From assembly GCA_902551185.1 (NCBI GenBank), contig CACDCN010000007.1, positions 1 to 55,451 of the forward strand: a stretch of 55,451 bases of DNA, read 5' to 3'. The position numbers were made by a program, and so were the translations under genes. This DNA comes from an uncultured SAR86 cluster bacterium (GTDB lineage Bacteria > Pseudomonadota > Gammaproteobacteria > Magnimaribacterales > D2472). Under the pieces are notes generated by a model. That model was given only the letters and a program-made list of their open reading frames with translations. It was not told the origin of the DNA and did no database searches. Shown here one piece after another: positions 1 to 55,451 of the stretch (positions are counted from its first letter, which is position 1; each line of letters begins with the position of its first letter).

Positions 1-1
1 A

Positions 2-796
2 TATGCATCTACTGAACTTGCAAAAGAAAGAGGCTCATATGAATCCTTTGAAGGTTCTTTATGGAGTAAAGGCATCCTGCCCAAGGATTCAATTGAAATA
101 CTTGAAGAAAACAGAGGAAAAGAATATTTAAATGTTGATAGATCAGAAACATTGGATTGGGAGTCTCTTAGAAAGAAAGTTAAAAAAGATGGGATGAGAA
201 ACTCTAATGTAATGGCGATTGCGCCTACTGCGACTATTTCCAATATAACAGGTGTTACTCAATCAATTGAACCAACATATCAAAATTTATATGTAAAATC
301 TAACCTGTCAGGAGAATTTACAATTGTTAATCCTCATCTTGTTAGAAAATTAAAAGAATTAGACTTATGGGATGATGTAATGATAAATGACCTGAAATAT
401 TTTGAAGGAAGTCTATCAGAGATATCCAGAATACCAGATGAAATAAAGAAATTATTCTCAACAGCTTTTGAGGTAGAGCCAAGGTATATAGTTGAGTCTG
501 CAAGTAGAAGGCAAAAATGGATTGATCAAGCGCAATCTTTAAACTTATATATAGGTAATGCAGATGGTAAGAAGTTAGATATAACATATAGAATGGCCTG
601 GTATTCTGGTTTAAAGACCACTTACTATTTAAGATCTATTGCTGCAACTCAAACTGAGAAATCTACTGTAGAAAAAGGAAAGCTTAATGCAGTAAGTTCT
701 AATGCCAATGAAGTTTCAACAAATGAGCTTGGAGCACCAGCACCAATACCAGAAGCATGCTCTCTGGATGACCCAGATTGTGAGGCATGTCAATAA
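2..796 (+). CDS. nrdA: Ribonucleoside-diphosphate reductase class Ia, alpha subunit, C-terminal part (5' truncated by window edge)
   Basis: This is the large catalytic subunit that reduces ribonucleoside diphosphates to deoxyribonucleotides in the cytoplasm together with NrdB. The reading frame is open from base 2, so the gene starts outside the window and only about the last 264 residues are seen. Visible landmarks are the conserved MAIAPTATISNITG segment, the TTYYLRS segment and a C-terminal tail ending CSLDDPDCEACQ, whose cysteine pair is the expected swinging dithiol that re-reduces the active site. nrdB follows 18 bases downstream in the same direction, so the two are very likely co-transcribed. 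The identification is secure. Confidence 0.96.
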   Translation, partial: YASTELAKERGSYESFEGSLWSKGILPKDSIEILEENRGKEYLNVDRSETLDWESLRKKVKKDGMRNSNVMAIAPTATISNITGVTQSIEPTYQNLYVKSNLSGEFTIVNPHLVRKLKELDLWDDVMINDLKYFEGSLSEISRIPDEIKKLFSTAFEVEPRYIVESASRRQKWIDQAQSLNLYIGNADGKKLDITYRMAWYSGLKTTYYLRSIAATQTEKSTVEKGKLNAVSSNANEVSTNELGAPAPIPEACSLDDPDCEACQ

Positions 797-814
797 TTTT
801 TATGGAGAAATAAT

Positions 815-2089
815 ATGTTAAATTGGGATGAATATGGAAAGGAAGAAAATCCAACACCGCCTGTAGCAACAGAGGTTAAAACAGAGCCTGCATCGCAAAG
901 CAAGGAATTGCAATCGCCTAAGAAAGATACCGATCAAGAAAAAGAAAGATCAACATCAGTTGATAATTCTAATATTGGAGAAGGGTCAAGGGCTGCAGCT
1001 GCAAGAAAAGCTGTAAATGAAATAGATGAAGCAGCAGGTAATGAGGAGCTTGATGAAATGATGGCAAATGCTGGCCGAGTTCAGGTTGATCAAAAAATGA
1101 TGATTAATTGTAAAGCAGATCTTAATCAATTAGTTCCTTTTAAATATGATTGGGCATGGCAAAAATATCTTGATGGAAGTGCAAATCATTGGATGCCACA
1201 AGAAATAAATATGACAAATGATATCGTTTTATGGAAATCAGAAGATGGCTTAACAGAAGATGAAAGAATGATTGTAAAAAGAAATCTTGGTTTCTTTTCA
1301 ACCGCTGACTCACTTGTTGCAAACAATCTTGTTCTTGCTTTATATAGATTAATTACCAATCCAGAATGCAGACAATATATCTTGAGACAAAGTCTTGAGG
1401 AAGCTATACATACTCATGCTTATCAATACTGTATTGAATCTTTAGGAATGGATGAAGGAGAAATATTTAATATGTATAGAGAAGTGCCATGTGTTGCTAG
1501 AAAAGCATCGTGGGGACTTAAATATACTCAAGAAATATCAGATCCTGATTTTAAAACTGGAACAGAAAAAACTGATAAGCAGTTGCTTAAAAATCTTATA
1601 GCTTTTTATTGTGTTCTTGAAGGAATATTCTTTTATTGTGGCTTTACACAAATTTTGTCGATGGGAAGAAGAAATAAGATGACTGGTACAGCAGAGCAAT
1701 TTCAATATATTTTAAGAGATGAATCGATGCATGTTAATTTTGGTATTGATGTTATAAATCAGATAAAAATTGAAAATCCTAATCTTTGGGATGAACAAAT
1801 GAAGTCTGATGCTGCTCAGATGATTTTGGAGGGCACGGAGCTAGAGATTCAATATGCTAGAGATACTATGCCAAGAGGTGTACTTGGAATGAATGCATCA
1901 ATGATGGAAGAATATTTAAAATTCATTGCTAACAGAAGACTTACTCAACTTGGTTTAGATGAAGAATTTACAGGGGTAACAAACCCATTCCCTTGGATGT
2001 CAGAAATAATTGATCTTAGGAAAGAAAAGAATTTCTTTGAAACAAGAGTTACTGAATATCAGGTTGGCGGCGCTCTGAACTGGGAATAA
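815..2089 (+). CDS. nrdB: Ribonucleoside-diphosphate reductase class Ia, beta subunit
   Basis: This is the small subunit carrying the di-iron centre and tyrosyl radical. The metal ligands can be placed at D165, E196, H199, E269, E303 and H306, and the radical tyrosine at Y203 (EAIHTHAY). At 424 residues it is longer than the E. coli protein. The extra part is a charged, low-complexity N-terminal linker (about residues 10-88) ahead of the conserved [19 protein letters not shown] block, an arrangement I recall from Pseudomonas-type NrdB. The ATG is preceded by a good GGAG ribosome-binding site (ATGGAGAAATAATATG). It lies 18 bases after nrdA. Confidence 0.97.
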
Positions 2090-2092
2090 GAC

Positions 2093-2704
2093 TTGAAATT
2101 ATATTCAAGTCAAGTTGCTCCTAGCCCAAGAAAGGTTCTCGTATTTATTGCTGAAAAAAGCATAGGAAATATTGAAGTTGAGAATCTCGATATTGGTAAG
2201 ATGGATCATAAAACTCCTGAATACAAAAAAATAGCACCTAACTCAAGAATACCTGCTCTTGTCCTAGATGATGGTCAGGTGATTCTAGAAACTACAGCGA
2301 TATGCAGATATCTCGAATGCCTATACCCAGAACCAAACTTATTTGGAAAAAATCCAATGGAGATTGCAGAAATTGAAATGTGGTACTCAAGAGTATCATT
2401 TGAGTTAATGCTACCGCTTATGCATGGTTTCAGACATACCCATCCTCATATGAGCGCACTTGAAGAACAAAATAATGAATTTGGCCTAGCCCAAAGAGAG
2501 CTCGCAATTAAATCTCTTAAATACTATGAAGAAATTATTAAGGGAAATAAATTTATTGCATGTAATAAATTTTCTTATGCTGATATACAAATGACTGTAT
2601 CACTCCAATTTCTTGTGAGGTTAAATAGAATAGATATTAATGACTATAATAATCTTAGTAAATATATTGGAAATATTTCAGCCAGGCCTAGCTTTTCCGT
2701 CTGA
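2093..2704 (+). CDS. Glutathione S-transferase family protein
   Basis: This is a 203-residue protein of the cytosolic glutathione S-transferase fold. The N-terminal thioredoxin-like domain (about 1-80) contains NSRIPALVLDDG, with the cis-proline, followed by the ILETTAICRYLE glutathione-binding segment. An all-helical C-terminal domain follows and contains the N-capping-like SYADIQ segment. It starts at a TTG only three bases after the nrdB stop, so it is probably translated from the nrdAB message. Substrate and physiological role cannot be read from the sequence; detoxification or stress is the usual family role. Its 3' end converges on the short-chain dehydrogenase gene 9 bases away. Confidence 0.85.
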   Translation: MKLYSSQVAPSPRKVLVFIAEKSIGNIEVENLDIGKMDHKTPEYKKIAPNSRIPALVLDDGQVILETTAICRYLECLYPEPNLFGKNPMEIAEIEMWYSRVSFELMLPLMHGFRHTHPHMSALEEQNNEFGLAQRELAIKSLKYYEEIIKGNKFIACNKFSYADIQMTVSLQFLVRLNRIDINDYNNLSKYIGNISARPSFSV

Positions 2705-2713
2705 TTAAGTAAA

Positions 2714-3613
2714 TTACTTATTAATTAACTCAAAAAACTTTAATGTCTGCTCTCCTCCATTTTGAAGAGCTCTTGCATTTGTCATATCAGAAATCTTATC
2801 CCAATTAGCATGAATATTTTCTGGTGTCATATCTTCGCCAGTACCAAGGGAAACACCCATACTTTCTTGAATATTTATTCTAGAAAAAACCCCTGCTCCT
2901 GCAGCTATAATCACTCCATTTGGGGCATGATCACTTGCTAAATATATTACAGCTGGAGTGATATATTCTGATTTTAGATTTTGACCAAAATCCTCGGGTA
3001 TTAATCCCTCTGTCATTCTAGTATATGCAACTGGTGTGATTGAATTTGTAAAGATATTTTTATTTTGTCCTTCAAGTTTTAAAGTATTCATCAAACCAAT
3101 CATTGCCATCTTTGCTGATCCGTAATTGGTTTGTCCAAAATTTCCATACACTCCACTAGCAGAACTTGTAAAAATAATACGGCCATATTCTTGTTCTCTC
3201 ATTATTGGAAAAATAGTATGTGTACAATTTAAGCTACCTTGAAAATGAACATCCATTACCAAATTAAAATCCTCTATAGAAACTTTATGAAAACTTTTAT
3301 CTCTTAAAATACCGGCATTATTTACAAGAATATCAATCCTACCCCATTCATCCATTGTTTGTTGCACCATATTCTTCACTGCATCTAAATCAGTTACGCT
3401 AGCTCCATTAGATATGGCTTCGCCACCTTCAGATTTAATTAACTCAACCACTTCTTCAGCAGCATCGCTTGCACCACTGCCATCAACGCTTCCACCAAGA
3501 TCATTAACTACTACTTTAGCCCCTCTCCTTGCTAGCTCTAAAGCATGTTCTTTACCAATACCCCCGCCTGCTCCTGTGACAATCGCAACTTTATCATTAA
3601 ATTCAATGCTCAT
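2714..3613 (-). CDS. Short-chain dehydrogenase/reductase, resembling the dehydrogenase domain of peroxisomal multifunctional enzyme 2
   Basis: This is an NAD(P)-dependent short-chain dehydrogenase of about 299 residues. It has the Rossmann motif TGAGGGIG (residues 13-20), the NNAG motif, the catalytic serine region (FTSSASG) and the YGSAK catalytic tyrosine/lysine. The segment GAKVVVNDLGGSVDGSG is typical of the (3R)-hydroxyacyl-CoA dehydrogenase domain of multifunctional enzyme type 2, so a role in fatty-acid or acyl-CoA metabolism is likely but inferred. The frame is open 14 codons further upstream. I chose the ATG at 3613 because a TGGAGAAAAGT ribosome-binding site precedes it and because family members start at this point. 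Confidence 0.88.
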   Translation of the reverse strand: MSIEFNDKVAIVTGAGGGIGKEHALELARRGAKVVVNDLGGSVDGSGASDAAEEVVELIKSEGGEAISNGASVTDLDAVKNMVQQTMDEWGRIDILVNNAGILRDKSFHKVSIEDFNLVMDVHFQGSLNCTHTIFPIMREQEYGRIIFTSSASGVYGNFGQTNYGSAKMAMIGLMNTLKLEGQNKNIFTNSITPVAYTRMTEGLIPEDFGQNLKSEYITPAVIYLASDHAPNGVIIAAGAGVFSRINIQESMGVSLGTGEDMTPENIHANWDKISDMTNARALQNGGEQTLKFFELINK

Positions 3614-3750
3614 ACTTTTCTCCAGTTGAGTTAAAAATATTTGAAGTAATGGCATATTCTAATCAAAATAGATCTCATTTACTATGTAATAAATTAAGGA
3701 TTACATTTTAAATTAGGAATATAATTAACTATTATTTATAAGGAAATAAA

Positions 3751-4749
3751 ATGAGTGCATCAGTTAAAGTAGTAGTAACCGGAGCGGCTGGCCAAATAGC
3801 TTATTCGTTAATTCCAAGATTAGTTAATGGAAGAACATTTGGAGATAAAAAAGTTGACTTGGTCTTAGTTGAAATACCCCAGGTCGTTGATAAGCTTAAA
3901 GGATTGATAATGGAATTAGAGGATTCTTATTTTCCTAATATGGGAAATATTACCTATACAGACAATTTTGATGAGGCTGCCTCAGATGGAGATTGGTTTT
4001 TGCTTGTTGGCAGTATTCCTAGGGGTATTGTATTTAATGGAAAAAAAATTGAAGAAAGATCTGACCTTTTAAGTATAAATGGAGGAATTTTCGTTGATCA
4101 GGGCCAAGCAATAGGCAAGCATGGCAAAGATGATGCAAAAATATTAGTTGTTGGAAATCCTGCAAACACAAATGCGTTTATTGGAAAAAATGCCGCCAAT
4201 AAAGATTCACAACTTTGGATGGCAATGACAATGTTAGACTCAAACAGAGCTAAATCAATTATCTCTAAAAAAACAAATAAAAATATTTCAGATATTAAAA
4301 ATATGATTATCTGGGGTAATCATAGTCCAACGATGTATCCAGATGCTGAAAATACAATTATCTCTGGCGAGTTAGGAAATAGTGTTATTAACGATATGAA
4401 TTGGATAGAGTCTAATTTTATTCCTACTGTTCAGCAAAGAGGTAAGGCTGTAATAGACGCAAGAGGAGCTTCTTCAGCTACCTCGGCTGCCAAAGCTGCT
4501 ATTGATACGATAATAGCCTGTGAGAGTCCAACTGAATCAGGAGAGTGCTTTAGTGCAGCAGTAGCAAGTGATGGATCATATAATGTACCAGAAGGACTTA
4601 TTTGCGGCTTTCCACTAATCACTCAAAAAGATGGCACTGTTGATATTAAAAGAGATATCGTATTATCAGATTTTGGAAAGACAAAAATTAAAATATCAAT
4701 TGATGAGTTGCTTGCTGAGAAAGAAGCAGTAAAACATCTAATGAAATGA
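3751..4749 (+). CDS. mdh: Malate dehydrogenase with a lengthened active-site loop
   Basis: This 332-residue NAD-dependent malate dehydrogenase of the TGAAGQI (cytosolic/type 2) clade interconverts malate and oxaloacetate in the TCA cycle. The nucleotide-binding motif is at residues 10-15, the Asp-Arg pair at D163/R166 (MLDSNRAK) and the catalytic histidine at H191 (GNHSPTMYPD). The mobile substrate loop between R91 and R103 has eleven intervening residues, where I expect about five in relatives (PRGPGMER-type). A good AAGGAAATAAAATG start context is present. The stop overlaps the next gene's ATG (ATGA), so translation is probably coupled. The mdh arginine codons are AGA/AGG. Confidence 0.93.
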   Translation: MSASVKVVVTGAAGQIAYSLIPRLVNGRTFGDKKVDLVLVEIPQVVDKLKGLIMELEDSYFPNMGNITYTDNFDEAASDGDWFLLVGSIPRGIVFNGKKIEERSDLLSINGGIFVDQGQAIGKHGKDDAKILVVGNPANTNAFIGKNAANKDSQLWMAMTMLDSNRAKSIISKKTNKNISDIKNMIIWGNHSPTMYPDAENTIISGELGNSVINDMNWIESNFIPTVQQRGKAVIDARGASSATSAAKAAIDTIIACESPTESGECFSAAVASDGSYNVPEGLICGFPLITQKDGTVDIKRDIVLSDFGKTKIKISIDELLAEKEAVKHLMK

Positions 4750-5207
4750 CAAACAAAGATAAAATTATTTATAGTTTTATAAGTAACATTATTGAAGATG
4801 AAAAATCTTCAAATATAAATCTTCTAACAAAAAAAGATATTTCAAAATTACTAAAAAGAATTGAAAAAACAAATATAAAATCTTTATCTATAACTCCATT
4901 AATTGAAGAAAAGGCTGATGCAAATTGCGATCTTTATATTGCACTTGATGATATAGAAAATTCTGAATCCGATATAGGAATTATTAAAAACCTTTTAAGT
5001 CAAAAAATTGTTATCTTTACGAATTTTAATAAAGATAAAAGAACAGATGAGATGATGTTAAAACTAGGATTTCAAACGGAGTTATTGGACAAAAATAATA
5101 AGTTAAAGTGTTTTTCTTATAACCTTAAAACATATAACAACAAAAGATCATGGAATAATCCTAAAGGTTGGGCTAATCCAGAAAATTTTGATAAATTTAG
5201 ATGGTAA
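4746..5207 (+). CDS. Small hypothetical protein, DUF6231-like
   Basis: This is a 153-residue soluble protein with no signal peptide or membrane segment. It is lysine- and asparagine-rich. The clearest signature is the aromatic C-terminus, WNNPKGWANPENFDKFRW, which resembles proteins I remember as DUF6231 in Pseudomonas-type gammaproteobacteria; the assignment is from memory and tentative. An internal DLYIALDD...FTNF pattern looks like alternating beta-alpha elements, perhaps a degenerate Rossmann-like or receiver-like fold. It overlaps mdh by 4 bases and the following ceramidase-like gene by 7 bases. The function is unknown. Confidence 0.72.
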   Translation: MTNKDKIIYSFISNIIEDEKSSNINLLTKKDISKLLKRIEKTNIKSLSITPLIEEKADANCDLYIALDDIENSESDIGIIKNLLSQKIVIFTNFNKDKRTDEMMLKLGFQTELLDKNNKLKCFSYNLKTYNNKRSWNNPKGWANPENFDKFRW

Positions 5208-6691
5208 GACTTCTTTTAGTTACTTTTTTAACTTTTAGTAGTAATGATTTACTTTCAAATGAATTAAAAGTTGGATTTGCAAAAATCTCTATCACACCAG
5301 ATATTATTGATAAGTGGGAAGATATAGATAAGGATGCTCAATTTAATTCAAATATTGATTTGTGGACGGATGTAAATGGTAATGGGCAATTTGATGCCGT
5401 GTGGATGGCAGGTTTTCAAAATAATCGGCCTGCTCAAGGAGTTAAAGATGAATTGATGGCTGTAGCAGCAGTCATTGATGATGGCAAAACTCGAATTGGA
5501 ATCATAAGTGCTGATACCATTGGGCTAATGCGAAAATTTGTACTCAGTGTCCGTGAAGATCTTCCTGCTGAATGGGGTCTAGATTATCTCATGATACATG
5601 CAACCCATAATCATGAAGGACCAGATACACAAGGTCTCTGGGGACCAAGTTTATTTAAAAGTGGTGTTAACGATGAATATATGAATCAACTGAAACAAAA
5701 TTTTCTAAACGCTTTAAATATAGCAATAGACAAATTAGAGCCTGCCCAAATGAGCCTAGCTTTAATCCCAACCAATCCTCTCACCCCTATCAAAGATAAA
5801 CGCAAACCCATTGTGATAGATGATGACATTAGAGCAGTCTTATTTAGCCGTCCTGATGGCTCGATCATAGGCTCATTGATTAATTTTGGAATTCACGTAG
5901 AACTTACTTGGGATAAAAATCTAGAATTAACTTCTGATGTTGCAGGCTATCTAAGAAAAGGTATCAGCAATGGTATTTATTACGATAATCAACTTGTTAA
6001 GCCCGGGCTTGGTGGAATCACATTATGGTTAACAGGAAACATTGGAGGCTTAATGACATCAGGCCCAAACGATCCAATATATGATACTTTTATGAAAGAA
6101 ACAATTACTAAACCAAGTCATGCAAAAGCCCGCGCATATGGCTATAGCCTTGCTAATAGTGTTATAGATGCTTTTCATGCAGGTAATTTTGAGCCATCTC
6201 CTGAGCCAACATTAACTGTTCGCTCACTCGAATTAGAATTAGGCATAGAAAATTTTATGCTTTCATTGAGCACTATACTTGGCATCATCGATAGCAATCC
6301 TAAATTTAATTTGAAGCCACCATTTATTCATTATCTCAGTGAGGTAGCATTTATAGAATTAGGCGATGCAACCATTACTGGTATACCTGGCGAACTTTAT
6401 CCAGAAATTGCTGTTGGTGGTATAGAAAACCCGCAAGGCGCTGATTACTCCATAGCTCCACAAGAAGTCCCATATTTACGTAGTCAACTTCCAGGCAAAC
6501 TCAATCTAATGGTGAATTTAGCAAATGATGCTATCGGTTATATCATTCCTAAAAGTGAATGGGATGAAAAAGCTCCCTGGATCTTCGGAGAAAATGAAGA
6601 AACTTATGGTGAGGTTGTGTCTTTAGGTCCTAATACCGCCCCGATAATACATCAAAATATTATCAAGCTAATAGAAGATTCAAAAGATTAA
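5201..6691 (+). CDS. Neutral/alkaline ceramidase-like secreted hydrolase
   Basis: This 496-residue protein resembles the neutral/alkaline non-lysosomal ceramidase family (Pfam Ceramidase_alk), which are zinc amidases. A short hydrophobic N-terminus (about residues 3-18) looks like a signal peptide, so the mature enzyme is probably periplasmic or secreted. Candidate metal-binding histidines lie in HATHNHEGPDT and in INFGIHVEL, and an acidic DVNGNGQFD segment near residue 60 resembles a calcium-binding loop. Family members also include enzymes of unknown substrate, so ceramide is not certain. Nine of its twelve arginine codons are CGN, whereas neighbouring genes use AGA, which hints at acquisition by transfer. 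The 3' end overlaps the lysS 3' end by 4 bases. Confidence 0.8.
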   Translation: MVRLLLVTFLTFSSNDLLSNELKVGFAKISITPDIIDKWEDIDKDAQFNSNIDLWTDVNGNGQFDAVWMAGFQNNRPAQGVKDELMAVAAVIDDGKTRIGIISADTIGLMRKFVLSVREDLPAEWGLDYLMIHATHNHEGPDTQGLWGPSLFKSGVNDEYMNQLKQNFLNALNIAIDKLEPAQMSLALIPTNPLTPIKDKRKPIVIDDDIRAVLFSRPDGSIIGSLINFGIHVELTWDKNLELTSDVAGYLRKGISNGIYYDNQLVKPGLGGITLWLTGNIGGLMTSGPNDPIYDTFMKETITKPSHAKARAYGYSLANSVIDAFHAGNFEPSPEPTLTVRSLELELGIENFMLSLSTILGIIDSNPKFNLKPPFIHYLSEVAFIELGDATITGIPGELYPEIAVGGIENPQGADYSIAPQEVPYLRSQLPGKLNLMVNLANDAIGYIIPKSEWDEKAPWIFGENEETYGEVVSLGPNTAPIIHQNIIKLIEDSKD

Positions 6692-8178
6692 TTTTTTAGT
6701 TGTGGGAATAACAGAACATCTCTTATAGATGATTGATTCGTTAATAACATAACTAGCCTATCAACACCCAATCCAACACCCACTGCTGGCGGCATACCAT
6801 GCTCTAGTGCAGTTATATAATCTTGATCAAAATCCATTGCTTCTTTATCACCAGAATCCTTTGCAGCGACCTGATCTTCAAATCTTGATGCCTGATCATC
6901 AGGGTCATTCAATTCACAAAAGCCATTAGCAAATTCCTTACCACCTATAAATAATTCAAACCTATCAGCAAAATCTGGATTATCTTCATTTCTTCTTGAT
7001 AGAGGTGAAACCTCAACAGGGTACTCAGTAACAAATGTTGGATCAATTAATTTAGATTCTACTGTTTCTTCAAAAACTTCAAGCAGCATCCTGCCAACTT
7101 TCCAACTCTTTTCAACTTTTATTTTTTTATCTTTTAAGAATTTCTTAAGTTTCTTTGGATTATTTATATCATCTTTTGAAAGATCTTTATTATGCTCTAG
7201 TATTAAATTTGTTAAGCTGGACTGAGTAAAATTATTTAAATTAATCTTTGTGTCATTCCATTCTATTATTGATTCACACCCAGCAGCAGAAGAGGCATTT
7301 AATATTATGTCTCGGGTTAAATCCATTTGATTCTGCATGGTTGCATATGCTTCATACCATTCCATCATAGTAAATTCAGGATTGTGCTTAGTTGAAAGCC
7401 CTTCATTCCTAAAACTCCTATTAATCTCAAAAACCTTGTCAAAACCACCAACTAAAAGCCTTTTTAAATATAATTCTGGGGCAATTCTCAAATAAAGGTC
7501 TCTGCCCAAAGCGTTGTGTTGCGTTTTAAAGGGCCTAGCCACCGCTCCACCTGCAAGAGGATGCATCATTGGAGTTTCAACCTCTAAGTAACCAACTTGG
7601 TTCATCTTTTTTCTCATCGAGTCGATTATCTTTGTTCTTTTTATAAAGATTTCTTTAGTATTAGTATTGGTCATCAAATCAAGATATCTTTGTCTATATC
7701 TTGCTTCTATATCAGTCAAACCTTTAAATTTTTCTGGCATTGGTCTTAATGATTTAGTAATCATTTCAAGATCCCATACATCGATGGTTAACTCATCTGT
7801 TTTTGTTCTAAATAATGACCCTGAAATACCAACTATATCCCCAAGATCCCATGTCTTGAAATCTTCATAGACATTTTCATCTACATTATTTTTAGTTACA
7901 TATATTTGTATCTCGCCTGAAGCATCTCTTAGGGTTGCAAAACTAGCATTCCCCATTACTCTTTTTAGAACTATTCTTCCGGCAATAGAAATATTTTTTA
8001 TATTCTTTTCTGCTAGCTCATCCTTAGTAAAATTGCCATATTCCTCTAGCAAAGCCTTTGCATTATTTTTAGGTTTAAATGAATTACTGTAAGCATCACC
8101 TTTTTCTCTAAGTTGCTCTAATTTTTTTCTTCTTTCTTCAATTATGGCTTTTTCGCCACCTAAATTATCATTAGCCAT
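6688..8178 (-). CDS. lysS: Lysyl-tRNA synthetase, class II
   Basis: This 496-residue enzyme charges tRNA-Lys. An OB-fold anticodon-binding domain (about residues 55-160) precedes the class II catalytic core. Motif 2 is seen as FRNEGLSTKHNPEFTMMEWY and motif 3 as GVGLGVDRLVML near the C-terminus. It lies directly after prfB with no gap (prfB ends at 8179), the same prfB-lysS pairing as in many gammaproteobacteria. The stop codon overlaps the convergent ceramidase-like gene, leaving no room for a dedicated terminator hairpin. Confidence 0.98.
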   Translation of the reverse strand: MANDNLGGEKAIIEERRKKLEQLREKGDAYSNSFKPKNNAKALLEEYGNFTKDELAEKNIKNISIAGRIVLKRVMGNASFATLRDASGEIQIYVTKNNVDENVYEDFKTWDLGDIVGISGSLFRTKTDELTIDVWDLEMITKSLRPMPEKFKGLTDIEARYRQRYLDLMTNTNTKEIFIKRTKIIDSMRKKMNQVGYLEVETPMMHPLAGGAVARPFKTQHNALGRDLYLRIAPELYLKRLLVGGFDKVFEINRSFRNEGLSTKHNPEFTMMEWYEAYATMQNQMDLTRDIILNASSAAGCESIIEWNDTKINLNNFTQSSLTNLILEHNKDLSKDDINNPKKLKKFLKDKKIKVEKSWKVGRMLLEVFEETVESKLIDPTFVTEYPVEVSPLSRRNEDNPDFADRFELFIGGKEFANGFCELNDPDDQASRFEDQVAAKDSGDKEAMDFDQDYITALEHGMPPAVGVGLGVDRLVMLLTNQSSIRDVLLFPQLKN

Positions 8179-9276
8179 TTATATTCCTGCTTTTAATGAT
8201 GATTTTATAAAATCATCTATATCTCCATTAAGAACAGCTGAAGTGTTTCCTGTCTCATAACTTGTTCTTAAATCCTTTATTCTAGACTGGTCTAGTACAT
8301 ATGACCTAATCTGACTTCCCCAACCTATATCTGATTTACTTTCTTCAAGCATCTGCTTTTCTTCATTTTGTTTTTGTAATTCTAACTCGTATAGCTTTGA
8401 TTTTAATTGTTTTAATGCATTTTCTTTATTTTTATGTTGTGATCTATCGCTTTGAGATTGAGCAACAACACCGGTAGGAGTATGTGTCAGCCTTACAGCA
8501 GAATCTGTTTTATTTACATGCTGTCCTCCAGCTCCTGAAGCTCGATAAGTATCAGTTCTAATATCTGAGCTTTTTATGTTGACTTGTATAGATTCATCAA
8601 TTTCGGGCGAAATAAATACAGAAGCGAATGAAGTATGCCTTCTGTTTCCAGAATCAAAAGGAGATTTCCTAACCAATCTATGTACTCCTGTTTCTGTTCT
8701 TAACCACCCGTAAGCATAGTCACCATCAACATGCAATGATGCTGATTTGATCCCAGCTACATCACCATGTGAAATGTCTACAATTTTAATTGCAAAACCC
8801 CTAGTTTCTGCCCATTTTGAATACATTCTCAAAAGCATTTCAGCCCAATCTTGTGCTTCAGTTCCGCCAGAACCAGATTGGATTTCAATATATGCTGATG
8901 CTGGATCCATTTTATTTGTAAACATTTTGCTGAATTCTAATTCTTCAATAGACAACTGGATATCTTGAATATCATTTGATATATCATCAATTGAAGAATC
9001 ATCATTCTCTTCTATAGAAACATCCAACAGAACCTCACAATCTGACAATTTAATAGCTACGTCATTAAATGAGGCAAGCGTTTTTTGTATTAATGTTTTC
9101 TCTTTGCTAAGTTTTTGAGAAAGCTCTAAATCAGACCAAACCTCTTCTTTTGATAACTCATCATCAATAACAAGCAGTCTTTTTTCCTTTAAAGTAATTT
9201 TAAAAACATTTTCTTTAATCTCATCTAATCTTGATTTGAGATCTATAAGACTAGCTTTTAATTCTTGAATATCCAT
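8179..9276 (-). CDS. prfB: Peptide chain release factor 2, without the programmed frameshift
   Basis: This 365-residue protein recognises UGA and UAA stop codons and triggers peptide release. The SPF anticodon-like tripeptide (RKSPFDSG) and the GGQ catalytic motif (ASGAGGQHVNK) are both present. The gene reads in one frame from ATG to stop. The region matching the E. coli frameshift window reads ATTACTTTAAAGGAA and contains no in-frame UGA, so the usual autoregulatory +1 shift is absent. No strong Shine-Dalgarno sequence is visible upstream. It follows thrC at a distance of 4 bases and is probably in the same transcript. Confidence 0.97.
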   Translation of the reverse strand: MDIQELKASLIDLKSRLDEIKENVFKITLKEKRLLVIDDELSKEEVWSDLELSQKLSKEKTLIQKTLASFNDVAIKLSDCEVLLDVSIEENDDSSIDDISNDIQDIQLSIEELEFSKMFTNKMDPASAYIEIQSGSGGTEAQDWAEMLLRMYSKWAETRGFAIKIVDISHGDVAGIKSASLHVDGDYAYGWLRTETGVHRLVRKSPFDSGNRRHTSFASVFISPEIDESIQVNIKSSDIRTDTYRASGAGGQHVNKTDSAVRLTHTPTGVVAQSQSDRSQHKNKENALKQLKSKLYELELQKQNEEKQMLEESKSDIGWGSQIRSYVLDQSRIKDLRTSYETGNTSAVLNGDIDDFIKSSLKAGI

Positions 9277-9280
9277 ATTA

Positions 9281-10666
9281 TTAATTATTTTGTTCTATGA
9301 ATTTAAAAACAGAATCATCTAAGATGCTTAATTTTGTAGCAATTTCATCCTTATTTATAACCGCACTTAACCTCGATGGTATATCAGCTAGATGTAAGCC
9401 AGCCTTATCTATTATCTTAGGAAATTTTGCTGGATGAGCAGTTGATAAAATAACTGTTTTCTCATCTAAAGTTTTATAAAACTGGGATACTGCTTCTGCT
9501 GCAACTGCGGTATGGGGGTCCATAATATAATCATATTTTTTACTAAATAATCTCATACATTCATATGTATCAGCATCATCTACGCTATAACTTAAAAATA
9601 ACTTGGAAGTTTTTTTCCATATATTTTTATCAATTCTAATAGGTTGATTTGGGAATTTTGAATAAACTTCAGAGCATAATGAAGAATTACCTTCTAAATA
9701 GAAATCATATATGAGTCTTTCAAAATTACTTGCAACACTTATATCCATACTTGGTGATATTGTTTCAATAACATCAGTTTTTGAATAATCATTTTCTTTA
9801 AAAAATCTTTCCAAAATATTATTTCTATTAACTGCAACTATAATTTTTGAAAGCGGTAAGCCCATCTTGGAAGCAGCATAACAAGAAAATACATTTCCAA
9901 AGTTACCGGTAGGTATTGAAAAATTTAATTGTTCATAAAGCTGATTTATTTTTAATCCAGCATAAAAGTAATAGCAGATTTGGCCTATTATTCTTACCCA
10001 GTTTATCGAATTAACAGCTAATAAAGATTGGTCTTCTTTTAAAAAAGATCTTTCTTTAAAACCTTGTTTAACAATATCTTGGCAGTCATCAAAAGTTCCA
10101 TCAGCCAATATCGGAAAAACATTAGATTTTTTAACAGTAGTCATCTGCTTCCTTTGTATTTCTGACATATTTCCATTGGGGATTAAAATGAAACTTTTAA
10201 TTGAACTAAATTTTTTACATGCATCAATGGCAGCTGATCCTGTATCACCTGATGTAGCACCAAAAACAATTGCTGTCTTGTTTTGTTTTGTTAATGATTT
10301 ATTAAAAAATGCTGCTGCTAACTGTAAACCAAAGTCTTTAAAAGCTGCAGTTGGTCCATGGAATAACTCTAAAATATCTATTGATTTATCAATAGGTGAT
10401 ATTTTAATAAAATCTTCTACATCAAAATCATGCCAAGTATCATTTAATATTTCTTTTACTTCATCATCATTAAATGACGATTTGGTAAATAATGGAACTA
10501 TATATTTTGCTACATCAATAAAAGATTCTTGTTTTCTTAGGTAATCTAAATCAACTTCAGGCCAATTATCTGGCATAAAAAGACCACCATCATCAGCAAG
10601 GCCTTGAATTAAAACCTCTTCAAAGGTTTTGTTCTTATCTTTTCCCCTTGTGCTATGAAAAAACAT
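9281..10666 (-). CDS. thrC: Threonine synthase
   Basis: This 461-residue pyridoxal-phosphate enzyme converts O-phosphohomoserine to threonine. The PLP lysine is K110 in HGPTAAFKDFG, and the length and opening (FHSTRG) fit the long bacterial and fungal type of threonine synthase. It starts one base after the hom stop, so the last steps of threonine synthesis are coupled. Neither a leader peptide nor a threonine attenuator is visible upstream of hom. Confidence 0.97.
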   Translation of the reverse strand: MFFHSTRGKDKNKTFEEVLIQGLADDGGLFMPDNWPEVDLDYLRKQESFIDVAKYIVPLFTKSSFNDDEVKEILNDTWHDFDVEDFIKISPIDKSIDILELFHGPTAAFKDFGLQLAAAFFNKSLTKQNKTAIVFGATSGDTGSAAIDACKKFSSIKSFILIPNGNMSEIQRKQMTTVKKSNVFPILADGTFDDCQDIVKQGFKERSFLKEDQSLLAVNSINWVRIIGQICYYFYAGLKINQLYEQLNFSIPTGNFGNVFSCYAASKMGLPLSKIIVAVNRNNILERFFKENDYSKTDVIETISPSMDISVASNFERLIYDFYLEGNSSLCSEVYSKFPNQPIRIDKNIWKKTSKLFLSYSVDDADTYECMRLFSKKYDYIMDPHTAVAAEAVSQFYKTLDEKTVILSTAHPAKFPKIIDKAGLHLADIPSRLSAVINKDEIATKLSILDDSVFKFIEQNN

Positions 10667-10667
10667 T

Positions 10668-11933
10668 TTAATTTGGTTCTATTCTTATGGACCTAATTTT
10701 ATTTACAGATTCAAGCTCTAAGACTTGAGCTAATAGATCTGAGTGCTCTTTCTCTATAAAATCATCTGAGATTAATACTATGGGAACAAGATTTTTATCT
10801 AGGTTTTCTTTTTGTACTATTGATTCTATTCCAATATTTTTTTTAGCAAAAATAGATGTTATAGATGCCATTACTCCTGGTATATCTTCAGCTTCAATAT
10901 AAAAATAATATTGGAATGATAAGTCGTTAAATGATCTCATAGTATATTTTTTATTTGAGTTATTATCGTCATATGTATTTGTATTTGCATTTGCAAGATG
11001 AACTAAATCTGAAATTATTCCAGATGCTGTTGATTCCTGACCTGCCCCAGATCCAGCTATATGAAGGGTTCCAAGAAGATCTGTATCTATCTCAATTCCA
11101 TTTCTAACACCTTTTAAATTTGCCAAATAAGAATTCAGGCTAATAAGAACTGGATGCGCTCTTAACTCAATCTTATTATTACTAATTGAAGAAACTGCTA
11201 AATGTTTTATTGTATAGCCCATCTCCATAGCATATCTAAAATCACTATTATCAATTTTTGAGATACCTTCAACATAAAAGTCTTCTGGTGGCAAAGTAGT
11301 TCCATAACAAAGAGCAGATAGGATTCCTATCTTATGCGCTGCATCTAAGCCCTCTATATCGAAAGTTGGATCTGGTTCGGCATAGCCTTCTTTTTGTGCA
11401 AAAGATAAAGTCGAATCAAAGTCTGCGCCATTTTCCATATTAGAAAGTATAAAATTAGATGTTCCATTTAACATCCCAGATATTTTTGATACTTTATTTG
11501 CAGCAAGCTCTTCGGTTAATAACTTAATAATAGGTGTTCCAGCACAAACTGCGGATTCATATAGAACCTTTACATTGTTTTTGCGTGCTTCTCTGAAAAT
11601 TTCATCCCCATGATGATATATGACAGCTTTATTGGCAGTAACAACATGTTTCTTAGATTTGATTGCGGTTAAAATTAATTTTTTTGCCGTTTCAACTCCC
11701 CCTATTAGCTCGACTACAACATCTATATCATGATCTATAACTTTAAAAATATCTCTTTCTATCTTAACTTTCCCTGGGTCACATTTAGGATTATCTCTTC
11801 TAGCTCCAATAACTTCTATCTTAATGTCTATTCCACTATTTATATTAATTTCATTCTTATTATCTTTAATCGATCTAAATAGTCCCGTAGCAACATTACC
11901 CCATCCACATACTCCAATTCTTATTGTTTCCAT
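10668..11933 (-). CDS. hom: Homoserine dehydrogenase with C-terminal ACT domain
   Basis: This 421-residue enzyme reduces aspartate semialdehyde to homoserine. The N-terminal Rossmann domain has the GVCGWGNVATG motif (residues 7-17), followed by the TANKAV and GTSNFIL catalytic-domain segments. A C-terminal ACT domain (about residues 340-421, FYIEAEDIPGVMASI) suggests threonine feedback control, as is known for this family. It is a stand-alone enzyme, not fused to aspartokinase. It follows dsbC by 3 bases and precedes thrC, the Pseudomonas-like dsbC-hom-thrC order. Confidence 0.97.
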   Translation of the reverse strand: METIRIGVCGWGNVATGLFRSIKDNKNEININSGIDIKIEVIGARRDNPKCDPGKVKIERDIFKVIDHDIDVVVELIGGVETAKKLILTAIKSKKHVVTANKAVIYHHGDEIFREARKNNVKVLYESAVCAGTPIIKLLTEELAANKVSKISGMLNGTSNFILSNMENGADFDSTLSFAQKEGYAEPDPTFDIEGLDAAHKIGILSALCYGTTLPPEDFYVEGISKIDNSDFRYAMEMGYTIKHLAVSSISNNKIELRAHPVLISLNSYLANLKGVRNGIEIDTDLLGTLHIAGSGAGQESTASGIISDLVHLANANTNTYDDNNSNKKYTMRSFNDLSFQYYFYIEAEDIPGVMASITSIFAKKNIGIESIVQKENLDKNLVPIVLISDDFIEKEHSDLLAQVLELESVNKIRSIRIEPN

Positions 11934-11936
11934 AAT

Positions 11937-12650
11937 TTATCCTTTTAACTTTTCTAATAATTCATTAGGTGGATAGTATCCTGGTAATAATTCACCTGAT
12001 GATGTAACAATAGCAGGTGTTCCAGTAATACCTATTTTTTTGCCTATTGCATAATGTTTTGCAACAGGTTGAGTATCACAAAATCCTAAACTAGGATTTT
12101 TACCCTTTTTTAAATTTGTAATCATTTTTTTTGGATTATCTGAGCACCATGCGCCAACCATTTTTGTAAAAGCCCCTGTACCAATACCTGATCTTGGGAA
12201 GGCTGCATAATGTATTGAAATACCAATGTCATTATATTCATCAATTTGATCATGTAGTTTTCTACAATAACCACACTCAACATCAGTAAATACTGTAACT
12301 TTATATATTTCATTATTAGATGGAAAGGATATTAATTCATTTGAACTTATATTATCTATAATTTCTATCCTTCTTTGATTGATTTCAATATTGGTGATAT
12401 TTAAAATTCCATTTTTAGAGAGCTTGAACATATCTCCAAAAATAAAATAATCTCCATTATCAGATACATAGATTGGTTGAATATCGCCATAATAAACTTT
12501 ATAAATACCTGGAAATTCAGATTGAACAATTGATTCAATTTCAGCACCTTTTGGAAGAATTGTTTCAACTTTTTCTTTAATAATAGTTTCGTCAGCAAAA
12601 AATGATATAGAAAAAAATAATAATATATATATTGATAATCTTATTTTCAT
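11937..12650 (-). CDS. dsbC: Thiol:disulfide interchange protein DsbC
   Basis: This 237-residue periplasmic disulfide isomerase repairs wrongly paired disulfides. It has an N-terminal signal peptide (about residues 1-19, hydrophobic, ending FFA-DE), a dimerisation domain, and a thioredoxin domain with the CGYC active site (DVECGYCRKLH). A second cysteine pair (GAWC and GFCDTQ) matches the structural disulfide of DsbC. The cis-proline loop is seen as ITGTPAIV. It sits between xerD and hom, a common gammaproteobacterial arrangement. Confidence 0.95.
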   Translation of the reverse strand: MKIRLSIYILLFFSISFFADETIIKEKVETILPKGAEIESIVQSEFPGIYKVYYGDIQPIYVSDNGDYFIFGDMFKLSKNGILNITNIEINQRRIEIIDNISSNELISFPSNNEIYKVTVFTDVECGYCRKLHDQIDEYNDIGISIHYAAFPRSGIGTGAFTKMVGAWCSDNPKKMITNLKKGKNPSLGFCDTQPVAKHYAIGKKIGITGTPAIVTSSGELLPGYYPPNELLEKLKG

Positions 12651-12651
12651 T

Positions 12652-13542
12652 TTACCCTCGTGGATGATGTTTCTTTAAGACCTGACTTAATCGTTGTTTT
12701 GCAATGTGAGTATATATTTGAGTAGTAGATAAGTCACTATGACCAAGCAGTAATTGAACAGATCTAAGGTCCGCACCTCTATTCAATAAATGAGTGGCAA
12801 AAGCATGCCTTAATGTATGTGGTGATATTGAATCCTTAAGCCCCTCTCTTCTTAAATATACCTTCATTCTTGACCAAAAGGCCTGTCTTGAGATTTTTGT
12901 ACCCCTATTTGATAAAAATATTTCCTTTGAAGATGAATCCTGTCTATCTTTCATATAATCATTTAATGCTTCTAATGCTGCTTCACCAAATGGAATTAAC
13001 CTTTCTTTAGAACCTTTGCCTAAAACTTTAACTACACATCTTTGTATATCTAGGTTGGTAATCTTTAGGTTTATTAATTCAGAAATTCTCATACCTGTTG
13101 CATATAGCATTTCGATCATAGCCCTATCTCGTTTCTCAATTTTTAATTTTGTATTTGGGCTTTTCAATAATTTTTCAATTTCTGATTCAGACATTGAAGT
13201 TGGTAAATATTTTTCTTGTTTTGGAGTAACAATCTCAGCAATAGGTGAAACCTTAAGTATATTTTTTTTCATTAAAAAAAGATAAAAAGCTTTTATAGAA
13301 GATATTTTTCTATTGATTGAAGAACTTTTTAGATGTATTTTGAAAAGATGCGAAATATATTTATTAATTTGTATTTCTTTTGCATTTAAGTAATCTGATT
13401 TATTATTTTGCTTTAACCATTTTATAAACCTTTCAATATCAACTTCATAAGCTTTAATAGTATTTTTAGATAGTCCTTTTTCAATAAATAAATAGTCAAA
13501 AAAAGACCTAAGATTAGAATCTTCTTTTATTGAATGTTGCAT
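12652..13542 (-). CDS. xerD: Tyrosine recombinase XerD
   Basis: This 296-residue site-specific recombinase should act with XerC at dif to resolve chromosome dimers. The N-terminal SAM-like core-binding domain spans about residues 8-95 and the catalytic domain about 115-290. All catalytic residues can be placed: R152 (GMRISEL), K176, H242 and R245 (HTLRHAFATHLL), H268 (LLGHSDLSTT) and Y278 (IYTHI). Linkage with rplS upstream and dsbC downstream supports chromosomal XerD and argues against a phage integrase. Confidence 0.95.
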   Translation of the reverse strand: MQHSIKEDSNLRSFFDYLFIEKGLSKNTIKAYEVDIERFIKWLKQNNKSDYLNAKEIQINKYISHLFKIHLKSSSINRKISSIKAFYLFLMKKNILKVSPIAEIVTPKQEKYLPTSMSESEIEKLLKSPNTKLKIEKRDRAMIEMLYATGMRISELINLKITNLDIQRCVVKVLGKGSKERLIPFGEAALEALNDYMKDRQDSSSKEIFLSNRGTKISRQAFWSRMKVYLRREGLKDSISPHTLRHAFATHLLNRGADLRSVQLLLGHSDLSTTQIYTHIAKQRLSQVLKKHHPRG

Positions 13543-13546
13543 TATA

Positions 13547-14512
13547 TTATTCTAGTCTTTCTTTGATTCTTGCAGATTTTCCAGATCTATCTCTAAGATA
13601 AAAAAGCTTCGCTTGACGAACATCACCTTTTCTTTTAACTTCAATTGAATCAATCATTGGGCTATGTGTTTGAAATGTTCTTTCAACACCTATTCCACTA
13701 GATATTTTTCTCACGATAAATGAAGAGTTTAATCCTGCTTTCTTTATACTCATTACAACACCTTCAAAGGCTTGAAGTCTTGTCCTTTCACCTTCTCTTA
13801 CTTTTACAGATACTACAACGGTATCACCTGGCCTAAATTCCGGCAGGTCTGTTTTCATTTGTTTTGATTCAAAGTTACTAATTATTTGAGATGGTGTTTG
13901 TTCTTCAAGAGATACTTTAACTTCTGCTGGAGCTTCTTCTTCGGCTTGTGTTTCCTCAGCTGGTGTTTCTTCTTCGGCAGGAGCTTCTGCTTCAGCGGTA
14001 GCTTCTTCTTCTGCTGGAGCTTCTTCTTGAGTGGGAGCTTCTTCAGCTAGTGTTTCCTCAGCTGGTGTTTCTTCTTCGGCAGGAGCTTCTTCTTCAGCGG
14101 GAGCTTCTTCCTCAGCTGGAGCTTCCTCAGCAGATACCTCTTCTTCTGCTGGTACTTCTTCTGATTCTTCTTTGGCTGCTACCTCAGCCATAACTGTAGC
14201 TGCATCATCAGCTGCACTTGGTGAAGCAGATTGATTGAAATGTAGATCCCAAGCTTCTAATAACTTAGCTTTGGTTAAATTAATATCTAGATCAAGTCCA
14301 TTTTCTTTAGCAGCTTCAACAATATCTGCTTTTTTCATTTTATTTAATGCAGTTTTACTTATAGATTCGGTATTTACTTTAGGATCTTCAGATTGTGTTT
14401 CAATTATATCTTCGTCAGAACTTACTGCTTGTTCTGGTTCTTTGGACGCACCAAAACCTCCAAATAATCTGGAAAAAAAACCTTTTTTCTTATTATCCTC
14501 TGTATTGCTCAT
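13547..14512 (-). CDS. rplS: 50S ribosomal protein L19 with a 200-residue composite N-terminal extension
   Basis: The C-terminal part (about residues 205-321) is a complete L19 with the [21 protein letters not shown] and [10 protein letters not shown] segments; L19 sits at the subunit interface. L19 is normally about 115-120 residues, while this protein has 321. The extension has three parts: a hydrophobic amphipathic start ([13 protein letters not shown], residues 8-20) like the FtsY N-terminus, a helical segment (about 50-92, [10 protein letters not shown]) resembling SAP/HeH domains, and an acidic alanine-proline-glutamate repeat (about 115-205). The frame is continuous from the ATG at 14512 to the L19 stop with no internal stop codon. 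It is last in the rpsP-rimM-trmD-rplS operon. Confidence 0.95.
13898..14170 (-). repeat. Degenerate coding repeat encoding the acidic AEEAPAEE tract of L19
   Basis: About 90 codons encode imperfect units of the type APAEEE / TPAEET. On the plus strand the units read as repeats of CTTCTTC-GC-GGAGCTTC-type sequence. It is clearly the same repeat family as the 3' end of rpsP about 1.6 kb away in the same operon. Codon choice varies between units, which indicates selection for the peptide as well as DNA slippage. The tract is locally richer in G+C than its surroundings. Confidence 0.9.
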
Positions 14513-14531
14513 AATATCTGCCTAAAAAGGG

Positions 14532-15263
14532 CTATAGGATATCCTTAGATGCCCATTCTTCCAAGAGTTTTTTTTGTTTTTTTGTTAATTTTACATTATT
14601 TAATAAATCAGGTCTTCTTAAGAAAGTTTGTTTTAATGAGTTATTAGCTCTCCATTCTTCTATTTTTTTATGATTTCCTGATAGAAGAACCTTTGGCACA
14701 CTCATTTCCTCAAATATTTCTGGCTTCGTATAGACACTTCCTTTTAGCAAGCCATTAGAAAATGTATCTTTCATATAAGAATGTTTGTTTCCTAATGTAC
14801 CAGGGATATGTCTTGAAATAGCATCGATTAAACATAAGGCTGCATATTCACCACCACTTAAAACAAAATCACCAATTGATAATTCTTCATCGACATATTT
14901 ATCAATTACCCTTTGATCTATTCCTTCGTACCTACCACATATTAAAGTTATATTTTTAAGTTTTGATAAATCAACTACTTTTTTCTGATCTATCTTTTTT
15001 CCTTGAGGAGAAAGATAGATAACTGAATTTTTTTTTAAGTTTTTTATTTGTAATAAAGTTTTTACAATTGGTTCTGCCATCATGACCATCCCCTCTCCTC
15101 CACCATAAGGCTTTGAATCAACATGAAAATGCTTATTTATAGAATTTTTCCTTATATCAAATATATTTAATAACAAAATTTTTTGTTTGATTGCTTTGGA
15201 TATAATACCGGTTTCAAATACGTCAAATATTTCAGGAAACAGAGTAATAATATTTATATTCAT
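14532..15263 (-). CDS. trmD: tRNA (guanine-37-N1)-methyltransferase
   Basis: This 243-residue SPOUT-family enzyme methylates G37 of tRNAs that read CNN and related codons, using S-adenosylmethionine. It opens with ITLFPEIFDVF. The trefoil-knot cofactor site is seen as YLSPQGKK, CGRYEGIDQRV and SIGDFVLSGGEYAA. It lies between rimM (3 bases away) and rplS, as in most proteobacteria. Length and motifs are normal. Confidence 0.98.
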   Translation of the reverse strand: MNINIITLFPEIFDVFETGIISKAIKQKILLLNIFDIRKNSINKHFHVDSKPYGGGEGMVMMAEPIVKTLLQIKNLKKNSVIYLSPQGKKIDQKKVVDLSKLKNITLICGRYEGIDQRVIDKYVDEELSIGDFVLSGGEYAALCLIDAISRHIPGTLGNKHSYMKDTFSNGLLKGSVYTKPEIFEEMSVPKVLLSGNHKKIEEWRANNSLKQTFLRRPDLLNNVKLTKKQKKLLEEWASKDIL

Positions 15264-15266
15264 ATA

Positions 15267-15791
15267 TTAATATTCCTTTTGCCATTCTACTTCTATTAAC
15301 TTTTTTTTATCATCAATTGATTTAATGAAAATATCTTTAATAAAAGGTATTAATCTTTCTTGATTATCAACAGAATTTTTAGATGGTTCAATAACTAAAC
15401 AGTCATTAGCACCAAAATTATTTAAAGCTCTTACAATGCCCAGAATATCACTAGAGTTCTTATCTTTTACCTGCATGCCTATAAGTTCATGCCAATAGAT
15501 TTCATCAATAGATAATTTTGGTAAATCTTCAGAGCTTATAAATAATTTTAAATTTGTAAATTCTTTAATTTCATCAATGTTATTTATACTATTGATCTTT
15601 GAATAGAATTTTTTATTTACTTTTTTTATATAAGCAATCTTAAAATTAATAATCTTATTATCTTCTATTAAAAAGTTTGAGTAATTAAGAATGTTTTCAG
15701 GTGGATTACAATAGGAATTTAAAAAGAATTCACCTTTTAAACCTCTCGGCTTACCAATAGATCCGATACAAATTAATTTATTTTTTTTCAT
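15267..15791 (-). CDS. rimM: Ribosome maturation factor RimM
   Basis: This 174-residue factor assists 30S head assembly and binds S19. The opening [20 protein letters not shown] matches the RimM N-terminal domain, and a PRC-barrel domain follows, including the [12 protein letters not shown] segment. I set the start at the ATG at 15791. The frame is open further upstream, but the extra part is a lysine/arginine-rich shadow of the rpsP repeat read in another frame. The chosen start lies inside the last codons of rpsP, giving a 14-base overlap and probable translational coupling. Confidence 0.93.
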
Positions 15792-16380
15792 CTTCTGAAG
15801 AATCTTCTTCAGGTGGAGCTTCTTCCTCAGCCGACGCTTCTTCTTCTGGTGCTGCCTCTTCTGCTGGCGCTTCCTCAGCCGGTGCCTCTTCTTCAGCTGG
15901 CGCTGATTCTTCCTCAGCCGGCGGTTCTTCTGCTGCTGCTGCTTCTTCCTCAGTCGGCGCCTCTTCTTCTGGTGCTGCTTCTTCTTCAGTTGGTGCTTCT
16001 TCTGCTGGTGCTGCATCAGCTGGTGCTTCTTCTGCTGCTTGAGCCTCAGCTTCTTTTGCTAACTTTTCAGCTATTGCAACTTTTTTTGCCTGAGCTTTAA
16101 CTTTTTTTGCTTCAACTTTTGCAGAAAATTCTTCAGGAGTTAGTTTAGATTCTTTTATTAATGATTTGATTCTATCACTAACTTGTGCACCTTTTGATAC
16201 CCATTCTTCTATTTTTTCTAAATCTATTCTAAGTCTTTCTTCTTGACCTTTAGCGCTTGGGTTAAAGAAGCCCAGCCTTTCTATAAATGCGCCATCTCTT
16301 GGACGCCTTTCGTCTGCAACTGTAATAAAATAATATGGGTTCTTTTTAGCCCCACTTCTTGCCAATCTTATAATTACCAT
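15778..16380 (-). CDS. rpsP: 30S ribosomal protein S16 with a 120-residue acidic C-terminal extension
   Basis: Residues 1-80 are a standard S16 ([38 protein letters not shown]). S16 is normally about 80-90 residues and this one has 200. The tail begins with a lysine/alanine-rich helix (about 85-112) and continues with acidic repeats of the [13 protein letters not shown] type to the end (DSSEDEKK). Long acidic S16 tails are known from some other bacterial groups, such as Bacteroidetes and alphaproteobacteria, so a tail alone is not unique. The shared repeat with L19 is notable. It is the first gene of the operon; ffh, often upstream, is absent here. Confidence 0.96.
15781..16044 (-). repeat. 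Degenerate coding repeat encoding the acidic tail of S16
   Basis: About 88 codons encode alternating EEAPAEEA / EEAAPEEE units up to the rpsP stop. The plus strand shows repeated GCTTCTTCTTC / GGTGCTTCTTCT-type units. Peptide and DNA pattern match the tract in rplS, which suggests one arose from the other by duplication, or that both expanded under the same selection. Confidence 0.9.
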
Positions 16381-16421
16381 ATTAAAAAATATTTAAATTT
16401 GTTTAAAAAGATGTGTATTTT

Positions 16422-16431
16422 AGGTTAACCT
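16422..16431. promoter_or_regulatory. Perfect 10-bp palindrome AGGTTAACCT in the rpsP/ypjD divergent intergenic region
   Basis: The palindrome lies 41 bases upstream of the rpsP start and 52 bases upstream of the divergent ypjD-like gene, in the only 103-base spacer available for both promoters. It could be an operator half-site pair for a dimeric regulator, but a 10-base palindrome may also occur by chance in AT-rich DNA. Confidence 0.25.
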
Positions 16432-16439
16432 TGCTAATA

Positions 16440-16468
16440 TTGATAGTATTATTATGCAAAGTTTTAAT
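16440..16468 (+). promoter_or_regulatory. Candidate sigma-70 promoter for the ypjD-corB pair
   Basis: A TTGATA -35 hexamer (16440-16445) and a TTTAAT -10 hexamer (16463-16468) are separated by 17 bases and end 15 bases before the ATG at 16484. Match quality is moderate, and AT-rich DNA gives many such matches. Confidence 0.35.
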
Positions 16469-16483
16469 TAATCTTTATTTTTA

Positions 16484-17047
16484 ATGAGTTTTATTACACA
16501 AGTAACTATAAGTATAGTTTTATACTTTATTGTTAGATTTTCTTATAAAAAAGAAAACTCTCTTAATATTGCTGCTTTTCTTTCTGCTTTTTCTTATGTA
16601 TTAATTTATTTGTTAACTTATGAAGTATTTGATATATTGCCTACCCTTCATTTTATGGTTACTGGTTTAAGCTTATTGTTTCTTTTTATTGCATATAACG
16701 AAATTATAATTCTTGAAAGAAAGGTAAGAAAAATTAAAAAGGGAGAATTAATTAATACTGACGGATTTCCTGTTGAGAGGAGTTACAAAATAGTTTTCAA
16801 ATTATTGGGCATTGGATTGTTTTTTCTTTCTTTGGCTTTAATTTCAGGATTGAGCATGCAATCAATTTTTACTGCAAATATAGTTTTTAAAGCAATATTT
16901 ACATTTATAGCTTGGCTTATTTATCTAATAACTCTGTTAGGGGTTCAATTTTTTAATTTTTCAATTAAATATGCTACCAGGAGCCTTTTTGTTGCTATGT
17001 GGGCTGTATTAATTGCTTATTATATGAATTCATACCTTATAGGTTAA
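16484..17047 (+). CDS. YpjD/CcsA-like inner membrane protein, N-terminally shortened
   Basis: This 187-residue protein has about five hydrophobic segments. Its later part fits the C-terminal half of the E. coli YpjD protein of the cytochrome c assembly (CcsA-like) family: an HFMVTGLSLL histidine segment, a VERSYKIVFKLLGIG segment and an FTFIAWLIYLITLLG segment. YpjD proteins are about 260 residues, so roughly 75 N-terminal residues are missing and the start shows no clear ribosome-binding site. No WGxxW haem motif is visible. The gene is followed by corB, the usual neighbour. YpjD's own function is poorly understood, so none is claimed here. Confidence 0.72.
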   Translation: MSFITQVTISIVLYFIVRFSYKKENSLNIAAFLSAFSYVLIYLLTYEVFDILPTLHFMVTGLSLLFLFIAYNEIIILERKVRKIKKGELINTDGFPVERSYKIVFKLLGIGLFFLSLALISGLSMQSIFTANIVFKAIFTFIAWLIYLITLLGVQFFNFSIKYATRSLFVAMWAVLIAYYMNSYLIG

Positions 17048-17049
17048 TA

Positions 17050-18321
17050 ATGCCTGAAGATCCCTCTCTTTTAATTTTATTTATTGTTTTAATCTTCTTA
17101 TTAATACTAAGTGGATTCTTTTCTGGTTCAGAAACTGGAATGATGGCAGCAAATAAGATTAAATTAAAGAACCTATCAAAAAAATCAAAAAAAAGCGCAA
17201 AACGATCTTTGGAGTTATTGAAAAAGCCAGATCAATTACTTTCAGCAATTTTGGTTGGCAATAATTTTGCAAATATACTCGCTTCAGCAATAGTAACAAT
17301 AATTATGATTAATTATTTTGGTGGCAATGTTTTATTGGGATCAATAATACTAACTATCATCATTTTAATATTTTCAGAGATAACTCCAAAAACAATAGCT
17401 GCAATAAAGCCTGAAAGTGTAGCTACAAGAGCTTCTTTTTTATTAAAAATATTGGTTACTATTTTTAGGCCATTAATTTTTTTAACTAATTCTATAAGCA
17501 GAGCTATTCTAAAAGTCTTAAATCTAAATGCGGATGATGCCAAACATAATGACAATCTTAATACAGAAGAATTAAGAACATTATTAGATGAATCTGGAGA
17601 ATTAATACCAAAACAATATAGAAAAATGCTTTCATCTGTTCTTGGAATGGAAGAGCTAATAGTTGAAGATATTATGATGCCAACATCAGAGATAATTGGT
17701 ATTGATACAAACCAAGGTATTGAAAATGCAGAAAAAATTATTAAATCAGCCGAGTATACTAGATTGCCAGTTTTTGATAATTCAATAGATAATATTATAG
17801 GTATACTTCATTTAAAAGACTCTCATTCATTTATAAAAGAATTAGAAAACAATAAAGAATTTAAAAAAGTTCTTCAAGAAACTTATTTTGTTTCTCAGTC
17901 TACTGCCCTAATGAAACAACTAAGAGAATTCTTGTCTAATAATCAAAGTATAGCTATGGTCGTTGATGAATATGGTGAAATTCAAGGATTAATATCAATA
18001 GAAGATATTTTTAAAGAGATAGTCGGTAAATTTGGATCTGCAAAAGAAGACCTCGAAAGAGAATTTATTAAACTTAAAGATGGTTCAATATTAACTGATG
18101 GTAATTCTAGAATAAGAGATCTGAATAAATATATAGGCTGGAAAATACCAGAATATAATTCTAAAACTATCAATGGGTTAATTACTGAATATCTTGATGA
18201 AATACCTCAAGCAAATTTGTGTTTAGAAATTGAATCTTACAGATTTGAAATTTTAGAATTAGATGAAAATTTAGTATCTAAAATTAAAATCAAAAAAGCA
18301 GGCAAAAAGCCCGCTTTTTAA
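17050..18321 (+). CDS. corB: CorB/HlyC-CorC family CBS-domain membrane protein
   Basis: This protein of about 423 residues has an N-terminal DUF21/CNNM membrane domain (about residues 5-180, opening LSGFFSGSETGMMAANKIKL), a CBS-domain pair (about 200-330, including MMPTSEIIGID and VVDEYGEIQGLISIEDI) and a C-terminal CorC_HlyC domain (about 345-420). Family members are linked to magnesium or cobalt efflux; that role is inferred. I chose the ATG at 17050, two bases after the upstream stop, over an in-frame start further upstream that overlaps ypjD, because MPEDPSLL begins the normal membrane domain. A terminator hairpin overlaps the last codons. Confidence 0.92.
   Translation: MPEDPSLLILFIVLIFLLILSGFFSGSETGMMAANKIKLKNLSKKSKKSAKRSLELLKKPDQLLSAILVGNNFANILASAIVTIIMINYFGGNVLLGSIILTIIILIFSEITPKTIAAIKPESVATRASFLLKILVTIFRPLIFLTNSISRAILKVLNLNADDAKHNDNLNTEELRTLLDESGELIPKQYRKMLSSVLGMEELIVEDIMMPTSEIIGIDTNQGIENAEKIIKSAEYTRLPVFDNSIDNIIGILHLKDSHSFIKELENNKEFKKVLQETYFVSQSTALMKQLREFLSNNQSIAMVVDEYGEIQGLISIEDIFKEIVGKFGSAKEDLEREFIKLKDGSILTDGNSRIRDLNKYIGWKIPEYNSKTINGLITEYLDEIPQANLCLEIESYRFEILELDENLVSKIKIKKAGKKPAF
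18293..18319. terminator. Bidirectional Rho-independent terminator between corB and the PuuD-like gene
   Basis: The sequence AAAAAGCAGGC, loop AAAAA, then GCCCGCTTTTT forms an 11-base stem with a single A-C mismatch. T-runs follow on both strands, so it can end corB transcription (plus) and PuuD-like transcription (minus). It overlaps the corB stop region: the hairpin encodes the C-terminal KKAGKKPAF. Confidence 0.85.
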
Positions 18322-18333
18322 TTTTGATGAATT

Positions 18334-18969
18334 TTATAAAGTATCAGTAATAATTTTTAATATGACTGCTAGAACAAACGATGACGTTATAACTGATCTT
18401 ACACTCGCAATAACTGGTAACATTTTTCCCCATATTGCATTAGCTTCTATAGCAAAAATTATAACAAGGCCAATTACAAGACTGGTCATATTCCAGTCAT
18501 CTAAAATCAGATAAGAACCTGGAGCATGTGCTGAATAAACCATATACATTAGCATCGGTACTGAGAAAAGAGTATTTGTTCTAGATGCTAATCCTGCTTT
18601 AGCAGCAGCAAGTGCAACATCTCCCTCTTTCATTCCAAGAACAATTTTTTGATTCCTCCATATAATTCCCCATACATTTAACATCATTAATGTTCCCATA
18701 GTTGCCCCAAGAATGATTTCTGTTCCTATTCGTGCCCAAATTTGATATAAAAGAATTAGTCCTGTTAAAAAAGTAAAAAGGGCAGCCCATCTAAACCACC
18801 ATAATGCATTTGGAGCTAATTTTTTCATAACATCTGCTTTAGCATCAGGTTCAGCTACTTTTACATATTCTGTTTGAACAAAATTAAAATAATAAAGAAG
18901 ACCGATCCATGCAATACCAAACAGTATATGGAAAGCTCTAAAAAAAGACTGATCAGTTAACAAATCCAT
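18334..18969 (-). CDS. PuuD-like (urate hydroxylase N-terminal, DUF989) membrane protein without cytochrome domain
   Basis: This 211-residue integral membrane protein has about five or six hydrophobic segments. FFRAFHILFGIAWIGLLYYFNFVQ opens the protein and WWFRWAALFTFLTGLILLY follows, both typical of the membrane domain of PuuD-type urate hydroxylases. Full-length PuuD carries a C-terminal cytochrome c domain. None is present here: there is no CxxCH and the protein ends after the last membrane segment. Urate oxidation is therefore not supported. A GAGGAG ribosome-binding site precedes the ATG. It lies between two terminators and looks monocistronic. Confidence 0.75.
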   Translation of the reverse strand: MDLLTDQSFFRAFHILFGIAWIGLLYYFNFVQTEYVKVAEPDAKADVMKKLAPNALWWFRWAALFTFLTGLILLYQIWARIGTEIILGATMGTLMMLNVWGIIWRNQKIVLGMKEGDVALAAAKAGLASRTNTLFSVPMLMYMVYSAHAPGSYLILDDWNMTSLVIGLVIIFAIEANAIWGKMLPVIASVRSVITSSFVLAVILKIITDTL

Positions 18970-19027
18970 AAGAACTCCTCTAAAGTGTGTAAATATATAT
19001 TAAATGAATTTAAGATCTAAATCTAAT

Positions 19028-19054
19028 AAAAAACGGGGACGAATCCCCGTTTTT
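19028..19054 (-). terminator. Rho-independent terminator of groESL
   Basis: Read on the minus strand, a CGGGGA stem with a TTCG tetraloop and a TCCCCG arm is flanked by A- and T-runs. It lies 22 bases after the groEL stop. The perfect stem and the UUCG-type loop make it a strong terminator. The symmetric A/T flanks mean it could also act on plus-strand transcripts. Confidence 0.9.
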
Positions 19055-19075
19055 ATTGTTATATCATGAGAATTA

Positions 19076-20740
<1,665 letters not shown>

Positions 20741-20744
20741 TTAT

Positions 20745-21032
20745 TTATTCAACAACGCCAAAAATATCACCCTCACTAAGGATTAGATACTCTTCGCCAT
20801 TTAATTTAATTTCATTTCCGCCATATTGGCCAAAAATTACAGTATCACCAACTGATACATTCATTGATGTGGAATCACCGGACTTGGTTAATTTTCCAGG
20901 TCCTACTGCAACAACCTCTCCTTGAGATGGCTTTTCTTTAGCAGAACCAGAAAGAATAATACCTCCAGATGATGTTTCCTCTTCTTCAGTTCTTTTAACT
21001 AGAACATTGTCATGTAAAGGTCTTAATTTCAT
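20745..21032 (-). CDS. groS: 10-kDa co-chaperonin GroES
   Basis: This 95-residue lid of the GroEL chamber opens with MKLRPLHDNVLVKR and contains the mobile loop (TSSGGIILSGSAKEKPSQG) and the GPGK segment. A GGAG ribosome-binding site precedes the ATG. No CIRCE inverted repeat is visible upstream, so HrcA control is unlikely. Confidence 0.99.
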   Translation of the reverse strand: MKLRPLHDNVLVKRTEEEETSSGGIILSGSAKEKPSQGEVVAVGPGKLTKSGDSTSMNVSVGDTVIFGQYGGNEIKLNGEEYLILSEGDIFGVVE

Positions 21033-21074
21033 TTATTTCTCCATATAAATTACTAAAATTTATCTTAATCAATA

Positions 21075-21103
21075 ATTATGGGCTAAAAATTATAAATCAA
21101 TAG
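21075..21103 (-). promoter_or_regulatory. Possible heat-shock-type promoter upstream of groES
   Basis: On the minus strand a TTGATT element is followed, after a short spacer, by a GCCCATAAT element about 45 bases before the groES ATG. This loosely resembles the sigma-32 pattern (CTTGAA and CCCCAT), but the spacing is a little short and the -35 match is poor. It is offered as a candidate only. Confidence 0.25.
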
Positions 21104-21109
21104 CTTAAA

Positions 21110-21445
21110 TTACTTTTTTAATCTAAAAATAAGAAGCGCAATTGTAACTCCAATTGAGTTTGCAAGTAAGTCTAAATATTCAAAATATCTATAGGGATGA
21201 AATAAATGGATGATTTCTATTATTAATCCAAAACTAAAAATCAAGAATATAAGCAAAATTTCAGATATTTCAAATCTAGAAAGTAATCCAATATAACCTA
21301 AAAAAAAATAAATTAAGGCATGAACTAATTTGTCTGATAAAACTGATAATATAGCAAAATTTGGTATTGTTGAGGCAGGTACAATACTTAAGAAAAATAC
21401 TAAAAATAAAGATGCGATAAATGTAAATCTAATTATCTTTAGCAT
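21110..21445 (-). CDS. VanZ-like small membrane protein
   Basis: This 111-residue protein has about four hydrophobic segments. SDKLVHALIYFFLGYIGLLSRF and the later EIIHLFHPYRYFEYLDLLANSIGV match the pattern of VanZ-like proteins, with their conserved DKxxH and the glutamate/arginine-bearing segments. VanZ was named for low-level teicoplanin resistance, but most chromosomal members have no known function. It overlaps the ampG 3' end by 17 bases and ends the chain of overlapping envelope genes. Confidence 0.8.
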   Translation of the reverse strand: MLKIIRFTFIASLFLVFFLSIVPASTIPNFAILSVLSDKLVHALIYFFLGYIGLLSRFEISEILLIFLIFSFGLIIEIIHLFHPYRYFEYLDLLANSIGVTIALLIFRLKK

Positions 21446-22697
21446 GTTTTGAAATAAAAAAGTTTTTATTAAAAAAGATTATCAAGATAGCAGGAATTGC
21501 TAATAATGATGTAAAAATATAAAAACTCATCCATCCATAATTAAAACCGTATAAATTTTGAAAATTCTCAACCAGGACACCTGAGAAACCCCCAAATATC
21601 TTACCTAAAAATGCCATCAGTGATGTCAACAATGCATATTGAAATCCGGTATATTTTGATGAAACTAAACTTGTAAGGAAAGTGATATTTACTGTCCCAA
21701 CTATACCTGCGGCTAAACTGTCTGAAGCTACAATGCTGGCAAGCAAAATAAGATTCTTTTCATTGATTGCTGCATATGAAAAGCATAAATTAGTTAGCAT
21801 TACCAATGAGCCACCAATTAAAAGTGATGAATATAAACCAAATCTCTTTATAAAGAACCCGCCAATAAATACACCTATTATAGTTGCTATAAGAGCGACA
21901 ACCTTAACTACATAACCTATTTCAGACAAAGAATAACCCATATCAATGTAAAAGGGATTTGCCATTGGACCCATTACAATATCAGTTAGTCTATAAGTAG
22001 CAATAATTAGTAATAGTATTGATGCCATTTTGATACCAAATCTTGAGAAAAAATCATTAATAGGTTCAATAATAGATTGCTTATAATTTAATTTAACAAG
22101 TTCAGAATTCTCAGTTTCTGAAGAAATATATATAGAAAAAATGATATTTAACGCCATAATTAATGCCATCAATTGATATGTAAGTGACCAAGAAAAATTT
22201 TCTGCATAAATTAATGCCAATGAAGAACCTACTAAAATTGCTAACCTATATCCAAATTGATAACCCGCTGCTAAATTACCTTGATCTTCTAATTTTGCGC
22301 TTTCTATTCTATAAGCATCTATAGCGATATCTTGGATAGATCCAGCAAAAGCAATCACAAGAGCTACCAATGAAAAGATTTTTAAATTTAACAAAGGGTT
22401 TATATTTGCTAATAAAAACAAAGACAGAATAATTATTAGTTGCATTAAAATAATCCAACTCCTTCGAGATCCAAATCTATTAAAAATTGGGACCGAAAAT
22501 CTATCTACAAGAGGAGCCCATAAAAATTTTAAAGAATACGTAAGCATTATCCAGCTAATAAAACCAATAAAGCTAAGATCTATTCCTATATCTCTTAACC
22601 AAGCTGTTAATGTAATAAAGATAAGTACATAAGGAAGGCCTGATGCAAATCCATAGCCTGTAAAAGAAATTATCTTTTGAGTATTTTTATTTATCAT
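21429..22697 (-). CDS. ampG: AmpG-like muropeptide permease (MFS)
   Basis: This 422-residue major-facilitator transporter has about twelve membrane segments. AmpG imports anhydro-muropeptides released during cell-wall turnover. FASGLPYVLIFITLTAWLRD at the start, LKFLWAPLVDRF and RRSWIILMQL in the first loop, and SIQDIAIDAYRIE are typical of AmpG. It overlaps ampD by 4 bases, which supports the recycling assignment because AmpD processes what AmpG imports. Confidence 0.9.
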   Translation of the reverse strand: MINKNTQKIISFTGYGFASGLPYVLIFITLTAWLRDIGIDLSFIGFISWIMLTYSLKFLWAPLVDRFSVPIFNRFGSRRSWIILMQLIIILSLFLLANINPLLNLKIFSLVALVIAFAGSIQDIAIDAYRIESAKLEDQGNLAAGYQFGYRLAILVGSSLALIYAENFSWSLTYQLMALIMALNIIFSIYISSETENSELVKLNYKQSIIEPINDFFSRFGIKMASILLLIIATYRLTDIVMGPMANPFYIDMGYSLSEIGYVVKVVALIATIIGVFIGGFFIKRFGLYSSLLIGGSLVMLTNLCFSYAAINEKNLILLASIVASDSLAAGIVGTVNITFLTSLVSSKYTGFQYALLTSLMAFLGKIFGGFSGVLVENFQNLYGFNYGWMSFYIFTSLLAIPAILIIFFNKNFFISKHAKDN

Positions 22698-23233
22698 ACT
22701 AACTTAAGATATTTCTCCCAATCGAATTTATTACCTGGATCAGTTTTTCTATTAGGAGCTATTTCAGAATGTCCAGTTATATTATCTTTTGAAATTAAAG
22801 GATATTTTTTAATAATTTCTTTAGTTGCTGATACCAAAGAATTGTATTGCTCTTCGGTAAAAATATCGTCATCAGCTCCTTCAAGCTCTATACCTATAGA
22901 AAAATCATTACAATTAGGAACTCCTTTAAAAACTGAATCACCTGCATGCCATGCTCTTTTATTAAATGGAACAAATTGTATTATCTCTCCATCGCGCTTA
23001 ATGTATAAGTGAGAGGATACTTTTAAATCCTTAATCTCTTTGAAAGATTCATGATCTGAAATATTAAGATTATTTAAAAAAAACTCTTCTACGTAAGATC
23101 CTCCATATTGCTTAGGAGGTAAACTGATTGAATGAATTACAATTAAGCTTATATTCTCTTCGGCTGGCCTGTTATTAAAATTTGGTGATTTTAAAAATTT
23201 TACTTCTTTAACAAGATGATTATCAATTTCCAT
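22694..23233 (-). CDS. ampD: 1,6-anhydro-N-acetylmuramyl-L-alanine amidase AmpD
   Basis: This 179-residue cytoplasmic zinc amidase cleaves the peptide from anhydro-MurNAc during peptidoglycan recycling. Zinc ligands can be placed at H34 (VIHSISLPP), H155 (GHSEIAP) and D165 (RKTDPG), with E116 (GIELEG) and K163 as expected catalytic residues. No signal peptide is present, which fits cytoplasmic AmpD and not the secreted AmiD. It overlaps ispH by 1 base and ampG by 4. Confidence 0.95.
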   Translation of the reverse strand: MEIDNHLVKEVKFLKSPNFNNRPAEENISLIVIHSISLPPKQYGGSYVEEFFLNNLNISDHESFKEIKDLKVSSHLYIKRDGEIIQFVPFNKRAWHAGDSVFKGVPNCNDFSIGIELEGADDDIFTEEQYNSLVSATKEIIKKYPLISKDNITGHSEIAPNRKTDPGNKFDWEKYLKLV

Positions 23234-24171
23234 TATCTTAATCCAGGAGGAAGTTTGAAATAGATATTTTCATTATCCTCCCCATGTTGAACTATCTCAG
23301 CGCCAATATGCGACTCTAAAGACTTAGCAATCTCCATGACTCTTGATTCAGGCGCTGATGCGCCTGCAGTTATAGAAATATTTGAAAAATTCATTAGTTC
23401 ATTAAGATCTAAATCATTGAATTCATCAATTAATACAGATTTGCAACCACATTTTTCACTCAATTCTCTTAATCTATTAGAGTTTGAACTATTTTTTGAT
23501 CCTACAACAATCATAAAATCTGATTCTAAGGCTAATTGCTTTACCGCATCCTGTCTATTTTGAGTTGCATAACAAATATCATCTTTTTTTGGAATACTTA
23601 TGTTTGGAAATCTATCCTTTAAGATATCAATTATAGATTTTGTTTCATCAACACTAAGCGTGGTTTGGGTAACCACAGCAAGATTATTTTTTTTGGTTAT
23701 CCTTATATTTTTTGCATCGTTCTCATTTTCAACTAAATATATTGAACTATTCTCAGAATTTTCATGCCTACCCATAGTACCTTCGACTTCTGGGTGTCCT
23801 TCATGGCCAACTAAAATAATATCCTTATTAGCATTTGCATGCTTCCTAACCTCCATGTGAACTTTAGTAACTAGTGGGCAAGTAGCATCAAAATAATTTA
23901 GATTTCTAGACTTTGTACTCTCTTCAACCTCTCTAGAAACTCCATGAGCGCTGAATATTACCAAAGAATCATCAGGTATTTCATTTATTTCTTCAACAAA
24001 TATAGCGCCTCTTTTTTTAAGATCATCTACTACGACTTTGTTATGAACAACCTCATGTTTTACATAAACTGGCGCCCCATAAATATCTAGGGCCTTATTA
24101 ACAATATCAATAGCCCTATCAACACCAGCACAAAAACCCCTTGGATTTGCTAATTTTATTTCTTTATTCAT
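23233..24171 (-). CDS. ispH: 4-hydroxy-3-methylbut-2-enyl diphosphate reductase
   Basis: This 312-residue iron-sulfur enzyme makes IPP and DMAPP in the last step of the MEP isoprenoid pathway; ispG of the same pathway lies at 47.8 kb. The three cluster cysteines are seen in NPRGFCAGVDRA, DATCPLV and DICYATQNRQ. I set the start at the ATG at 24171, eight codons inside the longest frame, because MNKEIKLANPRGFCAGV is the usual opening. The start lies inside the lspA 3' end (8-base overlap). The usual intervening gene fkpB is absent. Confidence 0.96.
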   Translation of the reverse strand: MNKEIKLANPRGFCAGVDRAIDIVNKALDIYGAPVYVKHEVVHNKVVVDDLKKRGAIFVEEINEIPDDSLVIFSAHGVSREVEESTKSRNLNYFDATCPLVTKVHMEVRKHANANKDIILVGHEGHPEVEGTMGRHENSENSSIYLVENENDAKNIRITKKNNLAVVTQTTLSVDETKSIIDILKDRFPNISIPKKDDICYATQNRQDAVKQLALESDFMIVVGSKNSSNSNRLRELSEKCGCKSVLIDEFNDLDLNELMNFSNISITAGASAPESRVMEIAKSLESHIGAEIVQHGEDNENIYFKLPPGLR

Positions 24172-24658
24172 TCTTCGGTTTATAAATAATCTCAAAGTAT
24201 ATAATCAAAAGTGCGCCAATGGTTATAAATGCATCAGCAAAATTAAAAATGAAAAATGAAAAATTCAATATCTCAAGATGTAGAAAGTCAGTTACTTGAC
24301 CGTCAATTACTCTATCTATTATGTTTCCTAAAGCACCAGCAGTAATAATTGATAATGAATATTTTTTATTTTTTTGAGGTTCATAAATAATCATCCATAT
24401 TAAGTAGCATAAAATTATAAGCGTTACTAACAATAGAATATTTGATGCTAACATTCCGCTATTATCAAAAATACCAAATGCAATTCCAGAATTATAAATG
24501 AGAAGTATATCTATAAATGGAAGTAAGGTGGTCGATGACTCTCCAAGTGATAAGTTATTAATAGCAAAACTTTTTGATATTAAATCAATAGCAACTAAAG
24601 AAATAATAAGTATTATAAACCTGAAGTTATACAAAGCTTCTTTGTTCACCATTATCAT
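24164..24658 (-). CDS. lspA: Lipoprotein signal peptidase (signal peptidase II)
   Basis: This 164-residue membrane aspartic protease removes signal peptides from prolipoproteins. It has four hydrophobic segments, and the two catalytic aspartates are D124 (GQVTDFLHL) and D142 (FNFADAFI). The NSGIAFGIF segment is also typical. It starts inside the ileS 3' end (32-base overlap from the ATG at 24658, or 26 from the ATG at 24652), so the exact start is uncertain. The ribF-ileS-lspA-ispH order is classical. Confidence 0.95.
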   Translation of the reverse strand: MIMVNKEALYNFRFIILIISLVAIDLISKSFAINNLSLGESSTTLLPFIDILLIYNSGIAFGIFDNSGMLASNILLLVTLIILCYLIWMIIYEPQKNKKYSLSIITAGALGNIIDRVIDGQVTDFLHLEILNFSFFIFNFADAFITIGALLIIYFEIIYKPKNE

Positions 24659-27398
24659 CTATATTTTCAATACATCTATAACAAAGCTCTGGATGTTCTT
24701 TACTTGTTCCTACTGAAGCATGCCTATGCCAACATCTGGTACATTTAGGATTTTTTGATGAATTAATTTTAATTTTAAAACTCTTGCTCTTTTCAACACT
24801 TGCTTCAGAAGAGATAAATAAAAAATGGAGCTCATTCCCTAATTTTTTAAGAACCTTTAAATCTTCTTCATTTGCATTAATATTTACAATAGAATCTAAT
24901 GATCCTTTGAGTTTATTCTCACTTCTCATTTCTTCTATAGATTGATTAACTGCATCTTTAATTTCAAAAATTCTATTCCAATCTGATTCTTTGATAGATG
25001 ACTGATAATCAATTTCTGAAATATCATAATTAGACAGAAAAACTGATTCCTCTTGACTAGATAATCTTTCGCTTGTTTGCCAGATTTCTTCTGCAGTATA
25101 AGAAAGAACTGGAGCAATGAGCCTTACTAAAATATTTAAAAGAAAGTCTAAGCTTGTTTGGCATGATCTTCTTGCGCTTGAGTCAGACTTACAGGTGTAA
25201 AGTCTATCTTTAACAATATCAAGATATACTCCCCCTAATTCATTGACACAAAAATTATGAATTTTTTGAATAGCCTTATGATATGAATAGGATTCATATA
25301 GTTTTAAAACATCTTTTTGTAAGATTTTAGCTTCATTAATTATCCATTTATCTAGCTCAACTTGATCTTTGAACTTAATTTTATTTTCATCCTTATAGTC
25401 CTTTAAATTGCCTAAAATAAATCTAAATGTATTTCTAATTCGTCTATATTGATCAGAAGTTCTTCTCAAAATCTCATCAGACGCAACCATCTCACTTCTA
25501 AAATCAGTTGAGGCAACCCAAAGTCTTAAGATATCTGCACCTAAGTTGTCCCAAACTTTTTGAGGAGATACAACATTGCCAAGAGATTTTGATTGCTTTC
25601 TTCCCTGCTCATCGACAACAAACCCATGTGTTAAAACTGTTTTGTATGGAGCGGAGCCATTCATTGCAATACTTGTCAGTAGAGATGATTGAAACCATCC
25701 CCTATGCTGGTCTGATCCTTCAAGATAAAGATCAGCAATAGTATTTTTTCCAAATCTTTTAGAAGATACAGCAAAATGTGTTACTCCTGAGTCAAACCAA
25801 ACATCTAGAGTATCAGAGGTTTTAACATAATCTTTATAATCAGAAATAAAATCTTTTAAATCTAATTGATCCCAAGCTGAAATTCCATCTTTCTCAATAA
25901 TTTGTGCAAATTTTTCAAATAGGTTTTTTTGATCGGGATGGATTTCTCCAGTATCTTTATGAACAACTAAAGTTATAGGCACGCCCCAATTTCTTTGTCT
26001 AGAAATACACCAATCTGGTCTATCAACAAGCATAGATTCTATTCTTTGAAGGCCCCATGAGGGTTCCCAATTAACGCTTTTAATATGTTTTAGGGCATCT
26101 TTAATAAGATTATTTTTTTTCATCGAGATAAACCATTGAGGAGTGGATGTAAAAATTAGAGGCGTTTTGCGTCTCCAACAGTGAGGATATGAATGATGAT
26201 AATCTTCTATATTAATAAGTGCATTCTGCTCTTGTAATTTTTCAACAATCAGCGGATCTGCTTTCATAGCAGGAAGTCCTGCAATAAAATCCAATTCATC
26301 CTTGAAGAAAGCCTTGTTATTTAGAGAGTGGATTGTATCAATATTGTTTTTCTTACATATTAAATAATCGTCCATACCATGAGCTGGAGCGGTGTGAACA
26401 CAACCTGTTCCTGTTTCAGTTGTAACATGATCTGCATGAAGAACGACTGATTTTCTATCTAAAAAAGGATGAGTAAGATCAATATCATTTAATTTTTTAC
26501 CTTCTATTGTCGATATAACATCGAATTTTTGCTTCCATCTTTTAGAACATTGATCAATCATCTCAAATGCAATTACATAAAATTTATTATTCATTTTAAT
26601 GAGCGAGTATTTATATTCAGGATTAATACATACAGCTACATTTGAAGGTATTGTCCATGGAGTAGTTGTCCATATAACAAATGATATTTCATCTGAATCT
26701 ACAGCACTAAATAAATCTTTTACCTTTTTTAAAGATGAATGATCAACCTTGAATGCAACATCAATTGCTTTTGATGTTTTATCAATATATTCGACTTCTG
26801 CCTCTGCCAAGGATGATCCGCTTTCTTGGCACCAATGAACAGGCTTTTCACCTTTTTCTAAGTAGCCTTCGTTATAAATAATACCCAAGGACCTTACGAT
26901 GTCTGCTTCAAATTTTGGATCTAATGATTTATATGAATTTTCCCAATCACCTAAGACCCCAAGCCTTTTAAAGTCTTCCAATTGGTTGTTTATTTGAGTC
27001 TCTGCATATTCCTTGCATGCTTTTTGAAAACTTTCTTTATTCTTAACAAGCTTACTATTTTTACCATGCTTCTTTTCAACATTTAATTCGATTGGCAACC
27101 CATGACAGTCCCATCCTGGAACAAATGGAGCATTAAAACCCTGAAGAGTTTTAAATTTGATAGTAATGTCTTTTAGAATTTTATTTACTGAGTGTCCAAG
27201 ATGGATGTCGCCATTTGCATACGGAGGACCATCGTGTAAAAGAAATAATTCTTTATCTTTATATTTATCTCTTATCTTCTTATACAAATCTTTATTAGAC
27301 CAAAAATCAAGCATTTCTGGTTCTTTTCTAGGTAATCCAGCCTTCATTGAAAATTCAGTATCTGGAAGATTTAATGTATCTCTATAATTAGCTTTCAT
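24627..27398 (-). CDS. ileS: Isoleucyl-tRNA synthetase with KQSKS in place of KMSKS
   Basis: This 923-residue class I synthetase charges tRNA-Ile. The HIGH-type motif is in GPPYANGDIHLGHSVNK, the editing domain contains WTTTPWTIPSN, and a C-terminal zinc site is formed by CTRCWHRH and CYRC. The second class I signature reads GRKQSKSLGN: glutamine (residue 602, codon CAA at 25593-25595) replaces the usual methionine of KMSKS. Everything else looks normal. It overlaps ribF upstream by 11 bases and lspA downstream. Confidence 0.98.
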   Translation of the reverse strand: MKANYRDTLNLPDTEFSMKAGLPRKEPEMLDFWSNKDLYKKIRDKYKDKELFLLHDGPPYANGDIHLGHSVNKILKDITIKFKTLQGFNAPFVPGWDCHGLPIELNVEKKHGKNSKLVKNKESFQKACKEYAETQINNQLEDFKRLGVLGDWENSYKSLDPKFEADIVRSLGIIYNEGYLEKGEKPVHWCQESGSSLAEAEVEYIDKTSKAIDVAFKVDHSSLKKVKDLFSAVDSDEISFVIWTTTPWTIPSNVAVCINPEYKYSLIKMNNKFYVIAFEMIDQCSKRWKQKFDVISTIEGKKLNDIDLTHPFLDRKSVVLHADHVTTETGTGCVHTAPAHGMDDYLICKKNNIDTIHSLNNKAFFKDELDFIAGLPAMKADPLIVEKLQEQNALINIEDYHHSYPHCWRRKTPLIFTSTPQWFISMKKNNLIKDALKHIKSVNWEPSWGLQRIESMLVDRPDWCISRQRNWGVPITLVVHKDTGEIHPDQKNLFEKFAQIIEKDGISAWDQLDLKDFISDYKDYVKTSDTLDVWFDSGVTHFAVSSKRFGKNTIADLYLEGSDQHRGWFQSSLLTSIAMNGSAPYKTVLTHGFVVDEQGRKQSKSLGNVVSPQKVWDNLGADILRLWVASTDFRSEMVASDEILRRTSDQYRRIRNTFRFILGNLKDYKDENKIKFKDQVELDKWIINEAKILQKDVLKLYESYSYHKAIQKIHNFCVNELGGVYLDIVKDRLYTCKSDSSARRSCQTSLDFLLNILVRLIAPVLSYTAEEIWQTSERLSSQEESVFLSNYDISEIDYQSSIKESDWNRIFEIKDAVNQSIEEMRSENKLKGSLDSIVNINANEEDLKVLKKLGNELHFLFISSEASVEKSKSFKIKINSSKNPKCTRCWHRHASVGTSKEHPELCYRCIENIDDNGEQRSFV

Positions 27399-28350
27399 GA
27401 GCGTTATTTAAAATATTTTTAGCTATTAATATGTCCTCTTGAATTTGTAATTTTAACATGTCTAAATTATCAAATTTCTTTTCATCTCTTATTTTTTTTA
27501 TAAATTTAACTATCAATCTTTCTGAATAAATATCTTTATCGAATTCAAATAAATGGATCTCTAGAACTGGGCTGCTTCCGCCAATGGTAGGCCTAACACC
27601 CATATTAGCAATACCCTGAATTATTTGATGATTAAGATAGCACTCAACTGCATAAACACCTTTTATTGGAAGCTTCTGCTTTGGAAGCCAGATATTTGCT
27701 GTTGGAATATTTATCGTCCTTCCTAGATGTTGGCCATGCACAACTTTCCCGGAAAATGTATAAGGTCTTCCTAAAAGATCTTCTGCAAGATCGAAGTTGT
27801 TTTCTGTTATAGCCTTCCTAATTCTAGAGCTGCTTATACGCTGACTATCAAATAGAATAGTTTCAGTATTTTCAATAAGAATATTTTTTTCTTTTCCCCA
27901 ATTTCGTAAAAGCTCTATATCTCCTTTCCTATCTTGTCCAAATCTAAAATCATCTCCAACTGTAAAGCTAACTAAATTAATTGACTCCAATATTTCAGAA
28001 ATAAAATTTTCAGGTGACATTGTTCGAAGAGAATCATTAAATTTTAAAAAAAATGCGAAATCTATTTCATTTTTTTCAAGAAGCTTTACTTTTTCTCGCC
28101 ATGGAGAAATCCTTGGTGGGGTATCTGCATTTATATCTCTAATTTTTGCAAAATACTCAGCTGCGTGAGGTTCAGTAAAAAATACTATAGTTTTTGCATT
28201 AAATTTTTCAGAATTGTTCTTAATTTTTTTTAAAATCGCCTGATGTCCTATATGGAGTCCATCAAAATTTCCAATTGTTCCGCATAGTTTTATATTTGGA
28301 TATCGAGATTTAAATAATTCTAAATTGTGCTGCCCTCTTATTAAATACAT
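27388..28350 (-). CDS. ribF: Bifunctional riboflavin kinase / FAD synthetase
   Basis: This 320-residue enzyme converts riboflavin to FMN and then FAD. The N-terminal nucleotidyltransferase domain carries GNFDGLHIGH (residues 27-36) and the ISSSRIR motif, and the C-terminal kinase domain (about 190-315) carries GRPYTFSGKVVHGQHLGR and PTANI. No FMN riboswitch is visible upstream. It lies between murJ and ileS, the usual neighbourhood. Confidence 0.97.
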   Translation of the reverse strand: MYLIRGQHNLELFKSRYPNIKLCGTIGNFDGLHIGHQAILKKIKNNSEKFNAKTIVFFTEPHAAEYFAKIRDINADTPPRISPWREKVKLLEKNEIDFAFFLKFNDSLRTMSPENFISEILESINLVSFTVGDDFRFGQDRKGDIELLRNWGKEKNILIENTETILFDSQRISSSRIRKAITENNFDLAEDLLGRPYTFSGKVVHGQHLGRTINIPTANIWLPKQKLPIKGVYAVECYLNHQIIQGIANMGVRPTIGGSSPVLEIHLFEFDKDIYSERLIVKFIKKIRDEKKFDNLDMLKLQIQEDILIAKNILNNAHES

Positions 28351-28351
28351 T

Positions 28352-29920
28352 TTAATTCAACAATGTCCTTAAAGACTTTCCATTTATAATCCGAGCAATA
28401 AAAAAATAAATAAATATAGAAGCTAATATTTCAATTGAAAGATAAAAAAGTCGTTCAATTTGGTTGAATTCAATAAAATTTGTTTTTGTAGTATAAAAAT
28501 TTAAAAAAACTATTAAGAATGCACTTGATATTAATATCATAAAGTTAAATCTATTAAACATGTTTGTAATCTTAATAAAGCCTTGTTTATATAAAATAGT
28601 TTCAAGAATCAAAACACTTATTAGTGCTGCAATAGAACTACCGATTGCTAAACCAACATGCCCAAACCCAAGAACAAATGCTAATAAATAATTAAAAAAT
28701 GCATTTAGAACGAGTGATATAAATGCAACATACATTGGTGTTTTTGTGTCTTTTCTTGCAAAAAAAGCAGGAGTCAAAACTTTCATTAACATAAAAAATG
28801 GCAATCCAATAGAAAAAGCCATTAAGCTATAAGATGATTTGAAAACATCTAATTCTGTGAACTCTCCTCTATAAAAAATAGTACTAATTAAATCTTCAGC
28901 ACAAAAGAATAATCCTATTAAGGAAGGTACTCCTATGAATAGAACAAATTTTTGTCCTTTTTTAATATTTTCAATGAATACATTTTTTTCTCTTTCTAAA
29001 TCAATATTGGATAGTGTAGGAAGCAAAATTGTGCCTATTGCAATTGCAAAAATGCCCATTGGAAATTGTATTAATCTGTCTGAAACATACAACCAAGTTG
29101 GACTTCCTGTTTCAAGCAATGAAGCAAAAATAGTATCTATTAACAAATTAATTTGTATTATGCCCCCTGCTAAAATTGCAGGTAATATCAATTTAAAAAA
29201 TTTTCTTAACCCTGGGTTTTTTATATCTAATTTTGGTACTGGAAGTCTATTTATACTTAGTAATGGAGATATCTGTATTAATAATTGAAGTATCCCTGCC
29301 AAAAGTACTCCCCAGGCCAGAACGTATATTGGCATATCGTACATAGGAGCAATAAAAATTGCTGAAACTATTAAACATAAATTAAATATAACTGGTGTAA
29401 ATGCAGGTACTGAAAATTTTTGGTGTGTATTTTGAATTCCTCCTGCAAACGCTACCAATGATATTAATGCTAAATATGGAAACATTATTCTTAAAACATC
29501 AATTGATATGTTTTGTTTTATAGGGTCAAAATAAAAACCAGGAGCAAAAATTAAAATAAAAACTGGAGCAAAAATTAAAACTAAAATTGTAAATACAAAT
29601 AAAAAAATTAATAAGGTGCCTGCTATAGCATTTAAAAAATCTCTTGTTTGGTCTAAATTATTAGATTTCTGATAATCTGTATAAATAGGTATAAATGCTT
29701 GATTGAATGCTCCTTCTGCAAAAAATCTTCTAAATAAATTGGGAATCTTTAGAACTACTACAAAAATATCATGAAATACTGATGCTCCCATTAAATTTGT
29801 AGTTGCAATATCTCTTATGAGACCAAAAACTCTAGATAGTCCAGTACCAGATATAACTTTTTTTAAACTACTAAAAAAAGTTAAAGAATTTTCTTGATTT
29901 TCTTTGCTGATGTTATTCAA
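28352..29920 (-). CDS. murJ: Lipid II flippase MurJ
   Basis: This 522-residue protein with about fourteen membrane segments moves lipid II across the inner membrane for peptidoglycan synthesis. The opening [22 protein letters not shown] and the segment [21 protein letters not shown] are diagnostic. It overlaps msrB by 8 bases and lies 1 base upstream of ribF. The order murJ-ribF-ileS-lspA is common in gammaproteobacteria. Confidence 0.96.
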
Positions 29921-30299
29921 AATTTAAAGATGCTGAATTTATACAATATCTCAAACCAGTTGGTTGAGGGCCATCATTAAAAACATGTCCAAGATGTGCA
30001 TCACATTTTGCGCATTTTACCTCTGTCCTATTCATGCCAAATGAATTATCTTCAAATTCATTTATAGACTCTATATTAAAAGGAATAAAGAAACTAGGCC
30101 ACCCGCACCCTGCATCAAATTTTGTTTTAGATTCAAATAAATTTTCACCGCAACAAATACACTTATATATACCATCTTTATTAAAATCCCAATATTTACC
30201 TGTAAATGGCTTTTCAGTCCCAGATTGCCTTGTTACTCTATAACTTTCCTGATTGAGTAATTCTTTCCATTCTTCATCTTTTTTAACTATCTTTGACAT
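29913..30299 (-). CDS. msrB: Peptide-methionine (R)-S-oxide reductase
   Basis: This 128-residue enzyme reduces methionine-R-sulfoxide in oxidised proteins. Structural zinc ligands are C47, C50, C96 and C99, the catalytic cysteine is C119 ([11 protein letters not shown]), and the [10 protein letters not shown] segment is conserved. There is no signal peptide, so it is cytoplasmic. It is the first gene of the overlapping murJ-to-vanZ chain. Confidence 0.95.
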
Positions 30300-30349
30300 A
30301 AGGTAATTGTAAATAAAAAGAGTAGGTATAGGTAGCTATAATAAAACTA

Positions 30350-31069
30350 TTAATGAGATTTATCAGGGTTTATTAAACTTTTAATCCAATTTAAAAAAGT
30401 ATTCTCTTTTAAAGAGTATCTATCAAGCATATCAAAATCATAAGCTAATTTTTTTGGATCTTTGAAGAAATCTTTTCTGGTATTGAACTCTTTTTCATCA
30501 AGTGTTTTTACTAATTTAGCAGGATTTCCTGCATACACTGAATTGTCTGGAACATCCTTTGTGACTACTGCACCTGCCCCAATGATACTGTTATTGCCAA
30601 TAGTCACGCCTTTGCAAATTATTGCGCTATCACCAATCCATACATTATCTTTGAAAATTACTGGTTTTGTTTTGCCTACTGGTTTGGCTCTATCGTATAT
30701 GCCGTGCCAATCTGCATCTGAGATATAAGCACCATGAGCTATCATGCATGCATCTCCAATTTGAATTTTTTCAGCTGCCATAATTCTAACGCCTGGTGTA
30801 ATTAAACAATATTTCCCAATGATAATTTTTCCTTCATTGTCACCGATATTCCATGAAGTGAATTCTATGTTCGCGTCAGATGCGCCTATTAATGTTGGAT
30901 AATCATCTATTGAAACATTCTTACCAAATACTTTAATAAAACGTGGTTTGAAATAAGCCCCTCCTTTTCCTAAAAACTTAAATTGGGGTTTTAGAAAATG
31001 TCGAACATAAATATTTATACATTTGGTAGCAAATTTTTTAAGCCAATATGGGCGGTTATCTTTTCTAAT
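30350..31069 (-). CDS. Hexapeptide-repeat (LbetaH) acyltransferase, apparently initiated at an ATT codon
   Basis: The first ATG in this frame (30781) would give only 143 residues. The same frame stays open upstream to a stop at 31094-31096 and encodes a typical acyltransferase N-terminus (RKDNRPYWLKKFA, then YVRHFLKPQF). It runs without a break into the hexapeptide coil (GKIIIGKYCLITPGVRI, HGAYISDADWHG, IGNNSIIGAGAVVTKDVP). No ATG, GTG or TTG exists in the extra 96 codons. An AAGGAG box is followed by ATTATTATTAGA, and the third ATT (31067-31069) is 6 bases from it, so an AUU start giving 239 residues is my best model. The family is related to O-acetyltransferases; the substrate is unknown. 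Confidence 0.75.
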   Translation of the reverse strand: MRKDNRPYWLKKFATKCINIYVRHFLKPQFKFLGKGGAYFKPRFIKVFGKNVSIDDYPTLIGASDANIEFTSWNIGDNEGKIIIGKYCLITPGVRIMAAEKIQIGDACMIAHGAYISDADWHGIYDRAKPVGKTKPVIFKDNVWIGDSAIICKGVTIGNNSIIGAGAVVTKDVPDNSVYAGNPAKLVKTLDEKEFNTRKDFFKDPKKLAYDFDMLDRYSLKENTFLNWIKSLINPDKSH

Positions 31070-31075
31070 AATAAT

Positions 31076-31081
31076 CTCCTT
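31076..31081 (-). promoter_or_regulatory. Ribosome-binding site that decides the acyltransferase start
   Basis: AAGGAG on the minus strand is a near-perfect Shine-Dalgarno sequence. It is followed by three ATT codons in the acyltransferase frame and by no ATG, GTG or TTG at a usable distance in that frame. It is the main evidence for a non-ATG start. Confidence 0.7.
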
Positions 31082-31128
31082 TTTTGTAATTTTTTATGTG
31101 ATAAAGTAGCAAAAAATAATAAATTAAA

Positions 31129-32481
31129 TTGATTAATAAATACATTATAGAGTTTAAACAGCTAATAAAAATAGGCGTTCCTATTTTTGGCTCCCAAATG
31201 TCATATATGCTTATGGGGGCAACTGATGTAGTTGTTGCTGGAAGGGCTAGCGCAAATGATCTGGCTGGCCTGGCTTTAGGCACAGCTTTTGGGAATGCTA
31301 TTTGGTTTTTTATTTCAGGTGTTATTTTTTCAGTAACGCCAATAATTGCTCAATTATATGGGGCTAAAAAATTTATAGAGATAGGAAAAAAATTAAGAGA
31401 GATACTCTGGATAGCTTTATTTCTAAGTATTTTTATTGTCTTAATATTTACAAATCTAGATTTAATATTAGACCAACTTCCAACTAAAAAAGGTATTACA
31501 AAAATATCAGGAGACTATCTTAAAGCAGTTTCAATAGGAACTGCATTCTTTACTATTTATACATGCTTAAGGTGTTACAGCGAAGGAATGACATTAACAA
31601 AACCAATATTTGTGATTGCCTTCTGTGGAATGCTATTAAATATTCCATTAGACATAATTTTTGTATATGGATTATTTGGAGCACCCAAGCTTGGTGGAGT
31701 TGGTTGTGGAATAGCAACATCCATAATTGGTTTTTTAATGATGATTACACTAATTATCTACATCAATATTTCTAAAAATTATAAACAAACCCAGCCATTT
31801 TCAGAATTCACTCCATTCTCAATGGAAACAACTAAAGAAGTTTTTAAACTAGGCTTGCCAATCGGTATTGGAATATTTTTTGAACTAAGTATGTTTTCTG
31901 GAGCAGCAATAATTCTAAGTGTTTTTGGAGAAATAGTAGTAGCAGGACATACGGTTGCAATTAATATTGCAAGTTTATTTTTTATGGTACCTCTATCAAT
32001 TGGGTTAGCTGCAGCAACTAGGGTTGGAAACCTTATAGGCGAAAAAAATTCAAATCAAGCTAAATTCGCCTCATTCTCTGCAATATATTTGTGTTCTTTT
32101 ACAGCATTGATAAATAGCATAATAATTTTATTATTTGGTTCATTTATCGTTGGCTTATATACAACAGAGGTTCCGGTTAAAGAACTTGCCATAACTCTAA
32201 TTTTATTTGCAGCTATATTCCAACTACCTGATGGAGTTCAAATGGGTGCATTGGGCAGTCTAAGAGGATATAAAGATACATTTACACCAATGATATTATT
32301 ATTTATATCTTTTTGGATTTTTGCTATGCCAATAGGATATTTTCTAACAAATTATGGTTTTAATAATCCTCTTGAAGCAAAAGGAATGTGGTATGGCATG
32401 ATTGTAGGATTAACTATATTTGCTTTCTTAGCGATAGCCAGGCTTAGATGGATTATTAACAAAAATTTATTAACTAATTAA
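31129..32481 (+). CDS. MATE family multidrug/cation antiporter
   Basis: This 450-residue transporter has about twelve membrane segments and two repeated halves, of the NorM-like MATE family that exports organic cations or drugs using Na+ or H+. [28 protein letters not shown] at the start and [34 protein letters not shown] in the second half are typical. The only start candidate near the N-terminus is a TTG with no clear ribosome-binding site. It is divergent from the acyltransferase across about 60 bases. Its 3' end overlaps sucD by 8 bases. Confidence 0.9.
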
Positions 32482-33349
32482 TCTTGAGGACTTCTGAAAC
32501 TTTGTTTCCGATTTCAACTAAGTTATCTGCCACATGCACACCGCACTCTTTTAATTTAGAAATTTTATCTGCAGCAGTTCCTTTTCCTCCAGCAATAATT
32601 GCTCCTGCATGACCCATTCTTTTTCCAGCAGGTGCAGTTTGACCAGCTATGTATGAAATTACTGGTTTAGATATATTATTTTTAATATATTCTGCAGCAG
32701 CTTCTTCTGCTGTACCCCCAATCTCTCCAACCATTACTATTGCTTCTGTTTGAGTATCTTCTTCAAATAATTTAAGTATATCTATAAAAGATGATCCTGG
32801 AATTGGATCTCCGCCAATACCAACACAACTACTCTGCCCGAACCCTAAATCTGTTGTTTGTTTAACAGCTTCATAGGTGAGTGTTCCTGATCTTGAAATG
32901 ATACCAATAGAGCCAGGTAAATGAATATTGCCAGGCATAATACCTAGCTTTGCTTCCCCTGGAGTTATAACACCTGGACAGTTAGGGCCTATCAATCTAG
33001 CCCCAATATTATCTACATATTTTTTTACATCAAGCATATCTAAAGTTGGTACCCCTTCTGTAATGCAAATTATTAACTTAATGCCTGCTTCTGCAGCCTC
33101 CAATATCGAATCTTTGCAGAATTTTGCAGGTACAAAAATAATAGAAGCATTTGGCTCGACTTTATCTACTGCCTCTTTAACAGAATTGAAAACTGGTTTC
33201 CCTAGGTGCTCTTGACCTCCTTTTCCTGGAGTAACACCTCCAACAATATTAGTTCCATACTCTATTGACTGTTCTGAATGAAGAGTTCCTTGAGATCCTG
33301 TAAAACCCTGGACAATTAATCTAGTTTCTTTATTTACTAATATACTCAT
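32474..33349 (-). CDS. sucD: Succinyl-CoA synthetase, alpha subunit
   Basis: This 291-residue subunit binds CoA and carries the phosphohistidine. The CoA-binding domain shows [15 protein letters not shown] and [15 protein letters not shown], and the catalytic histidine is in [16 protein letters not shown]. It overlaps sucC by 4 bases and ends the TCA block. The convergent MATE gene overlaps it by 8 bases, so no terminator space remains. Confidence 0.98.
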
Positions 33350-34506
33350 TTTGCTAACTCAACCGCTTTCTTTGCCGCATCAGACAAATTATTTATACTT
33401 TCAATTTTTATATTAGCTTTAGATAGAATTTTAGCTCCGATATCAGCATTATTTCCCTCAAGCCTAACCACTACTGGAACTTGTATATCAACTTCTTTAA
33501 TAGCAGCAATAATACCTTTAGCTATTACATCACACCTTACAATTCCTCCAAATATATTAACCAAAACAACTTTTACATTTGGGTCTTTTAGAATGATTTT
33601 AAATGCTTTTGCAACACGATCTTGAGTGGCTGTGCCTCCAACATCTAAAAAATTTGCAGGATTACCACCAAAAAACTTTATTGTGTCCATAGTACCCATT
33701 GCTAAACCTGCGCCATTTACCATACAACCGATATTCCCATCTAGTGAAACATAACTTAAGTCATTTTTTGCTGCCTCTGCTTCTCTTGGATCTTCTTGAG
33801 TTTCATCATGCATTTCTAGTAATTCTGGTTGTCTAAATAATGCATTAGTATCTATATTTACTTTTGCATCTAAACAATGAAGGTCGCCATTAGAATTAAT
33901 AACTAATGGGTTTATTTCTAATAAACTTAGATCTTTTTCAACAAATAATCTTAATAAATTTTCTATCATGGGAATGAATTGATTTGTTTGTTCATCATTG
34001 AGTTTCAAAACATTTGCTATATTCTTGGCATGCTCCGGTAAAGATTGATCTTTAAATTCAACACCTTGATAGATAATTTTTTCTGGCGTATTTCTAGCAA
34101 CTTCCTCAATATTTACACCACCTTCACTTGATCCTATAAAAACAATTTTTTGTGAATCTCGATCAATAACTGCACTTAAATATAATTCTTTTGAAATGTT
34201 GGTGCACTCTTCAATTAATATTGAATTAACTAATTGTCCATCTTTGTCTGTCTGATAAGTAACTAATTTTTGGCCAAGCCATTTTTTTGCAAATACTTCA
34301 GCCTGGTCTGGTGAATCTATTAACTCTACTCCTCCTGCTTTACCTCTTCCTCCAGCATGAACTTGAGCTTTAACTACCCATTTTGTTCCACCAATCTTAT
34401 TGCATGCATCTATTGCGTTTTTCGCATCAAATATGACCTCTCCCTTTGAAACAGGCAAATTATATTCAGCAAATAATAATTTGCCTTGATATTCATGTAG
34501 ATTCAT
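33346..34506 (-). CDS. sucC: Succinyl-CoA synthetase, beta subunit
   Basis: This 386-residue subunit has an ATP-grasp domain at the N-terminus ([28 protein letters not shown]) and a CoA-ligase domain at the C-terminus ([16 protein letters not shown]). It makes ATP or GTP from succinyl-CoA in the TCA cycle. It shares one base with lpd upstream and overlaps sucD by 4, so translational coupling is likely. Confidence 0.98.
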
Positions 34507-35921
34507 TATTTTTTATTTCCTATATGAATCGCTTGATTATTTGAAGCCAATGCAGCTTCGTGTAAGGCCTCAGAAACAGTGGGATGACTAAACATTGTTA
34601 AAGATATATCCTCTGCGCTTGCTCCAAATTCCATTGCAATTAATGCTTGTTGAACAATGTCAGCTGCTGCTGGTCCAAAAACATGAACCCCGAGAATGGC
34701 ATCAGTTTTTTTGTCAGACAACAATTTTACAAAACCTATGGATTCAGAAACAGCTAAAGCTCTTCCATTGGCAGCAAATGGAAATTTACCAACATTATAC
34801 TTAACTCCACTTTCCTTTAATTCATTCTCATTTTTTCCAACCCAAGCGATTTCAGGATGAGTATATATAACTGAAGGTACAAGATCATAGTTTACCTCGG
34901 TATGTTTCTCAGCGATTCTTTCTGCAACCATAATACCTTCTTCACTTCCTTTATGCGCAAGCATAGGACCTCTAACAACATCACCAACTGCCCAAATATT
35001 TGACACAGAGGTTTGACAATATTCATCAACTTCAATTAAGCCATTTTTTATTGATACTCCAAGATCGTCGTTTAAAATATTGTCTACATTTGATGAGCGA
35101 CCAGCTGCCACAATTAATTTATCAAATTCCATCTCTATTTCATTATCTTCTTTGGAATAGGATAACTTTACAGAATTCTTCATATCTTTCGTGCTGATTA
35201 CCTTTGATCCAAGCTGAATATCTAATCCTTGTTTTTTAAATTCTTTTAAAGAGTCTTTAGAAATATCAGGGTCAGACATTGGAAGAAAATCATCAAGAGC
35301 TTCTAAAACAGTTACATTAGATCCTAGTCTTGACCAAACACTTCCAAGTTCTAAGCCAATAATTCCAGCGCCAACAACACCCAATTTTTTTGGTACTTTC
35401 TTGAAAGACAATGCGCCTGTACTATCAACTATATTCTTACTAAATGGAGCAGCATTTATTTCAATTGGTTTCGATCCTGTTGCAATAATAATATTTTTAG
35501 CGTCAAGATTTTCTTTTGAGCCATCTGGTTTTGTTATTTCAATAACATTCTTTGAAATTACTTTTCCCCTGCCAGTTATTGATTCAACTTTATTTGCTTT
35601 AAATAATCCTGATATACCTCCAGTTAATTGGGATACAATTGCATCCTTTCTAGACATCATTGCATCTAAATCCAGCTTAATTTTATCAATCTGAACACCA
35701 TGATCACTTAAATTCTTGTTTGCTTGATAGTATTTATAAGAAGAATCTAAAAGAGCTTTTGAGGGAATACACCCTACATTTAAACATGTTCCACCAAGGT
35801 TTGGCTTTCCATCGTCATCAATCGACTCTTCAATACATAATGTTTTAAAACCAAGTTGTGAAGCTCTAATTGCAGCTACATAGCCAGCTGGGCCACTTCC
35901 TATAACAACTACATCAAACAT
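34506..35921 (-). CDS. lpdA: Dihydrolipoyl dehydrogenase (E3)
   Basis: This 471-residue flavoprotein reoxidises lipoyl groups of 2-oxoglutarate dehydrogenase. It has an N-terminal FAD motif ([13 protein letters not shown]), a redox-active disulfide at C46 and C51 ([16 protein letters not shown]), a central NAD motif ([13 protein letters not shown]) and a C-terminal [11 protein letters not shown] with the catalytic histidine-glutamate pair. Its place between sucB and sucC matches lpdG of Pseudomonas, which serves the 2-oxoglutarate complex. Confidence 0.98.
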
Positions 35922-35936
35922 CTTTTTTCCTAAATA

Positions 35937-37139
35937 TTATAAGTTTAGTAATAGTCTTTCAGGTGATTCAAGCTGTTCTTTTATAGAAACTAAAAAAGTA
36001 ACTGCTTCTTTTCCATCTAGTAATCTATGATCATAGCTCATTGCTAAATACATCATTGGTCTAATAACAATCTCTCCATCTATTGCTACTGGTCTTTCTT
36101 GAATAGCGTGCATCCCAAGAATTGCTGTCTGGGGAGCATTCAGGATTGGTGTGGAAAGTAATGAACCAAAAATACCTCCATTTGAAATAGTGAAAGTACC
36201 TCCTTGCATTTCTTCGATCGATAGTTTTCCATTTCTAGCTTTTTCAGAATAACTTAAAATAGATTTCTCAATTTCTGGTAAAGATTTTGTATCTGCATCT
36301 TTGATGATAGGTACTACCAAACCTCTTTCAGTAGATACTGCTACGCCTATATCTTGGAATCCATGGTAAACAACATCATTACCATCAATTGAAGCATTAA
36401 CAACTGGAAATTTCTTAAGTGCTTGAACAACAGCTATTACAAAGAATCCCATAAAGCCAAGTTTAACCCCATGTTCTTTTTCAAATTCTGCGCCATATTT
36501 AGACCTTAATTCTTTAATAGGCAACATATCTACCTCATTAAATGTAGTTAACATTGCTGTTTCTTGTTTAACAGATACTAATCTTTTAGCAATAGTAGAT
36601 CTTAATCGAGACATAGGCACTCTTTTCTCTGGCCTGTCATCTCTTGAGGTAGTATTTTCTAATAAAACACTAGCGCTCTCTTTAGATTCTAAATGATTTA
36701 TAACATCAGCTTTTGTAATTCTATTACCTTTCCCTGAAGATTTTATGTTGCTAGCATCTATTCCTTTTTCAGAAATAATTTTTTTAGCAGCTGGTCCTGA
36801 ATTCTTAGTTTTATCTTTAACAATCTCATCTTTTTTATTTTTTGTTTTTTTTGTAGCAGGTTTATCAATCACTTTTTCTTTAACAGGTTCTGCAGCACCT
36901 TCTGATTCTTTAAATTCTCCAATAACCTCTGAACTAGATACTGTATCTCCTTCAAATTTGATAATTTTTGTTATTACTCCATCTGATTGCGCTAAAACTT
37001 CAAGCACAACTTTGTCAGTCTCTATTTCTACAATAACCTCATCCTGATTTACAGTTTCGCCTTCTTTTTTTAGCCAATTAGCAATAGTTCCGTCAGCAAC
37101 AGACTCTGGAAATGTTGGAGATTTAATTTCAATACTCAT
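35937..37139 (-). CDS. sucB: 2-oxoglutarate dehydrogenase E2 (dihydrolipoyl succinyltransferase)
   Basis: This 400-residue protein forms the core of the complex. A lipoyl domain with the modified lysine K43 ([11 protein letters not shown]) is followed by a lysine-rich flexible linker (about 85-115), an E1/E3-binding domain ([15 protein letters not shown]) and the catalytic domain ending with [16 protein letters not shown]. There is one lipoyl domain, as is usual for SucB. It overlaps sucA by 4 bases. Confidence 0.98.
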
Positions 37140-39940
37140 TTGCTAATTGCCTCATTGATTAAGTCTTCTTGTTGTTTTATGTGTAATTTCATGAGTCCGA
37201 CTGCTGGCGCTGCTGCAGGTTCACGACTAACCAAATTAACCTCATTTTCTTTATCTAATCTATCTAAAACTCTTTGAATTCTATGTCTGTGACTAAACCA
37301 TGCTCCTTGATTCTGTGGTTCTTCTTGACACCATATATATTCATGTACATTTTGATACTTTGTTAAGATTTCTTCAAGGTCGTCATATGGAAAAGGATAT
37401 AGCTGCTCGATCCTAACTATTCCAATATCTTGTCGTTTTTCATCATTTCTTTTTTTTACAAGATCATAAAATACCTTTCCAGAACACATTATCAATTTCT
37501 CTACTTTATCTTTGTCTTTAATATCATCATCAATTACACAAGAAAAGCTGCCATCTGTTAGTTCATCTAAAGAAGAGGTTGCCATTGGGTTTCTCAATAA
37601 ACTTTTTGGAGAAATAACTATTAATGGAGTTCTCATTTTTCTTATAGCTTGCCTTCTTAAAAGATGAAATATTTGCTTTGGAGAGCTTGGGACACAAACT
37701 TGAATATTTTCTGAAGCGCATAATTGCAGAAATCTTTCTATTCTTGCACTACTATGTTCAGGACCTTGTCCTTCATATCCATGAGGCAATAACATAACTA
37801 ATCCAGACAACCTTTCCCATTTATGTTGAGCAGAAACTATAAATTGGTCAATAACTACCTGAGCGCCATTAGCAAAATCTCCGAATTGAGCTTCCCATAT
37901 TGCCAAACCAGATGGCCAAGTAGCAGAATAACCATATTCAAAACCCAATACTGCTTCTTCAGACAAAAGTGAGTCATATATATCGAATCTTGTATTATTT
38001 TTCTCAGCAATTTCTGATAGAGGAATGAAGCCCATCCCAGTTTCACTATCAAATAAACATGCGTGCCTATGAGAAAATGTTCCTCTCCTTACATCTTGGC
38101 CAGTAATTCTTATTGGATATCCTTCACTTAATAAAGTTGCGTAGGCCATATTTTCAGCAAAACCCCAGTTTAGCTCTACCTCACCATTATTCATTTTTAA
38201 TCTTTCTTCAAAAATCTTAGATGCTTGGCTGCCTAAATTAAAAGAATTAGGAATTTTACATATATCTTTAGCAAGTTTATTAAATTTTTTCTTATTAAAT
38301 GTTGTATCTACTTTTGGCCACCATAGAACATCCATGAAGGGCTCCCAATCAAACCATAAGGAATCATTTGGTTTTTTCGCTAAATTTTTAGCAACACTTT
38401 TTCCACCTTCAAGAGATTTTCTATATTCTTTTTTAATTATTTTTATCTTTTCTTCAGACAAAAGCCCTTCATCTTTCAAGGAATTTTCATATTGGCTTAC
38501 AACAGATGGATGTTTAGAGATTTTCTTATACATTAACGGTTGAGTTGCAGAAGGATCATCTGCCTCGTTATGCCCTCTTCTTCTATAACAAAAAAGATCG
38601 ATTACGATATCTTTTTTGAATTTATTTCTATATTTGCATGCTATCTTTGCAGCATTTACAACCATCTCAGGATCGTCTCCATTAACATGGATAATAGGAG
38701 CCTGTATTACCTTTGCTACATCAGATGAATAGTCGGAAGACCTGGAATCGTTAATATTACTTGTAGTAAAACCTATTTGATTATTAACAATAATATGAAT
38801 TGTTCCACCCACATTAAAACCTCTGGTTTGAGACATCTGAAGAGATTCCATAACAACACCTTGACCAGAGAAAGAGGCATCTCCATGAAGCAATACTGGA
38901 ACAACTTGTGATCTATCTATGTCATTTATCCTATCTTGTCGAGCCCTAACAGATCCTAGAACAACCGGATCAACAATTTCTAAGTGTGATGGATTGTTAA
39001 ATAATGAAACATGCACTTCACCACCGGGTGTATCAAAATTAGATGAAAATCCTAAATGATATTTCACGTCGCCTGTGTTGGCCCCATCTAATTCAAGGTC
39101 TTCATTGAAAGCTGAAAATAATTCAGATGGAAGCTTGCCTAGAACATTTACTAAAAGATTTAGCCTTCCTCTATGAGCCATACCAAAACATAATTGGTTT
39201 GCGCCTAATGAACCACAATTTTGAATTACGCTTTCTACTAATGGAACAAGAGATTCAGCACCATCAATTCCAAATCGTTTCATGCCAGGGTATTTAGCAG
39301 AAAGATATTTTGCCAGACCCTCTGCAGAATTCAGTCTTTCATAAATATTAATTTTTTCATCTTCTCCAAATGAATAGTCTTTTAACCTTGACTCAAACTT
39401 TCTTTGAAACCATCTCCTTTCTTTAGAATCAAAGATATGATTGCATTCAATTGCAATATTTCCACAATAACTTGCTTCTAATTGTCTAACAATTTCTCTT
39501 AAAGTTAGTTTAGTTGCATCAGTAAAAGTATCTGTATAAAACTCTTCATCAAGATCGCTTGTTGATAAGCCATGAAATTCAATACTAAGGTCTTCAACAG
39601 TCTTATGCTCCATCATCCCGAGAGGATCTAGATTTGCTTTAAGATGACCTCTATTTCTATAAGACTTAATTAATCTAATAACTTTACCCTGCCGCTCATC
39701 TATTGATATTTTATGTTCAGTATTGCTTCTAGAAATATTTTTAAATTCTCTGACTATTTCTTGATGAGATATTTCGCCGTTAGAATTTGGGTGTTTTGGT
39801 AGATTAGTAAAAAAATCTACCCACTCCTCTGAAAGGTCTTCAGGATTATTTATAAATGTTTCGTAAAGGGTTTCTAAGTAGGCAGCATGTCCCGCTGAAA
39901 TATGTGAGCTTCCCCAAAGCTCTTTCATAGATAAACTCAT
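37136..39940 (-). CDS. sucA: 2-oxoglutarate dehydrogenase E1
   Basis: This 934-residue thiamine-diphosphate enzyme decarboxylates 2-oxoglutarate. The opening [19 protein letters not shown] with the EEWVDFF segment, the [19 protein letters not shown] segment, a [11 protein letters not shown] cofactor region and the [20 protein letters not shown] segment are all diagnostic. The length is normal. It lies 14 bases after sdhB and overlaps sucB by 4 bases. Confidence 0.98.
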
Positions 39941-39954
39941 TTTATGTTTATTTA

Positions 39955-40695
39955 TTATGCTCCGTCAGAAACAATTATATCCTTTTTATTTTTATGTAAC
40001 ATTGATTTTATCTCACCAATTGCTTTGTTAGGGTTAAGTCCTTTTGGACATACATTTACACAATTCATAATTCCATGACATCTATAAACGCTAAATGGAT
40101 CAGAAAGAGATTCCAGCCTTTCTTGTGTTTTTAAATCTCTTGAATCTGCAAGAAATCTATATGCTTGAAGTAATGCTGCTGGACCTACAAATTTATCAGG
40201 ATTCCACCAAAATGAAGGGCAACTTGTTGAGCAACAGGCACATAAAATACATTCATATAATCCATCTAATTTATCTCTATCTTCTGGAGATTGAAGTCTT
40301 TCTTGTTCGGGTGCTGTTGTCTCATTCTGTAAAAATGGTTTAATTTTTTCATATTGTGAATAAAACTCAGTCATATCGACAACTAAATCTCTTATTACAG
40401 GCAACCCGGGCAATGGTCTAAGTTCTATTTTATTCCTTTTAATAACTTCTGAAATTGGCGTGATGCATGCAAGCCCATTTTTACCATTAATATTCATTCC
40501 ATCTGAGCCGCAAACACCCTCTCTGCAAGATCTTCTATATGATATTGATTGGTCTTCTTCTTTTAAAAGATTAAGTAAGTCTAAGACCATAATATCTCTT
40601 TCAGGCTTATCGATGACATATTTTTTCATATAAGGAAATTTGTCCTCTTCAGGGTTATATCTGTAAAGACTTATTTCTAATTTATTTCTAAACAT
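39955..40695 (-). CDS. sdhB: Succinate dehydrogenase iron-sulfur subunit
   Basis: This 246-residue protein carries the three clusters that pass electrons from SdhA to quinone: a 2Fe-2S site (CREGVCGSDGMNINGKNGLAC), a 4Fe-4S site (CILCACCSTSCPSFW) and a 3Fe-4S site with CVNVCPKGLNP. It shares one base with sdhA. It is slightly longer than the E. coli protein but fully canonical in motifs. Confidence 0.98.
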   Translation of the reverse strand: MFRNKLEISLYRYNPEEDKFPYMKKYVIDKPERDIMVLDLLNLLKEEDQSISYRRSCREGVCGSDGMNINGKNGLACITPISEVIKRNKIELRPLPGLPVIRDLVVDMTEFYSQYEKIKPFLQNETTAPEQERLQSPEDRDKLDGLYECILCACCSTSCPSFWWNPDKFVGPAALLQAYRFLADSRDLKTQERLESLSDPFSVYRCHGIMNCVNVCPKGLNPNKAIGEIKSMLHKNKKDIIVSDGA

Positions 40696-42464
40696 TAATA
40701 TGTCCTTACCTTAGGAGGGAAGGCCTCTACTTTTGATGGATTAAAATTTACTTCTCTTTTACTAACTAATTTAGATTTAGGGTCAAACATTGTATGGCAT
40801 AACCAATTTTCATCATCTCTATCAGGATAATCATCTCTTGCATGAGCTCCCCTGCTCTCATTTCTTTCATATGCAGATATTGCGGTTGCCTCTGCTACAT
40901 CAAATAAATTTTGTAATTCAATTGCTTCAACTCTGCTAGTATTAAATGCATCACTTTTATCAATTAAATGAAGATTATCAACTTTATCTTTTAAATCTTT
41001 TAGTTGATCAAGTCCTTGCTTCATAAATTCCCCTCGCCTAAAAACACCAAAATAATTTTGCATACATTCTTGAAGTTCTTTTTTGACATCAGCTGTATCA
41101 AAGCCTGAATTTGATTCATTTAATTTATTTAGTCTCTCTAATGACGAATCTATATCGCCTTTAGTTGCTGAAGCAACACCCCCACCTGATTTTAATTCTT
41201 CCTGTATATGCTTACCGGTAGCTCTCCCAAATACCACAAGATCAAGCAGGGAATTTCCTCCTAATCTATTTGCACCATGAACCGAAACACATGCCGCTTC
41301 ACCAACAGAAAATAATCCAGGTATCAAATAATCCTCATTATTTATTCTCGTATATGCCTGCCCCGATATATTGGTTGGAGTACCTCCCATCATATAGTGA
41401 CAAGTCGGAACTACAGGTATTGGTTCATAGATAGGGTCTACATGTGCAAAAGTTCTGGATAATTCACAAATCCCTGGTAATTTAGAATTTAAAACATCAG
41501 CACCTAAATGATCTAATTTTAAGAAAATGTAATCATTATTTTCACCACAACCTCTTCCTTCAAGTATCTCAAGCACCATAGATCTAGCCACTACATCTCT
41601 TCCAGCAAGATCTTTTACATTTGGTGCATATCTCTCCATAAACCTTTCACCATCTTTATTTATTAGATAACCTCCTTCTCCTCTGCAACCTTCAGTGACG
41701 AGGGAGCCAGCCCCATAAATACCAGTAGGATGAAATTGCCACATTTCCATATCTTGGGCAGGATAGCCAGCCCTTAATGCCATTGCTAAACCATCTCCTG
41801 TATTTATTAATGCGTTAGTGGTTGAGGCATAAATACGTCCAGCCCCGCCTGTAGCAAGAACTGTTGCTTGAGCTTTTAAATATGCCACTTCTCCATTTTC
41901 AATTGAGAAGGCTATAACTCCAGTAACTTCATCTTTTGAATTTTTAACTAAATCAACTGCAAACCATTCATTTAGAAAATTTGCTCCTTCTTTTACATTA
42001 TTTTGATAAAGTGTATGCAACAAAGCATGCCCTGTTCTATCGGCTGCAGCACATGTTCTAGAGGCTTGGCCTCCTTTACCAAAATCTTTTGATTGGCCTC
42101 CAAAAGGCCTTTGATAAATTCTACCGTTTTCAAATCTAGAGAAAGGTAAGCCCATATGTTCAAGCTCAAAAACAGCCTTTGGACCTTCTGAACATAGATA
42201 CTCTATAGCATCTTGGTCTCCTATAAAATCAGCGCCCTTTACAGTGTCATACATATGCCATCTCCAATCATCATTTGGATCAGCACTTGCAATAGCACAT
42301 GTTATCCCTCCTTGAGCAGAAACAGTATGAGACCTTGTTGGGAAAACTTTTGAAACAACAGCAGTCTTTAGGCCTGACTTTGCTAATTCAAGAGATGCGC
42401 GCATTCCTGAGCCACCCCCACCAATTATCAAGGCATCAAATTCAATAGTATTTATATTATTCAT
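40695..42464 (-). CDS. sdhA: Succinate dehydrogenase flavoprotein subunit
   Basis: This 589-residue subunit oxidises succinate. The FAD-binding [14 protein letters not shown], the histidine that attaches FAD covalently (H46 in [11 protein letters not shown]), the [21 protein letters not shown] active-site segment and the [15 protein letters not shown]-terminal segment are all present. It follows sdhD by 35 bases. Confidence 0.98.
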
Positions 42465-42499
42465 TATTATTAATATTTATAATTATATATCATTATAAC

Positions 42500-42859
42500 T
42501 TATAACCATATTATATATAAGATAACCATTAAATAAAAAATACCTAACGTTATAAAAACAATAAAATATAAATTTCTTAGTAGCCCTGCTCTTTTTGCCA
42601 ATGATTTATTTAAAAAGCCTAAGGTTCGTTCTGTCAAATAATCAGTACCAACAGTCCATAAGCCAACATATGAATGCGCAACAATCATTAAGAAAACTAA
42701 TGTTGTGGAAACTTTAAATTTATAAGAAAAAAAGAAATTTGATAAAATAGAAAAGTTTATTTCATCACTAATAATAAAAAAACTAACAATATAAATAAAA
42801 TATGCAAATATAAATAAAGCACTATATCTTTGAATATTCCATAGTATTGAGCCTTTCAT
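42500..42859 (-). CDS. sdhD: Succinate dehydrogenase membrane anchor subunit SdhD
   Basis: This small, fast-evolving membrane anchor of 119 residues has three hydrophobic segments and a histidine in AHSYVGLWTVGTDYL that is the likely haem or quinone-site residue. The longer open frame upstream is only a shadow of sdhC in another frame; I chose the ATG at 42859, which overlaps the sdhC stop (ATGA), as is common for sdhC-sdhD. Assignment rests partly on position between sdhC and sdhA. Confidence 0.88.
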   Translation of the reverse strand: MKGSILWNIQRYSALFIFAYFIYIVSFFIISDEINFSILSNFFFSYKFKVSTTLVFLMIVAHSYVGLWTVGTDYLTERTLGFLNKSLAKRAGLLRNLYFIVFITLGIFYLMVILYIIWL

Positions 42860-43236
42860 ATAAATAAATATCCTAAATAGCCTATAGAAGTTATTGCCCA
42901 TATAGAAATAACAATAATTGATGAATAATGAGCGCCCTTCAATGATTCTCCAACATGAAATAGATCCATAATAAGATGTCTGACACCAGTTAAGATGTGA
43001 TACCAAAAAATTAACACACTCGTAAAGACAGAAACAGAAAAAAAAGACACTATGGTTAGATTTTCGATAAGTGCATTAAAACGCCATTCATATTTTAGTG
43101 AACTAATAATTACTAAAAATAATGGCAATGTTACAAAAAAAACATACATTCCAGATAATCTATGAGTAATGGATAAGAAGGCTGACAGCGGCAAGCTGAT
43201 TTTAGTCAAATCAAGATATACTGGCCTTTCTTGCAT
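42856..43236 (-). CDS. sdhC: Succinate dehydrogenase cytochrome b556 subunit SdhC
   Basis: This 126-residue membrane subunit has three hydrophobic segments. RPVYLDLTKISLPLSAFLSITHRLSG is the typical quinone-side opening, and the haem-ligand histidine is in HILTGVRHLIMDLFH. It is the first gene of sdhCDAB-sucAB-lpd-sucCD. The upstream ribosome-binding site is weak. Confidence 0.94.
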   Translation of the reverse strand: MQERPVYLDLTKISLPLSAFLSITHRLSGMYVFFVTLPLFLVIISSLKYEWRFNALIENLTIVSFFSVSVFTSVLIFWYHILTGVRHLIMDLFHVGESLKGAHYSSIIVISIWAITSIGYLGYLFI

Positions 43237-43283
43237 TGTGTGCTTTAGTTATAAATATCAATAATTTATTGTTACAGATTTCA

Positions 43284-43317
43284 ATTATACAGCAGATTCT
43301 AAATATAGATTAGTCAA
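43284..43317 (-). promoter_or_regulatory. Candidate promoter for the sdh-suc operon
   Basis: In the 97-base gap between der and sdhC, the minus strand has TTGACT (43312-43317) and TATAAT (43284-43289). Both hexamers are close to consensus but separated by 22 bases, which is too long for a standard sigma-70 promoter. One of them may therefore work with a weaker partner. I see no clear terminator hairpin for der in this gap. Confidence 0.35.
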
Positions 43318-43333
43318 TAGTATCTATAAAATA

Positions 43334-44719
43334 TTATTTCTTTGTCTTCTTGTTATGTTTGATTAGGCGTTGTCTTTTTTTTATCTGCCTGCCTGTCAGT
43401 TTGTTTTTATTGCCTTCATATGGATTATCAGATTTTCTAAAAATTAATTTTAATTGGATGCTTTCAAGTCCTAACTTTGATCTGAATGAATTTTCTAGAT
43501 ATTTTTTATAGTTGTTAGGAATTTTCTTATCTTGATTGGCATGGATAATCAAAGTTGTTGGGCAAGTTCCTCCAAAATGAACATGTTTAAATTTAAGCTG
43601 TCTTCCTCTGACTGCTGGTGGAGCGCTTAATGATATAAATTTTTTTAACAAGCTATTAAGCATTGAGGTTGTAAATTTTTGTTGAGAAGTATCAATTAAT
43701 TTATTAGTTAATTGAAAAAGCTTCTTAAACCCTTTCTTCTTAATTGCTGATATCTCAACTTTTACTAGATTTGATATAAATTCAGATTGCATTTTTTTTA
43801 ATTCATACAGCTTCTTTAAATTATTTTTTGAGATTAGGTCAATCTTATTTAAAGCGAATAAAACTGGCTTACCATTTTCAATAATCATATTTAATATTTT
43901 TAAATCTTGGTCAACAAGACCTTCTTGCGCATCGCACATAAAAATTACAATGTCGCTTTGTTCGATCGCATGCATAGCTCTAACATAAGAAAAATATTCA
44001 ATCTTGTGATTATATTTATAACCTTTCCTAATTCCGGCCGTATCAATAAATATAAATTGTTGCTTATTAAATTCAAAGGGTATGCTTATAGCATCAATAG
44101 TTGTTCCAGCAATTTCACTTACTATTAATCTATCTTCATTGATAAATTTATTTATAAAAGTTGATTTACCGGCGTTTGGTCTTCCAAGAATAGCCACTTT
44201 TTTCCCATCTTGAATATCCATGTAATTATTTGGAACTTTTTCTTCAAGATAAGATTTGAGTACATTTAAATTCTTAGAATGCTCTGCGCTAATTTCAATA
44301 AAATTATCTATCCCATTTTTTAAAAGATCTTCTTTGATTGAAGAATCAGATTTTTTATCAATTTTATTGAGTACAGTTATAAACTCTTTATTTGATTTTC
44401 TTAATTTATAAATAATCTCAATATCTTCTTTATTTAGTTCTTCAGAACTGTCAAATAATAAAATTATTAAAGAAGATTCTTCAACGGCCATCCAGGCCTG
44501 ATTAGATATTGCTTGTTTAATCTTCTCTTTTTCATTCCCAATTCCACCAGTATCTATTATTAAAGTTTTCTTATCCTTTAAATTTATAAATCCATGATTC
44601 CTGTCTTTGGTTAGTCCAGCGTAATCAGATACAATAGCATCTCTTGATTTTGTTAATTTATTAAATAAAGAGGATTTACCTACATTCGGACGCCCTATTA
44701 TTGCTATTGAAGTAAACAT
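43334..44719 (-). CDS. der: Ribosome assembly GTPase Der (EngA)
   Basis: This 461-residue protein has two GTPase domains in tandem, with P-loops at residues 9-17 (GRPNVGKSS) and 179-187 (GRPNAGKST), and a C-terminal KH-like domain that contains LKFKHVHFGG. Der acts in 50S subunit maturation. The C-terminal tail is lysine-rich. It is the last gene of the ndk-rlmN-rodZ-ispG-hisS-yfgM-bamB-der series, a conserved gammaproteobacterial order. Confidence 0.98.
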   Translation of the reverse strand: MFTSIAIIGRPNVGKSSLFNKLTKSRDAIVSDYAGLTKDRNHGFINLKDKKTLIIDTGGIGNEKEKIKQAISNQAWMAVEESSLIILLFDSSEELNKEDIEIIYKLRKSNKEFITVLNKIDKKSDSSIKEDLLKNGIDNFIEISAEHSKNLNVLKSYLEEKVPNNYMDIQDGKKVAILGRPNAGKSTFINKFINEDRLIVSEIAGTTIDAISIPFEFNKQQFIFIDTAGIRKGYKYNHKIEYFSYVRAMHAIEQSDIVIFMCDAQEGLVDQDLKILNMIIENGKPVLFALNKIDLISKNNLKKLYELKKMQSEFISNLVKVEISAIKKKGFKKLFQLTNKLIDTSQQKFTTSMLNSLLKKFISLSAPPAVRGRQLKFKHVHFGGTCPTTLIIHANQDKKIPNNYKKYLENSFRSKLGLESIQLKLIFRKSDNPYEGNKNKLTGRQIKKRQRLIKHNKKTKK

Positions 44720-44733
44720 TTTTATATCTCATT

Positions 44734-45894
44734 TTATATGTTTAAAGAGAATAAATTAAATTCTTCATCAATAGCATAAAAGCTATTACTTCTACTAATA
44801 ATGCTTTTAATAGGCTGTTTTGAAATTTTTTCTCTTGCTATGGTTGTTCCGTTTAATGGATCAATCACATGAATATATCCTTCAAAATCTCCAATGATTA
44901 AATTCCCTTTAAAGCTTATAGCATTTGAAATATCTCTATTTAAATAATCTTCAAGAATCCATGACTCTTCAAGGGTTTTTGATGTAAAAGATTTAATACC
45001 TGAATCCGACTCTACGACAATTATCATTCCGCGCGTAATTACAGGTGAAAAAAATGATGAAATATCATATGACCAAATTGATCTCTTTTGAGATATATCA
45101 AAAATATTAAGTTTGCCTTGGTAATTAGTTGTATAGATTAGTCCTCCTGCTATTACAGGACTGGAATCAGCGTCTATAAGGTTTTCTAGTTCAGATGATC
45201 CGCTAACATATGAAATAGCTCCATCCCAAATTGGGAAGCCGGAATCTAATTCAAAAACACCAAGCCTTCCATTATCAAATGATACATAAACTTTATTATC
45301 AAAAATTACTGGGCTGCTACTTCCCCTAATAGTAAGAGTGGGTAACTTTGATCTATATGACCATAAAATTTCGCCAGTTTGATTATCTAAACTTAATAGT
45401 TCTCCAGACCCGCTTTTTACAATGACTGCTTTTGCATCAATTGCAACACTGCTTAGAATTTCACTCTTAATATTTGTAGACCATAACTCAGAACCATCAT
45501 TGATATTTAAAGCTATTACATTTCCTTTTGTATCTGAAATAACAACTATTCCAAATCCAGCTGCCGTGCCTGACGCAAGTGCATCTAATTTCTTTTCCCA
45601 ATTTTTAGCTCCACTCATTGCATCCATGGAAGTAACCATTCCTTCTGCATCTGAAAAATATAAATTTCCTGAACTAAATGCAGGAATAAAATTTCCTATG
45701 TCATTATTTCCGCTAAATGAATTTTTCCAAGATATTGAAATATTTTTTTGTTCTGAAAAAGAAATCAATTCTCTTGGTTCATCAGGATCAATCTCATCAC
45801 TTTTCCAAAACCTTAGCCCATCAGATGATGTACAAGAGCTTATAAGAAAGCCAAGTTGTAATAATATAAAAAAGTGGATTAATTTTGTTTTCAA
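44734..45894 (-). CDS. bamB: Outer membrane protein assembly factor BamB
   Basis: This 386-residue lipoprotein has a signal peptide ending in a lipobox (LISSC, lipidated C21) and a beta-propeller made of PQQ-like repeats (for example SGELLSLDNQTGEILWSY and KGNVIALNINDGSELWS). BamB supports beta-barrel insertion by BamA. Its place between the YfgM-like gene and der is the standard one. BamC of the same machine is at the right end of the window. Confidence 0.95.
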   Translation of the reverse strand: MKTKLIHFFILLQLGFLISSCTSSDGLRFWKSDEIDPDEPRELISFSEQKNISISWKNSFSGNNDIGNFIPAFSSGNLYFSDAEGMVTSMDAMSGAKNWEKKLDALASGTAAGFGIVVISDTKGNVIALNINDGSELWSTNIKSEILSSVAIDAKAVIVKSGSGELLSLDNQTGEILWSYRSKLPTLTIRGSSSPVIFDNKVYVSFDNGRLGVFELDSGFPIWDGAISYVSGSSELENLIDADSSPVIAGGLIYTTNYQGKLNIFDISQKRSIWSYDISSFFSPVITRGMIIVVESDSGIKSFTSKTLEESWILEDYLNRDISNAISFKGNLIIGDFEGYIHVIDPLNGTTIAREKISKQPIKSIISRSNSFYAIDEEFNLFSLNI

Positions 45895-45895
45895 T

Positions 45896-46540
45896 TTAAA
45901 TACCCAAGTTAGCTATTTTCATAGAAATAATTGTTTTAGAAGCTTCATCAGAATACTTATCTGATGCTAATTCATATTGAGCTAAAGCTAATTCAATCTT
46001 ATCTTTCTTAACTAATATATCTCCTGTCAGTTCATGAATATATGCATTGGTAGATGAAGATGAATAATTTTCAATTAACTTGAGAGCCTTATCATATTCT
46101 TGATTTGAAATATGAATTCTTGCAGCATTTACTCTTGCTAATTTATTAAAGATCTTATTACCATTAAAACCATCAGTAATTGAAATTAGGTCATAATAAT
46201 TTTTTAATGCGCTTGAGAAGTTTTTATTACTAGCATCCAAACTTGCCTTTTTTAATAACGCAACCTGTGCATAACCAGTTTTACCATAATCTATTAATAA
46301 ATTCTCAAGAAGACTGTTTATTTTTTCTAAATCTTGATCATCTAATTCAATCTCAATAAGCAAATCTTTATAAATTTTTGCTGCATTTTCATGATTTTGT
46401 TTAGATATCTGATTTGATATAACAAAATATGAGACCAATATTAAAATTATAGATGATATAAAAATTATTAATTTCTTATGTTTATCTAAAAACTTTAAAA
46501 GTGGTAAAAATCTTATATCATTTTCATAAACATTATTCAT
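45896..46540 (-). CDS. yfgM: YfgM-like tetratricopeptide protein (ancillary SecYEG/PpiD partner)
   Basis: This 214-residue protein has an N-terminal cytoplasmic stretch, one membrane segment (about residues 23-43, KLIIFISSIILILVSYFVIS) and a periplasmic helical domain with TPR-like repeats. This matches YfgM, which is associated with the Sec translocon and PpiD in E. coli. Identification relies on architecture and on position between hisS and bamB. It ends 1 base before bamB. Confidence 0.88.
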   Translation of the reverse strand: MNNVYENDIRFLPLLKFLDKHKKLIIFISSIILILVSYFVISNQISKQNHENAAKIYKDLLIEIELDDQDLEKINSLLENLLIDYGKTGYAQVALLKKASLDASNKNFSSALKNYYDLISITDGFNGNKIFNKLARVNAARIHISNQEYDKALKLIENYSSSSTNAYIHELTGDILVKKDKIELALAQYELASDKYSDEASKTIISMKIANLGI

Positions 46541-46557
46541 ATAGATTCCTGTTTCCT

Positions 46558-47826
46558 TTATACAATTGATTTTATAAAATCATGCAATTCATTAATATTC
46601 ATATTGGATTGTTCAGAATTTTCATCTAATAATGACTTAACAATAACTGTATTTGATTTTAACTCTTCTTCTCCAACTATTAGAGCATATGAAGCATTAT
46701 CCTTATTTGCTCTTCTTAATTTAGATTTTAAACTACCATCAGATAGCTGAATATCTAGATTAAGCTTTTTATTAACTGATCTTAAATCGTGCGCTATTTT
46801 ATATGCTTTTTGCTCAATTTTGTTAGACAAAATTATAAAAGATACTAAAGTTTTATTAATTTCACTCGTATTGGCTATACTTGCCAATCTTTCTATACCG
46901 ATTGCCATCCCAATTGCTGGGAGATCTTTGCCACCTAATTGAGAACAAAGCTGATCATATCTGCCGCCTCCTAAATATGCATCTTGAGCCCCAAGCTCAG
47001 GGGAAATAGCCTCAAAAACAAAACCAGTATAATAATCTAATCCTCTAACCAATGTATGGTCAATTTCAATATTACAATCATTTGAGAATGTATCTCTTAT
47101 TAAATTTAATAAATCAAGAGACTCTTTAGGAAGATAATCAGATATTTTTGGTGCTTCCTTAAGAATATTTTGTGTTTCAGAGTTTTTAGAATCTAAAATT
47201 CGCAATGGATTTCCATCTAATCGTTCTAGATCTTTTTTATCTAATTTTGATGAAAAAGGTTTTAGATAACTCACAAGCTCCTTACAAAATAACTTTTTAC
47301 ATTCCTTGTTTCCCAAATGATTGATTTTAATTACTGGATTTTTAATTTCTAATTGTGTATTGATTGAACAAATTAAAGAGATCATTTCTAATTCAGCCAA
47401 ACCCTCTTCATGTCCCAAGATTTCAATTCCAGCTTGATAAAATTGTCTAAATCTTCCTTTTTGTGGCCTTTCATATCTCCACATAGGTCCCAGATACCAT
47501 AATCTATGAGCATCTCCATCAATCTTTTTTTCAATTATTGATCTAATAACGCCTGCTGTACCCTCAGGCCTAAGCACTATTCTTTTATCATTTTTATCCA
47601 AGAACGAATACAGTTCCTTATTTACAATATCAGAAGTATCGCCTACAGATCTTTTAAATAGATTTTCATCCTCTAATGCTGGAGTCCTTATTTCTGATAA
47701 ACAATAACTTTGAAAAATATTTTTAATAACTTTCTCTGTGAAGAAAATTCTATTAGACACTTCGCTCTTGTCTGCCTTCTTGCCTACTAAATCCATCATG
47801 CCTGTAAGTGAATGAATTTTTTCCAA
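46558..47826 (-). CDS. hisS: Histidyl-tRNA synthetase
   Basis: This 422-residue class II synthetase charges tRNA-His. Motif 2 lies in MWRYERPQKGRFRQFYQ, the histidine-specific segments are seen as LVRGLDYYTGFVFE and LGGGRYDQL, and motif 3 is in AIGMAIGIERL. The C-terminal anticodon-binding domain covers about residues 325-420. It lies 1 base after ispG. Confidence 0.98.
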   Translation of the reverse strand: MEKIHSLTGMMDLVGKKADKSEVSNRIFFTEKVIKNIFQSYCLSEIRTPALEDENLFKRSVGDTSDIVNKELYSFLDKNDKRIVLRPEGTAGVIRSIIEKKIDGDAHRLWYLGPMWRYERPQKGRFRQFYQAGIEILGHEEGLAELEMISLICSINTQLEIKNPVIKINHLGNKECKKLFCKELVSYLKPFSSKLDKKDLERLDGNPLRILDSKNSETQNILKEAPKISDYLPKESLDLLNLIRDTFSNDCNIEIDHTLVRGLDYYTGFVFEAISPELGAQDAYLGGGRYDQLCSQLGGKDLPAIGMAIGIERLASIANTSEINKTLVSFIILSNKIEQKAYKIAHDLRSVNKKLNLDIQLSDGSLKSKLRRANKDNASYALIVGEEELKSNTVIVKSLLDENSEQSNMNINELHDFIKSIV

Positions 47827-47827
47827 T

Positions 47828-48931
47828 TTAACTCCTTAATATAATCTTTTCAGATTCGTTTTTATTTTTAAGTATCTTATCTCTAACTTGTTCTTCTAAC
47901 TCATCTACAAGATTATCATTTGAAATTTTTTTGTTAGGAGTGCCATCGACATATAAAAGATTATTTGGAGTAGCTCCTGTCAGTCCGATGTCTGCAGCCT
48001 TGCTCTCTCCTGGTCCATTCACATAACATCCAATAATTGCTACTTCTATATCTTCAGAAACATCTTCAAGTCTTTGCTCAAGTTCATTAACTACTTTAAT
48101 AACATTAAAATTCTGTCTTGAGCAACTTGGACAAGCAACAATCTTAACGCCCCTACTTCTTATATTTAAACTTTTTAGAATATCCCATCCAATTTTAATT
48201 TCATCAACAGGGTCTGATGCTAATGATATTCTAATTGTATCGCCTATACCTTCTGAAAGAAGCATTCCAACACCAATGGATGATTTAACTGTACCAGCCC
48301 TAAAGCTTCCTGCTTCAGTAATTCCTAGATGTAAAGGCTGATCAATAAGATTTGATATTTTACGATATGCATCAACCGTCATCTCTATGTTTGAAGCTTT
48401 AAGACTCATCTTATAATCATCAAAATTAAATTTATCTAATATCTCTACATGCCTTAAAGCTGATTCTACTAGAGCATCTGCATTAGGTTCTCCATACTTT
48501 TTTTGTAAATCTTTTTCTAAAGATCCCGCATTTACTCCAACCCTTATTGGAACATTATTATCAATTGCTGCGCTAATTACTTCCTTGACTCTATCTTCTT
48601 TACCAATATTACCTGGGTTTATTCTTAAACAATCAGCCACATCTGCAACCTCTAAAGCTATTTTGTAATCAAAATGTATATCTGCTACTAATGGGATTTT
48701 AGATAATTTCTTAATTTCTTTAAATGCTTTAGCTTCTTCGAATCCAGGCACTGAAACTCTCACTATATCAGCGCCAGCATCCTCTAAATCTTTTATTTGA
48801 TTGACTGTTGAAACAACATCACAAGTATTTGTATTTGTCATTGATTGAATTGATATTGGATTATCTCCCCCAACAGGAACCCCCCCGACATTAACAACTT
48901 TTGTTTTTTTTCTTTTAATCCAATTTGTCAT
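47828..48931 (-). CDS. ispG: 4-hydroxy-3-methylbut-2-enyl diphosphate synthase
   Basis: This 367-residue iron-sulfur enzyme acts in the MEP pathway just before IspH. The N-terminal barrel shows [12 protein letters not shown] and [11 protein letters not shown], and the cluster cysteines are in CPSCSRQNF and in the later [11 protein letters not shown] prefer the ATG at 48931 over a TTG three codons upstream. Its place between the RodZ-like gene and hisS is conserved in gammaproteobacteria. Confidence 0.97.
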
Positions 48932-48995
48932 AATTAACAATTATTCTCTTTGATATTAAGTCTATTAGCATAAAATATAAAATCAATATGATCTT

Positions 48996-49379
48996 TTATA
49001 TATACCTGAAAAATAGGCCCATTAGGGCTAAAGAAGAGACAATAATAATGAAATAGAATAAATATGTGTTTTCATTAATTGTTTTATTGATCTTTTTCTC
49101 AATTTTTTTCTTTATTTTTGAGTTAGTTGTATCTTGTCCATATATATTCGGGAAAACTGGATTTATTTTTAAAAAATCAGAATATTTTTTGAAATACGCT
49201 TTAGCAAATGTTTCGCTTGGAAAAGCTGTATAATCGCCTGTCTCTATTGCTTTAATATATATAAGATTTATGTATGTAGAGCTATTAATTTCTTCAATAC
49301 TTAGGCCCAATTTTTCTCTTGCTTGAAAAAACTTTCTTCCAACCTTTGCTGAGCTTGCTGACTTTAGATATTTGCTCAT
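48996..49379 (-). CDS. rodZ: Minimal RodZ-like protein: helix-turn-helix plus one membrane segment
   Basis: This 127-residue protein has an XRE-type helix-turn-helix (about residues 13-72; FFQAREKLGLSIEEI is typical of RodZ), a lysine-rich linker and one membrane segment near the C-terminus (about 106-126). E. coli RodZ has about 337 residues and a periplasmic DUF4115 domain, which is entirely absent here. RodZ links MreB to the rod-shape machinery through its cytoplasmic domain. Its position between rlmN and ispG supports the assignment, although pilF, usually between rlmN and rodZ, is missing. It overlaps rlmN by 4 bases. Confidence 0.82.
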   Translation of the reverse strand: MSKYLKSASSAKVGRKFFQAREKLGLSIEEINSSTYINLIYIKAIETGDYTAFPSETFAKAYFKKYSDFLKINPVFPNIYGQDTTNSKIKKKIEKKINKTINENTYLFYFIIIVSSLALMGLFFRYI

Positions 49380-50458
49380 ATTATTGTCTCATGTGAAATT
49401 AATTTTTTACCTTTTATTGATTTTCTTAGATTGCCGACTAATTGGCCGCAAGCACCATCAACATCATCTCCCCTTGTCATCCTAAGAGTAGCAATATAAC
49501 CCTTTTTCATAAGAAAATCTTTAAAATCGCCTATCTTGTCATTTGACGGTCTTTTATATTCGCACCCGTCAAATTTGTTGAAAGGTATTAAATTAATCTT
49601 ACAAGAAATATTAGTCAGAAGTTTTGATAGCTGCTTAGCATGCTCAATAGAATCATTTACACCTTCAATTAATATATATTCAATGGTTATATTTCTCTTG
49701 TTATCATAATTCAATAAATAATTCTTACATGAATTAATAAGAGAATTTATTGGATATTTCTTGTTTATTGGAACTATTTCATCTCTTAAACCGTTATCAG
49801 CTGAATGTAATGATATTGCTAATGAAACATCAACAGAATCTGCCAGTTTATCTATTTGTGGAACTATTCCTGAAGTGCTAATTGTAACTCTCTTACGAGA
49901 TAATCCATAAGCTAGTTGATGTTTCATTATTTTTGCTGACTCAACAACTGCATCAAAATTTAATAAAGGTTCTCCCATACCCATGAAAACAACATTTGTT
50001 ATAAGATCTTTATTTTTTTTATGGAAATTGGCTAACCATAGTTGACCTATAATTTCATCGCTAGTTAAATCTTTTTCAAATCCTTGAGCACCGGTTGCAC
50101 AGAATGTACATTGAAGGGCACAACCAGCTTGAGAGGACACACATAAAGTTCTTCTATTCTTTTCTGGTATTTCTACCATTTCAATCATTGATCCAGACTC
50201 TAATTCTATTAAATACTTTACAGTCCCTTCATTTGATTGATATTTTTTATGAATTAATGGAGGTTTTAAACATACAATAGAACTAAGTTTTTTCCTTAGA
50301 TCTTTATTGAAGTCTGTCATTAATCCAAAATCTAGTACGCCTTTTTGATGAACCCATTTTAATAGTTGCTTGGCTCTAAATTTTGATTCATTTATTTCGG
50401 AAAAAAAAAGTTCAAGTGATTCTAATGAATATCCTAAAATATTTTTTTTTGTATGCAA
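49376..50458 (-). CDS. rlmN: Dual-specificity 23S rRNA/tRNA adenine-C2 methyltransferase RlmN
   Basis: This 360-residue radical-SAM enzyme methylates A2503 of 23S rRNA and A37 of some tRNAs. The cluster motif CxxxCxxC is at C113, C117 and C120 (GCALQCTFCATG). The conserved VVFMGMGEPLLNFD and the C-terminal GDDVDGACGQL, with the catalytic cysteine, are present. It lies 1 base after ndk. Confidence 0.98.
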   Translation of the reverse strand: MHTKKNILGYSLESLELFFSEINESKFRAKQLLKWVHQKGVLDFGLMTDFNKDLRKKLSSIVCLKPPLIHKKYQSNEGTVKYLIELESGSMIEMVEIPEKNRRTLCVSSQAGCALQCTFCATGAQGFEKDLTSDEIIGQLWLANFHKKNKDLITNVVFMGMGEPLLNFDAVVESAKIMKHQLAYGLSRKRVTISTSGIVPQIDKLADSVDVSLAISLHSADNGLRDEIVPINKKYPINSLINSCKNYLLNYDNKRNITIEYILIEGVNDSIEHAKQLSKLLTNISCKINLIPFNKFDGCEYKRPSNDKIGDFKDFLMKKGYIATLRMTRGDDVDGACGQLVGNLRKSIKGKKLISHETII

Positions 50459-50459
50459 T

Positions 50460-50885
50460 TTACTTATTTAATATTTCTTCTTCTGAAAAAAAATATTCAA
50501 TCTCCCTCTTAGCGCTAACTGTTGAATCAGACCCATGGACAGCATTCGCATCAATACTATCAGCAAAGTCTGCTCTTATAGTTCCAGGCAAAGCTTCTTG
50601 AGGATTTGTATTTCCCATAAGCTCTCTATTTTTTTGAATTGCATTTTCTCCTTCTAAAACTTGAACAAATACTGGGCCTGATGTCATAAATTTCTTCAAA
50701 TCTTCAAAAAAAGGCTTTCCATCGTGCTCTGCATAAAATCCTGATGCCATTTCATCTGATAAATAAAGTAATTTGCCTGCAACAAGATAAAGGCCATTCT
50801 CCTCAAAACGAGAAATAATTTTTCCTATTACATTCTTACCAACAGCATCTGGTTTAATAATTGATAAGGTTTTTTCTATAGTCAT
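50460..50885 (-). CDS. ndk: Nucleoside diphosphate kinase
   Basis: This 141-residue enzyme equilibrates nucleoside triphosphates. The active-site phosphohistidine is H117 in NAVHGSDS, and the opening [18 protein letters not shown] is canonical. It lies 38 bases after iscX and 1 base before rlmN, the order found in many gammaproteobacteria. Confidence 0.98.
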
Positions 50886-50923
50886 GCAATTGCCTTAAAA
50901 TTTAATTCGCTATTATATTAAAG

Positions 50924-51127
50924 TTATTGATATTCTTCTATCCAATGACCCTGAATTGCTTCAAGTATTTTCTCATTCGATTTATTTGGATCACCAATAA
51001 ATCCCTTAAGATCACAAATTTTTTTATGCAAGTCAGGAAAACTAATCCATTGCGGGTCTATTTCAGGATATTTTTCATTTAATTCAATAGCTATATCAAA
51101 AACATCAAGCCAATCAATTTTATTCAT
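50924..51127 (-). CDS. iscX: Fe-S cluster assembly protein IscX
   Basis: This 67-residue acidic protein contains KIDWLDVFDIAIELNEKYPEIDP and ILEAIQGHWIEEY, both typical of IscX (YfhJ). IscX binds IscS and modulates cysteine desulfuration, possibly through iron. It shares one base with fdx and ends the isc operon. Confidence 0.93.
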   Translation of the reverse strand: MNKIDWLDVFDIAIELNEKYPEIDPQWISFPDLHKKICDLKGFIGDPNKSNEKILEAIQGHWIEEYQ

Positions 51128-51468
51128 TAATGATCCTCTGAAACCATATTTATATTATATTTTGGTAACTCAATCTCTATTTCTTCGTCTATTGGTGGGA
51201 TTGCTTGGCAGCTTAATCTTGATGTTTGTTCAAGGCCCCAAGCTTTATCTAGCAAATCTTCTTCAATATCACTTGCCTCATCTAAAGTTTCAAAACCTTT
51301 TCTTACAATACAATGGCAAGTAGTGCATGCAGCTGACATTTCGCATGCATGTTCAATTTTTATTTTATTTCTAAGTGCGGCTTCACAAATAGTTTCATCT
51401 GGTAAAGACTCTATTTCAGCTCCATTAGGACAAATTTCCTCATGAGGCCATATTTTAATTTTAGCCAT
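51127..51468 (-). CDS. fdx: ISC-system 2Fe-2S ferredoxin
   Basis: This 113-residue adrenodoxin-type ferredoxin has cluster ligands C42, C48, C51 and C87, at the same positions as E. coli Fdx. It donates electrons during cluster assembly on IscU. It lies directly after iscA; hscB and hscA, normally between them, are absent. Confidence 0.95.
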   Translation of the reverse strand: MAKIKIWPHEEICPNGAEIESLPDETICEAALRNKIKIEHACEMSAACTTCHCIVRKGFETLDEASDIEEDLLDKAWGLEQTSRLSCQAIPPIDEEIEIELPKYNINMVSEDH

Positions 51469-51471
51469 AAT

Positions 51472-51813
51472 TTAAATAGTGAAACTTTCGCCACATCCAC
51501 ATACAGCTTTAGCATTAGGATTTACAAACTTAATTCCTTTATTAAGACCATCATCGACATAATCAATTAAACTACCTTTTAAGAAATCAAAACTTTTTGA
51601 GTCTACAAATATCTTACAACCATCTTTTTCAAATGTTAGATAATCGTCAACTATTTCATCAACAAAATCAAAGGTATATTCATAACCAGAGCACCCTGCC
51701 TCTTTTATGCCCACTTTTACTCCCTCACCCTTACCTCTTTCACTAAGTATTTGATGAAAATGAGCTATAGCACTTTCAGAAAAGTTTAGTTCCGATGTAT
51801 CAAAAGTCTGCAT
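51472..51813 (-). CDS. iscA: Iron-sulfur assembly protein IscA
   Basis: This 113-residue A-type carrier has the three conserved cysteines C41 (GCSGYEYTFDF), C105 and C107 (AVCGCGESF). It receives clusters and delivers them to apo-proteins. It lies 7 bases after iscU and 3 bases before fdx. The DYLTFEKDGCKIFVDSKSF segment fits the family. Confidence 0.95.
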   Translation of the reverse strand: MQTFDTSELNFSESAIAHFHQILSERGKGEGVKVGIKEAGCSGYEYTFDFVDEIVDDYLTFEKDGCKIFVDSKSFDFLKGSLIDYVDDGLNKGIKFVNPNAKAVCGCGESFTI

Positions 51814-51820
51814 AATTTAA

Positions 51821-52225
51821 TTATTGCTTAGCTTCATAATCTTCGATTGCTTGCTTGATTGAATCTTCAGCAAGAACTGAGCAATGTATCTTAATTGGAG
51901 GTAATTCAAGAGCTTCGACGATTTCTATATTTTTTATTGCCTTGGCTTCTTCAAGGGTTTTGCCAATTAACATTTCAACTAATTCGCTGGATGATGCAAT
52001 TGCAGAACCGCAACCATAAGTTTTAAACTTAACATCTTTTATTACATGGGTATTACCTTTTGGCTCACATTTAATCTGAAGCTTCATAACATCTCCGCAT
52101 GCTGGTGCACCAACCATTCCAGTCCCAACATTTTCATCTTTTGGGTCAAATCGCCCAACTTTAAATGCCTCTGGATTATTTAATGTGTTTTCAAATTTAT
52201 CTACTACTTTTTTGCTATATGCCAT
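51821..52225 (-). CDS. iscU: Iron-sulfur scaffold protein IscU
   Basis: This scaffold of about 134 residues is where IscS-derived sulfur and iron form clusters. Conserved cysteines are in VGAPACGDVMKLQ, KTYGCGSAIASSS and KIHCSVLAEDSI. The HscA recognition motif LPPVK appears as LPPIK (51890-51904). I chose the ATG at 52225 (MAYSKKVVDKFE), which has an AGGAG ribosome-binding site next to the iscS stop, over a longer frame that starts inside iscS. Confidence 0.96.
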   Translation of the reverse strand: MAYSKKVVDKFENTLNNPEAFKVGRFDPKDENVGTGMVGAPACGDVMKLQIKCEPKGNTHVIKDVKFKTYGCGSAIASSSELVEMLIGKTLEEAKAIKNIEIVEALELPPIKIHCSVLAEDSIKQAIEDYEAKQ

Positions 52226-52235
52226 AATTGGTCTC

Positions 52236-53456
52236 CTAATGCATATTCCATTCAACTTTATCAAGATCTATACCATCTAGGTGCATTTCCCATAATGGCG
52301 ATAGCTCTCTTAACCTATGAACAACATTGCCTAAAATATCTAAAGTATTTTTTACATCATCGTCACTAGTAAATCTTCCAAAAGAGAATCTAATAGAACT
52401 ATGTGCTAATTCATCTTTTCTTCCTAAAGCCCTTAAAACATAAGACGGTTCCAAGCTTGCAGATGTGCATGCAGAACCTGAAGATACCGCTATATCTTTT
52501 AGACCCATTATTAAAGACTCTCCTTCAACAAAGTTAAAGCTAACATTTAAAATATTAGGCACTTTATTTTTTAAATCTCCATTTACATAAACGTGATCTA
52601 TTTCTTTTACTTTTTCTAAAAACTTTTCATGAATTTTTGATATCCTTAAACTATCTTTTTCCATATCCTCTTTTGCTATTCTAAATGCCTCACCCATTCC
52701 AACTATCTGATGAGTTGCTAATGTTCCTGATCTCATCCCTCTTTCATGACCTCCGCCATGAATTAAAGCTTCTAATCTCACCCTAGGTTTTCTTCTTACA
52801 TATAAGGCCCCAATACCTTTTGGTCCATATGTTTTATGAGCAGAAAAAGACATTAAATCAATTGGCATTTTTTCTAAATCAATTTTTACCTTACCGGTAC
52901 TTTGCGCTGCATCTACATGAAAAAAAGCACCATTTTTTCTAGTTATTTCACCAATATTTGCAATATCATTAACTGTACCAAGTTCATTATTTACATGCAT
53001 TATAGAAACAAGAACTGTTGTATCTTTAATTGCATCCTTTACAGCAGATGCACTAATAATCCCTTTTTCGTCTGGATCTAAATATGTAACTTCGAAGCCC
53101 TCTCTTTCTAATTGCCTGCAAGGATCTAGCACAGCCTTATGTTCAATTTTTGAAGTAATTATGTGGTTTCCTTTTGATTTATAGAATCTTGCAACACCCT
53201 TTATGGCTAGATTATCTGCTTCAGTTGCTCCAGAAGTCCATACGATCTCTCTTGGGTCACAATTAACAAGATTTGCAACATGAGATCTGGCTTCTTCCAC
53301 TGCTTCATCAGCCTTCCAACCAAAACGATGAGATCTAGATGCCGGATTGCCAAATTCTCCCTCAGGAGTTAAAAATTCCATCATTTTAGACGCAACTATT
53401 GGATCAACAGGTGTTGTTGATGCGTAGTCTAAATAAATTGTTGATTGTGTGCTCAT
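52236..53456 (-). CDS. iscS: Cysteine desulfurase IscS
   Basis: This 406-residue PLP enzyme provides sulfur for Fe-S clusters and tRNA thiolation. The PLP lysine is K208 ([12 protein letters not shown]) and the active-site cysteine on the mobile loop is C330 ([11 protein letters not shown]). The C-terminus ([19 protein letters not shown]) is the IscU-docking type. It directly abuts iscR with no spacer. Confidence 0.98.
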
Positions 53457-53891
53457 CTAATTTATCTCTTTAACCCTAATATATGGGCTATTATCATTTT
53501 CTACAAGACTATCGATCGTTATTTGATCTAAATAATTTTCAACGATTCCATTAAGCTCATGCCATAAATCATGAGTACTGCACTTTTTGCCATTATGGCA
53601 AGAAGAAGTACCATTACACTTTCTAGCATCTAGAACTTCATCTACAGCATGCATGATCTCTTTAACTGTAATAGATGTCGGGTCTTTATCGTATAAATAC
53701 CCTCCATTTCTTCCTCTTATGCTTTTTACAATCCCTGCTATACGTAATTTCCTAAAAATCTGTTCTAAATAATTCAGTTCTATATTCTGATTTTCAGAGA
53801 TATCACTTAACGAAACAGGTCCATTAGATTGTAAAAAACTTAATTCTATAAGAGCGCTTACAGCATATCTGCTTTTTGTAGTTAGTCTCAC
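53457..53891 (-). CDS. iscR: Fe-S-sensing transcriptional regulator IscR (GTG start)
   Basis: This 144-residue Rrf2-family repressor has an N-terminal winged helix ([17 protein letters not shown]) and cluster ligands C92, C98, C104 and H107, at the same positions as E. coli IscR. The start is GTG, fixed by the family's MRLT opening. The bases just before it (CTCCTC) are not a Shine-Dalgarno sequence. A strong promoter and an IscR-type box lie immediately upstream, so autoregulation is expected. Confidence 0.97.
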
Positions 53892-53897
53892 GAGGAG

Positions 53898-53925
53898 ATT
53901 ATAAATACCTGACTAATTTAGTCAA
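53898..53925 (-). promoter_or_regulatory. Sigma-70 promoter of the isc operon
   Basis: On the minus strand TTGACT (53920-53925) and TATAAT (53898-53903) are separated by 16 bases. The -10 hexamer ends 6 bases before the iscR GTG, so transcription should start at or within a base or two of the start codon. The -35 element overlaps the purC stop codon. Confidence 0.75.
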
Positions 53926-53928
53926 GTT
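53904..53928 (-). promoter_or_regulatory. IscR type-1 operator overlapping the isc promoter
   Basis: The minus-strand sequence ACTTGACTAAATTAGTCA followed by GGTATT closely matches the type-1 IscR box as I remember it (TTGACTAAA-TAGTCAGGTAT). It contains the inverted repeat GACTAA/TTAGTC. It covers the -35 hexamer and the spacer, which fits repression by cluster-loaded IscR. Confidence 0.75.
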
Positions 53929-54638
53929 TTGATATTCATTCCTAATCTATCTGCAACCTGATGATAAGATTCCACAACATCACCCAGCCCCTGCCGAAAT
54001 CTATCCTTATCCATCTTTTTCATTGTTTCAGAATCCCAAAGCCTACAACCGTCAGGAGTAAATTCATCAGCTAAAAGAATTTTGTCATTATAAACACCGT
54101 ATTCAACTTTAAAATCAACCAAAATTAAGCCTGAATCTAGAAATAAACTAGAAAGTATCTCATTTACCTTATATGTAAGTTTTTTCATCTCCAATATCTG
54201 TTCTTGAGTAGCCCATCCAAATGAAATAATATGCTCATCATTTATTAGAGGGTCTCCTAAATCATCGTCCTTCAGGAAGAATTCAAATAGAGGATTCTCT
54301 AGAATCAACCCATCTTCAGTTCCCAATCTTTTACATATTGATCCAGATGCCCTGTTCCTAATAACACACTCAATTGGAAACATTTCTAGCTTGTAGACTA
54401 ATGAGTCACTATTATCTATAACTTCAATGAGATGGGTTTCAATTCCATTTTGTTTAAGATGATCCATTATAAAAGCGTTAAATTGATTGTTAACAACCCC
54501 TTTGCCTAAAAGAGCTTCTTTCTTTTTTCCATCAAAAGCTGAAGTATCATCACTGAAGTGCATTATTAAATGCTCTTCATTTTCAGTTGTAAACATTGAT
54601 TTTGCTTTTCCTTTAGTTATCTCTTTTATTTTATTCAT
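53922..54638 (-). CDS. purC: Phosphoribosylaminoimidazole-succinocarboxamide synthase
   Basis: This 238-residue enzyme joins aspartate to CAIR in purine synthesis. It opens with KIKEITKGKAKSMF and contains the HFSDDTSAFDGKK, ECVIRNRASGSICKR and DEFTPDGCRLWD segments typical of PurC. It shares one base with bamC upstream, matching the known dapA-bamC-purC order. Its stop lies inside the isc promoter. Confidence 0.98.
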   Translation of the reverse strand: MNKIKEITKGKAKSMFTTENEEHLIMHFSDDTSAFDGKKKEALLGKGVVNNQFNAFIMDHLKQNGIETHLIEVIDNSDSLVYKLEMFPIECVIRNRASGSICKRLGTEDGLILENPLFEFFLKDDDLGDPLINDEHIISFGWATQEQILEMKKLTYKVNEILSSLFLDSGLILVDFKVEYGVYNDKILLADEFTPDGCRLWDSETMKKMDKDRFRQGLGDVVESYHQVADRLGMNIKT

Positions 54639-55451
54639 TAGCTTAATGACTCATTAATTTTTGATAGTAATTGTTCAGAATCCTCAATATTACCATTTTT
54701 TGATACTGCTCTAACATATGTTTTATTATTTTCTTCGGTAATTATTATTTCAAATTCAGACTCTTCACTAAAAACGATGTCTTGAGAATTCTCATTACTA
54801 GAATTTCTTCCTCCAAATATGCCAAATAAACCTCTTTCTTCTTCTTGAGCATAACTAACAAAAAATACTCCATTGGTTCTATCTCTATCATTAGTAACTA
54901 TATTTGCTTCTGTTAATGCCTTGCTAACTGATGACCATGCACGATCAAAATTTAAATCAAGCGAAATAACTGTTTTTCCATCTTCGCTAAAAATATTAGC
55001 CTTTTTCATTTCATTTAAATTTTGAGCAGCCAATGAGGTTCCTGAAAAATTATTTATTGATTCAGCAAAGTATTCCACGATCTTTCCCATTTCATTCTGA
55101 ATTAGCTCTGGATTGCTTTGAATAGTTCCATTATTTTTATCAATTTGATATAAAAATATCTCTGTAGAAGCCTCTTTAATTCCATGCTCAACCTTCATGA
55201 TAAGTTTTGTTTCTTGATCGAAATCTATATCTATTTCTCCTGTATTAGGATTAGCGCTAATAACTTGATAGATAGAAGTATCCCAATAGTTTTTTGAAAT
55301 TGGCCATGAAGTTGAAGGTAGTGTTTCGATATAAATCCACATTAACTCCCCCAATCTTCTAAGTTGCACCGAGCTATTTCCAGATGAAGCAAAAATCTGC
55401 CTTGGTTTTGGTACTTCAATATTGTTATCAATACCTTCTGCATCTATTACT
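54638..55451 (-). CDS. bamC: Outer membrane protein assembly factor BamC, C-terminal part (5' truncated by window edge)
   Basis: The frame is open to the end of the window, so the N-terminus with its lipoprotein signal lies outside. Seen here are an EVPKPRQIF linker-like start, a first helix-grip domain (about EASTEIFLYQID), and a second with LDLNFDRAWSSVSKALTEANI and NGVFFVSYAQEEE, which fit the NlpB/DapX family. BamC stabilises BamD in the outer-membrane BAM complex. Position next to purC supports the call. Confidence 0.88.
   Translation of the reverse strand, partial: VIDAEGIDNNIEVPKPRQIFASSGNSSVQLRRLGELMWIYIETLPSTSWPISKNYWDTSIYQVISANPNTGEIDIDFDQETKLIMKVEHGIKEASTEIFLYQIDKNNGTIQSNPELIQNEMGKIVEYFAESINNFSGTSLAAQNLNEMKKANIFSEDGKTVISLDLNFDRAWSSVSKALTEANIVTNDRDRTNGVFFVSYAQEEERGLFGIFGGRNSSNENSQDIVFSEESEFEIIITEENNKTYVRAVSKNGNIEDSEQLLSKINESLS

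Follow-up and report, generated by a model that had tools for sequence, protein, structure and literature searches.

A composite N-terminal arm on ribosomal protein bL19 may fasten ribosomes to membrane or RNA in SRP-less SAR86 bacteria

Several described systems resemble parts of the bL19 protein reported here. The N-terminal region of FtsY, as outlined in part of PMC5533587, combines a 14-residue lipid-binding motif, an acidic and probably membrane-repelling A-domain, and an amphiphilic alpha-N1 helix, while in mitochondria, tethers such as mL45/Mba1 and the Oxa1 C-tail hold ribosomes at the membrane without SRP (PMC8321541, relevant excerpt). Moreover, organellar bL19 proteins (plastid bL19c and plant bL19m) resemble the present protein in having an N-terminal extension ahead of the core, which in plastid bL19c lies near 23S helices H100/H101 (PMC5071890, in part); this likeness is one of position. 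The SAR86 lineage corresponds to the order Magnimaribacterales (PMC11582366, in part), and its SRP system has already been remarked in print to be "apparently" missing, with reference to Dupont 2012 (PMC4758666, in the passage concerned), so the absence is not put forward here as a new finding; the main text of PMC11582366 carries no mention of SRP, ffh, or signal recognition. Escherichia coli, according to parts of PMC7844537 and PMC8299109, tolerates the loss of SRP if altered initiation factors or ribosomal proteins slow translation, which shows that a lack of SRP can be compensated by modifying the translation machinery. In the open-licence PMC literature on SAR86, SRP/ffh, and L19 extensions, no published description of the L19 arm was found by title or by the start of the abstract.

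The window, i.e., the whole stretch of 55,451 nucleotides analyzed in this study, is contig C7 of a 920-kb SAR86 genome that was 77% complete. Its rplS sits in the operon rpsP-rimM-trmD-rplS, as expected for bL19, and consists of a single unbroken open reading frame of 321 amino acids (ATG at 14512, stop ending at 13547; Table 1). The L19 domain was found above the curated cut-off with both profiles, PF01245 (residues 210-319, 160.6 bits against 22) and TIGR01024 (residues 209-319, 157.7 bits against 90.7), placing the core within a few residues of the boundary (205-321) given by an earlier sequence-only reading. Compared with the bL19 of these families, the window's protein has a complete core and the same operon and adds about 200 N-terminal residues. 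Searches with the added part returned little: Pfam matched only L19 in the whole protein and nothing at E ≤ 1 in residues 1-205, as that reading had proposed to search, while NCBIfam added only weak matches to long multi-domain proteins (GltG, GltJ, Pol III gamma/tau, and MXAN_5187) that we think are composition-driven. In addition, Pfam gave scattered unrelated matches for 17 module sequences (hook plus helical domain) at E ≤ 10, and among PDB sequences the module had four weak matches (best E value, 0.21).

Table 1. Features of the rplS region in the window (residue numbers refer to bL19)
Feature	Position	Strand	Basis
rplS (bL19), 321 aa including the N-terminal arm	13547..14512	-	ORF; PF01245 and TIGR01024 L19 domain
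AGG, Shine-Dalgarno-like, 8 nt upstream of the ATG	14521..14523	-	Seen in 16 of 17 sequences, by eye
Basic amphipathic N-terminal hook, residues 1-20	14453..14512	-	Conservation, dN/dS, amphipathicity
Variable linker, residues 21-52, net charge -7	14357..14452	-	Alignment and charge; model pLDDT about 50
Three-helix Rho_N/SAP-like (helix-extended loop-helix) domain, residues 53-92	14237..14356	-	AF2, structure comparison, dN/dS
Acidic E/A/P-rich tract, residues 93-205, net charge -41	13898..14236	-	Composition
bL19 core, residues 206-321	13550..13897	-	Profile matches
rpsP (bS16) C-terminal acidic E/A/P tail, net charge -34, small-subunit parallel in the same operon	15781..16068	-	ORF and composition
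Interval between rpsP and the divergent 187-aa ORF, 103 bp; position of ffh in outgroup loci	16381..16483	.	Locus comparison

Within the hook, F12 was invariant in 29 sequences and K10, G11, F13, and S14 were conserved at ≥90%. Its basic-amphipathicity score (formula after HeliQuest) ranked fourth among 44 genes of the window, and the score was negative in both module-less relatives tested. AF2 predicted the hook with low confidence (pLDDT about 58) and without a helix. The helical domain has a net charge of 0, with K60, K61, T80, and K81 invariant in the 29 sequences, while residues 93-199 of the acidic tract comprise 39 Glu, 30 Ala, and 11 Pro among 107; across 17 sequences the tract varied from 69 to 170 residues in length and from -18 to -65 in net charge. 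Considering the same 17 sequences (136 pairs, Nei-Gojobori method), dN/dS was 0.073 over the first 17 residues, 0.100 over a 38-residue part of the helical domain, and 0.054 over the core; thus, the hook and the helical domain are under purifying selection. Just upstream of the core, these sequences had no conserved in-frame ATG, GTG, or TTG, and the sole recurrent ATG, 12 codons within the core, was missing in 5 of them. The low dN/dS, the lack of a conserved start before the core, and the AGG preceding the ATG together indicate that the arm is translated jointly with L19 and held by selection, as expected from the earlier claim of a composite extension on one uninterrupted frame. We regard the anatomy of the arm and the selection acting on it as practically certain.

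An assembly artefact at the repeat was rejected as the source of the extension, considering that 20 of the 29 f1 loci (f1 being the SAR86 family of the window) from a first search of relatives read through the gene, one of them in a single-contig genome (G034). The remaining nine contigs (L002, L003, L006, L007, L013, L016, L018, L019, and L027) end inside rplS, eight of them no more than 48 residues ahead of the core, and because contig ends shorten genes, such breaks cannot create an extension. The f1 rplS is nevertheless a recurrent assembly breakpoint; most of the breaks lie in the acidic repeat, and one is found in a two-contig genome. In the window, the longest exact repeat inside the gene measures 41 bases.

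To describe the distribution of the arm, rplS lengths were compared among relatives, as the sequence-only reading had suggested. An L19 match was obtained in 165 of 203 SAR86 genomes. Family f1, which holds SAR86A and is presumably the Suzuki lineage of PMC11582366, had extended frames of up to 369 residues, apart from one of 478 residues (G134) that reads through into a downstream recombinase gene and was rejected as a longer L19. The three other families (f2 to f4) had plain L19 among the matches listed, with frames of 116-138 residues except for one f4 frame of 205 residues (L209, G201:C42). The extra length of the latter is a charged C-terminal tail and its neighbor looks like leuC; this frame was rejected as an f4 arm and probably reflects contamination of the SAR86 genome. 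All 20 complete f1 loci of the first set, 19 from the window's genus g1 and one from g2, had the hook, the helical domain, and the acidic tract, while among 20 further f1 genomes from seven other genera, the acidic tract occurred in 20 and the hook-plus-helical module in 8 (g12, 3/3; g14, 4/6; g15, 1/3; g13, g16, g17, and g18, none of 8 genomes). Overall, the acidic tract was found in 40/40 and the module in 28/40 f1 genomes with a readable L19 start, including 19/19 of the window's genus. A module scan of GTDB genomes recovered 33 loci, 31 from SAR86 (including SAR86A) and two labelled only Gammaproteobacteria or Pseudomonadota. On a tree of TrmD, the L19 core, and the neighboring recombinase, built from those 42 of 66 candidate loci in which all three were readable (37 distinct), the module needs seven changes, at least five of them forced by supported branches. 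The simplest story is a gain near the base of f1 followed by repeated loss, with repeated gain or exchange as less simple alternatives. As for the small subunit, the bS16 C-terminal tails consisted of E/A/P repeats in the f1 loci examined, and other amphipathic repeats (A-K-D-V-V-E type) were seen in L083 (f1, G113) and L109 (f3, G046).

Within the searches made, no genuine Ffh or FtsY (203 genomes) and no 4.5S RNA (60 genomes) was found in SAR86. PF00448, the SRP54-type NG GTPase profile, had no match in the window's genome and only three weak partial matches in 60 relatives, one of them right at the cut-off. Across the 203 SAR86 genomes, 14 were matched; the five loci examined encoded an archaeal-type FtsY, an ABC-type ATPase, a GTP-binding protein, a ParA-like protein, and an Mrp-like protein (names assigned by eye), and the remaining matches were weak and partial (≤24.9 bits, some above the 22.7-bit cut-off). 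The only full-length SRP-type GTPase, the archaeal-type FtsY (L068, G171:C34), lies next to an archaeal-looking helicase in a draft genome and was read as a contaminant; it has two KKKGFF(A/G)(K/R) motifs with a long, charged, Glu-rich tract between them. The 4.5S RNA (RF00169) was detected in 0 of 60 SAR86 genomes, in a search with stricter filters whose controls were positive in 11 of 14 cases.

The gene order told the same story, in that three of four outgroup loci had CNNM/CBS gene-ffh-rpsP-rimM-trmD-rplS (in the fourth, ffh was present and rpsP was not found within the fetched stretch), while ffh was missing between the CNNM/CBS gene and rpsP in all 10 SAR86 loci covering this interval (the window, L100-L106, L108, and L109), with no masked bases. 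The two f1 loci among them also had a 187-residue ORF between these genes. In the window this ORF (16484-17047, + strand) has no Pfam or NCBIfam match; a gene next to ffh in two outgroup loci (L198 and L199) resembles it weakly, and no counterpart was detected by tblastn at the corresponding place in the f2 to f4 loci.

SRP loss and the arm did not coincide. Families f2 to f4 are without both SRP and the arm, and since SRP loss is thus wider than the arm, the arm was ruled out as a general SRP substitute across SAR86. Among 275 Gammaproteobacteria at least 85% complete, 257 had an SRP54-type GTPase match and 18 had none, 4 of the latter being SAR86. The other 14 (G205, G207, G237, G244, G309, G333, G352, G355, G359, G370, G403, G438, G458, and G467) include two genomes of 0.3-0.4 Mb and others of 1.0-3.2 Mb; G355 is probably incomplete rather than SRP-less, because its congener has SRP, and SRP losses may be commoner than thought. 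The idea that SRP-less bacteria generally extend L19 was not borne out by a scan of 15 non-SAR86 Gammaproteobacteria without a full-length SRP GTPase (G419 having a weak match) and three comparators: 14 of the 15 had L19, none of these 14 frames carried such an N-terminal arm, and with G355 excluded the count was 0/13. In G403 and G309, the extra length of the L19 frames seems to be read-through from upstream of a normal start, and the L19 of G244 (L164) has an Ala/Glu-rich tail at its C-terminal end. An Oxa1-like YidC tail in place of the arm was considered as well; six YidC ends were obtained from 30 loci, one of them belonging to another protein (L147), and the five SAR86 ends in this small sample were short.

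The layout of the arm recalls the FtsY A-domain (alpha-A1, acidic tract, and alpha-N1) in its basic amphipathic start, its acidic tract, and its GFFxRL motif, as the sequence-only reading had pointed out. Among 754 distinct frames (≥200 codons, 249,753 residues), the motif [KR]G[FL]F.[RK][LI] was confined to 24 frames of L19 and 4 of SRP-type GTPases, in a sample enriched for FtsY and L19 that shows preference rather than probability, and one gammaproteobacterial FtsY (L115) has an identical KKGFFSRL directly before its NG domain. The likeness in layout was thus borne out by this motif and by the description of FtsY in part of PMC5533587, at the level of motif and composition only. However, the L19 protein lacks an NG GTPase (no PF00448 match), places a helical domain between the hook and the acidic tract, and is fused to a ribosomal protein. 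Descent from FtsY was not supported, considering that the match covers eight residues, that the GTPase domain is absent, and that none of the FtsY N-termini examined contains anything corresponding to the Rho_N-like domain.

The helical segment had been described earlier as SAP/HeH-like, together with a proposal to predict the structure of the N-terminal part. AF2 placed three helices within residues 53-92 (53-57, 61-70, and 81-91; block pLDDT 81-90), and the domain predicted alone had a mean pLDDT of 82, so that the helix-extended-helix arrangement was recovered in the model. Compared with the candidates supplied by Foldseek, the predicted domain aligned with Rho residues 1-45 (Z 7.0, rmsd 1.7, 45 residues), a score below 8 and level with an unrelated entry, or with Rho residues 1-42 (Z 6.6, rmsd 1.3). 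Other structural matches were Rho entries (Z 5.3-6.6), T4 endonuclease VII (6.6), a Mycoplasma ATPase (7.3, the top score), and SAP domains (4.5-5.8); Foldseek with the domain returned nothing at E ≤ 0.001. With all Z values below 8, a common arrangement of small helices may account for the structural similarity to Rho and SAP. At the profile level, comparison with SAR86's own Rho_N scored 20.6, the best of 300 column-shuffled controls reaching 18.2 and the reversed control 7.7; hhalign gave a probability of 40% over 22 columns. PF07498 (Rho_N) gave no match above the cut-off for the L19 arm and, across 60 genomes at E ≤ 0.1, no listed match at rplS; PF02037 (SAP) scored 12.3 bits in the window, below its cut-off of 23.9, with weak matches in 3 of 15 members (best E value, 0.059). 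The domain may resemble Rho_N in its predicted three-helix fold and has weak profile similarity to it, but differs in falling below the profile thresholds and in lacking the Rho core domains and the KKQ/KRQ segment found in 13 distinct SAR86 Rho N-termini; it may resemble SAP in a helix-extended loop-helix but differs in its sub-cut-off score. These models and comparisons suggest a domain that is Rho_N/SAP-like in fold and is here assigned to neither family.

Four functions were weighed for the arm, in the order of membrane tethering, an RNA-binding arm, a charge or solubility device, and a cleaved precursor. Membrane tethering by a flexible arm with a membrane-binding hook is our tentative first choice, at somewhat less than even odds, and it was ranked first because the layout resembles that of the FtsY A-domain in a context without FtsY. 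The hook would be embedded in or attached to the inner membrane, or sit at the translocon, like the FtsY N-terminal and alpha-N1 motifs; the acidic tract would be a charged, extended spacer holding the hook off the rRNA; and the helical domain would give the arm another point of contact, on a protein or a nucleic acid. Some 50S subunits would thereby be kept near the membrane, making co-translational insertion easier in cells that retain YidC (present in 53/60 genomes) without SRP; the arm would be a lineage-specific aid rather than the order's replacement for SRP. The bL19 N-terminus is not known to be situated at the tunnel exit, which counts against tethering; the gap between them could be bridged by a spacer of 70-170 residues. 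The strongest point against the arm standing in for SRP is that the whole order lacks SRP, yet only part of one family has the module: the acidic arm was seen only in f1, the module in 28 of 40 f1 genomes, and the 13 SRP-less Gammaproteobacteria outside SAR86 have no such arm. The low-confidence hook model without a helix and the shortness of the FtsY match also weigh against tethering, as does a Rho_N/SAP-like fold, which points to nucleic acid no less than to membrane, and the acidic tract alone would repel membranes, as the FtsY A-domain is described to do (PMC5533587, in part). The likeness to the mitochondrial tethers lies in the proposed role only; no sequence relation is claimed, and the SAR86 YidC ends are short. 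We consider improbable a bolder version of tethering, whereby the arm, as an analogue of the FtsY A-domain with membrane hook, Rho_N-like domain, and acidic tether, would have replaced the SRP receptor in its docking half. It would keep 50S subunits at the membrane, so that targeting would be built permanently into the ribosome instead of depending on a particle that cycles, and other SAR86 families would have solved the same problem with other parts.

An RNA-binding arm appears somewhat unlikely yet ranks next, not far behind; here the Rho_N/SAP-like domain would grip single-stranded RNA, either mRNA near the ribosome or a nascent transcript, as in transcription-translation coupling, with the acidic spacer avoiding rRNA and the hook serving as a basic patch. 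The fold match to Rho residues 1-45 in many Rho entries, the SAP similarities in structure and in a few members' profiles, the score against SAR86 Rho_N unmatched by shuffled controls, and the four invariant residues (three lysines and a threonine) of the domain are consistent with it, but no family cut-off was passed, the hhalign probability was low over a short stretch, Foldseek found nothing at its threshold, the highest Z belonged to an unrelated ATPase, and the domain carries no net charge. Still less probable is that the acidic tracts offset the basic charge of L19 and S16 prior to assembly or screen the surface of the ribosome, with the module at the terminus as a minor, dispensable addition. 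The occurrence of the tract in every f1 genome as against the module in 28 of 40, the similar tail on S16 of the same operon, the variable tract length, and the charged C-terminal tails on the L19 of G244 and of the probable contaminant G201 fit this reading; purifying selection on the hook and the helical domain, near the level of the L19 core, goes beyond what a decoration needs. It is very unlikely that the arm is part of a precursor, removed before or during ribosome assembly, despite organellar bL19 chains of up to 233 residues in the PDB and the extension of plastid bL19c. Selection on the arm implies use, though not where.

Membrane-protein placement without SRP is an open question, and SAR86 can account for up to 6% of the surface-ocean microbial community (PMC11582366, in part). 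An FtsY-like arm is of more interest in an organism without FtsY and Ffh, and as an arm both conserved and patchy, it provides a natural experiment, the hook-plus-domain module being present in some species and absent from their relatives. Membrane binding would make the arm a bacterial equivalent of mitoribosome tethering, and RNA binding would make it a Rho_N-like arm carried by the ribosome.
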